A stretch of DNA of 64,000 nt from a bacterium (lineage in GTDB: Bacteria; Patescibacteriota; Gracilibacteria; Absconditabacterales; Absconditicoccaceae), in NCBI GenBank assembly GCA_020627925.1, contig JAHDFY010000003.1, positions 112,534 through 176,533 on the forward strand, given 5' to 3'. The notes under the pieces are model-generated. The model was not told where the DNA came from. It saw only the letters and a program-made list of their open reading frames with translations, and did not search any database. Position numbers and translations under genes: made by a program. Each line of letters begins with the position of its first letter. The first letter of the stretch is position 1. This document shows positions 1 through 64,000 of the stretch, in pieces.

Positions 1-1505
1 GATTTTTTCACCAACCTAATTACTGTTTTTATGTATATATCCATTAAATCTTTTGTATCAAAGTAATGGTAACTTATCAGTGATTTACGATACTATATAG
101 AGTAATAATACTAATATCGTTTCATAAATATATATAAGATTGTTACATTAGGTTTATCTATGTTATTGATCTTGGGGATCATAAACATATCTTGTGGTAA
201 TATAAAATTTACAATATATCATAAATTTTATAGTTGTACAAGCATATAGAAGACATTCCAATATAATTTCTGTAACCCTCATTACATTATTATTTGGGCT
301 CAACCATGTCCTGTATAGGTTTATACCTATCATGTATCTTGAATTGGTTGATTACTACATTGTTCATATATCATGTTTTTTTGGTAAAAAAATGATTATG
401 CAAGTAGAAATAATGTTGATATATGTGTATGTGAAGTCCTATACCTCACTAAATACATCAGACATATGAATTCAAGGTCGTACATGAATACAGTCTTTTT
501 TTATTTTTCTCGTCTATATATGATCTTCTTTCTACCACATATATCAGAAGTATCCGATCGATATGGTAGGAAAAAAAGCAAATGGGAGAGGTCAGCGATA
601 AGTAATGGAGTAGTGCGTTGTAGTCACTTGCTACGTGTACCGACATACATATAACTAGGTAAGTGCTATAACATATGCCTTATATGGATCCTATTCGAAT
701 AAGACAAATTGCTTCTACGCCTGTATACATGATTGATATAACGGGATATTAAGGTTTTGTATATCCGTTGTTGATAGAGTAATTGATTTTGAACAAATAC
801 TATGAAGTTAAAATAAAGTAACATTATAGGAACATGTTTACCAAAATTCTGCAGGAATTTTCTCGAAACTGTTGTCTATAAAAACTTTTTTTTACAACGT
901 AATATTTTGTCCTTAATTTTTGTTAGAGTTTTGTACGTTTCTCTATAGGTTTTATACCTTCATACAAAGAATTGTATTCTTGCATAACTTATCTATTTTC
1001 CACGTAATAATGCTTGAATAATTATCTATCAAGTGTTATACACAAAGCAATGTGTACAGATTATTGTGTACAAAGTTATTATTGGTGTCGACATTATGCC
1101 CAGTCAAGCGCTTGATCTCTCGTTAAATACGATTACAAGGGGTCGGGTGCTTTTCTAGTATTGCACAATTGCCAATAGTATCTATGTAGACTCACAATAA
1201 ACATTATTATCAATGACCGTCTTCCCAGTTGATATGATGACTTATTACCATCGATGTCTACAGGGAAGTCGACCAACATGCACAAGCAACTGGCTGCTAA
1301 ATACTTTTTGAAGAGCTGCTAATGATGTAAAATGATTATACCACAATATTTCTCTATTTGCAAATTTTTGCATACTTTTTTTATATTAATATGTTTTTAT
1401 TGCTAATAAAGTAGTTCTTCATTGTTGTTTTGTGGTTTCTTAAAAAGTCTGAATTACTTGAATTTTAGAACAAAAAAACATATACTGTACATAGTTTTTA
1501 TTCTC
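1..1505. other. gene-free AT-rich region with DnaA-box-like 9-mers
   Basis: I find no convincing gene here: the open frames are short, start with weak codons and show no protein-like composition. Between 996 and 1073 there are four 9-mers close to the DnaA box TTATNCACA: TTTTCCACG at 996-1004, an exact TTATACACA at 1036-1044, and TGTGTACAG (1051-1059) and TGTGTACAA (1065-1073) in the opposite orientation. A more GC-balanced stretch at about 1085-1310 contains imperfect inverted segments (gtcttccc near 1220, gggaagtc near 1263) and could hold a structured RNA, but I recognise no known family. An origin role is only a guess; no dnaA or dnaN is in view. Confidence 0.4.
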
Positions 1506-4500
1506 ATGACCTTTTTCATGAAAAAGCTTCTTTCTTCTGATCACAATCATGGTATTGTAAATAACACTAACAACAACGCCAATAATACTGCAATAACTAC
1601 CGCTGAGCAAACGCAAGTGACGTTTGAATATCCTTATGGAGACTTTCTTCCTGAAGAACCTAAAAGAATGGAAGATGCGCTTCGTTTTGCTGTGGAAATG
1701 CAGTGACAGTACAGAAAGGCACAAAAGCTTGCTGCTGAAAATGGCATGGATTTTTCAGATAACGAGAAATTAAGAGATCAATTTAAGATAAAGCTTGAAA
1801 AATTGCATGATGTGATCAAAAAATCATCAGCTGCTCTTTTTTTGTCAAAAGACGGTTTTCCGCATAATCCTAATGATATAGAAGAAAATTATGTAAAATT
1901 AAATGCCCATTACAGAAAGCAAATAAAAGATAACTCAGCAAATGAAGCCAATGCAATAAAAGCAATTACATTAATTACCAATGCAAAAGAGTTACTACTT
2001 TCTCCTAATACAAAAGAAGTACTGAACAATATTAATCTCTATGCATTGGAATGAGACAATAACGTAAATCAGCCAAAGGAAGATCCTTATAAAGAATCAA
2101 AAACATGAGCACAATGAGGAACTAGGAGTGATTTCCTTAAACAAAATGCTACTGATCTTGATTTTGAAGAAGTGATAGACCCAAAAGAAAAAAAAGATTC
2201 TCTCGATGCAGAACAAAAAACAGTTGACACAGACACAGATAACACCAAATCACATGAGCCCAATTTTGTCATAGTAGATACACCAGAAGACGAATCAAAT
2301 AAAGAAGAGCAAAAGGCAGAAGCAATTTCAGATAGCAAAATAGGTGAAGAACAAACGACAAATAAGAAAAAAAATAAGAAAAAATCGAAAAAGAAGAGCA
2401 AAACATATGAACCAAATTTTATTATGGAAGATTCTCCTGAAGATGAAGCAAAAAATAACGAAAAAGAGGAAGAAGAAGACGTAAAAGCAGAGGCAGCTTC
2501 GGACAATAACACATACAAACAGCAAACAAAAACAACCAATACCAACGCCAACAAAAATACAACAAAAGCAAATAATGCCAAAACAAATACTAACAGTAGC
2601 ACAAAGAGAGCAAAAAAGAAAAGCAATGCTACTCATTTTTCTGATGCAGCGGGAGGAGAGTATGTTGATTTTGAAGAAGTATCATCAACCAACAGTACCA
2701 ACCAAAAAGCAAAAGATACTGACTCACAAACTACTAAGCAACGAGCAAACACAACCAAAACCAATGTGGATAATTCTGTAGATAACTTGTCTGATGACAT
2801 GGTAAAAAAGGAAGTTGCAAGAATTATGGCTTTGGCAGAAGAAAGGTTTAGTAAAAAAGACATTCCTCGTTCGGCAATTAGAAACGAAGCTCTAGCACTT
2901 GCTAGATTAGAAAATGCTATTGCTGAAGCGGCAACAACAGGAGAATCACAAATTCAAAAAGCAGTTGCAGAAAAAGTAGCGTCACAGCTACACACATTGC
3001 TTGAAAATATCGATGCCGCAGCGATGACAAGAGCGTGGAAACACAAAAACACCATTGCAACAAACTTTACTATAACGGTCTGTAATCTAACTGACGATCT
3101 TCGCGGGTCATTTGCAAATCATGATGAAACGTTGGCAAATAACTACAGAAAACTTATTGCACACGCACCATTTGAATCATTTACCGATAATGAGACAAAT
3201 GTAGCAAACCTTTCTCAGCTAATCGACACAATTGCAAACAATACCGCAATGGAAACCTATCATAAATTGAGATGTTATATGATAACAGAACGAGGATTGT
3301 TCAACGTAGACGTCAACGAGCCAAATCAAGATACTCTCTTTGGTTCGTACATGAGACTTGCTGATCTACGATGGACAGAATGAAAAACTATCAATGAGGA
3401 TGCTGCCAAAAAAAGAGTTGCTAGATTATTCAAAGAAATGAAAAGAAGAGCAAACAATGGAGCAAGCCTTTACAAAAATCATATGGAAGCTTTTGCTAAT
3501 AAACATAACTTGAGTGACCAAGAAAAATTAGATCTTTTTGGTGCGCAACAAGCAATGAGTGATATGGCAGAAGGTGAGCCAAAATACATGCATATCAAAA
3601 AAACCAAAAATGGCGACAAAGAATCAAGAATACTTTCACTACAACAAGATGAATTTGCCACTAGCAGACGTGAAGTGGGGGAAATCATTCAAGACAGTCC
3701 TAATTTTTTCTATTGCAAACCTCTCAAAGGTAATACCAATGAAATTATCGTGGTAAGTAAAGCGACAGGAAAAGTTGTCGCTCCTCATCTGACCAAACAT
3801 GGCTATCAAAAAGATCTCGATACAAAAGATCACGGTCTATTACTTGTTTCAAAAGCAGGGGATACGAACGCAATGAGCGTTATTACTAGTGAATGAAAGG
3901 AAATTTTGCCATTTGCGTTTACAAGCATCAATGTTGTCAAAAACACCGCAAAACCAGAAAATTCACTGATTGTAGCCAAAGATCAAGATGGTGAAATTTC
4001 TGTATTCGATCTCAAAGGGAACACCTACCTCAAAGGAAAAAATATTACTAATGTTGCTTACAAACCAGGAAGAGGATATGAACTACAAGCAAAAGGTTTT
4101 TGGGCAAAAATCACCAAAGGAGAAGCAACAACTTACTACCTCAATGATGATTTGCAATTTATGAAAAAATGAGCAGATGGGCAATTGAGAAAAACTTGAG
4201 TAGGAGGAAACCCAGCCAATCAAACCATGATGGGAAGAGTAACAACAGAAGTAAAAAATTTCTTCAAGCAATGATTTGCTGATTTGGCAGAATATCCTTC
4301 GTTAGTCAAACAAGCATATAAGGATATGAGTGGAGAAAGAGCTCCTGCTGAAGAAGATGATGCGCCAACAAAGGAATCAAAACCGCAACAAGAAAAAGCA
4401 AAAGAACCAATTCCTGTAATTGTGGAAGATGCTGAGCCAACACCTCAAAAAACGAAACAACCAGAAAAAAAGAAAGAAGAGGAAAAGAAACCTAAAGCAA

Positions 4501-5003
4501 AGCAAGATGACAACAAAAGTAAGGAAAAAACCGAAAAAAAAGAAAAAACCGAGGCAGTCCTTACCTATAAATGAGATAATATTACCATAGGCTCTCATAC
4601 TATAGATTCTACTAAAATCATTAGATCAGATCTAAAAAAATTATCTAATGTTGGTTTTGTTTTTGGTGATAACCTTACAAGAAAATGAACAGGTGGACAA
4701 GCGTGAGAAATGAGAGGAGAACCTAATGCTTTGGGGGTAGCGACACTTCACGAGCCAGGAAAACCATTCAAAGACGATACACTAAAGCAAAATAAAGAAA
4801 ACATAGATAAGGATTTTGATAAAATACGAGATTATATTAAATCATGAAAACCAGTCGTATTTCCCAAAGATTGAGTGGGAACGTGAATAGCAGATCTTGC
4901 AAAAAATGCGCCTAAGACACTTGAATATATCAACAAAAAAATTGATCAAGCAAAAAAGCACATGCAAGACAAAGGAATGATAAAACAAACAGCTACCGCC
5001 TAA
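1506..5003 (+). CDS. Large Lys/Ala-rich protein with C-terminal 'VFGDN/GGQA/MRGEPNA' domain
   Basis: This is one frame of 1165 codons with about 15 in-frame UGA codons read as Gly, ending at TAA. Residues ~220-450 and ~930-1020 are Lys/Glu/Ala/Asn-rich and probably disordered; between them (~450-900) is a predicted globular or helical part I cannot assign. The last ~140 residues form a distinct domain with FVFGDN, GGQAGEMRGEPNALG and VVFPKDGVGTGIADL. From memory this pattern occurs in small phage and bacterial proteins of unknown function (possibly Pfam DUF7831), so the protein may carry a phage-derived module. There is no signal peptide from the chosen ATG. A TTG at 1422 would add a hydrophobic stretch, and ATG 1518 is another option. 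It converges on the giant gene at 5052-11564. Function unknown. Confidence 0.75.
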
Positions 5004-5005
5004 TC

Positions 5006-5036
5006 AAAAAACACTGCTTGTAAGCAGTGTTTTTTT
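5006..5036. terminator. Bidirectional intrinsic terminator between two giant genes
   Basis: A perfect hairpin (aacactgctt, 2-nt loop, aagcagtgtt) has an A-run on its left and a T-run on its right. It lies between the stop codons of the two convergent genes and can end transcription from both sides. Confidence 0.85.
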
Positions 5037-5051
5037 GTTGATTACTATTTT

Positions 5052-8000
5052 TTACCTAAAGACGCTCAGTGCTTTCTCAATCGTTGAAGCTGTTTCTCCA
5101 TTATCTATAAGCATTTTTTTCATAATATTTTTTGATTCATCTTCGGACATTCAACCATGTTTCATCATGGATTTTTTTGTGGTGTGTACAAGTCTTTTGC
5201 TTATCAAGAACTCAAGAGAAACCTCACGACCAAGAATTTCTTGCAGAAGAGGCGTCATCTCTCCAATAGCGGCATCTCTGGAATCCTTATCAACAAATTC
5301 TTTGAGTGTACATGCAATGGCATTATTGTTTGTCATTCCTATTTCGACTCATGAAGGGTCTTTGAGTCAGAGTCTTTGTTGAAGGGCTACTTGTAGCCAT
5401 ATTTTTATGAATTCTTGTTTTTCTGTTTCATTGTTTAGTGCGCGGTATTCTTTGAGTAATGCTTGGTGAGCAACAGAAGGTTCTTTACGTAATGTTTGTT
5501 GCACATGCTTCAGTATTTTTTGCTTTTCTGTTTGCCCTGTCCAGCTTTCTCGTAGATAATTTACTCCGTAATATCCTCCCGCGATCAGTGCTGCCAATCA
5601 ACCAGCTCTCAATGTTGCTTTGGTCGCAAACTGCTTGCTGTGTTTCCACAAAGAAGCACTATCTTGTGCCAATAGTTTGGGTAATTGACTGCTATGTTTT
5701 ATGAATGCATGTGATCAATATACTGCATTTTTTGCAAATTTTCCTACTGATTCAAAAGGTTCTGCAAACATCCACAACTTACTTCTTGCTGTTTTTGCAT
5801 TCATCACGACTCGGCCATCATAAGCAAAGGTCATAGCACCAAATGACAGAGAAGTATAATCAATAGGCTTGTCTGCACTGAAGTTGAGACTTTCATTGAT
5901 AAGCATGACTGGACCAACAAGAGGCATCAGACTTCCCATTCATTTTGCTACAGTCATTGCAATATTCCCTTCTGGATTATGGTGAATCTCGTGCAACACC
6001 TCTTTCCCAACCAAAATAATGGGTGCATTTTTGAGTAACGTAGCCGCCGCATGAGGTGCTTTGTCTATAAGGTACCCCATTTGCTCAAAATATTTTTTTG
6101 CATCATCAGCAGTTTCTAAATAAAAACTCATTTTTTGACTGCTGTCAGGTATGTCTGCCAGTTGATGTGCGAGTGCACGTCTCTTAAAGGACTTATATCA
6201 TGGAACAACATCAATAAGTTTTGTATTGACAAGTTCGCCATACGTGTTTGCAAGTGATCTGTATTGCTCGACAAACTCCTTTCTAAATGAAGCTTTGGAG
6301 TAGGAAAATCCTTCCATTAATTCATCTTTCATTTGCCCAAAAAATCATTTTCTTACTTCTGTAATATTTGCTTCTGCCGTTGCTTTCATATAGTTAGAAA
6401 GCTGTTTTTTGTAATTAAAGTGTGATGCCTCGATATCGATATTGTTATCTTTGAGATATCTTTCAAAAGAATCAGTTGGAATATTCGCTTGTTGCATTTT
6501 TGCTAAATAGTCTTGATAGCTTTTTTTGCCTGCATGAGTCTGTGATCAGGCAACATTACTAGAATAAGCATTAAAAAGCATATTGTTTTTGAGCTTTTTA
6601 CAGAAATCTGAAGCCTTAGTACCATGCGTGTCTTTGAAAAGTCAGCCATCTTTCATCGATTTTTCTCGTTCTTCAAGTAATGCTATTTGTTTGTCAACAT
6701 CTCCCATGATTCACCCTTTCCAGTAAGCAGTCAGTTGGTCTGTTTCAATTCATCACAATAGGGTTGAAGTAACAGAAGCACTAGCGCGTCACAGAGAAGA
6801 GAGAATATCGGTGATAATACCTCCATGTCTGTAGAGCGCTCACCATAGAATCATACGGTCATTCGTATCAATATTCATATCAGAGACGGTTGCCGCAACT
6901 TCCTCCAGAGACATTGCTCCAAATAGGTTTTTGGCTACCGATCAAACAAAGGTTGTTCCTTTGAGTGCAAAATTGAATAAATAATGACCTCTATGCAACA
7001 CTGATGTCACTGCAATATCTTGTGGTGCAAAAAATCATGCATTGATACAGCGAACCATCAAATCTCCTCAAGCTTTTGCAGGAAGAGCAAGAGTACTGAT
7101 AATATTGCTGATCGTATGAAATTCACTTTCTCCTGTTTTTTGATTTTCAAACTCCTCGCTTAAATTATCCAAATGAGTACCCAATGCATCTTTGTGATCT
7201 TCATACCATTCGGAAAAAACACGAGAAAAAGATGCATCATGAATGGTTTTTCATGTTGCTTCTTCAATTCTTTTTTTATAAGCGGGCATGACAACTTGCT
7301 GAAATATTTCCTCTCTTTTTTGTTGCAATGCTTCTTGTTGTTCGGGGCTAATTGCCACATTATCGACTGATCAAGCGACCTCATCTACTGCATCCCTTGC
7401 TGATTCTGTAAGATCAGTTTTGATATCCGGAAATAGATCACAAAGTCACAAAGCACTAATCGATTGCAATTGTTGTAAGAGAGCAGCACCTCCCAAGAGC
7501 GAAAGAATAGTTCATTGTGTTCGGTTTCTCCACCTTGATGTTTCTTTTCCACTCGCTTTATCTTTTGCATATTGACCAACACCAAGCGTTTGAAACACAA
7601 AGCGACCATACCAGGTCTTTTTCTTTTTTTCCAAGAATTCGTCTACGGCTTTGTTGGCTAATTCATTTTTTTTATCCAATAATTTTTGTTTTGCCTCTTG
7701 GGGTGTCATGAGATCCGCTGATGATCATGGCGCTACATTATTTTGCTGATTGCTGTTGATTTGCGTCGTTCTTACTGTTTGCTCAAATTCCTTCAAACTT
7801 TCATCAAACTGATCAGCAGAATTTTTTAATGCTATTTTTTTCTCTTGATCAATATAAACAAAATGCGAAGAAAGGTGGTGTTCCACTACTTGCGACAAAA
7901 TTTGCAGGTCTTTTTTATCTAAGAAAAAATGAGGCTGACTGCTTTCCAGTCTTTGCTTGAGCGAATTCATGTGAGACTTCGATTCTTGATTGGGAAACGT

Positions 8001-11000
8001 TGCATTTCATCTACCCAAACTCTCAATGAAGTCTGTCATATCTTTTTTTTGCTCTTCGTTGAGTTGCTGATTCAAAGAAACATTTTCTTGCAAATAAAAA
8101 AGAGTTACCTTTATTCTTTGAAACAAAGATTCTATTGATTGTTCTTTTTCTTTCATTTGTCTTGGTGTTTCCAAATGAGTGTTTGCTGTCATCACAAACC
8201 AATAACACAAAATAAATTATTCCATACGAATTGCTCCTTCATAATCATCAGCGTTCCAATATTCATGCACTGCATCTATCCCAGATTCAATCATCCCTGT
8301 TTCATAAAAAACATAAGCAATATCCGCCATCCCCAAAAGCCTAAATCTCACAAAATCAGTGAATATCTCTCCTGCATGCTCTGCTTGCGAATAAGACAAT
8401 CACAGCATGAGAGAATTTGCAATCATGGATGTTCACGATACTCCTCCTAGCGCTGCTCTCAAGAAGTTATGCGGCGTTTTTTCTGCCCAAAATTTCTTTG
8501 AAGCTTCCCAAAGATCACCATATGTTGCTTTTTTGAGCCATTCCTTTGTAACTCCAAGCATGTGTTGAGTTTTTTTTCAAGCAGGGGAGTCAAACCGAGC
8601 AATACCTAGCTTTTGGGCCAGTGGCGTTTTGATCCCACGAGCATGAGAGGTAAATTTCATAAACGACTGATCGAGTTCTTTTACTATTGATGCTTCAAAA
8701 GAAGCAGCAATGTTGCTGATTTGCGCTTCAGAAAGAACGGATCAATCTTTTGCTGTCATACGAATTTGTTTGTTATCTCAGAGACTTATTTTGTACGTTT
8801 CTTTACCAACTTTTATTTTTTTTCAGTGAAGCTGGTGGATAGTATCTGATCATAAATAGCTAAGACGGCGCACCCAAGCATGAGCCATTCATTGCGGACT
8901 TTTTTTAAGCTCTTTTTGTATCGCATCTAGTACTTCTTGTTTTGATGAATAGACCTTGTTTCCATGAGCAAACTCCACATGATAGCTGCTTCCTTGTTTA
9001 CCTATACGAATTGTATCGCTAATTGGTACAAAGCTGCCATTGTCGGGAAGTGCATCAATTTCTTTTTCAAGCCTACGAGTAACTGTTTCGACCATCCCTC
9101 CATAAAGATCTTTGTGAATACCTGCCTGCAATGATTGCAATGTTTGTATATATTCGTTGGTTTGGGCGTAATCAGTTTGCAATGCTGCATATTCTGCTTT
9201 TTCCTTATCAGAAAGTTGTTGTATTCATTTTTTTTCTAATACTTGCTGTTGTTGTATATTGTTTTGTAGAGCAGTATTTTTGGCTGTAATCTCTTGTGCC
9301 ATTTGTTTTTCATAAAGAGCTTTTTCTTGTCATATTTTTCTTTGTAATTTGTTCCACAATTTATCAGCTTTTGCTTCATTTCCTAATAGACGCAATTGCT
9401 TGATTTTGTGCAATTCTTTTTGTACATGACTAGTTAGTTGGTCAGATACTCCCAAAAACTTTCTTGGTATGTTTTTGAGTGATGCAGTGAGCGGTCACAT
9501 TTTTTGTAAAGCAACAGGGAAAAACGCAAATCATAAATTACTGAAGACGGAAGTTGTTAAACCAAATTCGTGTTCACTGACATGTGATCTGAGTATATCT
9601 GCAGCAACACCAGTCCCAGTATACAAACCAATCTCCTTGAGCAAAAGGTTTCTTGCGAGTGAGTTAGACAGTTGGTAAGCTTTTGATACGCCATGAGCCA
9701 CTCTCAAACGTTGAAATTTTGATGCAATTCCCAACGGGACAGCACCCATAATTCCTTCTATTGCATACTCTGACCATAAGTACTCTCTCCCATCGATATA
9801 GGACATTGCATGAGAAGTTGCTACGCCAGCCATTCATCATACAGCCAAAGGAATTCCCGCTCCACTCGCGATACCGCCAGAAGCAATCGTCAAAGCAACT
9901 CAACCTATCACACAAACACTAGCACCACCAATACGTATCCAGCGGTCTTTTTTATCATTGTTGAGGTCAAAAAATCATTGCGCCCCAATAATATCTGCAA
10001 AATGTCACAACGCTTTGCGCTCTTGAGTTGTCATAGAAAAATTATCTTTTGCTTGATATATTTTTTGTATTTGCTCAAACAAACGATGTTTATAGGAGTC
10101 ATGTAGTGCGGCGTAGGACTTATCAAAAATAGCAACCGCTTCGTATCATTGTTTTCATTCATCAGGAGCAATAAGCTGCTCGACACCATATGTCTCGACA
10201 AATTGTGAAACGAGAGCAACCTCATGCGCATTTGTATGTTGTTTGATATGTGCAAAAACTTCATCGACACTTGGCTCAGGAGGAATGGCATAATCTTTTG
10301 CTTTTTCTCCATTATTGTTCAATAATTGTTGCACAAAAGGTAAATAGAGAGATTTTGCCACCGTGGTATTCCTCAAGTTCTTATTTAGCTTAAAGGCAAA
10401 AGCATCAGCAATAAACAAATACATATCATTGATAGTCGTTTCCCAATCAGATTTTCGTTGTTTTTCCTCTTCATTTGTTGGAGTAAACGATGCGAATTGT
10501 TGCTGTACAGATGAAATACTAGGAAATAAACCATTTTTTCCATCTGTTCCATAGACTGCTTTTTGTATGTCTTGCATTGCGGTAGCGACATTGCTGACTC
10601 TCATCGTGCTATAACGATCAACAGTTGAGGTAAAATTAGCAAACTGTTTGTTGATCGAGTGAGTCAATGAAAGAATTTGTTGCGATTGTTGTTCGTGTTC
10701 TTTTTGCTTATCTACTATTCAAATCCCTGTTTGTTCAAACGATACATCACCTGTCGGAGCTGTCGCATTTTTATGATTGTTAGGAGGAGCGGGATTCCAT
10801 GATCAGTATGAAGGAGGAATAGGAACATTAACCGATGATCATTCCGTTGGTTGTGTTTGAGGAGTTTTCACTTTTCTTTCTATTGTTTCATGGTAGATTT
10901 CTTTGACTGATTTTTTCTCTTTGTAAAGTTTTTTGTACAATCGAGCGATACTTACTCATCATCATAACCACATAGCCATTTTTTTGAACTTGGAAAGGAA

Positions 11001-11564
11001 TCATTCGTCTTCTGCTTTTTCCAAGTCGTCTTGCGTAGGGGTAATTGCGTCTTTTGTTTCACCTGCTTGATCATTTTCTTTTTCTGAAGATCAAAAATAT
11101 GATTGTATTTTTTTGATTGCATTATAAGCAAAGAACGCACTTCCTCACCATTTTGCTACAGTCCAGAGATTTTCCGTAGTAAAATAGTCAGTTCGTTCTT
11201 TTGTCTTGTTATATATTCCTTTGGGAGCTCCCAGGGGAGTTGCCTGTTCATTAACTGCATTATTAAGTCTAATATGGAGCTCATAATTATTGATTTCTTG
11301 TTGTTTTTTGGAAATTTCTGTTTGTGAACTAACGTTCTTCAGGTCATCAGTTGTTTGCTCTTCGATGTTATAGGATTGTGCTACAAATTCTGCATTGTTA
11401 ATATTTTCATCATGATGGAAATCTTGATTTATTTGGTCAATTTGCCTAGATTCTGGTGTTGTTTCTTTCTTTTTTTCTTTTGATAATCAAGAAATTTCTG
11501 CTGCATGGCTTGCATGAGCAGCAGGTAACAAACGTTCCGTACTAGTAGATCAAGATTTTCCCAT
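5052..11564 (-). CDS. Giant 2170-residue uncharacterised protein
   Basis: A single minus-strand frame runs from ATG at 11564 to TAA at 5052 with dozens of in-frame UGA codons; I read through 6132-7560 and found no TAA or TAG. The N-terminal ~330 residues are charged and low-complexity with a Pro/Gly/Asn-rich linker. A Gly/Ala-rich hydrophobic stretch lies at about residues 540-585 and another near 1980-2000 (AALIAGGYYG). Long amphipathic Gln/Lys/Glu segments suggest coiled coil around 740-830. There is no signal peptide, recognised enzyme motif or clear repeat. Giant proteins are common in Patescibacteria and are often proposed to act at the host interface; here that is inference. No neighbour points to a pathway. 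Confidence 0.8.
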
Positions 11565-11791
11565 ATTTTTTAGAAAACCATAAAGTATCTAAACTATACA
11601 CAACAACAGCATTTTTTTCTATTTTTACACCAATGCAATCCCAATAACTTGTCGTTGTAAATAATAATATATATAGTATGTCAATAAAAGAAGCTATTAG
11701 TTGTATTTTCGGTAGTTAAAATTGAGTTTTCCGTTTGCATCAATGAGATAAGCAAGTATATTTTTTCATGATTTATCATTGCTAGGAAATT
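11565..11791. promoter_or_regulatory. Divergent intergenic region
   Basis: This 227-base gap lies between the divergently transcribed giant gene and the FAD-monooxygenase homologue, so both promoters must be here or very near. It is AT-rich with runs such as ataatatatatagtatg, but I cannot assign -35/-10 pairs with confidence. AGGA at 11784-11787 sits just upstream of the ATG at 11792 and may be a weak ribosome binding site; most genes in the window lack one. Confidence 0.35.
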
Positions 11792-13531
11792 ATGGTCAAC
11801 AATGAAATAAAAATACTTATCAATGGCGTAACAATTCCCTCGTTGTGTCTGGCAATAGGCTTACTACAAGAAGAAATTCCCATCAAACTTATCGATAAAA
11901 GAGATGACATGCCCGAGCAAGAAGGAGAAGAGGAGTTGTTCATTATCTATCCTGAAACACAAAGTTTTCTCAAAAAGATTGATGTCTGGTATGCAATAGA
12001 AGAGTACGTTCAACCTATCTCATACGTTAATTTCTTTGCAAAAAACTCAGATGCCTATGCATATCAACTTAATCTAGAAAAAGAAGTAACTTCTTCGGTA
12101 TCTATTCCTTACAATACATTACTCAAAACTCTTCATGAACAACTAGAAGATTATGATTTTGCTGTTGACCGATCAATAAACCTCATTGATTACAAAAACA
12201 AAAAGAAGTTTAATTTATGTACCTTAGAATCAGCTGGAGAAAAATCATTATTACAAACACAATACATTATTGCTGCAGATGAAAATGATGGCGTTACTCA
12301 TTCAGCATGACTAAAAAAGGAAAAAGGAGATTACACAATCAACCAATTGATTGCATTATCAACACTAACAATATCACCAGAAGCTGAGCAAGAGGAAGAC
12401 GCAAAAAATCAAGATGCCATCACTATACAAAATAAATCAGTACAAGCTGATGATATTAATATTTTTTCACACAAAAAAGCAACTTGTTCATTACTTCCTT
12501 ATAAGGAAAAATATAGCATCGTTGTTGAATTTGAGCAATCATCAACAAAAGAAGAAGCAGAGGAGTTTGCCAATGAATTGCTTTCTATTGCAGCAACAAG
12601 ATTGTGACTTATTGCAACACCAGTAGAGTCACGAATCCACAAGACCAACCAACAGTTTTCACATACACCAATGCAACAAAACAATGTGTTTTTTATTGGT
12701 CAATCAGTGAATGTTTATGCAAATATTCATCAAACAATCAATCAAGGAGTTGCTGATGCAGAAAATATTATTCGAAGAATTATTCTCGCAGAAGAAGAAA
12801 AATGAACACGCAAATTATTGCATACATATGGAAAAGAAAGAGAAATATCGCACAGTGAAGATCACCTTCATGATCAAAAGATTATTGCAGCGCTATATCA
12901 TCCAACGTTGATTGGGGGAGTGTCGTCTCTCAAAAAAACGCTTCATCAAAAAAATGTTCGCCAGTCTATTTTTTATAGATATCAAGGGACTTACGATCAA
13001 TATCCAGAAAGCCCTGAATGTGTAGAAGAATACCCATCATTATGAGCAATGGCACCTTGGAACAAGACAACCGATGTAACATGGGCAGACGGATTCAGTT
13101 TTTTTTCATGACCCAAAGCCGGATATCAAGCTCCTGATGGCTATCTTGTGTTTGAAAGCAACGAGCCAAAACAAAACCGAAAAGAATTACTCACCAATAC
13201 AAGGCATGTTTTACTCGTGTTTGATGGAATTAAAACAAAAGATACCAGCCACATAGATCAAATAATAGAGGAGGTGCAAACAAGATATGATCAATTTTTG
13301 GACTGCTATAGAGTGACAACTAGCTATGACATTACCAAACATGATGGTGATGCCAGTGTCTTTGGAGATGCAGACAGCTTATTGCACAAAACATACAATG
13401 CAAAAAGATCATCATTCTACTTGATTCGCCCGGATGGAGTTATTGCCTTTAGGTCAATTGGTTTGCTCAAAGAAAAATTAGACACTTATATACAAAGCTT
13501 ATGAGTACCGCCTCATCATGTTGAAAAATAA
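11792..13531 (+). CDS. Degenerate FAD-dependent aromatic monooxygenase homologue
   Basis: This 579-residue protein follows the layout of the phenol 2-monooxygenase/UbiH-like flavoprotein family: an N-terminal beta-alpha-beta segment ending in a KLIDKRDD-like strand (residues ~5-40), a DG-motif region (DENDGVTHSAG, ~165-175), a 'GD' motif region (VFFIGQSVN to NQGVADAENI, ~295-325), and a C-terminal thioredoxin-fold-like part with FYLIRPDGVIAFR (~545-557), as in family members ending LVRPDG.VAWR. Key FAD contacts are altered: the first loop is NGVTIP instead of GxGxxG, and GD is GQ. FAD binding and hydroxylation are therefore doubtful, and the protein may be diverged in function. Four or more in-frame UGA=Gly codons join the frame. 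Its substrate is unknown. Confidence 0.6.
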
Positions 13532-13535
13532 ACTA

Positions 13536-13563
13536 TTGACCTTTAAAGATATAGTTTTATATT
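13536..13563 (+). promoter_or_regulatory. Sigma-70-type promoter
   Basis: TTGACC (13536-13541) and TATATT (13558-13563) are separated by 16 bases, about 55 bases before the start of the small membrane protein gene at 13618. The position fits a dedicated promoter for that gene. Confidence 0.5.
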
Positions 13564-13617
13564 CTTGGCATCAACAAGAAAATTAATGAATATTTATTTC
13601 TTTTTCAAAAGAAACTT

Positions 13618-13866
13618 ATGGAAAAAAATATGATTATTACAACTGTTGTAAGCTTTATGTTAGGAGCTTTTGCAGTATATTTTTATCAATACATGTTCAT
13701 TTATAGTGAAAGTGAATTTTCTAATTGAACAGTCGTACGAATACAAGAATGAAAGAATACTGTAGTTGATGCTAGTGTTTATGATAGAATCTGTATATGA
13801 GTAATGAAAGAGGATAAAACGGATACTTGCTGAAATGATCGAAATTGATCTGGTGATGCTAATTAA
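13618..13866 (+). CDS. Small single-pass membrane protein, UGA-rich
   Basis: This 82-codon gene has five of its seven glycines encoded by UGA, so standard-code callers miss it. The N-terminus MEKNMIITTVVSFMLGAFAV plus a following aromatic stretch makes one membrane segment (residues ~5-28). The rest is polar, with two cysteines (residues 59 and 71), and is probably extracytoplasmic. It starts at ATG, ends at TAA, and lies between its own promoter-like sequence and a strong terminator at 13896-13930, which supports a real monocistronic gene. I recognise no family. Confidence 0.65.
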
Positions 13867-13895
13867 GGAAAATTTGAAAAAAATAAGTTGTATCC

Positions 13896-13930
13896 TAAAA
13901 ACTTCTCAGTTAAAAACTGAGAAGTTTTTT
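13896..13930 (+). terminator. Intrinsic terminator
   Basis: The hairpin aaaacttctcagt / actgagaagtttt with a 5-base loop is followed by T's, 30 bases after the stop of the small membrane protein gene. It may also serve the convergent obg gene, whose stop is at 14001. Confidence 0.85.
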
Positions 13931-14000
13931 AATAATAAGAACCATCAACATCAATAATATTGTCGGTTTTGTTTTAGAATAGCCTAATTTATTCTTTTTT

Positions 14001-15521
14001 TTACATTCCGTACATAATATATCTGTCGCTGAGTCATTCGTAATAACTTTTTATCAAGAGAATGTCTCCAGGAACAACTCCTGCTCTATCATAAATTTTA
14101 ACAAAACCTTCTCTATCCATAATTTTCCAATACCACATCATTGCTTCATCGTTTCCCCATTGAACCATAAAACTCAATCTAGAAACTTCCGGATGCGATA
14201 CTTCCCAAATTCTTGCATACTTAGAAGCTTTTTCATCAATATATCATTGTTCGACAAGTTGTGCTTTTTCTTTATCGGTAACATCCTTGATTACTTCTGC
14301 TTCTTCGTGAACAATCGTTTCATGTTCGATAAGAGACATGTGTTTGACTTCTTCGTGTTGCAAAAGATCAGCAAGGTAGTGCAACCATTTATCTAATCAA
14401 TAACGGTTCGCCGCAGAAAGAACAAATGTTGATCTAGTAAACTGCTCTTTGCTCAGTGAAAAAGAAAAGTTTTTTTCAAAATATGAAGCAATGTGACCAT
14501 GCAAAGCATCCAAGTATTCTGCAATCATTTCCTCATCATTGAGTAGATCGTACTTACTCACAACAATATGCAATACTTTTTGAAAGAGAAGAATTTTTTC
14601 CTCATCATTTGTTGTTCCGAGCACATCAAGAATAATATGCTTTGAAGGAGTAACGCGAAGCACTAGCGATACGTCAGAAATCTCAATTCCCAATTCGCTA
14701 GAGTCAGAAAATCTTTTTTTCATGTAAATCATGATTTCATCAAGGATGTCTGTCAGTTCACTGAATCATTGTTCATATCTTGAAACATCTACAACGAGAG
14801 CAAATATTTGTGACTTGAGTACATGCTTGAGGAATTCATTTCCTAATCATTTTCCTTGGCTAGCACCTTTGATAAGACCTGGTATATCAACCATGTTAAA
14901 ACTATATCCATCAACTTTAATTGAACCAAGATTAGGAACGAGAGTCGTAAAATGGTACGCAGCTGTTTTTGCTTTAACATTACTGACTGCATTAATCAAT
15001 GTTGATTTTCCTACACTAGGCGTACCAATAAGTCAGATATCTCCTAATAGTTGTAGCTCTAGCAATAGGTCTTTTTTTTGTCCTGGCTCTCACAACAAAG
15101 CAAAATTAGGGTATTGGTTGATTGAATTTTTGAAATGCATATTACCCACACCTCATCTACCTCATTTTGCAGCAATATATTCTTGTCCATCTTCCAAAAA
15201 TTGTACTAATGCTTTTCCGGTTTTTCCATCTTTGATCACTGTTCCCAACGGTACTTTGAGGACAATATCTTCAGCATCTGCACCATATTGATCTTTTGTT
15301 CTTCCTGGTTCTCCACTGTTTGCCTTATAGATTTTGTTTTGTCTAAAATCAACCAAGGTATTCATATCTTTTGATCACACAAAAAATACATTTCATCATC
15401 TTCCTCCGTTTCATCCAGCAGGTCCTCCAAAAGGAATTCCCGATTCTCTTCTTGCTGCAACAAGCCCATCACCTCCATGTCCTGACTTTACTGCAATACG
15501 TACTTGATCAAAAAAACGCAT
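14001..15521 (-). CDS. obg: Obg family GTPase
   Basis: This ribosome-associated GTPase acts in 50S assembly and stress responses. At 506 residues it has the whole Obg layout: the N-terminal glycine-rich Obg fold (residues ~1-160), a G domain with P-loop GTPSVGKST and switch motif DIPGLIKGA, and a C-terminal OCT-like domain ([22 protein letters not shown]; ~430-495). The Obg loop FGGPAG-UGA-NGGR-UGA-UGA matches the family consensus GGPDGGDGGRGG only if UGA is glycine, and UGA also encodes the Gly before [11 protein letters not shown]. The region between the G and OCT domains is longer than usual. It starts at ATG ([14 protein letters not shown], a typical Obg start) and ends at TAA. It precedes no co-directional neighbour closely; truD starts 1.2 kb upstream on the same strand. 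Confidence 0.97.
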
Positions 15522-15583
15522 GATTTCAAAAATAATAAATGATACTTGATCATATTTTTTCTCAGAAAAAATACAAGCAAGCT

Positions 15584-16696
15584 CTAACGATTGATTCTAG
15601 AAAATAATTCATCAATAAGAACACTCGCATACATAGACTTTCCTAGTTCAAAAGTAAGTAGTAAGTCATCTTTTTGCCAACGAATACCAAAATCTTTTGG
15701 TTTCATCCACAACACTCTTCTACGTCCATAAAGTTTTTTTTGTTTAAAAAGAGCAAAACGTTGTTCATTGATATTATTCCATTTCATAAACCTTGTTTCC
15801 CATTTTCCCGCTGCCGTATCTTCAGGCGCAAGAAGTGTATTAAACCCTCGAACTGCTCATGTAATCATCGATTTATCTACTTGATAGCTAATAGGATTTT
15901 GTAATTCAGTAGGGTAGTAGAACATTGGCTGTTCAAAACTACTATTTTGAAACTTTTTAGAAAAAGAAAGAGGCCTGACTTTTTTGAGCGTTTCGTCCCA
16001 AATTCACAGTCTTCCATCGGACAATTCAAGAACATCTCCATCAATCAGCGTTAGTCCATCTTTATTTCTACTATTGATATACTGATTAAACAGAAAACTT
16101 GCATAAGCTTGCAACTTAAAAGTCAGTTCAAAAGCTTTTTTGGGAGTATGTCCTTCATCCAAAATTCTTCTACCAATTTCTATGTTACGCTTATTTACAC
16201 CAAAACGCTGATCTCCAAAATAGTTAGGTACCCCATTCTCCATCAAATCAGTAATGATAGTACTTATTTCATTTTTTTTCTTATCAGAAATAGCATCTTC
16301 TGCTCTTAATCTAATAGCAAACACATTACGGATAGGAGAAGAAAGATTGAGTGGTTTATCATGCCATTCAGCTTTGAGTGGTCTTGTAACATCTCTCAAT
16401 GCATCAAGAAAACCATCTGGACCAAATTTTCCCATTTGCCTTTTGTATACACAGATCCATTGTCTTGTGAGCGCATCTTTATCTTTGAGTCCAGCTATTC
16501 CTAGCTGTTTTCTGGAAAGACCCAAACGTTTTTTGAGGTGATCAAGAATTTGCTGTGTGGTTTTGTTTCTTTTTTCAAAATACACATAAAGCACATCTCA
16601 CTTTCATTTAAGCTTAAAAGGAAGGACTTCTTCTACAATAAAGTCTTGAAATTTTTTCTTAAAAGCAAATAAGCTTTTTTGCCCTTCTTGTGTCAT
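15584..16696 (-). CDS. truD: tRNA pseudouridine(13) synthase TruD
   Basis: TruD isomerises U13 of some tRNAs to pseudouridine. The 370-residue protein has a clear family N-terminus ([31 protein letters not shown]), the catalytic loop [12 protein letters not shown] with the likely nucleophile Asp72, and the NYFGDQRFG motif. The start ATG at 16696 is upstream of the shorter GTG-started frame because two UGA codons (KGKG) lie between them, and the extra ~35 residues are conserved TruD sequence. It ends at TAG 62 bases before obg. A terminator lies between it and rplI upstream, so it is probably transcribed separately or together with obg. Confidence 0.96.
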
Positions 16697-16720
16697 CAAA
16701 AAAACGCTAATAAATAAACA

Positions 16721-16750
16721 AAAAGCCAACTGATATATCAGTGGCTTTTT
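16721..16750 (-). terminator. Intrinsic terminator after rplI
   Basis: A hairpin built from aaaagcca / tggctttt with an inner ctgata-tatcag stem lies just after the rplI stop codon. The T-run follows on the minus strand. Confidence 0.75.
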
Positions 16751-16756
16751 AAAAAA

Positions 16757-17347
16757 TTATTCTGCTTTATCTTCAGTAGTTTCTTCTGTCTTCTTTTCTG
16801 CTTCTCCTTCTTCAACAGGTTCTGCTTTTTTGATTACTCCCATAGAAGAAAGTACTTTCTTTTGCTTAGTAACGTTTCCTTTCACTACTAGTAGAACATC
16901 TTTTTCAAACTCTCCATATTGAAATGGAACAAGAAACTCACCAGATCTAGTAATTTTCTTTTTTAGTTTAAGGTAATGATCTTCAACTTTGAGTGAGTAG
17001 GTATCTGATAGCAATTGTGCAACTTCTTTTGCATCAATTTTACTGTACAATACTCCTTTTTCGTTGGTGTTCTTTTCAATTTTGATACCACCATCTTGTT
17101 GAATTTTTTGCATCATGTCTTCAAAGCTTTTTGCTTTCTTTGCTCTTTGTGCTTCTGCTGCAGCCATTTTTTGTTGGTAGCTGTGTAGGTTAGCAGGAGT
17201 TGCTAGAACTGCTTTTTGTTTTGGAAGCAAGACGTTCTTTGCAAAAATTGGAGTAACTCTTACTACTTCAAATTTTTCTCCTAGATGTTTATCACTATCC
17301 AATAGGATAACTTCTATTGTACGGTTTTTTGCTGTTCTTTTTGGCAT
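16757..17347 (-). CDS. rplI: 50S ribosomal protein bL9
   Basis: Protein bL9 of the large ribosomal subunit is a two-domain protein. The N-terminal domain shows EVILLDSDKHLGEKFEVVRV and the conserved region up to NVLLPKQKAVLAT (residues ~12-52); a central helix rich in Ala/Gln/Lys follows; the C-terminal domain includes GVLYSKIDAKEVAQLL. At 196 residues it is longer than the usual ~150 because of an acidic Glu/Lys/Thr-rich tail. No UGA glycine codon is used, unlike many neighbours, which may reflect codon choice in a highly expressed gene. It starts at ATG and is followed by a terminator. Confidence 0.97.
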   Translation of the reverse strand: MPKRTAKNRTIEVILLDSDKHLGEKFEVVRVTPIFAKNVLLPKQKAVLATPANLHSYQQKMAAAEAQRAKKAKSFEDMMQKIQQDGGIKIEKNTNEKGVLYSKIDAKEVAQLLSDTYSLKVEDHYLKLKKKITRSGEFLVPFQYGEFEKDVLLVVKGNVTKQKKVLSSMGVIKKAEPVEEGEAEKKTEETTEDKAE

Positions 17348-17419
17348 TATATGGAAGAATTTACTATAGTTAAAACTTATATCGTACCTCTTATAGACAT
17401 TTATATCACAAAATCAAGC

Positions 17420-17953
17420 TTATTCAATTGCAATCACGGTAATATCAAAAATGAGATCCTTTCCTGCTAGGTTATGATTGAAATCAATTCGCACTGATTT
17501 TTCATCGATTTTGGTAATGGTCACCAATCAATATGCAGAATGAAGTTGGTCTCAAACTTTGTATCATGATGGATTTGGTGGGAGGTGAGTTTTTTCTACT
17601 TGTTGGATTTTTTTTTCATCACGTTCTCCGTAAGCATCTTTTGCTGGGATTTCTATTGTTTTGGTTTCTCCTAATTTCATCCCGACTACTCATTTATCAA
17701 ACCCAGCGATCATTTGTCCAGCTCCAACAGTGAATGGCAGTCCTTTTGTATAATCTCTTTGAGGAGTATATTTTCCTGCTGCTTTTGCAATCATTTCAAC
17801 ACTCGTATCAAACACTTCTCCTTCTGCTAGTCTTCCAACGTAGTGGACTGTGATTTTGTTATCGTCGGCAACAACCGGCGCATCATCCGCGATAGTTTCT
17901 GCTGCCTTTTCTTGTAAATACGTTTCAATCGTTTTTTGCAATTCGTTCATCAA
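17420..17953 (-). CDS. SlyD-like FKBP peptidyl-prolyl isomerase (cytoplasmic)
   Basis: This 177-residue FKBP-type prolyl cis-trans isomerase/chaperone has the FKBP core VHYVGRLAEGEVFDTS, FTVGAGQMIAGFDKG and the closing strand NHNLAGKDLIFDI. Between these lies an insertion (KDAYGERDEKKIQQV... to GLVTI) typical of SlyD-type FKBPs with an inserted chaperone flap. It lacks a signal peptide, so it should be cytoplasmic. It is paralogous to the next gene upstream (18016-18720), which has a lipoprotein signal. Several glycines after GFDK are UGA-coded. The start may be either of two adjacent ATG codons. rplI is downstream on the same strand. Confidence 0.93.
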
Positions 17954-17975
17954 ATGTACTTTTATTAGTTATACT

Positions 17976-18006
17976 AAAAAAAACCCAAGGAAGAATCCTG
18001 TGGGCT
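17976..18006 (-). terminator. Intrinsic terminator between FKBP paralogues
   Basis: An imperfect hairpin (acccaagga / tcctgtgggct) is followed on the minus strand by a run of seven T's. It separates the lipoprotein FKBP gene from the cytoplasmic FKBP gene. Confidence 0.65.
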
Positions 18007-18015
18007 ATACAAAAT

Positions 18016-18720
18016 TTATTTAATTTCTTTGATAGTGATGTCAAATATCAAATCTTTTCCAGCTAATTCGTGGTTAAGATCAATAACAGCTACCGTATCA
18101 GTTACTTCTTTGATTACTACTTTCCCCATAGGAGATCCTAGTTCATCACCTGCTTGGTAACCACCTTCTTTTGTTGGTAGGTCTGCAAGATCTACTTCTT
18201 GTGTTTTTGCTTCGTCGTATTCACCATATGCTTCTGCTGCAGGAATAGTAACTGTTTTTGTTTGATTAATTTGCATTCCTTTTACTGCTGCATCAAACCC
18301 AGCAATCATTTGTCCAGCATTTACGGTAAATCCTAGTCCTTCTTCATAGTTTCTGTACGGGTTATGTTTTCCACAAGAAACTGCTACTGATTCAACGCTT
18401 GTATCAAACACTGTTCCATCTTCAAGCCTACCAATGTAATCTACTACAATTTCATCATTGTTTTCAATTTGGTGTCCTTCACCATTGAATCCAGCTGCTT
18501 CATCAAGGTATGCTGTGATAGATTCTTCACAAGAAAGTGTTGATGTTGGAGCAGTAGTAGTGTTTGCTGCAGTATTTGCTGTGTTTACATCTTGATTGAT
18601 TGTTGTTGGTGGTGTTTGCTCATTGTTCACTTCTTCTGTTGGTTGTTGTTGTCCACAACCTGCCAATACAAGCATAGAAAGAGCTACTAAAGAAAGAGTT
18701 CTGTTTGTTTTTATCATCAT
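18016..18720 (-). CDS. FKBP-type prolyl isomerase lipoprotein
   Basis: The protein has a lipoprotein signal peptide (MMIKTNRTLSLVALSMLVLA with lipobox LVLAGC), a Gln/Thr/Asn-rich linker (~25-65) and an FKBP domain with the SlyD-like insertion: DYIGRLEDGTVFDTS, FTVNAGQMIAGFDAAVKGM and NHELAGKDLIFDI. It should fold secreted or surface proteins outside the cytoplasmic membrane. It is a paralogue of the cytoplasmic FKBP immediately downstream, suggesting local duplication with one copy gaining export. No UGA codon is used for its roughly 17 glycines. I chose the ATG at 18720 over the upstream TTG because it gives a normal signal peptide. Confidence 0.94.
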   Translation of the reverse strand: MMIKTNRTLSLVALSMLVLAGCGQQQPTEEVNNEQTPPTTINQDVNTANTAANTTTAPTSTLSCEESITAYLDEAAGFNGEGHQIENNDEIVVDYIGRLEDGTVFDTSVESVAVSCGKHNPYRNYEEGLGFTVNAGQMIAGFDAAVKGMQINQTKTVTIPAAEAYGEYDEAKTQEVDLADLPTKEGGYQAGDELGSPMGKVVIKEVTDTVAVIDLNHELAGKDLIFDITIKEIK

Positions 18721-18795
18721 ATAATACAAAAGTATAAATAATCAGATCACTTATAATGAGATGCGGACTATTTGCAATCCCAAGAGTATTGACAT

Positions 18796-20067
18796 TTATC
18801 AAAATAAAAGCAACTCCGTTACAATAGTGTTATAGATGTCCATTCATTCATCAGTAAGTTTGAGTGTATCATCCTCATACGTAGCAAAATTTTGTTCTAC
18901 AAGTTTGGTAATAAATGTGGCATAATCTTTTTCTAACACCTTTTCATAGCTACTTACATCACTCAATCATTGTTTGGTTCTCAACGCCAAAAAAACCTTT
19001 TCTGTCAAATAATCATGAGAAGACAGTAAGACTGTTTTATCCGTATCAATGGTCTTTCCATCAACATAATGTTTGAGTGACTTTGTATTTGATCGACGCA
19101 ATGCTTTGGTAGTTTCATCAATTACAGGAAAAAATTTCTTTGCTTTGTCCAACAGATCGGGAGACGAAAGAAATCAACTCGCGCTTGTTCCAAACGCAAG
19201 ATAATCTTTCATTGACCAATACGCTCTGTTGTGTATAGAATTTTTACCCACGATAGAAAAATTAGAAAGTTCATATCTTTCATATCCTGATTCCATGATG
19301 ATTTCTTTTAGTTGAGCGAATTCCTCATAGACATCATCGTCTGACCCAAACTTTCAAAGTGACAAACCAGCACCTTGATGGTCGTTCAGATTAATCATTT
19401 TGTGATATCGCTCGCTTCATTCAAACAACTCCAATGTATACAAAGAAAAACCATCAGCAAATCACGACTCAGCGACTGTTCTCAAGAAATCTAATTGTTT
19501 TTGACTCCACAACTGCTTATGTCATTTTCTTGTTGTGTTAAATTTTCCAAATGCAATAAAGTCTAAATTAAGCGAAACATTGTTGACATTATAAGGTGCA
19601 AGCTTCCTCAAAAAATCTACAACTCACCAATAAGTATACTGTCTTCATGCAAGTTGCAACACTTCATTATCAAAGCTTTGAATACCCATACTAAACCTCA
19701 ATTTGGGAATTTTTTTGTATTCTTTGCTCAAATCTGCAATCAGATCAATCACCGATTCTGGATAAGGATTCAATTCAATACTTAGTTCTTCCAAAAATTC
19801 AAAAGAAAAATACTGACCCAAATGTGCGATTATTTTTTTGATGTTGTCCGCTCCGATCGACGATGGCGTTCCTCCACCAAAGTAGATAGTTCTTATCTCT
19901 TGTCAGGCAAAGGTTTCTCCTCGTTTATCAATATCTTGATGAAGCGCTTGTAAATAGGTTTGTACCACGCTATCCTTTTCTTTTAGCTCATCGAGTGCCA
20001 TCACGTGAAAACTACAGTATGGACATTTTTTGTCACAAAAAGGAATATGAATATACAAAGAGAGCAT
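18796..20067 (-). CDS. hemW: Radical SAM heme chaperone HemW / coproporphyrinogen oxidase-like
   Basis: The 423-residue radical SAM protein has the [4Fe-4S] motif CDKKCPYC (C-x3-C-x2-C) near residue 11, the SAM-contacting GGGTPS motif and the FSMGIQSFD region typical of HemW/HemN-like proteins. HemW proteins bind and transfer heme; oxygen-independent coproporphyrinogen oxidase (HemN) is the close relative, and the C-x2-C spacing without the extra HemN cysteine favours HemW. No heme synthesis gene is nearby. The start is MLSLYIHIPFC (ATG at 20067). An upstream ATG at 20112 would add a hydrophobic leader and is less likely because family members begin at this strand. A UGA-coded Gly is the penultimate... 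final residue before TAA. Confidence 0.92.
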
Positions 20068-20230
20068 ACAAATCAATAACAATAAAAGTTCACTCTTTAG
20101 TCGGTTTTTCAAAAAATCATACTTACGAACATTTTGAATAAACCTAAAATAACTTACCTGATTGTATGTATATTCTCAATAAAATTGCAATGAGTTTAGC
20201 AAAAGCTATTGATTGATCACAAAAACAAAA
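20068..20230. other. Intergenic region upstream of hemW
   Basis: AT-rich spacer between the hemW start and the terminator of the next upstream minus-strand gene. I see no gene; it should hold the hemW promoter. Confidence 0.4.
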
Positions 20231-20257
20231 ACCACCTTTTGTCTAAAAAAGTGGCTT
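20231..20257 (-). terminator. Intrinsic terminator
   Basis: A hairpin with CCAC-TTTT / AAAA-GGTGG pairing is followed on the minus strand by a T-rich run, 14 bases after the stop codon of the secreted Cys-rich protein gene. Confidence 0.75.
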
Positions 20258-20270
20258 TGTGAAGAATATA

Positions 20271-20768
20271 TTATTCAGTACCTTCTGTAAGTTCTTGTGT
20301 GAAATGTTGACCAAAGATCATACATTGTTGTGGTCGACTTTCCATGATTGCTCCTCATTTTGTTTCACATTCTTCATAAGAAGAAAGCTGTGGAAGTTCT
20401 TCATCCAAGGCTCCTACAAAATATTCGATAATAACTGCTTTTTTGATTTTTTGATCTTCTTTGTATTGAAATTTAAGTTCGCTGAGTCTTTGAACAAGTC
20501 TTCCATAAATGTCTGGTTTCTTTTGTACAATAGCTGAAACTCTTTGAGCAAGAGTAGAGACTGCTTTCATCGTTTTTTCTGTAAGAATGTTCGATGGGGT
20601 AGTGGTACAGTAGGTTTCATTCTCCCAAGCAGTGAAGCTTCCTCATTGTGCTTTACATGCAGCCTCATTTGACGCATTCAAGAAAATCGTGTCATCACTA
20701 AACTCCAAAGCAAAAGACGAAGCAACAAAAAGAGTTGAGAAAACACAAGCCAAAAGTAATTTTTTCAT
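20271..20768 (-). CDS. Small secreted Cys-containing protein
   Basis: The 165-residue protein has a classical Sec signal peptide (MKKLLLACVFSTLFVASSFA). The mature part carries two similar Cys-pair motifs: NEAACKAQGGSFTAG..YC near the N-terminus and YEECETKGGAIMESRPQQC near the C-terminus, with a Lys-rich helical segment between them. Motifs of the type 'C...GG.......P..C' occur in many small secreted Patescibacteria proteins, but I cannot name the family. Two disulfides in an exported protein is the likely arrangement. Several glycines in these motifs are UGA-coded. It is monocistronic with its own terminator. Confidence 0.75.
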
Positions 20769-20851
20769 AGGGTAAGAATAACAAAGAAATAAAGTATCTA
20801 TACCATACTAACGAAACAAAAGCAAAAAAGTGACATAATAGGTAGAAAAAA

Positions 20852-21470
20852 CTATCACTGTTTCGTTTCGTACATTTCAATGAATGCTAGGATAGCCTCT
20901 TGTATTTTGTCTATTTTGGCATTTCTAGCAAGCAATCAGTATTGTTGTGTAAAAAGAGCAGCTATTTCTTTGCGAAGAGGTAACTGGCCAGAAAAATTGT
21001 ATGAAGAAATAATTTTATGAAGTTTTTCTAGGTTTAGTTCGCGCTCTGTTGCTTGCGAGATATACACCATTTTGGGTCTTGTCATGTGATGATCTTCAAA
21101 GCGAGCGAGAACAGCATCGACATCGTCGGGTGTTATTTTCCCATTTTGAGATGAAATAGGCTCTATTCTATGTCCCGTCGCTTCTATCGCTCATGCTTCA
21201 TGTACATTGATATGTCATGTAGTAGCCGCTATCACACTTTCAAAAGACTCTAAAACAGAAGCTATAACAATAGCATTTGCTTGCGTTCACCCTGAGACAA
21301 AATAAACATCAGCAGCCTCATTTTTAATCTTTTTTTTGATTGCTTCTCTTGCCAAAGCGCAGATAAGAATCATCTCAGTATCACGGAAGTTGCTCCATAT
21401 TTGTTTCTACTAATGCTTGAAGAATATGAGGGTGACATCATTCACTATAATCGTTTTTGAAACTATACAT
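20852..21470 (-). pseudogene. Low-specificity threonine aldolase remnant, frameshifted and truncated
   Basis: The 5' part from ATG 21470 encodes a threonine-aldolase-like start (MYSFKNDYSEGCHPHI.., LPGYGDDSY). One extra base near 21362 then shifts the frame, and homology resumes in the next frame: CALAREAI, DVYFVSGGTQANA, GHINVHEAGAIEATGH. This is the PLP-dependent beta-eliminating lyase fold of the family. It breaks again after VYISQATE, where the family continues with the catalytic lysine region; instead the frame runs into an unrelated ~65-residue tail ending at TAG 20852. At about 200 codons it lacks the PLP lysine (family ~340 aa). I call it a decayed gene; a sequencing error could explain the frameshift but not the missing half. 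Confidence 0.75.
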
Positions 21471-21524
21471 GACTTGTAATCTTATGGCTATAAAATAGTT
21501 TTTGATTTTTGCTATGCACAAATG

Positions 21525-21872
21525 TTAATATCCTCTCTTATTATTTTTTTCAATTTTTTTGAGTATTGTTTCATCTAGATTTTCTATTCATAGTTGCTTA
21601 CAAAGCACTAAAAGCACAATATAGATATCAGCAATTTCTTCCTCTAATGATTCTTGTGTAAAGTTTTCCACTTTCTTCTTATTGAAACTCATTTTGGTGA
21701 ATTTACGTATTTCTGAACATAATTCTCAACACTCTTCTTGCAAACAAACCATACTCGTAAGTATATGCTCTGTCTTTGTTGGGTTTTCTTTGATAATAAG
21801 AGCATCTGCTTGCTCGTCAATATAGTTTATGTATTTTTTCAGTTTTTCTTGGATTGATGGAGAGAGTTGCAT
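21525..21872 (-). CDS. MazG-like nucleotide pyrophosphohydrolase
   Basis: This small all-helical protein of 115 residues has the MazG/dUTPase-like metal-binding pattern: LQEECGELCSEIRKF (E-x2-[G]E..E) followed by LEEEIADIYIVLLVL (E-x2-D). Such enzymes hydrolyse nucleoside triphosphates to monophosphates and often clean the nucleotide pool. The Gly in EECGEL and one in KQLGIEN are UGA-coded; the standard code would break the metal site. ATG start at 21872, TAA stop. Substrate cannot be deduced. Confidence 0.87.
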
Positions 21873-22084
21873 AAATAATAGATCAGCAAAATAGTAAAGA
21901 TGAAAACAATATAATTATTTTTTGTTTATATTCTAGTTAAAGTACTATGGTTATTAAAAAGAAGGAGAGATATTTATACAGTGAGGCAAGGAACAGCAAA
22001 TGCAAACTTCATGTAAAAAATTGCAAATAAAAAACCAATTGAATAGAAAAAAGCTATAAAAATGTTTTATAGCTTCATAAAAAA
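21873..22084. other. Intergenic region
   Basis: About 210 AT-rich bases between the MazG-like gene and the lipoprotein gene. A hairpin-like segment (agctataaaaatgttttatagct, about 22051-22073) lies just after the lipoprotein stop and may be its terminator. Otherwise nothing is recognised. Confidence 0.4.
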
Positions 22085-22894
22085 TTAATTGGGGATTTTA
22101 GAACACTCGAATGGTTCTAACCCCAGCCAGGTATTCAAAAAAATACCTATACTCAAAGAAATGTCAGCAGAAGAGCTCTTATCTCCAAAAACACTGCTCC
22201 ACAATACTGCATAATTATATTCTTTTAAACAATAAGCATGATAACCACCAACCCAGAACAGGTATAAGTCATAATCAATACTAGAGTCAGGAACAAAATT
22301 AATTATTGATTGATTAAGTGAAACAATTTTTTCATTGTGAAAATTTATATATGTTTCGCAAGATTTTTCAGCGTTGTTTAATTTTATGTATTCACGAAAC
22401 AGCTTTTTTTGTTCTACAGTTGGCTTACGTAAATGGTTTTCCGCAAATTGCTTTTCTTGAACAAAGGCACTCAATAAGTTATACAAAGCAACTGAAGCAC
22501 TATCTGTTTTTTGAGTGATTTCCTTATACATAAAACTATCTCTCTGATCAATTTGATAGCAATCAAGACCTCTTTTTTTGTAATACACTATATCCTTTTT
22601 TGATAGCAATCCTTCAGGAGCGAAGGCTGTTTTAATATCATGTTTTTGTATATATTTGATTAAGGTATCTAAGACGCCTCTATCTCTTTCAAAATCTGGA
22701 TGATATTTTGCCCAGACCAATTTTTTTTTGTTTGTATTAGTTAAGGTTTGAGGATCAAATCCCAAAGCCCTTTCCACATCTTTGTAAAATAAAATCAGTT
22801 TTTCTTCTTGTGTGCTTTTTTGATTATTACAAGATATCAAAAAAAGACTAATAAAAACGAAAGATATGTGAAATGTTAATAATATTTTTTTCAT
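22085..22894 (-). CDS. Predicted lipoprotein of unknown function
   Basis: The 269-residue protein has a short basic N-terminus, a hydrophobic core and a plausible lipobox (LFLISC, Cys at residue ~22), so it should be anchored on the outside of the membrane. The mature part is mixed alpha/beta with many Lys/Tyr residues and scattered cysteines; I recognise no domain. None of its roughly nine glycines is UGA-coded. It is a single gene between AT-rich spacers. Confidence 0.7.
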   Translation of the reverse strand: MKKILLTFHISFVFISLFLISCNNQKSTQEEKLILFYKDVERALGFDPQTLTNTNKKKLVWAKYHPDFERDRGVLDTLIKYIQKHDIKTAFAPEGLLSKKDIVYYKKRGLDCYQIDQRDSFMYKEITQKTDSASVALYNLLSAFVQEKQFAENHLRKPTVEQKKLFREYIKLNNAEKSCETYINFHNEKIVSLNQSIINFVPDSSIDYDLYLFWVGGYHAYCLKEYNYAVLWSSVFGDKSSSADISLSIGIFLNTWLGLEPFECSKIPN

Positions 22895-22967
22895 TTTGCT
22901 CTTTTATTGTTTTGTTATTTTAATGAGCTGATTTTATTATTATTCTTTTTTATGTCAACAAAAATAT

Positions 22968-23837
22968 CTATTTTTTTGAGCAGCATGGAGGTTTTTGTTG
23001 TAGATCGCCAAACACAACGCGAACTCTCTCTGATCGTGAACGACATCTTTTGAGATCTTTTCGAATATTATAAAACTCAATAAACGTAATAGAAACAGGA
23101 TTGTTGGTATTGATGTTTTTGGTAAGACCATAGACAACTTTTTCTTTTTCTGGTTCGTAGGTACCAAAAAGTTTATCCCAAATCATAAGAATGCCACCAA
23201 AATTTTTGTCTAAGTATTGCTTGTTTGAACCATGATGAACTCTATGGTTTGACGGAGTGTTAAAAAGAGAATCAAGAAAACCCAAGGTAGTGATTTTTTC
23301 TGTATGAATCCAATGTTGATATTGCGCAACTATGATAATTGCAACAATAGTCATCAGCGGAGAAAACCCCAACAAAATCATAGGAACAAGAAAAATGTAT
23401 TCAAAAAGAGCTTCCACAATACTTAACCTAAACCCAATAGTCAGATTATAATCTTCAGAAGAATGATGAACGCTATGACTTGCTCGCAACAAACGACTAT
23501 GATGTTCGATACGATGCATCCAATAATAAGTTAGATCTGCACAAACAACAGCAAGTAACCACGTCCACCACGTTTCTTGTATCGTAAAAAAAGCAAATTG
23601 CTGAAACCACAAAAGGAAAATCACTCCAATCGAACCATAAAGCGTCATTTCCAACACATTCCCCACTGCAAAAATTACAATATTAGCTCCGGTATCTTTT
23701 CGCCTGCGCTCCTTACTCGTTGTAAAATCAAGAATAATTTCTACAAGCGTAATCGCAACATTGAACAAAAAAATCAGCCCAATATACTCAGCCCATGGCC
23801 CATATTCCAAAAAATAAGCAAGTTGTTCGAACGACAT
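22968..23837 (-). CDS. Fatty acid hydroxylase / sterol desaturase family membrane protein
   Basis: This membrane-bound di-iron oxygenase family member has several hydrophobic segments and the histidine clusters that bind iron: HRIEHHSRLLRASHSVHH (covering HxxxHH and HxxHH-type boxes) and a C-terminal NHRVHHG motif. Family enzymes hydroxylate or desaturate lipids such as fatty acids, sterols or carotenoids; the substrate is unknown. I start it at ATG 23837 (MSFEQLAYFLEYG) because the TetR gene, when UGA is read as Gly, runs to 23872 and covers the longer alternative N-terminus. The result is 289 residues. No UGA glycines. The TetR-like gene lies directly upstream on the same strand and probably regulates it. 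Confidence 0.88.
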   Translation of the reverse strand: MSFEQLAYFLEYGPWAEYIGLIFLFNVAITLVEIILDFTTSKERRRKDTGANIVIFAVGNVLEMTLYGSIGVIFLLWFQQFAFFTIQETWWTWLLAVVCADLTYYWMHRIEHHSRLLRASHSVHHSSEDYNLTIGFRLSIVEALFEYIFLVPMILLGFSPLMTIVAIIIVAQYQHWIHTEKITTLGFLDSLFNTPSNHRVHHGSNKQYLDKNFGGILMIWDKLFGTYEPEKEKVVYGLTKNINTNNPVSITFIEFYNIRKDLKRCRSRSERVRVVFGDLQQKPPCCSKK

Positions 23838-23871
23838 CAAAAATATACAAAAAATAATAAAAGACTTATTT

Positions 23872-24423
23872 CTACGATTGGAGAGACAATCACAACAAAG
23901 AGTATCGCGTTGTGTAGATGTGTTTCTTTCCTTGTTCTGAAGAGAATGCCTTATTTTTTTGTGCTTCTCGTCAGGCAACGACCAATCCATACAAAACATA
24001 CACAGCTCGATTGATATCTACGTGAGAATGAATCTCTCATTTTTTTTGTAAATTTTCAAGTAACTCATAAACAAAATAATATTGTTTTTCATAGGCATCA
24101 ACAAAAGCTTGGTTCTCTTCAAGATAAGAAGAAGAGTACACAAAATAATAGCTATACATTTGATCAGTCATAAAAATAACCGACTCATGTAATTTTTCTT
24201 GTGTAGAAAGACTAGCGTTCTGGGCAAGAGCGGAAAAGAAATGAGTATTTTCTTCAAACATTGTGGTAATAATCTCATGAATCATGTCTTTTTTGGTTGC
24301 AAAGAGCTTGTATGCAGTTGTTCTTGATATCTGTAGCTTTTTGCAGATCGTCACATAATCCATAGAGGAGTTTTGATTCAAAAGAGTCAGAATCTTTTTG
24401 AGAAGATCAGATTTTTTGTACAT
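23872..24423 (-). CDS. TetR family transcriptional regulator
   Basis: The 183-residue regulator has an N-terminal helix-turn-helix (DYVTICKKLQISRTTAYKLF, residues ~22-41) and a helical ligand-binding region. In the standard code it would stop at residue 128; reading UGA as Gly extends it by ~55 residues (GEIHSHVDINRAVYVLYGLV...), completing a normal TetR length. Its stop codon TAG lies 35 bases before the fatty-acid-hydroxylase-family gene, so the pair forms a probable operon and autoregulated unit. The inducer is unknown but may be a lipid. Confidence 0.87.
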
Positions 24424-24625
24424 AACAAAACAAAAAAATAAACACTGCTATCATCCATACCATACACATCTCAAAACACATTACAATCAAAAATGGACAT
24501 ATGTGTTCATTTTTTTATATATTATCAAAACAACAATCATCTTATATTGCATCTGTTGATTGCTTTTCTATAGTGATAGCAATACAATCAATCATCACTT
24601 TTTAGCTTTTCGTTCTTGCTTTTTT

Positions 24626-25282
24626 ATGAAGTCTTCTTCACAAAATTATGCTCATTACCAGACTATCCAACAAGCAGTCTCATGGGAAATAGAAAAAATA
24701 AAAAAATCAAGGTTTATTGGTTTTGCGTTTCCTATTCAAACGCAAGAAGATGCAAAAAAAATACTAGCAGATCATAAAAAACAATACTATGATGCTACTC
24801 ATAGTTGTCGAGCATACAATTGTGATCCAAGATTACATTTTGATTTGTTTGGGCAAGCACATGTAGAATCATTGCATCACAAAGATGCAGATGATGGTGA
24901 ACCAGGAGGTACCGCAGGATATCCTATCAAAATGGCAATACAAGGAGAAAAAATGCACAATGTCTTGGTAATCGTGACCAGGTATTATGGTGGAACAATG
25001 CTTGGTAGAGGAGGACTCGTACAAGCATATGGAAAAGCTGCAAAGGAAGTGCTTCAAAAAGCAAATAAACAAATCATTTCATTTGATGAAAAGCTACTGC
25101 TTTCTTTTGCCCACGAGGATACTGGGCTTGCAATGCATTATATCAAACAATTCAACGCAAAAATACTACAAGACACTACAACACAACAAAGAGTTTTACA
25201 TATTGCAATCAATACCTTACAAGTAAAAAATGCAGTACAAAAAATAAAAGAAACAGGAAAAATAGCAGTCAAGGTCGTTTAG
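24626..25282 (+). CDS. IMPACT/YigZ family protein
   Basis: The 218-residue UPF0029/YigZ family protein has the hallmark KKSRFIGFAFPI near the N-terminus, AHSCRAY-like THSCRAYN, DDGEPGGTAGYPI and the VTRYYGGTMLGRGGLVQAYG signature. Eukaryotic IMPACT modulates Gcn1/Gcn2; the role of the bacterial proteins is not settled. All its glycines use GGN codons. I chose ATG 24626 over 24560 because family homology begins here. It is divergent from the TetR gene, sharing a ~200-base intergenic region. Confidence 0.92.
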   Translation: MKSSSQNYAHYQTIQQAVSWEIEKIKKSRFIGFAFPIQTQEDAKKILADHKKQYYDATHSCRAYNCDPRLHFDLFGQAHVESLHHKDADDGEPGGTAGYPIKMAIQGEKMHNVLVIVTRYYGGTMLGRGGLVQAYGKAAKEVLQKANKQIISFDEKLLLSFAHEDTGLAMHYIKQFNAKILQDTTTQQRVLHIAINTLQVKNAVQKIKETGKIAVKVV

Positions 25283-25378
25283 TGCTATTTTGTCTTGCAA
25301 AACAACGGCATTGGATTATTGTGAGTATACTTATACTTTGCTATAAAATATTTTTAGCATATAAACGACAATCGTTCC

Positions 25379-27988
25379 ATGACAAAACCACTCACCACAG
25401 AAACATATACACCTGACTTTGATGACGGGCTCAAATATATTAATATCTGCATACACAACAAAAAACTCAATCCCAAGGCAAGAAAAGAAGTAACTGGAGA
25501 TATTATTTTTTGGTCTATCTTCCTTTTGATGAGACACAAAAAATATACAAAAATATTTTGGAAATTTATAGGAATCAACAAGCACAAAATACTCAATACA
25601 TTCTATAAAGAACATATAGATGGTCATTTTGAAGAACAAAAAAAATGATCAAAGGTAACCACCAAACATTTTTCTTCAACTATTCAACAATCTTTTCAAA
25701 AATTGGCAAGCAATTGAATGGATAAAATGGGAATAATGTCACTATTATTCGTAGCTATGAATAATTTGTCACCTCAATTGCAAAAGTATCTTTGAGAACA
25801 CAAAATAGACATTCAAACACTAGTCAATAACTTGGAAAATATAGCTTCCAATCAAGCACTAACCAACATCGGAATATTTGCGTTTCTTAAGTCTTTTCGT
25901 AAAATTCTATCAGAGTTACATTTAGACGTTAAAAACCTTGAAATGATACAAATGGCTGACGCTGACAACCTACAAATGATTATGAATAGTTTTGAAAGTG
26001 ATGTAATGGACCAAGGAGAAGGACAACAAGCTTCAACCACGACAAAAGACGAAGATGGTGAACACAAACTGACTATCGAACATTTTGGTATCGATCTTAC
26101 GGATGAGGCAAAAAAGAAACACCTCGACCCATGTATTGGTAGAGACAAAGAAATTGAACAACTACAATATACTCTATTGAGAAAAACCAAAAATAACCCA
26201 CTACTTATCGGAGAAGCTGGAGTAGGTAAAACGGCAATTGTTGAAGGTTTTGCTCATAGAATAAACCAAGGAAATGTACCCGAAAAGCTAAAAAACAAAA
26301 AAATCTACATGCTAGATATGGGAACATTGGTAGCAGGAACAAAATATAGAGGTGAATTTGAAGCAAGATTCAAAGCAATTATGGAAGAAGCACAAGATAT
26401 TACCAACAATATTATTCTGTTTATTGATGAATTGCACACAGTTATTGGAGCTGGAAGCGGTGACAAAACAAATGACGCAGCGCAATTACTCAAACCTATG
26501 CTTGCAAGAGGTAAAATCAAACTAATCGGTGCAACCACATTTGATGAATATCAAAAACACATCGAATCTGATGCAGCCCTGAAAAGAAGATTTCAAGAAG
26601 TACATGTAGAAGAACCAACACCTGAAGTAACCGAAAAAATTCTTTTGGGATTAAAACAACATTATGAGGATTTCCATGGCGTAAAGATTACGGATGAAGC
26701 GATTAGCGAGGCAATCAAGCTTTCTACTAGATACATCTTGAACAAACACTTGCCCGACAAAGCAATTGATATCATAGATGAAGCGTCTGCAAGACAATCA
26801 ACCAAAGCGGGAAAACTCGAAAACGACACAGAATACAAAGACAATATCAAAAAACTTGAAAAACTTGAAAAAAAACTAGAACAAGTGATTCAAAACCAAG
26901 ATTATTTTGCTGCGGCAGAAATCAAAAAAGAACAAGATACCATCAAAAAAGAACTACAACACATCAGCACAGGTAAAAACCTACCTATGCACATGAGACC
27001 TATCGTAGAAAAATCAGATATTGGAAAGGTTCTTTCTGACAAAATAGGAATCCCGACAGACGTAGTATCCGAATCAGAAGTACACAAACTCACAAGACTT
27101 AACAGCGATCTTAAAGAAAAAATTATCGGACAAGATGAAGCAGTAGAGGCAGTTGTTAAAACATTACAAAGATCAAGACTGTCTGTCATTGAAAGAAAAA
27201 AACCTATTGCATCGTTCCTATTTTTGGGGCCATCAGGGGTAGGAAAAACCTACTTGGCAAAGACAATTGCAAAAGACTATTTCAGCGATGAAAAAGCATT
27301 GATTAGAATCGATATGTCTGAATATATGGAAAGATACTCAGTGTCAAAACTTATCGGATCAGCTCCTGGTTATGTCGGTTTTGAATGAGGAGGTATGTTG
27401 ACAGAAGCGGTAAGAAGAAAACCGTATAGTGTGCTTCTTTTGGATGAAGTAGAAAAAGCATCTCCAGATGTACTTAATATTCTTCTACAAATTTTGGATG
27501 AAGGACAACTCAAGGACAGCAAAGGAAGATGGATCAATTTCAAAAATACTATCATCATCATGACATCAAACTTAGGTCACGAAGAATTTGGAAAAAAAGT
27601 ACACAAAATTGGATTTGATACACCAACAGATATTAGTGCAGAAGAACAAAATTTTGGAGAACTCAAAGAAAGAGTGATGGAACATGTAAAACAGTTCCTT
27701 ACACCAGAACTTCGTAATAGAATTGACTACAGTATCATCTTCAAACCATTGAGTAAAGACAAACTCAAAGAAATTATGAAACTCAAGCTTGATGAATTCT
27801 TGTGAGCGTGGAAATCACACAATGCAGGATTCAAACTACCAAAATTCACTGACAAAAAAATCACCGCAATTATTGATGAGGTATACAACCCACAGTTCAA
27901 TGCAAGACCGTTGGATAAATATATTCAAGACAAAATTGAACCAGAACTTATCCAAAAAGTCATAGAACAGGCACAAAAAACAGCATAA
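25379..27988 (+). CDS. clpC: ClpC-like Hsp100 AAA+ ATPase with atypical N-terminus
   Basis: The class I Clp/Hsp100 unfoldase has 869 residues. AAA1 has Walker A GEAGVGKT (~residue 278) and IILFIDELHTVIGAG; a short middle segment with a UVR-like helix pair (~490-525) is of ClpC rather than ClpB size; AAA2 has GPSGVGKT (~616), GYVGFE-UGA-GG and SVLLLDEVEKA. HKIGFDTPTD after AAA2 Walker B resembles the ClpP-binding (L/I)GF loop, suggesting a ClpP partner. The N-terminal ~220 residues do not show the usual Clp N-repeat sequence and include a helical region I cannot assign, perhaps a replaced adaptor domain. Two UGA codons near the N-terminus, one in AAA2 and one near the C-terminus are glycines. 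Confidence 0.94.
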
Positions 27989-28018
27989 ACTATTTACTCT
28001 CGTTTATTGTTGACATAT

Positions 28019-28540
28019 ATGTCTGATTGTCACCGCCACAAAATACGATGAATTATTTTGTTGAGTTGTATAGCTATTTTGTGATGAATATATCACTACA
28101 ATAATACGACGTTTACAAAATGCTACGATTTATTGGCTCATTACGACCAAGCTATTGATGATATAATGTTTTGAGACTGCGAGACAATTGACGATCCTTG
28201 ATCAACAGCATTAATGACTGCTCACTACAAAATAAGTGGAAAACAAGCAAACGAGTTAGAAAAAGAACTTATAAATAAATTTGGCATGGGGGAGTTGCAG
28301 CGAATCTGTTGTGGGCGAGAACCCAAAGATGGAAAACAGGGCGAAATTGTTTCCCCTGTTCTTAGAAAAGAAAATGATAATTTTGTCCTTCTCATCAAGA
28401 TGGTCAGTGACTACAACGAAGATGAGCAGCTACAAAGGCAAAAATATGAACGCCATCAGCAAAAGACAAACCAAGATAATAATCAAAAATTCTCTGAAGA
28501 AGAGAACTTCCTTATTATCGTACAACTCACATCTCCATAA
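28019..28540 (+). CDS. Small membrane-anchored protein, DUF4952-like
   Basis: The 173-residue frame contains several UGA codons. It has one N-terminal membrane segment (GIILLSCIAILGGI, residues ~11-24), then an outside domain with FTKCYDLLAHYDQAI, YKISGKQANELEKEL, FGMGELQRICCG and a C-terminal Gln/Asn/Lys-rich end. The spacing 'A..L...fGM..L...CCG' reminds me of Pfam DUF4952, a domain of unknown function, but I cannot test this. Starts 31 bases after the Clp gene, so it may be in the same transcript. A good terminator follows the TAA. Start chosen at the ATG 28019. Confidence 0.65.
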
Positions 28541-28543
28541 CAA

Positions 28544-28574
28544 AAAAACTAGCAAAATTTTGCTAGTTTTTTTT
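28544..28574 (+). terminator. Intrinsic terminator
   Basis: The hairpin aaactagcaaaa / ttttgctagttt is followed by eight T's, directly after the stop codon at 28540. It ends the Clp/small-membrane-protein unit and may also serve the convergent LRR gene. Confidence 0.9.
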
Positions 28575-28629
28575 GATGATCAGCTCTCTATAAAAAAAGA
28601 TCTCTTGATAATTGCTAAAACAAATCCAC

Positions 28630-29649
28630 TTATAAAATAGTAATCATCCCATATCATCTTTCATTTCTCAAAGCATTAATTTCATCTATAATACTATTTT
28701 TATTTACTTTGGTTTTTTTGCAGAATACTATTTCCAAAGAAGGGCAGGTAACCAAAGGATGATCTTTCAGTGTATCTGTATCAATGAAAAGCCCTGGATT
28801 ATTGTTTATAAACAAATGAGTAAGTTTTGTTAATTGAGATAGTTCAGAAGGGAAGCGTGTTAGTTCATTATCTGAAAGGTCCAAAGCAGTTAATCATGAC
28901 AATGAAAAAATAGATGGAGGTAGATTTTTTATTTTTGTATTTTTGAGAGACAAGCTCAAAAAAGAAGAAAATTTACCTAATATAAATAGTAATTTATCTA
29001 TATTAGTATTGAGGGTAATATTGTTGAGAACAAGAGTTTCTAAAGTGTCTTTATGTAGAGTTTTTTCTAAAACATTTTCTAATTTTTCCAAAATATTTTT
29101 TGATGAAATTTTTGTTGGTTCAGTATGATCATCTAAAGCAAAAGTATCTGTTTCTATCACTACTTTTTTTGGTCAAAAAAATTCGCATAGTGACTCATTC
29201 TTGTGCAAAAAAGAAAAAAAATGACTAAAATTTAAGTGTTCATCTGTTAGTATAAGACAACTAAGTAGCGAATTTTCTCAAAATAAAGGCTTATCGAAAA
29301 GAAAGCTTTTATTTTTAATTTTTTTTATCATATCAAAAGGTCCTGCAAATCATTTTCCTTGAAAAAGGTCATTGCCTTGTATTCGATTTTTTATTATTCA
29401 ATAGTGTTGTTCGTTATTAGAAGCAAGAAGTAATTGTAGGGTATTAATTTCGTGCGAGTTAAGTTTGTTTTTGATAGGGAGATATTCGTTCATTCAAAAA
29501 ATATTATTCTTTATCTTCTCATCTAAAGCTGTGTTAATGCACTGCAATATTTCTCTCTGCTGAGCGCTACTAAATTCTTCTCATCAAAAATGGTCATTAT
29601 TTTCTATAACACTTTTAGCAAGATCTTGGGATATATTTTTAAACACCAT
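28630..29649 (-). CDS. Leucine-rich-repeat protein
   Basis: The 339-residue protein's C-terminal part carries leucine-rich repeats: LETLVLNNITLNTNIDKL, FLSLSLKNTKIKNLPPSIFS, LTALDLSDNELTRFPSELSQ and LTHLFINNNPG (residues ~190-300). The N-terminal ~180 residues are helical, Asn/Lys-rich and unassigned. LRRs are protein-binding surfaces and in bacteria are often surface or effector proteins, yet I see no signal peptide. Several UGA glycines join the frame (for example between FSLS and LTALDLS). ATG start at 29649; TAA stop. Partner unknown. Confidence 0.8.
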
Positions 29650-30059
29650 TACCGTAAAAAAGTTTCAAGAAAGTAAAGTTTCAAAATATTATACAAAAAA
29701 TTAAAAAAAATAGCAAATTTAAGGTCGTATTGTACAGTATCATTACTTACAATTAAACCACCATACAGTTTATTTTTCTATACTACTTTTTTTATTCGTC
29801 AATAGTATTGCAAAAATCCTCAAAACAAGCCCCCCATATTTAAAACAAGGAACAATATTGATTGATGCGATTATACATTCTTAATAGGATGCAATTTATT
29901 AAGTGGAGATGATTTAGAAAAAAGTGTTTGTTATTGAAAGCTATATATTTATTATTTTTGTCAATGACTCAATTAGATAGATTAACAAAATCTTACCCTA
30001 ATAAATGTCATTAAAAGCAAAAATAAAATAATTTCTAACAAAAATCAAAATAATAAGCT
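29650..30059. other. AT-rich spacer upstream of the standard-code island
   Basis: About 410 very AT-rich bases without a convincing gene, separating the divergent LRR gene and the island operon. It must contain both promoters. The 3' end carries ATTTCTAACAAAAAT at 30031-30045, about 15 bases before the first island start codon; nearly the same word precedes the start at 34356. No tRNA or integrase that would mark an insertion site is visible. Confidence 0.45.
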
Positions 30060-31259
30060 ATGGTTACATTTCAAAATCTTATTAAACTTAATCGACAAAT
30101 AGTTGTTGATCAGTTTGGTGCAAGAGCCGGGAATTTACAATTCTTAAAAACTTTGGAAAGTCTAGGTTTTTCTGTCCCATCATTTGCCTGTTTGCCAATT
30201 GAACTATCCGCTACAATTAATGCCCATCTTGGAGTTTTGTCAAAAGAATTGATTGAGTCAGACAAAAATTTTAAGGCATCAAAATTACTGGAAAAATCAA
30301 TATGGAATCGTGCTCCTGCTCATATAAAAAAATCCCTATCATCAGCCGCTTCATTCAGTAAAAAGTCTCTAATTATTAGGGGAACATCTCGTTTAGAAGG
30401 ACTTGAATCACTATCCTTTGCGGGGGTTTGTTATTCACACATTCCTTCAAAACCATATCAAGATCCATTGGATATTGAAACAGGAATAAAAAGTGTTCTT
30501 GCAGGTGCCAGGAGTCCTTATGGATATTATTATAAGCAAGTGCACAAATTGGCAAGTCATATGTTCGATGTAGGAATAATCGCTATGGAAATGATAAACA
30601 ATGCTATCTATTATGGTACTTTGTATACCTATGAAAACCACATTGGTATAAGACTCATGGGTAAAGATATGGATGTTGATCATTTTTACGAAAAAAAGTA
30701 TTTGCTCTCAAAGAAAAATCTAAGTAAAGAAGAGGAAATCATTCAGTGGATATCAAAAATTTGTTATAAAGTTACAGAGCACTTTGAAACACAAAATGGT
30801 ATGGATATTGAATTTCTTATTACTAAATCAAAGAGCAAACTTGTACTGTGGTTAGTGCAAGGTAGAGAAATTGTTGATATTCATATCAAAAATTACAAAG
30901 CAGCAAGGTTTAATGAAGTCCAGCATGGTCATATCATCAACACTGTAGGCTGTTTTTCTGGGAAAGTAAAAACATTTACAAATGATGAAAAATACTTTAA
31001 AGATGAAGACACACTTTTTATTATTAAACATCAAAGTGGAAATGGAACATTTAAATTTCTTTCTTCTTTAAAAGATAAGTTTGATAATAAAATAGGATGT
31101 ATTATTTTGCATGCAAATGATAAAGATGATCACCTTCAATATTCAGTATTTGAAGACCCTAGGTTATCATTTATTTTTCATGCTAGAAATGATAAGTTTG
31201 ATTTTTCAGAAGGTAGCATTATTTCTGTAAAGTCTGATGGTTTTAACTTAGTTTACTAA
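30060..31259 (+). CDS. PPDK/rifampin-phosphotransferase-like ATP-grasp + swivel domain protein
   Basis: The first 285 residues match the ATP-binding domain of PEP synthase, pyruvate phosphate dikinase and rifampin phosphotransferase: GARAGNLQFLKTLESLGFSV (like GgKgaNL..l...G.pVP), LIIRGTSRLEGLESLSFAGV (like VRSSat.ED....SFAG) and IEFLITKS...WLVQGREI (like iEwa....ilQaRpI). The last ~100 residues (VGCFSGKV to KSDGF) resemble the phosphohistidine swivel domain, with a candidate His in KDDHLQYS. The PEP-binding barrel is absent. It could transfer phosphate from ATP to a small molecule or sugar, by inference. Ends with TAA; no UGA in 399 codons. First gene of the four-gene island. Confidence 0.72.
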   Translation: MVTFQNLIKLNRQIVVDQFGARAGNLQFLKTLESLGFSVPSFACLPIELSATINAHLGVLSKELIESDKNFKASKLLEKSIWNRAPAHIKKSLSSAASFSKKSLIIRGTSRLEGLESLSFAGVCYSHIPSKPYQDPLDIETGIKSVLAGARSPYGYYYKQVHKLASHMFDVGIIAMEMINNAIYYGTLYTYENHIGIRLMGKDMDVDHFYEKKYLLSKKNLSKEEEIIQWISKICYKVTEHFETQNGMDIEFLITKSKSKLVLWLVQGREIVDIHIKNYKAARFNEVQHGHIINTVGCFSGKVKTFTNDEKYFKDEDTLFIIKHQSGNGTFKFLSSLKDKFDNKIGCIILHANDKDDHLQYSVFEDPRLSFIFHARNDKFDFSEGSIISVKSDGFNLVY

Positions 31260-31265
31260 AAAAAT

Positions 31266-32414
31266 ATGCTTATAGATATGGAAATAAAATTTAATTCATA
31301 CTCTTACCAGGAAGTAGTTAAGGGAAAAACTGTCAACTTTACCCTTCTTGAAGGTTTAACTTTGCCTGAAAAGGCTAAAATTACAAGTGTTGCCTGTATT
31401 CCTTATATTAAAAGTGAGGATATAGTCGTAACAAAATTAGAGCGTGGTTATGATATACCAGGTGGTCATGTTGAAAATTCTGACAATACATTACTAGATG
31501 CTTTAAAGAGAGAGTTATCAGAAGAAGTTGGCCTAATAATTGGCGATTCTGTTAAAATAATAGGAGTAATATCATCTGATTATTATGGCTCTTCAAAAGA
31601 AGATATTAGTTACATGGTTATAACGACGACACAAAATATAATAAAACTTGAGGATGATTTTGAACCTCAACTTGAATCTTTGGGTCGTGAAGTTATGTCT
31701 GATAAAAATTTTTTAGCTTATTATAAGGCTGGAGATAAAACATTGATGAATATTCTTGTTATGAGAGCAAGACATATTCTTGGTAAAAAGCAACTTAATG
31801 AAACAAGAGAATTTTTTACAACTGAAAGTGAATGGGATAGGTCTTATGCTAATGCTACTTGGGCTTTCCTAAATCAAAATTCTGATGAATATGAACGCTT
31901 AAATAATATTGTCCAATATTTGGAAAATAGAGAAATTAAAGAAGTATTAGATATTGGTTGTGCATATGGCAACATAGCATCTATATTGTCTAATTCAGTT
32001 AATTATCTTGGTATTGATATAGCACCAACAATTATACAAAGAAATCAAAAACAATCCTGCTTTGGAGAATCCGTAAAATTTCATGTTTCTGATTTTACAA
32101 AGAAGGGAGTTATTTTTGATAAAAAGTTTGATGCTATCGTTGCGTCTGAAATTCTCTATTATTTCAATGCTACTAAACTTAATAAGTTCATTGAAAATAT
32201 TAAGAATAATTTAGCACAAGACGGAATTTTATGCGTAAGTATGTGTCGTAGTGATCGTTCTGATATACATCCTACTGATTACTATTGGAAGAAAATAGGT
32301 GAACACTTTGAAAAAATTGAAGATATTGTGTTTTCAGGAGATACTTATACTTGGGACATAGCCTTCTATCAAAAAAATAATATATGAAAAAAACAAATAA
32401 AAATATCGCCATAA
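31266..32414 (+). CDS. NUDIX hydrolase - SAM methyltransferase fusion
   Basis: An N-terminal NUDIX domain (residues ~1-170) has the box GGHVENSDNTLLDALKREL followed by SEEVG, the metal-binding site of enzymes that cleave nucleoside diphosphate-linked substrates. The C-terminal class I methyltransferase domain (~205-370) has motif I VLDIGCAYGN and LGIDIAPT, and ASEILYYF. The original stop is probably the UGA at 32385-32387, which overlaps the next ATG as ATGA. In the UGA=Gly host it reads on for nine residues to TAA 32412-32414, the end given here. ATG 31278 is an alternative start. Six bases separate it from the gene before. No other UGA occurs in frame. Substrate may be a nucleotide sugar or its product (inference). 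Confidence 0.8.
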
Positions 32415-33457
32415 CAACTCATTCTTGTATAGATGATGGTATGGCTATTCATCTCAAATCAATTCAAATAGCATTAGAAAAATTTTATCATGTTACTTGT
32501 TTAGATGATGCGAAACATTATTCAATAAGTTATTTAGACCAATTTGACTATGTTATAAGATATGGTTGGAGAATGGAAGAAGGGGCAGGTTTTTCTACAG
32601 GTCGCTTTGATTGGAATATTAGTTCATCAAGCGCCAAAAACATTCTTGCAGTCTGTTTTGACTGTAGAATGCTGTCTCCAGAAAAAATACAAGAAATAGA
32701 ATTAAATTTTGATACACTAATATTTGATTCTAGCTTCTCACATCAGAATGGTATCAAATATTTTGGACACAAAGTAACAGAAATTGTCAGTCCAGCATTA
32801 CTTGGTCATCCTGGTGTAAAAGAAAATATTGTAAATAAAAAAACTACTAGCTATAAGTTCTTGCATATTTCTAATAGTCTTCATTATATCAAAGGTGTAG
32901 ACTTAATAATAGATGCTTTTAGATGTGCGTTTGACTCATCTAATGAGGGAGTGCAACTAGAAATTTTAGCATCTGAAAATGATGGTAAATTAGGAGAATT
33001 TAAAGCTATTTTCCAAAGTGAAAATAGAAAGTTCCAGTTAGTTATAAATCAAACCAGGTACTCTCATAACAATATTTGGTCTCTTTATGAAAAAGCAAAT
33101 TGTTATGTTTGTGCAAGTAGAAGTGAGACATTCTCACTACCAACAGTTGAAGCTGCTAGTGTGGGTTTACCTATAATTATGCATAATAATGGTGGAATGA
33201 GAGATTATTCTCCAATGTGCGTTCATTATGCACCTAAATCACAATTGGAGACTATTCCAGAAAATATTTGGAGAAAAAATAAATCTATTATTACTATGAG
33301 ACCTAATATTCGTAGTTTGGCTAGCAAAATGATGCAAGCATATACTGAAAAAAGAGTTAATGTATACGAAAGTAGAAAAGCATTAGTATATCGCTACTCT
33401 ACGAATATAATTGCAGAAACTCTAAAAACTATTTTAGTATGAAACATATTGTTCTAG
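32384..33457 (+). CDS. GT-B glycosyltransferase, family 4-like
   Basis: The C-terminal half shows the GT4 nucleotide-sugar-binding domain: FLHISNSLHYIKGVDLIIDA, NCYVCASRSETFSLPTVEA and then ASVGLPII, including the E-x7-E motif (E in SETFSLPTVEA). The N-terminal acceptor domain is divergent. It should transfer a sugar from a nucleotide donor to an unknown acceptor in the cytoplasm. Starts inside the end of the upstream gene (ATGA overlap). Its own probable original stop is the UGA at 33440-33442, again an ATGA overlap with the following gene; under UGA=Gly the frame adds five residues and ends at TAG 33455-33457, as annotated. No other in-frame UGA in 352 codons. Confidence 0.85.
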
Positions 33458-34113
33458 CATATCATCATTTTGTAAAAAATAGTTATGATAAAAAATCCAA
33501 GCTATATATAGATGAAGTACGATTTAGGTCTCATTTACTCTCACTAATGGAATCAAATTATAAACCAACTATTTCTTTAGCTGATTGTATGAACGAAACA
33601 AATACATTCCATATTACAATAGATGATGGCTATTTAAACTTTTACAACATTGCTTATCCAATATTAAAAGAATTAAATATTCCAGCAACCTTATTTGTTC
33701 CTACTTCTAGAATTGGAATTACCTGTTTTGAAGAGGATTACGGAACGAATCAAACATATTGTTCAAAAGAACAATTGTTAGAATTTGTTGCAAGTGGACT
33801 AATTAATGTTGAGTCACATGGACATGGTCATATCAAGCTTTCTAACCACTCCTATAGAGAACAGTATGAGGATGTAGAAAAATCATTAGATATTTTTTCT
33901 AGTTTAGGATTAAAATCAAATGTTTTTTGTTACCCATATGGTTTGTATAATGAAGATACTGTGAGAATTTTAAAATTATTAGATTTTAATTACTCGTGTT
34001 CAACAGTAACAGGAGTAAATAAAACAATTGATGAATATAAAATTGAAAGATTAGCTCCAGATTCTACAATGAATGGAAATGATTTAATTAAGCTAATAAA
34101 GCTATATAAGTAA
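33439..34113 (+). CDS. NodB-type polysaccharide deacetylase
   Basis: This 224-residue carbohydrate esterase 4 (NodB homology) protein has motif 1 ITIDDGY (catalytic and metal Asp), motif 2 SHGHGH (the H-x3-H metal pair) and motif 3 CYPYG. It would remove acetyl groups from N-acetylated sugars. There is no signal peptide, so it should act inside the cell, unlike peptidoglycan or capsule deacetylases; this fits a role in making a glycosylated small molecule or precursor together with the three genes before it. Ends at TAA and is followed by a terminator. No internal UGA. Confidence 0.87.
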   Translation: MKHIVLAYHHFVKNSYDKKSKLYIDEVRFRSHLLSLMESNYKPTISLADCMNETNTFHITIDDGYLNFYNIAYPILKELNIPATLFVPTSRIGITCFEEDYGTNQTYCSKEQLLEFVASGLINVESHGHGHIKLSNHSYREQYEDVEKSLDIFSSLGLKSNVFCYPYGLYNEDTVRILKLLDFNYSCSTVTGVNKTIDEYKIERLAPDSTMNGNDLIKLIKLYK

Positions 34114-34138
34114 AACTGACTAATAATTAACATATAGA

Positions 34139-34172
34139 GTCGTTAGATGCATTTTATCTAGCGGCTTTTTTG
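34139..34172 (+). terminator. Intrinsic terminator of the four-gene island
   Basis: A stem of gtcgttagat / atctagcggc (one G-U pair) with a short loop is followed by six T's. It closes the operon 26 bases after the deacetylase stop codon. Confidence 0.8.
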
Positions 34173-34355
34173 CTTATAAAAAGATGAACAAAAACTTTTT
34201 ATAAAAAATTTAGTTTTAGTAATAGAGACTAATCTACAATAAACACATATTTTACCTAACTATCCCTCCCATCAAAGCTCCTATTGTTATTGACACAATA
34301 TTTACGTATAAACAGCGGGTAAAAAGATTTCTAACAAAATATTTAACGTAAGATT
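34173..34355. other. Intergenic region upstream of secreted paralogue 1
   Basis: AT-rich spacer with no gene. It ends with ATTTCTAACAAAAT (34327-34340), the word also found before the island's first gene. TTGACA at about 34289-34294 could be a -35 box, but no well-spaced -10 follows. Confidence 0.4.
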
Positions 34356-34745
34356 ATGCAAAGATTTATTGCAACACTAATTCTCATTTCTATTATTTCT
34401 ACAGCTTGCTTCGCTCAGGATGAGTGCTGGGAAAAAAGAACGAAAGCACATACATTTGGCGTTATAGTCAAAACAACTCCATCTGATATAACAAATATAT
34501 TAAATAAATCCAAGACAAGATGGACTAATTTAATGCTTTCTACTCAGGATGTCAAAGATTATTTTAACCAAGAAGCAACAAATAAAAAAGGCGTGTCTAA
34601 ATGGAAACAAGGCACAAAATTATGGATAGAGGAAAATAATAAAATAATTGGTTGCTATGATAGTGATAATCAGTTTCTTGCGCTCCTAGAACCAACAGCA
34701 TCAAAAACTCCTGTTCCTAATAACATATCAGGAGCCAGTTGGTAA
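34356..34745 (+). CDS. Small secreted protein, paralogue 1
   Basis: The 129-residue protein has a Sec signal peptide (MQRFIATLILISIISTACFA, then QDECW). The mature part shares a pattern with the gene at 34893: ECW.KR near the start, an acidic/Trp helix (W..L..S...VK.YF) and LWIEENNKIIGCYDSDNQFLAL near the end. Two cysteines per mature protein probably form a disulfide. Function unknown; its position beside the island is the only context. No UGA codon. Terminator follows. Confidence 0.75.
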   Translation: MQRFIATLILISIISTACFAQDECWEKRTKAHTFGVIVKTTPSDITNILNKSKTRWTNLMLSTQDVKDYFNQEATNKKGVSKWKQGTKLWIEENNKIIGCYDSDNQFLALLEPTASKTPVPNNISGASW

Positions 34746-34778
34746 TTTGAGGGAGGGTGAGACTAGATAATAGAAATG

Positions 34779-34811
34779 AAAAGCTTAAGAATATTTTCTT
34801 AGGCTTTTTTT
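34779..34811 (+). terminator. Intrinsic terminator between secreted paralogues
   Basis: Hairpin aaagcttaag / cttaggcttt with an AT-rich loop, followed by seven T's. Confidence 0.75.
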
Positions 34812-34892
34812 GATTAACCTCAAAACATCTCTTGCTATTTACAAAAAAGTCATTGTAATCGTGTATATTATTAAAAACAAAACCGCAAAACT

Positions 34893-35297
34893 ATGCAAAG
34901 CAAAATTATCATATGCCCGCTTGTCATTGTCATCATTTATTTTTTCTCAACAAATTGCTCTTTTGCACAACAAACAGCCAAAGAAGAGTGTTGGCAAAAA
35001 AGAGAGCGTAGTACGACAATATGTCGCATGACTCAAACCTCTCCCCAGGAAATCAAGAACTTGAGAAACATTTCTCATGAGACATGGCTTAATCTTAAAG
35101 TTTCTCAAGAGGAGGTAAAAAAATATTTTGACGAGATAGTAAAAAACAATTCCAATATTACTATTGCAGCGAATAAAGAAAAGCTGTGGGTAAAAAACAA
35201 AAACAACAAAATAATTGGTTGTTACGATAACACCAATAAATTTTTGGCTCTAAAAAAGAGTACAAAAAAACTCACTATCTCACCGCCTAAAACCTAA
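34893..35297 (+). CDS. Small secreted protein, paralogue 2
   Basis: The 134-residue exported protein has a signal peptide with a hydrophobic core (IIICPLVIVIIYFF) ending near FAQQ. The mature part aligns with the gene before: EECWQKRE, W.NLKVSQEEVKKYF and LWVKNKNNKIIGCYDNTN. It carries one extra Cys (ICRM). The pair arose by tandem duplication, each copy keeping its own terminator. No known family recognised. TAA stop; no UGA. Confidence 0.75.
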   Translation: MQSKIIICPLVIVIIYFFSTNCSFAQQTAKEECWQKRERSTTICRMTQTSPQEIKNLRNISHETWLNLKVSQEEVKKYFDEIVKNNSNITIAANKEKLWVKNKNNKIIGCYDNTNKFLALKKSTKKLTISPPKT

Positions 35298-35352
35298 AAA
35301 AGGTGGGTAACCCTGCCACCTAACTACGCAAATACACCGTAACATACGAAAT

Positions 35353-35386
35353 AAAAAAACTGAGGAACATATTCCTCAGTTTTTTA
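35353..35386. terminator. Bidirectional intrinsic terminator
   Basis: A perfect hairpin (aaactgaggaa, 4-base loop, ttcctcagttt) with A's before and T's after lies between the convergent secreted-protein and mutL genes. Confidence 0.85.
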
Positions 35387-35389
35387 TTA

Positions 35390-37174
35390 TTAATGTCTTT
35401 CAAACATTGCATCAACATGTTCTTTGTCAACTTTAACAAAAAACGGCCTTCCATGCTGACAAACAAACATTCCATCAATATGCTCAAATCCATCTTTGAC
35501 TAATTGTTTCATTTGCAAAGAGCTAAGTTTATCTCCTGCTTTGATGGATGTTCTACACGCTCTCATTGCAAAAATCAAATCCAAAATAGCATCAAAATTG
35601 ATTGCATCCATCACCAATACTTTATCCAAAAGCTTTTCTATATCGACATGATAATCAGAAAAAACTTTGGGTACAGCATAAACAGCCACTTTGTTCTCCC
35701 CAATGAGATTGCAGTCAAAACCTATCGTATTCAATTGTTCACATTTTGTCTCCAAATCAGGCTGTGCTTGCACTGCAACAGTCAATGCTTGCAAAAGAGG
35801 AGAGGGAACCAATTTATTTTCTTTTGCATCTTTTTTCATTTTTTCAAAATTAATTCTCTCTGCAAGAGCATGCTGATCTATATAATAAATACCATCGCTT
35901 GACTGCAAAACAATATAAGAATCCCAGAGCTGGCCGACCACTTTATAATAGCTATCAATCAACAAATCGCTTTCTTCCTGTTCAATCAATGATTCATTAC
36001 TAGCAACATGTGCTCAAACTGAAAGGCCTAATCCTGGCGAAGTAGGGACGTTGGGAGTTTTTTTTCACGGAGTGTAAAATGCAAATGAACGTTGCGTTGC
36101 TTTTCATTTGGGTCATGCAAACTTTCCATAAGTAGGAAATGAATCACGCTTTTGCTCGCCATAAGGTTTGTTCCAGTTGGTTACTTTTTTCCCGGCCAGT
36201 GATTCAGACACGATGGTATTGATACGATTAAATATCGCACCAGGGTCAATAAACTTTACTTGCGTTTTACGTGGGTGTACATTGACATCCACCAGTCACG
36301 GACGGATATCCAAAAACACGATAGCAAGAGGGAACTCTCCGTACACAATCTGTCTTTCAAAAGCTTTCATGATTGCTTTTTTGATAATTCTATCTTGTAC
36401 TGGTCTTCCATTGACAAAAAACTTCATGTTATCCGCAGTCCCAAAACGAAGAGTCGGATCACCAATCACTCATTTGACACGCAGCATTTCTCCTTCTGTT
36501 TGCAAATCTATCAAATGATCCGATCGATCTTTTTTGTAGATTTCTTTGATTCTTGTATGTAGATTATCCGTTGGTTTGAGATCAAAAACCACCCTTTTGT
36601 TCTTGATAAGCGTCCATTGTAATTGGTAATGCACAAGCGCAAAATCCAAAAAAAGTTGATAACAATAAAAATATTCAGTCTGACTCGACTTTAAGAATTT
36701 TTTTCTTGCTGGTGTATTATAAAAAATATCCTCCACCATGACATTGGTACCACTTTCAAATGGAACTGGCACCGTGTTAAAACAAATTTCTTTGTCGTCT
36801 TTTCGTATTTTGGTAGCAGTAATTGCTTTGGGTGTTTTGGTTTGGATAGTCACCTTTGCAACTTCCGAGATACTTGCTAATGCTTCACCTCTAAAACCAT
36901 AGGTCCCCAACGTGTGTAAATCATCCTCATTGGCTATCTTGGATGTTGCATATCTAGAAAGCACTAATTCCGAATCAGCATGTTGTATTCATGTTCCGTT
37001 GTCTGCTACTTGGATCAGTGCCTTACCTCCATCTTGGATCGTCACCGTGATATGGGAAGCCTGAGCGTCAAGAGCATTCTCAATCAATTCTTTTACTACG
37101 CTTGCTGGTCTTTCTACAATTTCTCATGCTTTCAATCTATTGATCATGTAGTCAGGAAGTACCTTTATTGTCAT
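35390..37174 (-). CDS. mutL: DNA mismatch repair protein MutL
   Basis: The GHKL ATPase N-terminal domain has [30 protein letters not shown] and an [11 protein letters not shown] motif; the C-terminal dimerisation domain has the endonuclease motif [12 protein letters not shown] (DQHA-x2-E-x4-E) and CQHGRPF. It therefore looks like the nicking type of MutL found in organisms without MutH. At 594 residues it is of normal length. UGA glycines occur in the N-terminal ATPase domain and in the linker. MutS is not in this window. ATG start at 37174; the neighbouring DivIC-like gene is divergent 84 bases away. Confidence 0.96.
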
Positions 37175-37258
37175 TGTCTCATTGTATACCTAAATTGCTC
37201 TTATATTTTATTACACTTTTGTTTGAAAATTGCAAAAGGAATAGCTAAAAAGGGATAG

Positions 37259-37678
37259 ATGAAAAAACAATCTCCTATAAAACAATATTACAAAAATTAC
37301 AAAAACTTGATTATATACTGACTTGTTGGTATTAATGTTTTTTGAATGATTGTAGCGATTAGAGTATTCATGAATTATCGCAATATCGAAGCATCTATTG
37401 TTGAAGTGCATCAACAAAGCGAGTTTATCAAACAAAAAGATTTGTACACAAAGAATTTCCTAGAACCATATTATTTTTCTGAAGACGCGCCTTATTTTCT
37501 TGCACATGAAAACAACAGACTATTCCCATGAGAAAAAAGAGTAAGATTTACCATCCCTACCCAATCAGCAATTTTTACCAACAACAAACGCAATCAAAAC
37601 CAAGAACAAGAAGAAGTGACACCACCTTATGCACGAAGATCTTTTCTTTGGGAAAGACGAAAAACCAACCCATTCTAG
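37259..37678 (+). CDS. DivIC/FtsB-like septum formation protein
   Basis: This small bitopic protein of 139 residues has a short cytoplasmic Lys/Tyr-rich N-terminus, one membrane segment (LIIYGLVGINVFGMIVAIRV, residues ~17-36, with two UGA glycines), a short coil and the conserved-looking YFLAHENNRLFPGEKRVRF end of Patescibacteria FtsB/DivIC-like proteins. Such proteins stabilise the FtsL/FtsQ divisome complex. The family call rests on layout plus the PGE motif and is tentative. It ends with an Arg/Gln-rich tail, and the TAG stop lies in the loop of the terminator. Confidence 0.6.
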
Positions 37679-37692
37679 TGGATTGGTTTTTT
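37660..37692 (+). terminator. Intrinsic terminator overlapping the stop codon
   Basis: Hairpin aaaccaaccca / tggattggttt with the loop ttctag, followed by eight T's. The loop contains the stop codon of the gene it ends (TAG 37676-37678). Confidence 0.8.
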
Positions 37693-37714
37693 TTATTTCG
37701 TTTTTTGCTAATAG

Positions 37715-39085
37715 TTAGGTGATCAGTACAAAGTTGGTGAGTAAGTACCCTGCTCCTATCACTACCACACCAATGAAAACATACATGATGTATCTTCTGA
37801 TTGATGCCAAGTTTTCTTCACTATCAGGTTTGATCAAAAACTTGAATGTAAGGAAGATAATGATAGCAAGCACAAAGAAAGCAGCAAGCGACATAACCCA
37901 TCTCACAATTTCATACAAAATAGGAATGTTCGCATTTGCAAACAGAGGAGAACCAACTTGCGTTACATCCGTGGCATTTTGGTTACGTATTTGCTGTTCA
38001 CTTCCATACACAAATTCGATCAATTCATTGGATGCCAAAATTACAAGTATTCACGTTACCGATGCCACAATAATATTTTTTGATTTTGTTTGTACTTCCT
38101 CGCTACTTGATGACAAGAAGAAGAACACACGGCTCATCAAAGTCAAAAATAAGACCCCAACCACGATATACAAGAACAATTTCAAGAACGGATAGACAAT
38201 CAAGTCATAAAACTGTCATGCTATTTCCACTCCACTCACGGCCTGTATTTCACCGCTGGACAGAATTGATTCATAAATCGTTGTTGCAATAAACAAGGCA
38301 GACATCATCACGATAACTCCCACAACACCCCAGATGATATAACTAAATCATGTCGATACTTGATCAGCATCATCCGAAAAGAACATATAGTAGAAGCCAA
38401 TAAGAGCGATGAAAATACCCGCAATAATAATACCAGGAATTGCCAAATCATTGAGGACTCCTAATATGAATGCTTGTACTCATTCTGCGCCTCTTTGTGG
38501 TACTGCAGTATCAAGTTTTTCTTTAATTGGATCTCTTGCAAGATTCAATGTTGCGTCAAACCTTCCTGGGCTTGTCTCAATTACTCTCAATTTTATCGAA
38601 TCAACGACCACACTTCCGGGAGTAAGAGAAAACTCATTAGTAAAATTAAAACGACATTCTAATTCAATCAAAGTATTAGGAACCGTCGTTGCCGTAGCAG
38701 GAACAGAAATCTGCGTCAAAACCTGTTGTGTGGCAGCCTGTACCAAAAAACTGTTGATCTCTGGCGATTGATACAAAATTTGCGGAGCAACCGGCCCGGT
38801 AAGGTTTTGACAAGTAATAAATCCTGTGGCCAATGATGGAATAGCGAGACCTGCACCAGCTTCCAAATCTTGTGGACCATTGTTGATAAGCAACGCTTGA
38901 AGCTCAGGAGACGAATACTGAGCAATTCCAAATTCTCCTGATGCCAAACCAGCAGAAGAAACATTTTGTTGTGCCAATTCCAAATCACCAAACACAACAT
39001 CAGTCTGTTGGGCATAAGTAAGTCAGATGGTAGCACACAACGAGAGAGCAACTACACATGCAGAAATAATAAGACGAAACATCAT
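37715..39085 (-). CDS. Polytopic membrane protein of a type-IV-secretion-like block
   Basis: The 456-residue protein has an N-terminal signal peptide (MMFRLIISACVVALSLCATI, then LTYAQQ), a ~190-residue extracytoplasmic domain with few Cys and about seven hydrophobic segments in the C-terminal half (for example VQAFILGVLNDLAIPGIIIA, IIWGVVGVIVMMSALFIATT, IVRWVMSLAAFFVLAIIIFL). It is third in a same-strand row with VirB4 and another membrane protein, so a channel or pilus-base role (VirB6-like or pilin-like) is inferred from context only. Starts 18 bases before the next gene's stop. Two adjacent ATGs are possible starts. Confidence 0.7.
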
Positions 39086-39102
39086 AGCAGTCAAAAATAA
39101 AA

Positions 39103-40119
39103 CTAATTTTTAATTCATACTTTTTTGCCTATCCAGACAAGCAATTGCGCGCATTCATGTAAGACAGGAATCAAAGGATACTGTTTGTAAGGAATCATAA
39201 TAAGATATCTTGCGGCCAACAATCACAGCGCTAGCACTTCTATCCCCAACCTCAGCCCAAACAAATATCACGAATAAAGGCCATAGGCATAATAAAGCAA
39301 AAAGAGAACAAAGAATGTATATTCAAAGAACAGCACAACATTTCACGTAAAGCTATGCAATTGCGTGTATTCTCTTCTTTGATGGAGCATGAGGTCCTTA
39401 AGAACAACATCTTTTTTGGAAATATAGTATTGCCAGGTATAAAGACATAATCATTTCAAGTCTCATCGAAGTTCCTCAATATTGACCATAAACAAGGAGT
39501 TGATGTTTTTTTTCCATTGTAGAGGCAGAATATCATAGCCACTCATTAAGGTAATCAATCTAGTGATAATCAATAATACGACAATACCTACGAATAAGAC
39601 AGAGTGGGTCATCAGCACACTAGCAACAAGCAGTAGTGTCCACAGCAAAGACTCTTTGAGCAACCAAAAGGGATGGTCAAATTTGTGTACCTTATACCAG
39701 AGATGAAAGTTGTATCAGGGCAAAAAGCTTTTTAGCACATCTTTTTGAGATTGTTCTATTTTGGAAATAGAATAAATAACATCATCCGCATGCTTGATCA
39801 ATGGCGTATGTGAAAAGATAAATACCGATCCAATCACCAACAACGCCACCAAAAGATACATAGCAACGGTATACGCCAATTCAACAAACAATGTTGGTTG
39901 AATAAAATTGTATGCTCCCATTATTGCAACCACCGCCGCAAGTACAAGAGAGACATAACCCAATTTTGCATATCACAGAATAAAATTCTTATCTTCTGGG
40001 GAAATTACAATGGTTATTTTTTTTACAAAAAATTGCACATACGGAGCAAAAAAGAACAATCCTGCCAATGACAAGAATATCCTTGTTTGCTGTGGTAGTG
40101 ACACCATTGAAGTAGCCAT
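39103..40119 (-). CDS. Integral membrane protein next to VirB4
   Basis: The 338-residue protein has about seven to nine predicted membrane segments in two groups separated by a polar loop (SKIEQSQKDVLKSFLPGYNF). No motif of a known family is visible; it does not look like PrgI, the small protein that often precedes VirB4 in Gram-positive systems. It lies 27 bases after virB4 and 17 bases before the next membrane protein gene, so these three are probably one transcript. Several UGA glycines. Confidence 0.7.
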
Positions 40120-40146
40120 ACGATGCTAGTAAAAAGATAAAAACGC

Positions 40147-42618
40147 TTATAATCATTTGATCAATTGAGTAACTTGTGTTGTATCTGTGTCGTCATTATT
40201 GTTTGATTGCTTATTGGCAACCGGAATACTCGCTTGTTCCACAGGCAAGTCTTTAATCTCGGTAATAATTGCCGATGCATCATCCATCCCAGTCATAATA
40301 GGAGCTGATGGTGGAGTTACCTGCGCTGGAGTGTTTGATGGCGGAGGAGTAGTGATCTTCTGAGGAGTTGGTGGTACTTGTTGAGGTGAAGGGTTAGCTT
40401 GTTGTACGGGAGGCTTCGGTTGCGGTGGTGGCGGAGAAGCTTTTGTGGTTGTTGTTTGTACTGGTGGGTTTTGTGCAATTTCCACACCCAATGATTGTTT
40501 TGTTTCAGGTTTTGGGGCTGTTTTTTTTACACCTACATCAGTCGAGATAAAGTTTTTTTCGTGAGGAGCAGCAAGAATTTTTACGGCAATATGCTGATTT
40601 CCTGCAAAAATCAAACCTTCTCCGATACTTGCAGCAACTAATCTTTGTTTTTCTGATTCGGACAAACCGATAAGTGATTCCAGTGACTTGATCGATGTTG
40701 TTGATTGTTTGAGTAGAATTTGCATTGCTGAGTTGGAAATAATCGGTTTTCCATATTTTGATCTAATGAAGTCTTCGATATCTTGCGAAATAGTCGTAAT
40801 TCACAAACCATATTTTCTGGCTCTTTTGATCAGACCAAATAAGAAATTAGCCGATGTTTCATTTTGAAGCATAATCCAAGCTTCATCCGCAACAAGCAAC
40901 CTTCTTCTTTTTTCGGCTCTTACTTTGGTCCAGATAAAATTAAGCGCATTATACATTGCTGGAGTCTTCAAAGCATCTTCCAAATCTCTGATAGAGAAAA
41001 CAGTCATTTTGTTATCGATATCAATATTGGTGTAGTTATTGAATATTTTTGCAAAAGCTCCCGTTACATACTTACTCAATCTTACTGCAATATCTGCCGC
41101 GGCATCTCCTTCCATTCCTTGCAAAACATTGTACAAATCAGACATCAATGGTGGTTGCTTTCACGCATAATCATCCATATCCATGGTGATTCCTTTTAGT
41201 TGATAAGTAGTCGTGATTGCTCTATCCAATACTGCTTCTTGTTGAGGAGTAATACCTCCAATCATGATTTGAATAAGTCCAACAAGTGAGGCAACTTGCC
41301 CTCTCAAAAGATCTCCCTTTCCATAGTTTCTATCTTCAAGCTTGGGTGGTAGATCAAATGGATTAATAAATTGATTAGAACTTGTAGAAATATTGACGTA
41401 GGTCCCTCAAACTTTGTCAACCAAACTAATATACTCGTTTTCAGGATCGATAACCATAACGTGAATGTCGTTCAGCAGATATCTCAGGATTTCTAGTTTT
41501 ACAGTAAACGATTTACCTGCTCCCGATGTCGCCAAAACCACACTGTTCATATTGGGAAGATTATTGTTGAATCTGTCAAAAATTACTAATGATCCTGTGT
41601 GTTGATTGATTCCATAAAAAATTCAAGTCTTACTAATCATATCAGTAGAAATAAACGGAAACGACCCAGCCAAAGAAGAGCTAATCGTGCTTCTCGTGAT
41701 TCCTAACCCATCCAAACAAATAGGCAAACTACTTTGAAATCCTTCATCCATTCTTTGGTAGGCAGATTTTACTTGCACTCCCAATCCGCTAATTTTTTGT
41801 TCAAACTTTTTTCCAATTTCATTAAGTCTGCTTTGATCTTCTGTATACAAATTGACGTATGCTCACGTTTCGTAGTATCTTTCTTCTCTTGTTGCTAATT
41901 TTTGTCTAATCGTTTGGATATCTCTATATTGCACTTCTAGCTCTGTATCAATAGTGATTCCTCTTTGCACTGATTCATTGATCTCTGCTTTGATTTGCGT
42001 TGATTTTTGCTTCAGTACTCATTGAATGGCACTATCATCTTCAGGATAAATAAAAAAGCTAATATCCCATTTTCCATCAATGGCCAGAATATCTCTTGTC
42101 CAAAGAGACTCTACATACGACGGATATTTTTCTACATAATAAGTCTTTCCAGGCAATCCCGATACAACAAATTTTCCTCCTTCAACTTTCCAATACGAAG
42201 CAGAAACATGCGATTTATAGTCAGCAAGATTGGCATTATGTTCTTTTTCGTTTTCCAAAATATACTTTCTCAGCTCATTGGTAAGCAGCTTGTCTGAATA
42301 TTTATCATCAGGCATTTCAATCAACTCTTTTATCTGTTGTTTAAGAGGAGATTTAGCAGAGATCTTGGTCGCTGTTGCTGTGGTGTTTTTTGTTTCTGAA
42401 GTGGTTTTTTGTTTCTTTGTTTGAGTTGCTCATCATCACAATAATCCACCAAACAACTTATCAAAAAATCCTTGTTTTTTTTCTGTTGATGCTGGTGTTG
42501 TCTCTTTTTTTTGATCTTTTTCTGTACTAGAAAATGTTGCAAAAATAGGATATCCCCCTCCAGGAATCTCCTTTGAATAATTTGCATCATAAACAACATT
42601 AGTAAACTTTTCGAGCAT
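40147..42618 (-). CDS. virB4: VirB4/TraC-like type IV secretion ATPase
   Basis: This secretion ATPase powers type IV secretion, conjugation or related pilus machines. The 823-residue protein has a VirB4 N-terminal domain (WDISFFIYPEDD, ...LYTEDQSRL), Walker A LATSGAGKSFTVK, IDPENEYISLV, Walker B RRRLLVADEAWIML and the ITTISQD-type sensor region after RARKYG. The C-terminal ~130 residues form a Pro/Gln-rich tail (PPPPQPKPPVQQ) unusual for the family. UGA glycines occur throughout, including before ITTISQD. It leads a three-gene row. No VirD4, relaxase or mobility protein is in view, so DNA transfer cannot be claimed; a protein-secretion or pilus role is equally possible. Confidence 0.93.
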
Positions 42619-42812
42619 TAACCACAGACAGAAACATAAAACATTTTTATCTGACCCTATTGTACGTTTTATACGAAGATACTTCCAACTATCATCCCTG
42701 TATCACGTCTTCAACTTGCCATCTCCCAAAAAATGATATAATAAATAGCACTTGACTTTGTTTCAATTTTGAGTAAGAAAAAAATATTAATCAAACGTAT
42801 AAAATAAAAAAA
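42619..42812. promoter_or_regulatory. Divergent spacer virB4 / small Cys protein
   Basis: About 190 AT-rich bases between divergent genes. The stretch acttgactttgtttcaattt (around 42751-42770) offers a -35-like TTGACT for the plus-strand gene but no clear -10. Nothing else is recognised. Confidence 0.35.
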
Positions 42813-43028
42813 ATGGGAACCTATCAACTAAATGCAACAAAAATAAATATAGAAAAAGCAATCAAAGTAATGCTCTTTATTTTCGTATTACTTTTAGGAG
42901 CATATACTGTTCATGAAGCTAATTTATTAGCAAAAGAGTCATATAAATGCAATGCATGGACTTGTCAAGAAACACAAGCGCCAAACTGTAATGGATATTG
43001 TGAGGAACATTGTAACCCAATGGAATAA
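42813..43028 (+). CDS. Small membrane protein with Cys-rich C-terminus
   Basis: A 71-residue protein with one membrane segment (VMLFIFVLLLGAYTV, residues ~20-34) and an outside tail containing five cysteines (KCNAWTCQE, NCNGYCEEHC), possibly metal-binding or disulfide-bonded. No UGA codons. A clear terminator follows. No family recognised. Confidence 0.6.
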   Translation: MGTYQLNATKINIEKAIKVMLFIFVLLLGAYTVHEANLLAKESYKCNAWTCQETQAPNCNGYCEEHCNPME

Positions 43029-43045
43029 ACTTACCTCAATAAAAA

Positions 43046-43077
43046 GCAGCAGCCAAATTGGCTGCTGTTTAATTTTT
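43046..43077 (+). terminator. Intrinsic terminator
   Basis: Hairpin cagcagcca / tggctgctg with a 3-base loop, then a T-rich run, 20 bases after the stop of the small Cys protein. Confidence 0.8.
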
Positions 43078-43102
43078 ATAAAAATTGTAATTTATTACTA
43101 TT

Positions 43103-43786
43103 CTAGTAACTATTTTTATAACCAAAATGCTTATTCATATAATTATACAAGAAAGATTCGCATTTTTTTTTATAGAATAAGATATCAAAAAATTCAATCA
43201 TATTTCCCATTAAACGATTAGGCATGTTTTTATAAATCGCCTTTTTAAATAAAGGATTTTTTTTAGCTTTTTGAATTACTTTTTTGCAAATATTTTCAAC
43301 TCTACTATCATCGGTAATGTTAGCATGACGCAAAAAAATTTCAGCATCATCTACTTTGTCTACACGGACTAATTTGACAACGACGTTTATCCATAAACTA
43401 GAAAAAAAAGGAAGATGTTGTAATGATTCAAGATATCACAAAAGAGTACGATAACGAAAACCTGGATGTAAATCTAACATTTTATTATATTGCTCTATCC
43501 AGCAAAGATTTTTAATTGGCGTCAGAGAAAAAGAGGTAGAACGGTATTCATCAGGTCAAACAAATTTTTCTTTTTTTATATCAATAAATAAGTTATAATT
43601 ATTCAAATATAATGCTACATGTCCCTTAAAAAGCACAAATTGATGAAAAACCTTTTTCTTTTGCAATTCTTTAGAAAATTGAGAACAAAAAAGAAGACAT
43701 CCTCCTTCTTTAATATTGCTCTTATGATAAGCAGAAAAAAAGTCTTTTCTTTTTTTATGATAGAGCATTTCTAAATCTTGCAACAT
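43103..43786 (-). CDS. Unknown protein with candidate Cys-His-Asp site
   Basis: The 227-residue protein has an N-terminal part like small thiol hydrolases or transglutaminase-like folds: GGCLLFCSQF (Cys30), then FKGHVALYL (His56) and LFIDIKKE (Asp69), in the order Cys-His-Asp used by papain-like, transglutaminase and arylamine N-acetyltransferase folds. The rest is helical, with LHPGFRYRTLLG and FFDILFYKKKC. No signal peptide is visible. UGA glycines occur in the middle. ATG start at 43786; TAG stop. The enzyme assignment is an inference from motif order only. Confidence 0.5.
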
Positions 43787-43802
43787 TTTTTTTCTTAAAA
43801 TA

Positions 43803-43833
43803 AAAGCACGATAATTATAAACATTATCGTGCT
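43803..43833 (-). terminator. Intrinsic terminator
   Basis: A long perfect stem (agcacgataat / attatcgtgct) with a 7-base loop and T-rich tail on the minus strand, placed 25 bases after the stop of the small acidic gene and just before the start of the next gene. Confidence 0.8.
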
Positions 43834-43857
43834 ATAGCGCAATTATAATTGCTAATT

Positions 43858-44022
43858 TTAGAATCAATCATCAAATAATGCTTGATCTAAATCTTCTCTA
43901 GATACTTCATTATGACCACCTTCATCAACCTCACCTAAACGTTCCTCTAAGAAAGCGTCTGCGTTTTCTGACTCATCAGTTGAAGTATCGTCTTTTGGAT
44001 CATCAAAAAATGTTTTAGACAT
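43858..44022 (-). CDS. Small acidic protein (54 aa)
   Basis: The 54-codon gene from ATG 44022 to TAA 43858 encodes a highly acidic peptide (MSKTFFDDPKDD start, ...DLDQALFDDGF end) with about 20 Asp/Glu. The penultimate residue is a UGA glycine; without it the gene would end two codons earlier. A strong terminator follows and a 200-base spacer precedes it, supporting a real small gene. No family recognised; a charge-based partner role is possible. Confidence 0.55.
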
Positions 44023-44228
44023 AAGCCAAATATTAATTTTAGTTAAGAATACATTAACAAGAAGACACTAAAGATATAATTACAAATATCATCAACAAAT
44101 TATTAACATCATAACACAAATTTAATACTACTTTCTAGAAAACACAATTAAAAGTTGATATATTGTAATTTTGGTCCTACTATAAATTAGTATGACAACT
44201 TTGAAAACAGCATTAATACAAGAATCTA

Positions 44229-46955
44229 CTATGCCATCCCCTCAAACGTTATCACACCATCCCAGATTCCCATTTGTTGGATTTGTTCTGAGTGGGTAAC
44301 CGTATAAAAACTGATTGTATGCTGCTGAATAAAGTCATGTAACATATCGGCTACCTGACCAACCGTATCTCTATCCAAGTTATTGATAGTTTCATCCAAA
44401 AACAACATAGTAGAACGCATATACGAAGCAACCGAAAGCATCCATACTAATTTCAAAATTGTTTTTTGTCCACCACTCAGTGAGCTTATTTCTCTTTCTC
44501 CTTTTTCATCTTCAATAATTGCGTGCATTGCTAATTTGTCATTATCTTCAGTAATTTTCATGTGAAGGGTATAATCAACTACCTGTACCAAATACGAATT
44601 AATAATTTCATTGAGCGTTGGCAATGCAGTTTGCAATACAACAAGAAGTAACTCCTTAGAAAAAATTGTATAAAGATTGTGCAAACGCTTTTCTTGTGCA
44701 ATAAGATTATCAACGTCACGCTGTGAAATTTTGTAATCACTGATGAGATCAGCAAGCTGGTGATACGCTTGTTCAATCTGAGCAAGGTGTTTTTGATCTT
44801 GTTCTCTATGATCATAGTCAATTTCATCCAATGATTTTTTTGCTCTATCACGATCTTCTGCAATTTTGACCAATAGTTTTTGTTGGGTTTCTAGCATTTT
44901 TTGCGTCAGCTCTTGTTCTTTTTTTTGCGAAATAATAGCGTCTTTGATAGAGGACATTTTTTTGTAAAGAGCGTCTCATGCTACAATAGCATCATCAAGT
45001 TTTTTGATAGTTGCTTGCAATTGTTGCGATTCATCAAACAATCACAAAACATCCTGCCAAGCAATGGCAACCATAAATTCTTTGATCAATCACGTTGTCT
45101 TTTCTATTTGTGCAATTTCGTCCACACATGTTTTTGTGATGGCAGCAAAATCAGCATCAATAAGTTTTTGCTTCAAAACAGTACGTTGCTCTTGTATGGT
45201 AGCAACAAAGTCAACAAGCACTTCTTGCGGTGTTTGTGTTAGTTGTCTTTGCTGTTGCTGCAATACAGTTTGTTCGTTTTGTATGGTAGCAAGACGTCTA
45301 CGACAATCTTCATAATCAAACTCTTCTAGTAGCAACGTCAATTCGTTCTCTAATACTTTTTTTTGTTGTTGCAAATCTTTGAGGGATTTGTTGTTGATAA
45401 GTTGTATATATGGACAATCTGACTGAATTTTTTCACAATGAAAAAGAGAGGCAGAGGCTATCGAGTTATCAAATCATTGTATTTTTTTGTCCAGTCATTC
45501 ACGTCTTTTTTCAAAATCCTTTTGTTTCTCTTCCCAACGTTTTTGTTCCGTTTGTTGTTGTTGTAATTGTTGTTGTAAGATAGTTTGCTGTTGACGTATT
45601 TCTCTTTGAAAAGAAGAGTAGGCACGTGTTCCCTCTTGATCAAAAGCCAATTGATCAAATTGATCACGAATGATTTTTTCTTGTTTTTTGGTATCATCCA
45701 AACGGACAGACAGATTTTTTTTCTGTTCTGCCAAATGCTTTCATTTTTCTATCAGAGCACGTATTGCATGATGCACATCCGCAATGCTTTGCTGTTGCGT
45801 AGTGTCAAAATACTCAGCAAACAAGGGTGATTTTGCTACAAATCAAGCAATAGTAGCAAAAGGAATTTGCTGTTCAAGTTGAGTAAGTTTTTGATAGGTT
45901 TGTTGTTTTTGTTGTTTGAGCGTTTCCAGTGATTGTTCATCAAATCAGTCAAGCTTACGTTGATTGTCTAGCAATAACTGAGTCAATTCAGAAAGACGCG
46001 ATTCCAAATCTTTTATTTTTTTTTGTTCTTGAATGTAATGTGTCTGTTGTTGGTCGTAAATTACTTTCATTTTTTCGTATTTTTTGCTCACTTGAGCAAG
46101 GATATTTTTGGTAGATTCTATCACTGATACATCAATTCCCATCAGACTAAATCCCATGATTTGCAATTTATCTTCCAAGTGTATCCATTCTTGTATAGTT
46201 TCTTTCCACGGAGCAAGCGATGAAACCAGAGCAGGGGAGTTTTTGATACTCATATAGTGAGTGGTAATAGTTTGTATATATTGCTGCAATTTATGCTGAT
46301 ATTGCTGAGTATCTGCTTTGACCTTACGTGTTGCCTGTATTGTTCTTCTCTTTTCGGCGATTTGTGTTTTTGCCTCATCAATTCCTAGCATACCAAAAAC
46401 ATTTTTGAACACTTCTATTCTTTCTGCTGGCACCATTTCAAAAATATTGGGCGCATCCTGCATCAAAAAAACAGTACTTGCAAACACTTCCCTTGGCGGC
46501 AAAATACTCCCCAATGTTTGTTGTATATCTGATTCATTTTTGAACACTTGTTCTTCCATAGAAATTCCTTGTTGGACTATCAGATCTCTTATATCAAGGT
46601 CTTTTATAATAACATTATCAGAAAATTGAGGAAGATCGCCCATCACGTATAGTTGTGATTGACATCTATCCTTGCTTTTTCAGGCTTTAAGCTTCCTTAC
46701 GATCAAATAATGTACATCGTCACTAGTAAATAGCAAAGACAAAACTGCAGAATCACACTTTGCATTAACCATTTTTCTTGATGAGTACTTATACAATCAA
46801 TACAGCGGTCCATCAAAGAACAAAAAGCTTTTTCACGAACCAATAGGCGCCTTGATCAAATATTTTCCACGATGAAAAACGACCGAAAGCGTCTTATGAG
46901 CAAACGGACCGATATTTTTATAACTAGCTGCGTGAAGAGTAATTGTTCAGTTCAT
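44229..46955 (-). CDS. sbcC: SbcC/Rad50-like SMC-type ATPase
   Basis: The 908-residue ATPase has a head formed by N- and C-terminal parts around a long coiled coil. The N-terminus shows ASYKNIGPFAHKTLSV and Walker A KAPIGSGKSFLFFDG; the C-terminus has the ABC signature SSLSGGQKTILKL, Walker B TMLFLDETINNLD and the switch His in YTVTHSEQIQQ. The apex of the coil, where Rad50/SbcC have a C-x2-C zinc hook, carries C-x6-C followed by Pro (Cys codons at 45435-45437 and 45414-45416). It would tether and process DNA ends with a SbcD/Mre11 nuclease not in this window. The first 103 residues are only joined if UGA=Gly. TAG stop. Confidence 0.93.
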
Positions 46956-47000
46956 AATATAAGTATTTATTTATTCCTCGACTATTTTCATCAAGAAAAT

Positions 47001-47026
47001 AAAAAAAGGTGAGCAAAAACTCACCT
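47001..47026 (-). terminator. Intrinsic terminator
   Basis: Hairpin aaggtgag / ctcacctt with a 6-base loop and a run of T's on the minus strand, directly after the stop of the gene at 47029. Confidence 0.8.
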
Positions 47027-47028
47027 TG

Positions 47029-47346
47029 TTATAATTTTTTGATAGAGATAATTAGATATGTCTCTATCATGAGATGCTTTTTCGACTCTTGTACAAGAAT
47101 TTGCCTCACTCTTGTTTCAAGGCCTGTTGGAACCAAAATCAAAGCATCATACAAAAATGTTACAGAGAATATGTTTTCTACATATTGCTTTGACAAAATC
47201 CATACTTCACTCGGAGGTTGCAAAAGAACACCGCTTCTTAGATATTTATCTATATAACGACGCCATGGACGATATGATGGACTTGGCTTCCTACGAATTA
47301 ATCCTGCTTGGGGATCAATAAATAATTTATAAAATGTTTTTTCCAT
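47029..47346 (-). CDS. Hypothetical protein (105 aa)
   Basis: A 105-residue basic protein (MEKTFYKLFIDPQAG..., SYRPWRRYIDKYLRSGVLL). It appears soluble with an alpha/beta pattern (WILSKQYVENIFSVTFLYDA, LILVPTGLETRVRQILVQ). No UGA codons and no recognised domain. It has its own terminator, 46 bases before sbcC's start. The other strand here also has an open frame, which I consider a shadow. Confidence 0.55.
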   Translation of the reverse strand: MEKTFYKLFIDPQAGLIRRKPSPSYRPWRRYIDKYLRSGVLLQPPSEVWILSKQYVENIFSVTFLYDALILVPTGLETRVRQILVQESKKHLMIETYLIISIKKL

Positions 47347-47600
47347 TTTTTTCTATTATGATTTTTTTATTGGAATGATGATTTTTATTTTATTGTAGCA
47401 TAATAAAAATAGCAAAAAGAAAAAGCCAAAATGTATAATTTTGGCTCTTAAATACTCCAAACAAGGGAGCATAATGTAATAAGTAAGATTACCAAAACTA
47501 GTAATTGTAGTCTAGGTGGGCAATCTTGCAAAATAATAAATAAACTTGGTTTCATATTTGACAAGGTTTTGTTATAGCTTCCTTATAACAAAGCCGTTAG
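47347..47600. other. Intergenic region with a minus-strand terminator
   Basis: About 250 bases without a gene. It includes an imperfect inverted repeat (tttgttata / tataacaaa, about 47570-47592) just after the M23 gene, and the terminator hairpin at 47424-47447. The ~110 bases between these could be a 3' UTR or a small RNA; I cannot support a specific one. Confidence 0.4.
47424..47447 (-). terminator. Intrinsic terminator downstream of M23 gene
   Basis: Hairpin agccaaaat / attttggct with a short loop, followed on the minus strand by TTTTTCTTTTT. It lies 150 bases after the peptidase stop codon. Confidence 0.7.
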
Positions 47601-49067
47601 TTATTTCAAATCAATAATTGCCCATCTTTGCAAATCAATAAGAAGTGCTACTTTTGCCTCATCTTCCGTAGAAGATACCGTAAAGGTATTAGTAATTTTT
47701 CCATTATTGACCAAAGATACAATCTCTCTAGTGATTTCTACTGACTCATTTTCAGAAACAAATTGCAATGATGCAGGCAAGATACCATGAAATGGTTTTC
47801 CTGTTGTTTTGTTGACTACTGTCATCACAAACTCGCTTGTCATTGCTGATGTGTATTGGTATGTTCCAAATATTTCATATTGCTCCAAAAACAATTGTAC
47901 GTCAAATGGTAATTCATAATTAGGAATAGCGAAGAATTCGACAATAGTTACATCCTCATTGATCGTTACATCAGAAATAAGATGTGAATGCGATGAGGAC
48001 ACGACATCACCAATCTCATGACCAACTTCATCACTCTTCTCTTCTTTTTCTTTGTCATTTGCTGTTCCATGAATCACTACTTCATGAGGAATTCCATCAT
48101 CAACAGCATCTTCTCATGCTTCAACAACAATCGCATCACCAACAACGACTTCAAGCGATGGTGCATCTTCTTCTACTGGAGTATCTACAACAGCAACCGG
48201 AGTAGGTTTTTTGTAAGCGGATTCAACAAATAAGATCGGATCGTAAGTATATGAGTGAAGTTCTTCACGACACAACCCTGTATTGATGATTTCAACGTGT
48301 CCTTTCGTTAGGTCTTCACACCCTAAGAAACCATACTTAGGTCTACCAAAATTGTCTGCGGTAATTTCCCAGTGCACGTGAAAACCTCCCAATGCTCCAA
48401 AAACAGATCCTGTATTACCTACCGTTCCAATTTGTTGCCCTGTATAGACTGTCTCTCCTGTACGTACATGAATTTTTTCCATGTGTGCTGTGATAGAGTA
48501 GTAAGTTACTCACCCACGAGTAAACCTAATCTTTACCACGTTTCCATAACCATTTTGAAAACCAGCAAACATCACTTCTCCATTTGCTACAGAATACAAA
48601 GGAGTTCCTTCTGAAGTTGGTATATCTACTCATAAGTGAGCTCCTTTGGCCATATCCCAAGAGTCTCATTTGTAAGGAGCTCCCCACAAAACAGAATAGG
48701 TTTGTCTATAAAGTTCGTTATTGGCGTAGGCAGCATAATTTGCCTTATGAATACGTGGCAAATCAATCTTACACGATTCTTCAATAGTATCCCAATGTTG
48801 TGTTCTACATTCAATTAAGCTAACATGCTTCAATGGATACTCAAGATAATCATTGGTAGCTCATCATAATGCAGCAAAACCAGAAAGACTAACCACTCCC
48901 AAAAGACTACCCATAAACAAAATAACATACTCAATACTTGCTACCAATGAAGACATCACATGCACTGCCTTGTGTATTTTATGTCCATGACGAGAAACTT
49001 TGCCTTTGATATGAGTGGCAACTTTTTTTCTTAATTTTTTTCTCTGTTTTTTTGTAAAAGCTACCAT
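47601..49067 (-). CDS. M23 (LytM-like) zinc metallopeptidase with membrane anchor
   Basis: The 488-residue protein has a basic cytoplasmic N-terminus, a membrane segment (SIEYVILFMGSLLGVVSL, ~residues 45-62) and an extracytoplasmic M23 domain with AHLGVDIPTSEG (HxxxD metal ligands) and GGFHVHWEI (HxH). These enzymes cut peptidoglycan cross-links or, if inactive, activate amidases; the ligands here look intact. An acidic Val/Glu-rich linker (EVVVGDAIVVEAGEDAVDD) and a C-terminal beta-rich domain of ~150 residues follow. UGA glycines are present. The gene stands alone; it is divergent from the PKD protein gene. Likely role in cell-wall remodelling together with the cell's own alr-dependent peptidoglycan. 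Confidence 0.9.
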
Positions 49068-49263
49068 ATCGCTAAAATCGTGTATAAAATTTTTCTAACA
49101 TATGTTACATATTTTACGCATATTTTTTTCACATGTCAAATTTTTAACACTTTTTTTAAGAAGTTTGCATAGTCCAGTGAGTAGTTTGTATTGCTGTATT
49201 TAGACAAATATGCATAAAATCAATAAAATTACGCATGAAAACATTTATACCTACCACAGCCTA

Positions 49264-51918
49264 ATGACAGAAACTCAAGGACAAGGAGCTTCAACCAATC
49301 AACCAATCAAACAGCCAGTCAATCAACCAATCCCTCAAACACCACCGGCTGCAGCAGTAAATTCATTGCCGCCTCTTCGTACAGTAGTAGCGCCAACAGA
49401 GCCTAATAGAGGAACAGCGCCTGCAACTCATGCGCAAGCGCAAGTTAATGCTGCACCGACGCAACCATTAACACCACCATTACAGCCGCAACAAACACAA
49501 ACAACAACGTTGCCACCACAACAACCCAAAGTGACGCTACCACCCAAACAAGAAGGCATTGCCATAGGTAATTTGCCTCCAATGAAAAGCCAAACTCCTC
49601 AAACAGCGGCGCCCAACGCTCAAAAAGTAGCATGAACAACCCAAGCGTCTCATGCCCAAGTTTCTCAAACCCCAAGAAAGCCAGAAATTCGTAACACACA
49701 AAAAAGAGGTGCAAAAATAGGAATTAGAGGATTTATTATCGGATGTTTTCTCTTTCTTTTGTTTGTTTTTGGTGTTATTGGCGTTGGACTCTATTATATC
49801 ATTCAAAATCCTGAAGAAGTTGGAGGAAATATTAATATAGATACGGTCAAGCAAGGACTACAAATATTTGCTGTTCTTTTCTTTTGATTCTTGTTTTTCC
49901 TAGGATTTGGGATGATTGTGGTCAATGCGTATAGGCTATCAACCAAAAAAGAATGATCAAAAGTACCCAATGTTTTTGGATTATTGCTTGCAATATTCAT
50001 TGTAGGAGGATCTCTTGGAGGTGGAGTAGTTGTCTTGCAAAACATCAACAATATTGCTTGATCAGATTCACCAAGAACAAGTAATATTATATTAGCAAAA
50101 GTCCCTACCAAAGTAGGACCAAGATATTTACACAATTCTCCGGGGTTACAAGTTATTGCTCCTGTTTCTATGACATTTGAACTTAATAGAACTGTTTTTG
50201 ACAGAACTATGCTCAACACTATTCAAGGAAACGAAATACAAAGAGTTGCACTTGATTGTGGAAATGAGCAAGTAATCAATGCTGATCTTAATTCATACCA
50301 ATTTGCGTGATCATGTCTTTTGACCAAAAAAGGAAATTACCCGGTACAACTCATTGTCACCCACGTAGATAGAACCAACGGTGTACAACAAGAAACGGTT
50401 ATACCAACAGGAAACTTACCGGTAACTTCAGAACTATCACTAAGCACTTCACAAGGAGAATATACACTCAATGATGCAAAAACTGAAATCAATGTAGGAA
50501 AAGCACCAACTAAAGTACTCTTTGATGCAAATAAAATATTTGAAGATTATGGAATTGCTGAATATCAAATAGATTGGGATATTGAAGGAGATGGTATTTG
50601 GGACAAAACAGATGATGTATCTTTTGCTCATAACTACAAAAAACCTGGTATTATGACGCTCTATTACACAATTACTGGATTAGGAGAATATGTCTATCAA
50701 GTAAACTTTAGAGTGGGACAAAATGAAGTCCCAATCTGTGAAATTACACCACAATTGATTCAAGATACTACCTATAACCTTCCGATTGCTTGTGATGATT
50801 TAGGCACACCGATAGTAGAGTACAACTACGAAATCATCAATATCGATAGAGAAAGAACTGTCACTACTGAAAAAACCAAAAGACCTACTATGAGATATAC
50901 ATTTACGCAGTGAGGTGATTACGTTATTAGACTAACCTACCTTACCAATGAAGGAAAAAAATGATTCTATGAATCGGAAACAATTTCAGTTGGAAAGGTT
51001 ATTCACGATGTCGACTATACAATATCATACAAATGAGTAAATGACAATGATTACCAAAGAGTTACACAATGAGGTGAAGGCGATGTATTTTCGCAAGAAT
51101 GAAATCTTGTTCTCACAACGCTTCCTGTTGTACTCAAAGTAGAAATAGGAGCTATTTCACCAATTACCAACAACACAAAAAGCCAAGTCCTTTTTAATGG
51201 AGAACCGATCTTGTCAACTGACGACAAAACATTCACATTTGAAGTAACAACCCAAGGTGACCAAAAATTAGAAATACAAGTAACTGAATCAGATGATGAA
51301 GAACAAGCCACCAATATACTTATTCCTGTGATTCTCGATCAGGCACAAATTATCGGAAGTCTTGAAGCAATAGGAGGAACTGTTGGTTTCGATCCATTTG
51401 AAGCGAGATTTGATGCTACCACCACCACCTTGACTGATCCTGAAGATGAAATTATTTACTTTACATGGGATTTTGGCGATGGTGAAGTCAAAAAAAACAC
51501 ATCACAAGGAACCATCAAACATACGTACATCTACGATCTAGAAAAAGAAAATGGAGAATATATGCCATCTGTAACTATCAAAACAAAAAAGTGATTAGAA
51601 GAAACTATTCAATTAGAGAACCCTATTCTTGTCAAAAAAAGATCAATCAAAGCAACTATTAGATCCGATTCACATATTTCTCAAATTGCTGGGAGAGGAG
51701 AGACTATCACGCTTTCTTTGACGACAGATGGAGACCCAAGCACTATTATATGGGATTTTGGTGATGGAAACACTCTAGAGTGTAACGGAAGATCTTGTCT
51801 TGAACCGACGATCAACTACGAGGAAGCAGGAGAATATACCATCAAAGCAGACATAACATTCTCTGATGGAAACGAAACAATAACAGACGGGCTCAAAATG
51901 ATCATAGAAGATGAATAG
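49264..51918 (+). CDS. Membrane-anchored PKD-domain surface protein
   Basis: The 884-residue protein has a Pro/Gln/Thr-rich cytoplasmic N-terminus (~1-140), three or more membrane segments (IIGCFLFLLFVFGVIGVGLY; FAVLFFGFLFFLGFGMIVV; LLLAIFIVGGSLGGGVVVL) and a large extracytoplasmic part of Ig-like/PKD repeats with YFTWDFGDGE and IIWDFGDGN as the clearest, plus YQIDWDIEGDGIWD. PKD domains mediate protein or carbohydrate contacts on cell surfaces. Many UGA glycines. ATG 49210 is an alternative start. The next gene, another membrane protein, follows at 91 bases. A host-contact role is inference. Confidence 0.8.
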
Positions 51919-52008
51919 CAGGCAAAAAAATAAGTAAAAAATAGCTTTTTGGAGTTTATTCCTCTATAATGACAGTAATGCACTTTATCTAACAATACTC
52001 TCAAATAT

Positions 52009-52398
52009 ATGGAAAGCACTCTTATTATTGCAAAGCTTTTTTGACCAGCACTGATGATTTTGGCAATAGCCGCAATGATCAATCAAAACATGATTGACAA
52101 AATGATCAAAGAAGCAAGCAAAAGTTATGTTCTTATCTATCTTATTTCTGTCATTAGACTAATCATTGGTCTGGTCATTGTAACGTTCCATAACGTATGG
52201 ACCTGAACACTAGAAACTACCATTACTCTTTTGGGATGGTTAATACTTATCTCCGGAGTGCTTGGACTTCTCTTCCCTGATGACATTAAAAAACTCGCAA
52301 AACCCGTACTCAAACAAAAAAGGGCGATGCAAACAGCAATCACCCTCATGTTCATCCTAGGAGCAGCCCTAGTCTATGTCTGATATGGAATATCATAA
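52009..52398 (+). CDS. Small polytopic membrane protein
   Basis: A 129-residue protein with four hydrophobic segments (KLFGPALMILAIAAMI; VLIYLISVIRLIIGLVIVTF; TITLLGWLILISGVLGLLF; ITLMFILGAALVYVGYGI), including UGA glycines at KLFG, WTG and YVG. No family recognised, though length and layout resemble small DUF-type inner-membrane proteins. Probably co-transcribed with the PKD protein; terminator follows the stop. Confidence 0.65.
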
Positions 52399-52403
52399 AG
52401 AAA

Positions 52404-52434
52404 GAAGAGAGAAGCAATGTTTTCTCTCTTTTTT
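52404..52434 (+). terminator. Intrinsic terminator
   Basis: Hairpin aagagagaa / tttctctctt with a short loop and a T-run, 6 bases after the stop at 52398. Confidence 0.8.
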
Positions 52435-52462
52435 GAAATATCACACAATTAAAATAGAAAAA

Positions 52463-52491
52463 AAACGATACCAGTCAGTTAGGCATCGTTT
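52463..52491 (-). terminator. Intrinsic terminator after metallophosphoesterase
   Basis: Stem aacgat(a)cc / gg(c)atcgtt with a 9-base loop, with T's on the minus strand. It lies directly after the stop at 52497. Confidence 0.6.
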
Positions 52492-52496
52492 CTTTT

Positions 52497-53372
52497 TTAT
52501 TGTAAATGTAAGACATCAATAACAGGCGGATTGAACAGCCTCATAGGCAATCACGTCATTCCCAGTCACGCCGTGACAAACAATTGAGTGTTTTTTTCTT
52601 GAGTGAGATCTCTGTCAAAATCTCATTGAGTAGGAATCACTCGTTTGTACACAAAGGGCAATCTAATTTGTCCACCATGAGTATGACCAGCTAAAGTAAG
52701 ATCCGCAATATTATTGGTATAACGTAATGTTGTATCAGGGTTATGTGTAAGAACAACCACATTGTCTCCGGTAGAGTAGTTATCCAAAAGAGAAATATCA
52801 TCGTTACCATTCATATGACTACCCAATCATAGGAGAGTAAACTCTGGAAGTTCTACGTAGTGATTTTGCAATACCATGACATTATTGTTTTCCAAGGTAG
52901 GAACCAAGACATCTTTCAAAAATTCACCTGGTCTTTCTACATCATGATTACCCAAAACCGCATACACAGGGACCTCCAACAAACCTAATGATTCAAACAA
53001 ATACGGTATATCATCTTTATCAGGCCAGTAGGTAAAGTCACCCGCGATCAATATCATATCCACATCAAGGTTTTGTAGTTTTTCTACAATCGCATCCATA
53101 TGACGCCTTCCCTGAAACATTCCCAAATGAAAATCAGCAACAAGGGCGATGGTCGACTCAAATCCAACATCAATTTTGGTATGATGAGTGACAATGACAT
53201 GCGGTTCTACAAATCTTCCCCAAATACCAAGCATAAAAAGAACAAAACACGTCAAAGAAAAAATTCTTTTCCAGGGTTTTCTTTGTTTGATAAAAAAGTA
53301 CAGTGCATACCATGCCAACGGAAACAACAAAAAAGAACCAAAATAAAGCGCTAATTTGAAGATCTGAAGCAT
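52497..53372 (-). CDS. Membrane-anchored metallophosphoesterase (YkuE/YaeI-like)
   Basis: The 291-residue calcineurin-type phosphoesterase has two N-terminal membrane segments and the motifs ALVADFHLGMF (DxH), ILIAGDFTYW (GD), VLGNHD and THNPD ... LAGHTHGGQIRLP. These bind a two-metal centre. Relatives such as YkuE act on the outer face of the membrane, and YaeI-type enzymes remove phosphate from lipids; substrate unknown here. It is not SbcD (lacks the capping domain and its gene is far from sbcC). UGA glycines at LLGLG, PTQG and near the C-terminus join the frame. Confidence 0.9.
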
Positions 53373-53420
53373 AGCAATGTAATAAAGGAATAAATCATAT
53401 ACCCATAGATAATTATTAGT

Positions 53421-54140
53421 CTACTGTTTTCAAATAGAAAAAATTTGTGCAATGTCTTCATCGGTCAACTTTTTCCATTGTCCTTGTTCAAGGTCTCATA
53501 ATGACAATCAGCCAATACTTGTACGCTTTAGGTAGACTACTTCATTGGCAACTGCCTGCAACATTCTTTTGACTTGATGAAATTTTCCTTCTACAATAGA
53601 TAACTCCAAAGTATTATCACCAAGGCGAACGCATTCTGCAGGTAAGGTCACACTTCCATCTTCAAGCGTAACACCATCACGTAGTCTCACAAGATCGCAG
53701 TCTTTTATTGCATTTTTTGTCTCAACATAATAGCGCTTAGGTACTTTTTTCTTAGGAGAAATAATGCGATGCGTCAACTTCCCATCACTTGTCAACAAAA
53801 GCAATCACTCCGTATCTTGATCCAACCTACCCGCGACATGCAGCATATTTGTATAAGGAAAATCCTGCAACAGTGCCCTATAACTAGGCCAACCATGCTC
53901 GTCATGATCAGCAGAAATATATCATGAAGGTTTGTGCAATATAACAGCAACATCAAGAACAACTTCAAGTTCCAGATTGTATTCTTTCCACGTAAGCGTG
54001 TCTCACACGTGTATTTTTCTTTCTACTTTGTCCAAGATCTCTCCATTGACCAAGAAAGTATTACGTTTATGTACTTGTTTTGCTTCACGTCTGGAAAACC
54101 AACCCAACATTGAAGCATATTTATCGAACCTAAAAGCCAT
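53421..54140 (-). CDS. RsuA/RluB family rRNA pseudouridine synthase
   Basis: The 239-residue enzyme has an N-terminal S4-like RNA-binding part (MAFRFDKYASMLG.. REAKQVHKR, VNGEILDKVE), the catalytic GRLDQDTEGLLLLTSDG (Asp in RLD), and the KVPKRYYVET and EGKFHQVKRML motifs. It makes pseudouridine in rRNA; the exact site (16S or 23S)cannot be told. Several glycines before GRLD and in the catalytic motif are UGA-coded. Start at ATG 54140; TAG stop. Confidence 0.92.
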
Positions 54141-54229
54141 TAAAGCATCAAAAAAATAATAATATTTTGTATTGCCATAATAAGCAATATTGCTATGATG
54201 ACAACATATTTATCTTATCTAATAAAAAC

Positions 54230-54877
54230 ATGAAAATAGTAAAAGCTATTGTAGGAATTATTATCGTACTCAGTATTGCATGGTTTATTATTAAACCAGG
54301 AACACCTAATGTACCAATTGCACAAACAAACAACAACAATGAAACAAGCGAAGTAGCAACAGGAGACACAACACAAAATAACGAAGAACAAGCAGCTTCA
54401 GAGTCACAAACATACACACTTGCACCAGAAAGTACAATACAATGGTTAGGAAAAAAGGTTGCATGAGCAGAACACTTTGGAGATATTTCTATCAAAAAAG
54501 GAACAATCAATGTAAAAGATGATGCAATCGTTGGTGGAACATTTACTGTTGATATGACATCAATCAAAGCAACAGACATTAATGATGAAAGCCTTGATAG
54601 TCACCTAAAAGCAGATGATTTTTTCGACGCAGAAAACTACCCAGAAGCAACATTTGAAATAGTATCAGTTGATGGAAAAACAGTAGAAGGAAAACTAACC
54701 ATTAAGGACATTACCAACAACATTACTTTTGATGCGACATCACTAACTATCACGGAAGATAAAGTTACTGTTGCTGCAGAATTTGCAATTGACAGAACAC
54801 AATGGGGAGTAAATGGTGGACTTCCAGCAGTAAGCGAATATTGTGAATTCAGTTTCAACCTAGAATTTACAAAATAA
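54230..54877 (+). CDS. YceI-like family protein with N-terminal membrane anchor
   Basis: A 215-residue protein: N-terminal membrane anchor (MKIVKAIVGIIIVLSIAWFI), Asn/Thr/Glu linker (~25-60), then a YceI lipocalin-like domain: STIQWLGKKVAG, GTFTVDMTSIKATD, HLKADDFFDAENYPEATFEI and a closing FSFNLEFTK strand. YceI barrels bind isoprenoid or other hydrophobic ligands. One UGA glycine at KKVAG. It faces the outside of the cytoplasmic membrane. Single gene, divergent from the pseudouridine synthase gene. Confidence 0.9.
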
Positions 54878-55045
54878 TTCAGAACAATGCAGCAGAAACA
54901 AATAACCATTATAAAAAAAATAGCAATGCGTTGGCATTTGCTGTTTTTTTTTATTTGTCAATCAAAGATACTCATTCTCACTAGACTAAATGACCGCATT
55001 CTGATAAAGTGTTTTATTAAAACATTTTTATTTCTTTCTAGTCAA
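54878..55045. other. Intergenic region
   Basis: About 170 AT-rich bases between the YceI gene and the TPP enzyme gene, with an imperfect inverted repeat (aaatagcaatgcg / ggcatttgctgttttttttt, about 54919-54952) that may be the YceI terminator. Nothing else seen. Confidence 0.4.
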
Positions 55046-56746
55046 ATGAACGTAAGTGATGTATTATTAGATGTACTCTATTCATACGGAGTCAAACATG
55101 TTTTTGGTGTACCAGGTGATGCAATAGATACTATCATGGAATCAATGAGAAAGCAAAATAAAATTGGTTTTACCTTGGTAAGACATGAAGAAACGTGAGC
55201 ATTTGCGGCAGCTGCAATGGCAAAACTCACGGGAGAATTGACCTGTTGTATGGGAACTGCAGGACCCGGAGCTATTCATCTACTCAATGGATTATATGAT
55301 GCCAAAATGGATAATGCACCAGTACTTGCAATAACTGGGGGAGCAAACACTCCTGATCGAACACAAACTTCTTTTCAAGAAATAAACACGGTCAAACTAT
55401 TTGATGATGTTGCTGGTTATAATGCAGCAGTGGTACATCCCGAACAAGTCCACAGTGTTATGCATCTAGCCTGCCAACATGCAATCAAAAACAGAACAGT
55501 TGCACATATCAACATTCCTACCAATGTTTCTATGCAAAAAGTTTCTACTTATACACCCTACACATTTGACTACAATTTAGAAACGCTTAGCTCTAGCCCT
55601 GAAGCAATACAAAAAGCAGCAGCGCTCATCAATAAAGCAAAAAAGCCAGTAATGTTGATCGGACATTGATCACGTGAAGCAACCGACGAACTTATTCAAC
55701 TTTCTGAACACATCAATGCACCAATTATCCATGCATTACGTGGAAAAGACATTATCAAAAATCATCCTAATCACATGTGATGAATGTGACTACTGTGAAC
55801 CAAAGCATCCAACAAAGCGATGGAATGAGCAGATCTACTCTTAATGATTGGAACGGGTTTTCCTTACAAAAATTTTCTTCCTAATCACAAAATACCTGCA
55901 ATACAAATCGACATTAAGATAAATATGATGGGATTAAGATATCCTGTAGATGTTCAGTTACCATGACATGCAAAAACAATATTGGCGCAGTTGCTTCCAC
56001 TACTGCAAGAAAACGAATACTATGACTATGTTCACTATATGAATAAATTCGCCTCTCATGAACAAACACAAACGGCCAAAGTTGAAACAAGTACGGACAC
56101 ACCAATCAGACCTCAAGTAGTTGCAAAAATTGCAGGAGAAGAAGCAAAAGACGACGCAATATTTTGTGTTGATACAGGTGCAGTCACTGTACGATGAGCA
56201 AGGCACCTACACCTTAGAGACAAGCAAAGGTTTACTATTTCTGGAAGACTAGCATCAATGGCCTATGGTTTGCCTGCTGCAATAGGAGCACAAATTGCTT
56301 ACCCTGATAGACAAGTCATCGCATTTTGTGGAGATGGAGGATTTGCTATGCTCATGGGTGACTTTGCTACTTGTGTCAAAGACAATTTACCAGTTAATAT
56401 CATTGTTTTTAACAACTCTAAACTTGGACTCATTAAGCTAGAGCAGGAAGTACACGGACGACCTGAATATCATACCTGATTACACAATCCTGATTTTAAA
56501 ATGTTTGCTCAAGCATGTGGAGGGGAATGATTTAGAGTAGAAAAACCTGAAGAACTACAAGAAGCAATACAAAAAGCATACGCTTCTCCTAAGCCAACGA
56601 TCATTGATGTCATTATTAACCCCAACGAATTAACTATGCCTCCGGCAATATCTTTTGATCAAGCTGTTGGTTTTGCCAAAGCAAAAATCAAAGAATTTTT
56701 TTGAGCAGGAGAAACTGATCATGGATTTTCTGCCCTAAAACATTAA
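55046..56746 (+). CDS. TPP-dependent pyruvate oxidase / pyruvate dehydrogenase (quinone)-like enzyme
   Basis: The 566-residue protein has all three domains of the acetolactate synthase/pyruvate oxidase superfamily: the PYR domain with the catalytic Glu in FTLVRHEETG-AFAA and MGTAGPGAIHLLNGLYDAKM; a central domain (~185-330); and a PP domain with GDGGFAMLMGDFATC..VFNN, the ThDP-binding GDG-x-NN motif. The length and PYR signature suit pyruvate oxidase or PoxB-type enzymes, which turn pyruvate into acetyl phosphate or acetate. Whether it uses oxygen, quinone or another acceptor is unknown. About ten UGA glycines, including in the PYR active-site segment. No neighbours from central metabolism. 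Confidence 0.88.
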
Positions 56747-56796
56747 TAACACAAATATATATATATATGGACATTTTAATAAAAATACAATAAAAT

Positions 56797-56825
56797 TTGA
56801 CGATCAAGTATAGCTTTATTATAAT
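56797..56825 (+). promoter_or_regulatory. Strong sigma-70-type promoter
   Basis: TTGACG (56797-56802), a 17-base spacer and a perfect TATAAT (56820-56825) lie 48 bases before the ATG at 56873. An alternating TA tract (about 56753-56768) sits just upstream. Confidence 0.7.
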
Positions 56826-56872
56826 CAGGTACATGAAGTCACCTCTTTATAATCCATATACAATAAAAAAAC

Positions 56873-57286
56873 ATGCAAAAAAATAATGTCATAATGTGAA
56901 TTGGAACATTTTTTCTCATCATAGGAGTTTTTAGTGCTGGTTTTTTTGCTTCTAAAAAATCCAATACAACAGTTACAAAACTTGAGATAAATATTATCTC
57001 TGACAATAACAATGAACAATGAGAGCGATACATAGCACTTGTATCATCTTGAAGTGGTACTTGAACAATAAGCAAAAATTTAGTGCATCACATTATTCCA
57101 ATAGATAAAGCAAAGAGTTCTAGTAAAAATAAAAAAGAAGAAAAAGAAACAACCTCAAATTTACATACAGCTCCTAGCTTAGTTGATACAAAAAAAAGTA
57201 GCATAAATACAATTCCTTCTTCAAACCGCTATCCAACTTATACATTAACAATTCCTCAATCTGGTCCAGTGATAAAAAAAAACTAG
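56873..57286 (+). CDS. Small membrane-anchored Ser/Lys-rich protein
   Basis: A 137-residue protein with an N-terminal membrane anchor (IMGIGTFFLIIGVFSAGFFA, residues ~7-26) and a polar tail rich in Ser, Thr, Lys and Asn with low complexity (SSSKNKKEEKETTS). Four UGA glycines, two of them in the tail segment SSGSGTGT. It has its own consensus promoter and a terminator. No family recognised. The tail probably lies outside the membrane. Confidence 0.65.
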
Positions 57287-57295
57287 AAAATAAAA

Positions 57296-57324
57296 AAAAC
57301 TCTGATGCATGTCAGAGTTTTTTT
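57296..57324. terminator. Bidirectional intrinsic terminator
   Basis: Hairpin aaactctga / tcagagttt with a 6-base loop, A-run to the left and T-run to the right, between the membrane protein gene and the convergent aspS. Confidence 0.85.
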
Positions 57325-57355
57325 ATTTACTATAATCTTTTGATGAATAATTACT

Positions 57356-59131
57356 TTAATCACTACTTGGCAAATCAGTTGCAATGTGGAGTGTTTTTAG
57401 TTCTATGTCTTCAATAGCCGATGGCGCTCCCATCATAACATCTTCTCCATTACCTGATTTTGGAAAAGCGTATACTGATTTGATATTTTGCTCATCAATC
57501 AAAATCATCATAAGTCTATCAAATCCAATAGCAAAACCACCGTGTGGAGGAGCACCATACTTAAATGCAGTGTACATTGCTTTAAATTGTTCTTTGACAT
57601 TATCCGCTGATTTTCCTAGTTTTTCAAATGCTTTTACCATAACATCCGGGTGTGGATTACGGATAGATCCAGAACCTAACTCATAACCATTCAGTATCAA
57701 ATCATATTGAAAAGTTGTTACTTCATCCAATTCTTTTCACTCAATTCATTGCATTCCACCATCAATCATAGAAAACGGGTTATGTCCAAAATCCCATGTT
57801 TCTTTATCATCATCATATTCATAGAAAGGGAAATCTATCACAAATAGGAATGCAAGTTCATTATTATCAACCAATTGATATTTGTCTCTCAAAGACATTC
57901 TTACTTTGTGAAGCACTTTACTTACACGAGAATATTTTCCTGCTGCAAAAAAGACAATATCTCCCGTTTTCGCTCCCATTTTTTCTTTTACTTCTTCAAT
58001 TTCTTTATCTGCCAAAAACTTGATAATTGGGCTTCTTGGTTGTTCTTCATCAAAAATGATATATGCCAAACCACCGGCACCAGCAGCTTTTGCAACCTCA
58101 GTCAATGCATCAATTTCTTTTCTTGTCATTGATTGTCCTTCCAATTTAATTGCTTTGACAACACCTCCAGCATCAATAGCATTCTTAAAGACAGAGAATG
58201 AGGCATCGACAAAAGTTTCACTTAAATCAACAAGTTTCATACCAAATCTAACATCAGGCCTATCGATACCATAGTTGTCCATAGCATCTTTGTAACTCAT
58301 TCTTTCAAAATTAGTAGTAATTCTTTTGTGAGGTACCAACTCTTTTACAAGATCTCTGTGATATCCTTCTAATATTTGCAAAACATCTTCTTGCTCTACA
58401 AAAGACATTTCAAAATCAATTTGGTAGAATTCACACATCGCTCTATCTGCTCTTGGATCTTCATCACGAAAACATGGCGCAATTTGAAAATATCTATCAA
58501 TTCCTCCAACCATAAGCAATTGTTTGTATTGTTGTGGCGCTTGAGGCAAAGCATAGAATTTTCCTGGATTTAGTCTCGAAGGAACCAAAAAATCTTTTGC
58601 TCACTCTGGCGAAGAAACAGTAAATACCGGCGTTTGAATTTCCAAAAAACCATTATCAACAAACCAATTTCTCGAGAAGTGATTCATCTTTGCACGAAAT
58701 TTCATGTTTTCGATAATAGGTCTTCTTCTTAGGTCCAAATATCTATGTTTCATTCTATTTTCTTCGCTTGTTTTTGGGTCATCAACGATAGGAAAAGGAA
58801 GAACTTCACAAGTGTTCAAAATTTCCATATCCGATGCAATAATTTCAATCTGACCGGTAGTCATGTCCTCATTAATCATGTTGTCTGGTCTAGCAACAAC
58901 GTTTCCTTTTACTTTAATGACGAATTCATTTTTTAGTTCTTCTGCACATTTCATCACACTTCTATGTACTTTTTGAGGATCTAAGGTTACTTGAGTAAGT
59001 CCATAACGATCTCTTACATCAATAAAGATCATTCCACCCAAATTTCTTGCTTTGTTTACCCATCCACAAAGTGTTACTTCTTGGTTAGTATGTGATTTAT
59101 TTAGTTCTCAACATGTATGTGTTCTCAACAT
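57356..59131 (-). CDS. aspS: Aspartyl-tRNA synthetase
   Basis: The 591-residue bacterial-type class II synthetase charges tRNA-Asp. It has an N-terminal OB fold for the anticodon (TLCGWVNKARNLGGMIFIDV, RYGLTQV), motif 2 CFRDEDPRADR, the EFYQIDFEMSF segment, a bacterial GAD-type insertion (~290-400) and motif 3 GGFAIGFDRLMMIL. Normal length for the family. A GMQ-UGA-IE-UGA-KELD stretch shows UGA glycines in the synthetase core. In a UGA=Gly organism the Asp/Asn route may matter for GatCAB, but no gat genes are seen. ATG start 59131, TAA stop. Confidence 0.96.
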
Positions 59132-59382
59132 AATTTACAACAAAAATAATAATTAAAATCAAAACGTTTCTACTTCTGAAAAAACCCGACAGAGAAAAAA
59201 TTCCCTATCGGGCACATATCGACTTCTCATCTAATAGTAATACACAATCGCGACATCAAGATAGATTATTATAGAATAGATTATCATAGTAATAATATTC
59301 TAGGTGTGAATTACAATAGCTAATGGTTTATTACACAAAAAAAGCAATAAAACAAAGCATAAGTTCAAAAAATACCCTTTCC
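59132..59382. other. Intergenic region with terminator
   Basis: A 250-base spacer with the MFS terminator at 59185-59212. The remainder is AT-rich with repeats of tagatta/taatag and no gene; it should contain the aspS promoter on the minus strand. Confidence 0.45.
59181..59212 (-). terminator. Intrinsic terminator
   Basis: Hairpin cccgacag / ctatcggg with a loop of about 12 bases and T's on the minus strand. It serves the upstream MFS gene or protects aspS from readthrough. Confidence 0.65.
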
Positions 59383-60570
59383 CTATAATGAAGTATTTTT
59401 ACGTAAAAATACGAGTGCAACCAAAGAACACATACCAAAAATAATTGCAGACAAGACCAAGGCGATAGGTAAGCTCCAAAGATTTGCTACCCATCACAAA
59501 AATGGCGAAATAATAGCAAATGCTCCTCTAAAAAATAAACTTTGAATAGACATAACTGTTGCTCTCATGGAAGAGGAGACTATCTGGTTGATGGCATCAG
59601 TAAGAACCACTCATTGTAAAGCCCTTACAAAGGTAAACACAAAAAACAAAAACAACAGCCAAATACTAGGAAAAAGTCACATCATCAAGTAACTAACCCC
59701 AACTAACACCGGAAGAAGAAACAAGACGAGCGTTCTCCCTATTTCTTTTTCAACTCTGTGAGCAACAAGCGAAAAAACTCATACAGAAGCGTTGATAACT
59801 GCCCAACCAATTCAAAATCGAGCAAGAGGAACATTAACGAGCTCCCAGTAGGGTTGAGTAAACCGGGTCATGGTCCAAGTAGCTGCCCCTAAGAATGAAC
59901 CATACAAAATGAACCACTTAATTTCGGGATGGCCATGCAAACTATAGGTAATAATTTTTTTGAGTTGTTCTCCTGTAGAGTCACCGCTCATATCTTTGTG
60001 TTTTGTCGGTTCAACAAGGGTAAATACAAAAGGAATAGCCAATGAAGCTAATATTGCCTGAGCAATCGCAGGCCACATCAATCATCCATAAGACGCAAGA
60101 AAACCACCCAGCAATGCTCATCCAGCTTCAGCAAAAGAAGCAATTGATTGAAAACGTCACCAAATACGAGAAAAGTTTTTGGTTTTCCCAAGACCCAAGA
60201 GTGTATCATAGAGTAGAGCACTATTGGAACCAGAAATAAAGCTTGCTCACAAAGCCAAGACAATTTCTACCAAAGCAAGAGTCCAAAAATTCCATGCAAC
60301 TCAATATCCCCAATATCCCAAACTCATACACAGAATTCAGCAACAGAGCGATTGTTTTCTTCCTATTTTATCTCCCAAAAATCATGTCGGAATTTCAAAC
60401 AACACGAGCGCAATAGAAAAAACAGTCTGTAACAGCAATATCTCAGCCAAATTCAGTCACAACGAACCAAAAAACAAAACAGCAATAGGCATCAACACCA
60501 TAGAAGAGGTCAAAGCTTGCATAATATAAAGTTTCCAAATATTTGAGCGCAAAGAACAAGCAGCAATCAT
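59383..60570 (-). CDS. Major facilitator superfamily transporter
   Basis: A 395-residue membrane transporter with about 12 predicted helices. Motif A is present between helices 2 and 3 (FEIPTGFLGDKIGRKQSLC, with GDKIGRK), and a polar central loop (EPTKHKDMSGDSTGEQLK) separates the halves. Substrate unknown; such carriers move drugs, sugars, nucleosides or amino acids by proton antiport or symport. I use the ATG at 60570 (MIAACSLRSNIWKLYI) since family members begin with a similar segment; ATG 60522 is an alternative. Several glycines, including one in GFLGDKIG context, are UGA-coded. TAG stop. Confidence 0.88.
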
Positions 60571-60693
60571 CCTCAAAAGTTATTATAAAAAAATAGTATT
60601 TATGATAAAATACACAATCAAACGTCAGTGCATCATACAAAAAGTAGGCACAAAAAACAAGCAAAAATACTCAAAAACAAAACAAGCATAACA

Positions 60694-60722
60694 AAAAAAC
60701 CTGTCTGCATAAAACAGAAAGG
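60694..60722 (-). terminator. Intrinsic terminator after alr
   Basis: Hairpin cctgtctg / cagaaagg (with one mismatch), a short loop and a run of seven T's on the minus strand. It lies after the alr stop at 60765. Confidence 0.65.
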
Positions 60723-60764
60723 CTTTTTATTATCACGACCAAAACAACAATAATATTGTAAGAA

Positions 60765-61934
60765 TTATGAAATTATTTCTCTTCTCATATTAGAGGCCAT
60801 TCCTACAAGAATTTCATAAGGAATAGTTTGTGCTGCGTCTGCTCGTGCATAAACATTATTGCTAGCATCAGGATCAGAAGAAAGAAGTTCGACAAAATCT
60901 CACAAAGAAACATTTATATTTTTTGGGAGGACAAACAAAGATAAGTTCATACAAACATTTCCAACCTGCTGCAATATTTTTCCCTGACAAACTGCTTTTA
61001 TCTTTCAAGATCCATTTCTTCTCATTCACTCTGTATATCCAAAAGGAACCGTCACCACCGTACAATCGTCGGTTGCAAATCGTGACCTACTGTAGCCAAC
61101 TGATTCTCCAGCCTTTACCTGCTGTATTGCTACAATGCGACTTGCAATAGTCATTGCTGGCAACAGCTTCGTTCACTGTTTGTATGCGTCGTCCTCGCAA
61201 GACAGTGGGTTATAACCATAAAAAGCAAATCATGGCCTCCACGCATTAAAAAAATCATCAACAACCTTGAGACAACCAGCACTATTACCAATATGTTTGT
61301 AATAAGGAAGGTGACCATAATCAATAATCGCATGATAGAGTTTTTTACACTTCGCTATCTGTTTATCAACCAAATTTTGCGACTCTTTTTGAATACCATC
61401 TGCATCAGCAAAATGTGACATCACTCCCTCTATTACAATATTTTTTCAGCGAGGATCTTTTTTTAACAATTGCAAAACTTTTTCTAATTGATCGCTAGCA
61501 AGTCCTTCCCTGTTCATTCACGTATTCAAAAACAAGTGAACGCGTATTTGCTTCCCCAAAGAGAGTAGCATTTCTAGCACTTCCAAGGACCACACACAAG
61601 GCGTTACCCTAGCGTAATCTAGCTTTTTATAATTTTCTGGCAAGGTTTCTCCGAGCAAAAGAATTTTTTTGTTGGAATACCTCAATACTTGATAATACTC
61701 TGGGATACTATCCACCACCAAATAAGGAATTGCTACATTGCTTTTTGATAGAATGCGCAAAATTTGTTGCAATCAGTGACCATAAGCATTTGATTTGAGC
61801 ACGGGGAAAATATGCCCATCAGGATGTAAATTTTGTAAGTATTCTAGGTTATGCAGAATGTTTTTTTTGTGAATAGTCATTACATTCATTGGTTGTACAT
61901 CTGGACGAAAAAGTTTTTTAAGCCACTGAATCAT
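60765..61934 (-). CDS. alr: Alanine racemase
   Basis: This PLP enzyme converts L-Ala to D-Ala for peptidoglycan. The 389-residue protein has the PLP-lysine motif FPVLKSNAYGHG (Lys47), FLNTGMNREG, GVMSHFADAD, and the C-terminal catalytic Tyr region ESVGYSRSRFATDD, followed by a beta domain (GNVCMNLSLFVLP). UGA glycine codons occur at GHG, NTG, PGF and elsewhere. It shows that the cell makes its own cell wall, in line with the M23 peptidase and DivIC-like protein. Start at ATG 61934 (MIQWLKKLF); TAA stop. Confidence 0.95.
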
Positions 61935-62009
61935 AGCAAGTGTAATCATTCAATAAAAATAATAGCATCACTCACAGTGTAAAAAAAACTCTCATCATTA
62001 CAATGACAT

Positions 62010-63209
62010 ACTATTGTAGTCCATACTTTCAACGAAGTCTTTTGTTTCTATTTTTTCAATCTCTTGGAGAAAGCGTTTGATTTTCTTTTCAAAAATAGAT
62101 GTTGCTGTAGTATCTTTCTCTAACATAGCTGTGAATGTTTCCAATACTTTTTGATGACATACTGAATCCTCAGAAATAAAACTTCATCTACCCTCATGAT
62201 ATGCTTTCCTCATGGCTTCATCACATTCTTTGCTTAGTTCAGGTTCTTGATCTGATAGCATGAATCATTCATCAGATCCATAACCATCAGATCATACAAA
62301 ATTTGTATACAACCAATCTTGAAGAGTAATTGTTTTGTTATCTTTTTCCAAAAGGTATATGATTTGATATGATAAGAGAGCTCACCGATCTTGACCTCTT
62401 GAAAAAATAAGAATTCATTGTTTCCAAGGTTTCACATAAAAAATTTTCTCTACATATTCAAATAATCTCATATTATATTGATACATCAACTTTATTATTT
62501 CTTCTACTTGTTGATAATTTTTATTTTTCATTCATTGCTTAAGAAGAGTTGCCAATATTTTTGGATCTTTTTTTGTATAATATCATAATTTTATTGCATA
62601 ATTTCACGATTTTTGTTTACAAAAAAATATATCATCAGCAAAAACAAAGAGATTTTTATATGATGGACCTCGATTGATAATAACTTCATTTCAATGATTA
62701 CTATAAGTATAAGCTACCTTCTGGTGACCAACTTCAACCTCATGACGAGTTGATTTCATAAAAAAAGAATAATCATTTTTTATTAATCCATACACTCAAT
62801 TATTTTTACAATCGATATTATCATAATAACTAAATATATAACTTATGTCTTTGTTTTGTTCCAGGTAATATCATGAAGACATAATAGTTACATGTCTCGC
62901 TATATCAGCCAAAGTAATATAAACATCAGATAAAAAATCGTTATATTCTTTATGGTTATTATATAAGTAGCTTATAATCAATTGGTAGTAATTTTTTTCC
63001 ATGATACTGGAACTAGAAAGATACTTGTCTAACAACTTTGAGGAAACTTTTTGAGCGTCTACACGATTCCAATTTATCTCTGTATCAATTTTTTCTAAAA
63101 AAATTGTAACGCTATCAACAGTAGGAAGTTTTGTAGCAAAAGAAAAATTTATTCACATAGAACAAACAGAAATACAAAGTGAGAAAAGAAATATAATAAA
63201 TAGTCTCAT
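62010..63209 (-). CDS. Secreted protein of unknown function
   Basis: The 399-residue protein is split into tiny pieces by the standard code but continuous when UGA is Gly (about 14 sites). An N-terminal signal peptide (MRLFIIFLFSLCISVCSM, cleavage near FSFA) directs it outside. The mature part is helical and Tyr/Lys/Glu-rich with scattered Cys (for example IDCKNNG, DDIFFCKQ, SKECDEAM, DSVCHQK). I recognise no domain. The gene is followed upstream by another exported protein at 63285. Start ATG 63209; stop TAG 62010-62012. I traced the frame base by base from start to stop. Confidence 0.75.
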
Positions 63210-63241
63210 GGCATTTAGAATAAAAAAGTAAAAAAATGAAT

Positions 63242-63271
63242 AAGGGTTTAAAAGCATACTTTTAAACCCTT
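63242..63271 (-). terminator. Intrinsic terminator
   Basis: A long perfect stem (aagggtttaaaag, 4-base loop, cttttaaaccctt) lies between the stop at 63285 and the next gene's start at 63209; a short T-rich run follows on the minus strand. Confidence 0.85.
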
Positions 63272-63284
63272 ATTAAATCAAAAA

Positions 63285-64000
63285 TTACCAAATAGTTAAC
63301 ATGTTAAATTGACTACTTCCACAGTTACTTCCGCCTGTCATAGCATTAAGTAACCTTGTAAAAGAGCAAACTTGAAGAGAACTACTCTGAGAAAAAGGAT
63401 CATAATAGTAAACTAGTGACCCACTACCACCTTGTTTCCAATCAATGGCAAAAATGGTAATATAATGAGCATTATCACAAGCTGACGTTATCCAATTTTT
63501 TCTATTAGAGGAGTTACTTGCATGAACATCATTTCCATGATGAACATAATTTGCATTTTTTATACCCACTGTTACAATAATTGGTTTTCCAGAATAAAAG
63601 CTAGTATTAAGCTGCCCCAAAAGATGTTTAATTGCATCAAATCTTCTTGATCTTACTAACGACAATAAAGAAGAAGACACTTTAGTTTTTTCATGATTAT
63701 TTTTTGCAACATTCCAATAAAGACAGTCCATTGCTGTGCTAGGACAAACATTCTTATATATATCATCAATATGGTTCCTAAGAGTCATTCCATTTCCTGG
63801 ATAAGACTTTCCATTTTTCTTAGCTACCATATTTGCCGTGTTGACATAAGATGTCGCACTGCATTGATTTGTCCCTTGTTTGGTGTGCACATAATGCTGA
63901 CGATATCTTATATCAAAAAGATATAAATCATCAGGTATCTGATGTGCAGACGTTGCATTAGCAAGATTAAATCTAGCAGAACCTTGATTATCTCTATGTA
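63285..64000 (-). CDS. Papain/C39-like cysteine peptidase-like protein (5' end outside window)
   Basis: This partial gene is open to the right window edge, so its start is not seen; 238 codons are visible. The motif TKQGTNQCSATSYVNTANM has the Gln...Cys spacing of papain-like and C39-like peptidases, followed much later by CDNAHYITIFAID (His) and SLVYYYDPFSQS (Asp/Asn position), a Cys-His-Asp order. Upstream sequence (ARFNLANATSAHQIPDD) suggests a longer N-terminal part. It could cut peptides or act as a toxin or effector; no signal peptide can be judged because the N-terminus is missing. No UGA codon in the visible part. TAA stop at 63285. Confidence 0.6.
   Translation of the reverse strand, partial: HRDNQGSARFNLANATSAHQIPDDLYLFDIRYRQHYVHTKQGTNQCSATSYVNTANMVAKKNGKSYPGNGMTLRNHIDDIYKNVCPSTAMDCLYWNVAKNNHEKTKVSSSLLSLVRSRRFDAIKHLLGQLNTSFYSGKPIIVTVGIKNANYVHHGNDVHASNSSNRKNWITSACDNAHYITIFAIDWKQGGSGSLVYYYDPFSQSSSLQVCSFTRLLNAMTGGSNCGSSQFNMLTIW

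Follow-up and report, generated by a model that had tools for sequence, protein, structure and literature searches.

The window analysed here is a stretch of 64,000 nucleotides, and near its middle four ORFs on the forward strand form an operon of 1348 codons in all (Table 1). The ATP-grasp part of gene 1 was matched by Pfam (9.6e-9), and its C-terminal part is predicted, from our own reading of the sequence, to be of the phosphohistidine type. Relatives of gene 4 are present in the PDB; genes 1 and 3 gave no match there at the thresholds used. An AlphaFold model of gene 1 built from two sequences was set aside because of its pLDDT of 33. The phosphotransfer enzyme, the NUDIX-methyltransferase, the glycosyltransferase and the deacetylase are predicted to act on one glycan.

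Two of the gene junctions are ATGA overlaps in which, as an earlier note on this DNA had pointed out, UGA serves as the standard-code stop of the upstream gene. With UGA read as glycine, gene 2 continues through this glycine and eight further residues to a TAA, and gene 3 through the glycine and four further residues to a TAG. The translations thus agree with the extensions of nine and five residues given in that note.

Both the operon and a small gene downstream of it are preceded by a copy of a direct repeat. The exact 13-mer core of the repeat occurs twice in the whole genome, namely in the left and right copies, while a count of short repeats in the window with mismatches allowed gave no excess (16 versus 13.9 expected). 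The protein encoded at 34356 was found in its own genome only among 36 genomes, and its gene possibly belongs to the same foreign stretch as the operon. The product of the second small gene is 42% identical to it. The leader of gene 1 is richer in A than 99% of the native intergenic leaders, and that of the gene at 34893 lies at the 99th percentile; the leaders of the inner operon genes are at the 83rd, 92nd and 60th percentiles.

Table 1 Features of the operon and its surroundings (positions in the window).
Feature	Position	Strand	Description	Gly codons (TGA)
Direct repeat, left copy	30024..30043	+	20 nt; 36 nt 5' of the gene 1 ATG; contains ATTTCTAACAAAA	
Gene 1	30060..31259	+	399 aa, PPDK_N / PEP-synthase-like; stop TAA	24 (0)
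Gene 2	31266..32387	+	373 aa, NUDIX domain fused to SAM methyltransferase (Pfam); standard-code stop TGA	20 (0 internal)
ATGA overlap of genes 2 and 3, with host read-on of gene 2	ATGA 32384-32387; stretch 32384..32414	+	from the translation	
Gene 3	32384..33442	+	352 aa, GT4 glycosyltransferase (Pfam); standard-code stop TGA	16 (0 internal)
ATGA overlap of genes 3 and 4, with host read-on of gene 3	ATGA 33439-33442; stretch 33439..33457	+	from the translation and the sequence	
Gene 4	33439..34113	+	224 aa, polysaccharide deacetylase, NodB superfamily (Pfam 1.9e-21); stop TAA	10 (0)
Direct repeat, right copy	34320..34339	+	18/20 matches to the left copy; 36 nt 5' of the ATG at 34356	
Small secreted protein	34356..34745	+	129 aa, Q-rule-like signal peptide	5 (0)
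Small secreted paralogue	34893..35297	+	134 aa, Q-rule-like signal peptide, A-rich leader	1 (0)

Genetic code of the host and codon usage of the operon

The host reads UGA as glycine, in agreement with the earlier note. A tRNA with the anticodon UCA (74 nt) is present in the genome. The only match to PF00472 is prfA, which itself carries an in-frame TGA. An alignment of MutL contains 12 ungapped columns with UGA in the host's family that are invariant in five standard-code sequences, and 11 of these are glycine.

The absence of internal UGA from the operon, despite its dozens of glycines, was confirmed: none of the 70 glycine codons is TGA. For comparison, TGA makes up 25.3% of the 1062 glycine codons in the other 40 listed ORFs of the window, every one of which was run to TAA or TAG by construction, and 28% of those in a 408-kb sample of the genome. 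The probability of 0/70 is 1.3e-9 by naive chance. Allowing for gene-to-gene variation (beta-binomial) raises it to 8.6e-7 if the four genes are treated as independent, and to 7.5e-4 if all 70 codons are treated as a single block. Single UGA-free genes occur elsewhere in the host (14 of the 266 genes with at least 10 glycines), and the lowest UGA use among 273 other four-gene blocks, each with at least 40 glycines, was 2/57.

In the compositional check proposed in the earlier note, the operon is outlying as a block, and its single genes are not. The GC content is 0.301 (4 of 284 blocks are as low), TTA accounts for 39% of the leucine codons (3 of 284 are as high), and 4 of 278 blocks deviate more in codon distance. 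Taken singly, gene 1 is native-like, at the 26th percentile of the host for codon-usage deviation, and genes 2–4 are at the 83rd–90th. A second codon score, trained on UGA-free genes, ranked the operon no higher than the 78th percentile, and separated neither its training genes nor the operon from native genes. The codon usage of the operon is mildly atypical.

Mostly UGA-free secretion-tail genes in the same family

Genes encoding a Bacteroidota-type (type IX) secretion tail were surveyed in the host's recoded family, and 46 of the 58 contain no UGA in ORFs that were read to TAA or TAG, so that their ends hold by construction. The 41 places found in the first pass, mostly the better-scoring ones, have 5 UGA codons in 2006 glycines; the remaining 17 have 52 in 634, and nine of them carry UGA. 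Four syntenic pairs from the same genus share 162 glycine columns without a single UGA, and the codons differ between the partners in 104 of these columns. In the genes flanking the pairs, UGA appears in 284 of 509 common glycine columns. The 162 columns come from genes chosen by the tail alone, and 81 other columns from genes chosen as UGA-free in both genomes.

Leaders and signal peptides of the type IX-tail genes look Bacteroidota-like, and within the 58 genes the Q-rule showed no significant link to the absence of UGA (p 0.11). TAnnTTTG is the promoter word of Bacteroidota; it was not enriched before the type IX-tail genes (2/39 versus 40/311 native). SprA_N was matched in 0 of 59 genomes, but the control genomes were silent too, and the absence of SprA is therefore not established. 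In the window, the gene 1 leader and the secreted neighbours (34356-35297) resemble this UGA-free class, and the UGA stops of the operon do not.

One possibility is that the type IX-tail genes are maintained in a form that a partner with the standard code can read. Since some Bacteroidota-style genes of the family have stayed UGA-free while diverging at syntenic places, the absence of UGA is not a clock: it is a mark of standard-code writing and not necessarily of recent arrival. A broader proposal, which we regard as tentative and give well under even odds, is that recoded Patescibacteria keep a chromosomal gene set written for another organism, a Bacteroidota partner with the standard code that receives and reads the genes and displays the products by its secretion system, with the island at 30.0-35.3 kb as a recent addition. 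Under this proposal the gene set would be UGA-free and have Bacteroidota-type starts, signal-peptidase sites and type IX tails because the partner reads the genes.

Relatives and probable origin of the operon

The protein search yielded one, no and four homologues beyond self for genes 1, 2 and 3, respectively, too few to place a donor lineage in a phylogeny. The single relative of gene 1 (P0006) matches at 53% over the full length, and for gene 2 no full-length homologue was found. Three of the gene 3 homologues (P0008, 63%; P0009, 35%; P0010, 37%) end within −1 to +3 residues of the UGA position. For gene 3, the comparison of C-termini suggested in the earlier note thus gave homologues that stop near the UGA, with no conserved run-through. 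One distant relative of gene 3 sits in a Saccharimonas MAG, and a Bacteroidota donor is therefore not established.

Searches of relatives' genomes covered genes 1 and 3. Gene 1 was found in its own genome only among 288 genomes, as was gene 3 among 379 genomes at E 1e-20; among 59 genomes, gene 3 gave just weak generic matches in 6 others. Apart from the host itself, all three samples lie outside its genus. No UGA-containing orthologue of the operon genes was found in the relatives searched. Protein searches, genome-contig scans, viral contigs, phages and plasmids did not identify a donor. Six scans of viral contigs gave no relative of the operon, and among phages gene 1 had no match and genes 2 and 3 had weak domain matches. 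Plasmid matches of gene 4 (e.g. Monoglobus 36%, Emticicia 29%) were rejected as donor candidates because they are too distant. A search for an empty site found that the mutL neighbourhoods of eight relatives are not collinear with the window.

We consider it most likely, with a probability of about 0.75, that this UGA-free cassette with UGA stops was acquired horizontally, its source being a bacterium with the standard code and possibly one of the Bacteroidota; it is predicted to serve in building or modifying a surface sugar. In the donor, ribosomes would have stopped at UGA and started again on the ATG that overlaps it, so that the translation of genes 2, 3 and 4 was coupled. In the present host, tRNA-Gly(UCA) would read through, leaving the short tails and plain overlaps. 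As such read-through would add only a few residues, the four proteins would remain nearly intact and the code difference would hardly be a barrier in this direction. The earlier note had proposed a recent transfer from a standard-code donor. The standard-code design, the unrepaired UGA stops, the lack of close relatives among the sampled genomes and the low GC and high TTA of the block support that proposal; the absence of UGA as a sign of recency was not supported.

Alternatively, selection might have preserved the operon and both small secreted genes next to it in a form that the standard code can read, for a Bacteroidota recipient that translates them as well. The UGA-free syntenic type IX-tail genes indicate that such a class exists in the family, and the A-rich leaders of gene 1 and the gene at 34893 and the Q-rule-like signals in both neighbours fit it. 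Nevertheless, UGA is the stop of both gene 2 and gene 3, as opposed to the complete absence of UGA from most type IX-tail genes (whose ends are set by construction). Moreover, no orthologue attests a long residence of the operon, the delivery route is hypothetical and the type IX-tail genes show no enrichment of the Bacteroidota promoter word ahead of them; we regard this explanation as unlikely. Strong expression might likewise strip native genes of UGA, and several host genes have few or none (L2, 2/32 glycines; atpA, 1/48; rplK, 0/17; also serS). However, such genes have TTA at 0–10% of leucine versus the 39% of the operon, and the UGA stops and the phyletic gap would be left unexplained, which makes this very unlikely. 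A fragment of foreign origin merged into the contig by assembly or binning would account for the repeat at both ends and for the absence of the cassette from the other sampled genomes. The exact word common to both ends is just 13 nt, shorter than the usual assembly words, and the operon, which lies ~30 kb inside the 176-kb contig, is flanked on either side by genes that use UGA. An artefact is very unlikely, and horizontal transfer remains the preferred explanation.

Comparison with known systems

According to a common view, a change of genetic code cuts a genome off from gene flow. The operon suggests that the code barrier can be one-sided, with standard-code genes almost unharmed in a UGA=Gly genome and receiving at most short tails. 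The wider class of secretion-tail genes goes beyond this, as some of them keep out a codon in free use all around them. That the same genes are read by cells of two different codes thereby becomes a testable idea, and these uncultured bacteria are predicted to have a partner among the Bacteroidota.

Code-11-compatible phages of Gracilibacteria and Absconditabacteria have no in-frame TGA, so that their genes suit both codes, and this was proposed to broaden the host range to standard-code bacteria (PMC10746230). The operon is similar in lacking in-frame TGA. In contrast to these whole phages, it is a chromosomal operon of metabolic enzymes with no phage relatives found and with UGA still a stop, and relatives of the host hold chromosomal secreted-protein genes of the UGA-free kind. 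Lateral acquisition was suggested for some genes in a paper on a gracilibacterium (PMC6851277), a similar case of foreign genes within a recoded genome. Within the literature text examined, no other transferred piece was found whose coupled overlaps still contain the UGA stops of the standard code. Cargo of the type IX secretion system of Bacteroidota is reported to have Q-rule signal peptides and Kozak-like leaders (PMC5837995, PMC6847099). The UGA-free secreted genes of the host's relatives resemble this cargo in their tail and in their matching leaders and signal peptides, but the genomes that carry them are recoded and belong to a different phylum.

Organization and UGA usage of the operon

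The operon (30060–34113) consists of four closely packed ORFs, the first two lying 6 nt apart and the others joined by ATGA overlaps. In gene 1, the ATP-grasp part was assigned by Pfam, and the putative phosphohistidine part is our own reading of the sequence. The presence of a glycosyltransferase, a deacetylase, and a methyltransferase together suggests a predicted role in glycan metabolism, and no specific product is claimed. Genes for a T4SS-type pilin and a TraG/VirB4-like ATPase are located nearby at 37715–42729; relatives of these genes lie near mutL in genome G006 and, for the ATPase, also in G021.

Table. Coordinates of the operon genes, the neighbouring genes, and UGA-free genes of recoded relatives.
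Feature	Position	Strand	Length (aa)	Description
Gene 1	30060–31259	+	399	PPDK_N/PEP-synthase-like
Gene 2	31266–32387	+	373	NUDIX-methyltransferase fusion
Gene 3	32384–33442	+	352	GT4 glycosyltransferase
Gene 4	33439–34113	+	224	Polysaccharide deacetylase
Small neighbour	34356–34745			Secreted paralogue
Small neighbour	34893–35297			Secreted paralogue
Syntenic pair	L174:10965–15374 and L175:5097–9508			UGA-free, type IX tail
Syntenic pair	L172:15387–17501 and L173:16969–19089			UGA-free, type IX tail
Syntenic genes	L176:8958–10319, L177:8851–10197, L178:18073–19383			UGA-free, type IX tail
Single gene	L184:4155–5495			Adenylosuccinate lyase, 25 Gly; UGA-free, no type IX tail
Single gene	L188:1088–2701			Glutamate-synthase-like protein, 46 Gly; UGA-free, no type IX tail
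Single gene	L189:11348–12742			PhoH-like protein, 31 Gly; UGA-free, no type IX tail

The earlier note described the operon as lacking internal UGA, and the counts agree: none of its 70 Gly codons is UGA, versus 25.3% (269/1062) in the remaining 40 listed ORFs of the window. UGA accounts for 28.1% of 7088 Gly codons in 408 kb of the host genome, a sample including the window but excluding the operon from the count. With gene-to-gene variation taken into account, the chance of a UGA-free operon is 8.6e-7 for independent genes and 7.5e-4 for a single block, and the minimum among 273 other four-gene blocks was 2 UGA in 57 Gly codons. Two further UGA-free ORFs (9 and 15 Gly) at 22085–23999 may be another import; that at 22968–23999 encodes a fatty-acid hydroxylase, whose top-ranked plasmid match was from Spirosoma (36%).

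The composition check proposed with that claim gave a divided result. As a block, the operon is an outlier in GC content (0.301; as low in 4/284 blocks), TTA usage (39% of Leu; as high in 3/284 blocks), and codon usage (4/278 blocks more deviant), but gene 1 alone is ordinary (26th percentile; genes 2–4, 83rd–90th), and a second codon score placed the operon at the 78th percentile. Gene 1 and the 34356 gene each have a copy of a 20-nt repeat (18/20 matching) 36 nt upstream of their ATG; the 13-nt core of this repeat occurs only at these two places in the whole host genome. Repeat-like words with two mismatches allowed were not in excess within the window. The repeat could be a scar left by an insertion or a leader that gene 1 and the 34356 gene have in common.

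Host genetic code and homologues of the operon genes

The host has a 74-nt tRNA with anticodon UCA (G000:C5:211671–211744), which is labelled SeC by ARAGORN and which we read as tRNA-Gly because its length is ordinary. The single PF00472 match in the host genome is prfA, a gene with in-frame UGA; the protein scored 447 bits with the prfA model (cut-off 423) and 244 bits with the prfB model (cut-off 370). UGA was present in MutL of all 18 genomes of the recoded host family (f1) having this gene and in none of six genomes of other families. Twelve MutL columns contain UGA in f1 and show neither gaps nor variation among five standard-code MutL proteins; 11 of them are Gly. With UGA read as Gly, the host would translate on at both overlaps, adding nine residues to gene 2 and five to gene 3; translation gave the same lengths as claimed earlier. 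The database versions of these proteins (P0005 and P0007) have identical extended lengths, with Trp placed at UGA.

When C-termini were compared, homologues of gene 3 (63, 35, and 37% identity) ended from one residue before to three residues after the UGA position, as a natural stop there predicts. Gene 1 had a single, full-length relative (53% identity), and no full-length homologue of gene 2 was found in the protein search. The searches of relatives covered genes 1 and 3 of the four. In 59 genomes, gene 3 gave itself and weak generic matches in six others. At E 1e-20, a search of 379 genomes from the phylum gave no match to gene 3 but itself. Gene 1 likewise found nothing but itself in 288 genomes of the class. 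All other genomes in these three sets came from outside the host's genus. Two scans of species genomes, each based on two short peptide patterns, found no confirmed relative.

The foreign stretch may extend to 35297, because the 34356 and 34893 genes are paralogues, both have signals resembling the Bacteroidota-like Q-rule, neither was found in 35 relatives, and the A content of their leaders lies at the 83rd (34356) and 99th (34893, as for gene 1) percentile of native leaders.

UGA scarcity in type IX-tail genes

A host gene (C3:30816–33737, 973 aa, 62 Gly) with a Bacteroidota-type (type IX) secretion sorting tail is also UGA-free. PF18962 matches (E up to 1e-3) were found at 58 places in 25 of 36 f1 genomes. 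UGA constitutes 57 of 2640 Gly codons (2.2%) in all 58 genes, and 46 are UGA-free; in sampled f1 genomes, UGA is 22–64% of Gly. The 12 UGA-using genes, nine of them among the last 17 places read, include several without a signal peptide. One of the twelve (L214) has a UGA eight codons from the end, resembling a standard-code stop. In genome G046, from a second UGA-using family, UGA accounts for 329/374 Gly in sampled genes (L205) and 0/39 in the type IX-tail gene. The three tail-less UGA-free genes of recoded relatives (see table) are candidate standard-code imports.

In three genera, type IX-tail genes occupy the same place in different species, flanked by UGA-using orthologues. Four pairs, chosen by tail and place and with G026 entering twice, have 162 common Gly columns (58 + 61 + 22 + 21), with UGA in none and differing GGN codons in 104; two neighbouring genes of G012/G022, chosen for being UGA-free, give 81 further columns. 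In the flanking genes, UGA stands in both members in 100 of 509 common Gly columns and in one only in 184. Synonymous identity at A/P/T/V was 31–43% for the UGA-free genes and 43–56% for the flanks. The lack of UGA in the tested pairs is not due to recent arrival. Expression was rejected as its cause across the family, since ribosomal protein L2 has 148 UGA in 545 Gly codons in 17 family genomes, though the host's own L2 has 2/32. Secretion was rejected because L174:3792–7502, with a signal-like N-terminus, uses UGA for 34 of 117 Gly.

Bacteroidota-like signals and comparison with known systems

The UGA-free family genes resemble those of Bacteroidota in their A-rich leaders and Q-rule signal peptides. 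The A content of leaders (−20 to −1) was 0.58 for type IX-tail genes with signal-like N-termini (n = 32) versus 0.34 for 429 native intergenic leaders (p 3e-13). In a survey of 430 genes with at least 15 Gly, which takes in loci fetched for the type IX genes, A-rich leaders were found for 20/30 UGA-free genes versus 41/400 others. Among signal-like N-termini (n = 170), the Q-rule pattern, by our own definition, was present in 16/21 UGA-free genes versus 20/149 others. According to two reports, Bacteroidota have Kozak-like leaders without Shine-Dalgarno sequences (PMC6847099) and expose Gln at most signal-peptidase sites (PMC5837995). Shine-Dalgarno words are scarce in the host genome (8/339 genes), a point against the likeness to Bacteroidota. 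Among three type IX-tail genes in a standard-code relative (G041), the leaders of two exceed the local mean of 0.38, and that of the third falls far short of it, possibly because its start was misassigned. No enrichment of a Bacteroidota promoter word was found before type IX-tail genes, a second point against the likeness. Plasmid searches with one UGA-free cassette gene gave two records, from Hymenobacter and Runella, and with a second gave five, from Bernardetia, Aureispira, Hymenobacter, and Persicobacter; all of these are Bacteroidota genera. No plasmid match was found for a third.

The long UGA exclusion and the Bacteroidota signals fit genes that are also to be read by a standard-code Bacteroidota partner, by a hypothetical delivery route; alternatively, the missing UGA may stem from gene conversion that recurs with such a partner as the donor. 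It is improbable that the UGA-free operon itself belongs to this long-kept class, since it retains two UGA stops and no orthologue supports long residence. For these two reasons, transfer, recent or older, from a standard-code bacterium, possibly of the Bacteroidota, is preferred as the most likely origin of the operon. The transfer proposed in the earlier note is thereby retained, but the lack of UGA is not taken as a sign of recency, as type IX-tail pairs elsewhere in the family have diverged while staying UGA-free.

No literature pairing Gracilibacteria with type IX secretion, or the name of the tail with CPR, was found, and the titles and abstract openings of papers retrieved for Patescibacteria and T9SS indicated only unrelated work. 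The nearest published idea appears to be TGA avoidance that makes genes fit both codes: as described there, some phages of Gracilibacteria/Absconditabacteria are without in-frame TGA and hence suit both codes (PMC10746230).
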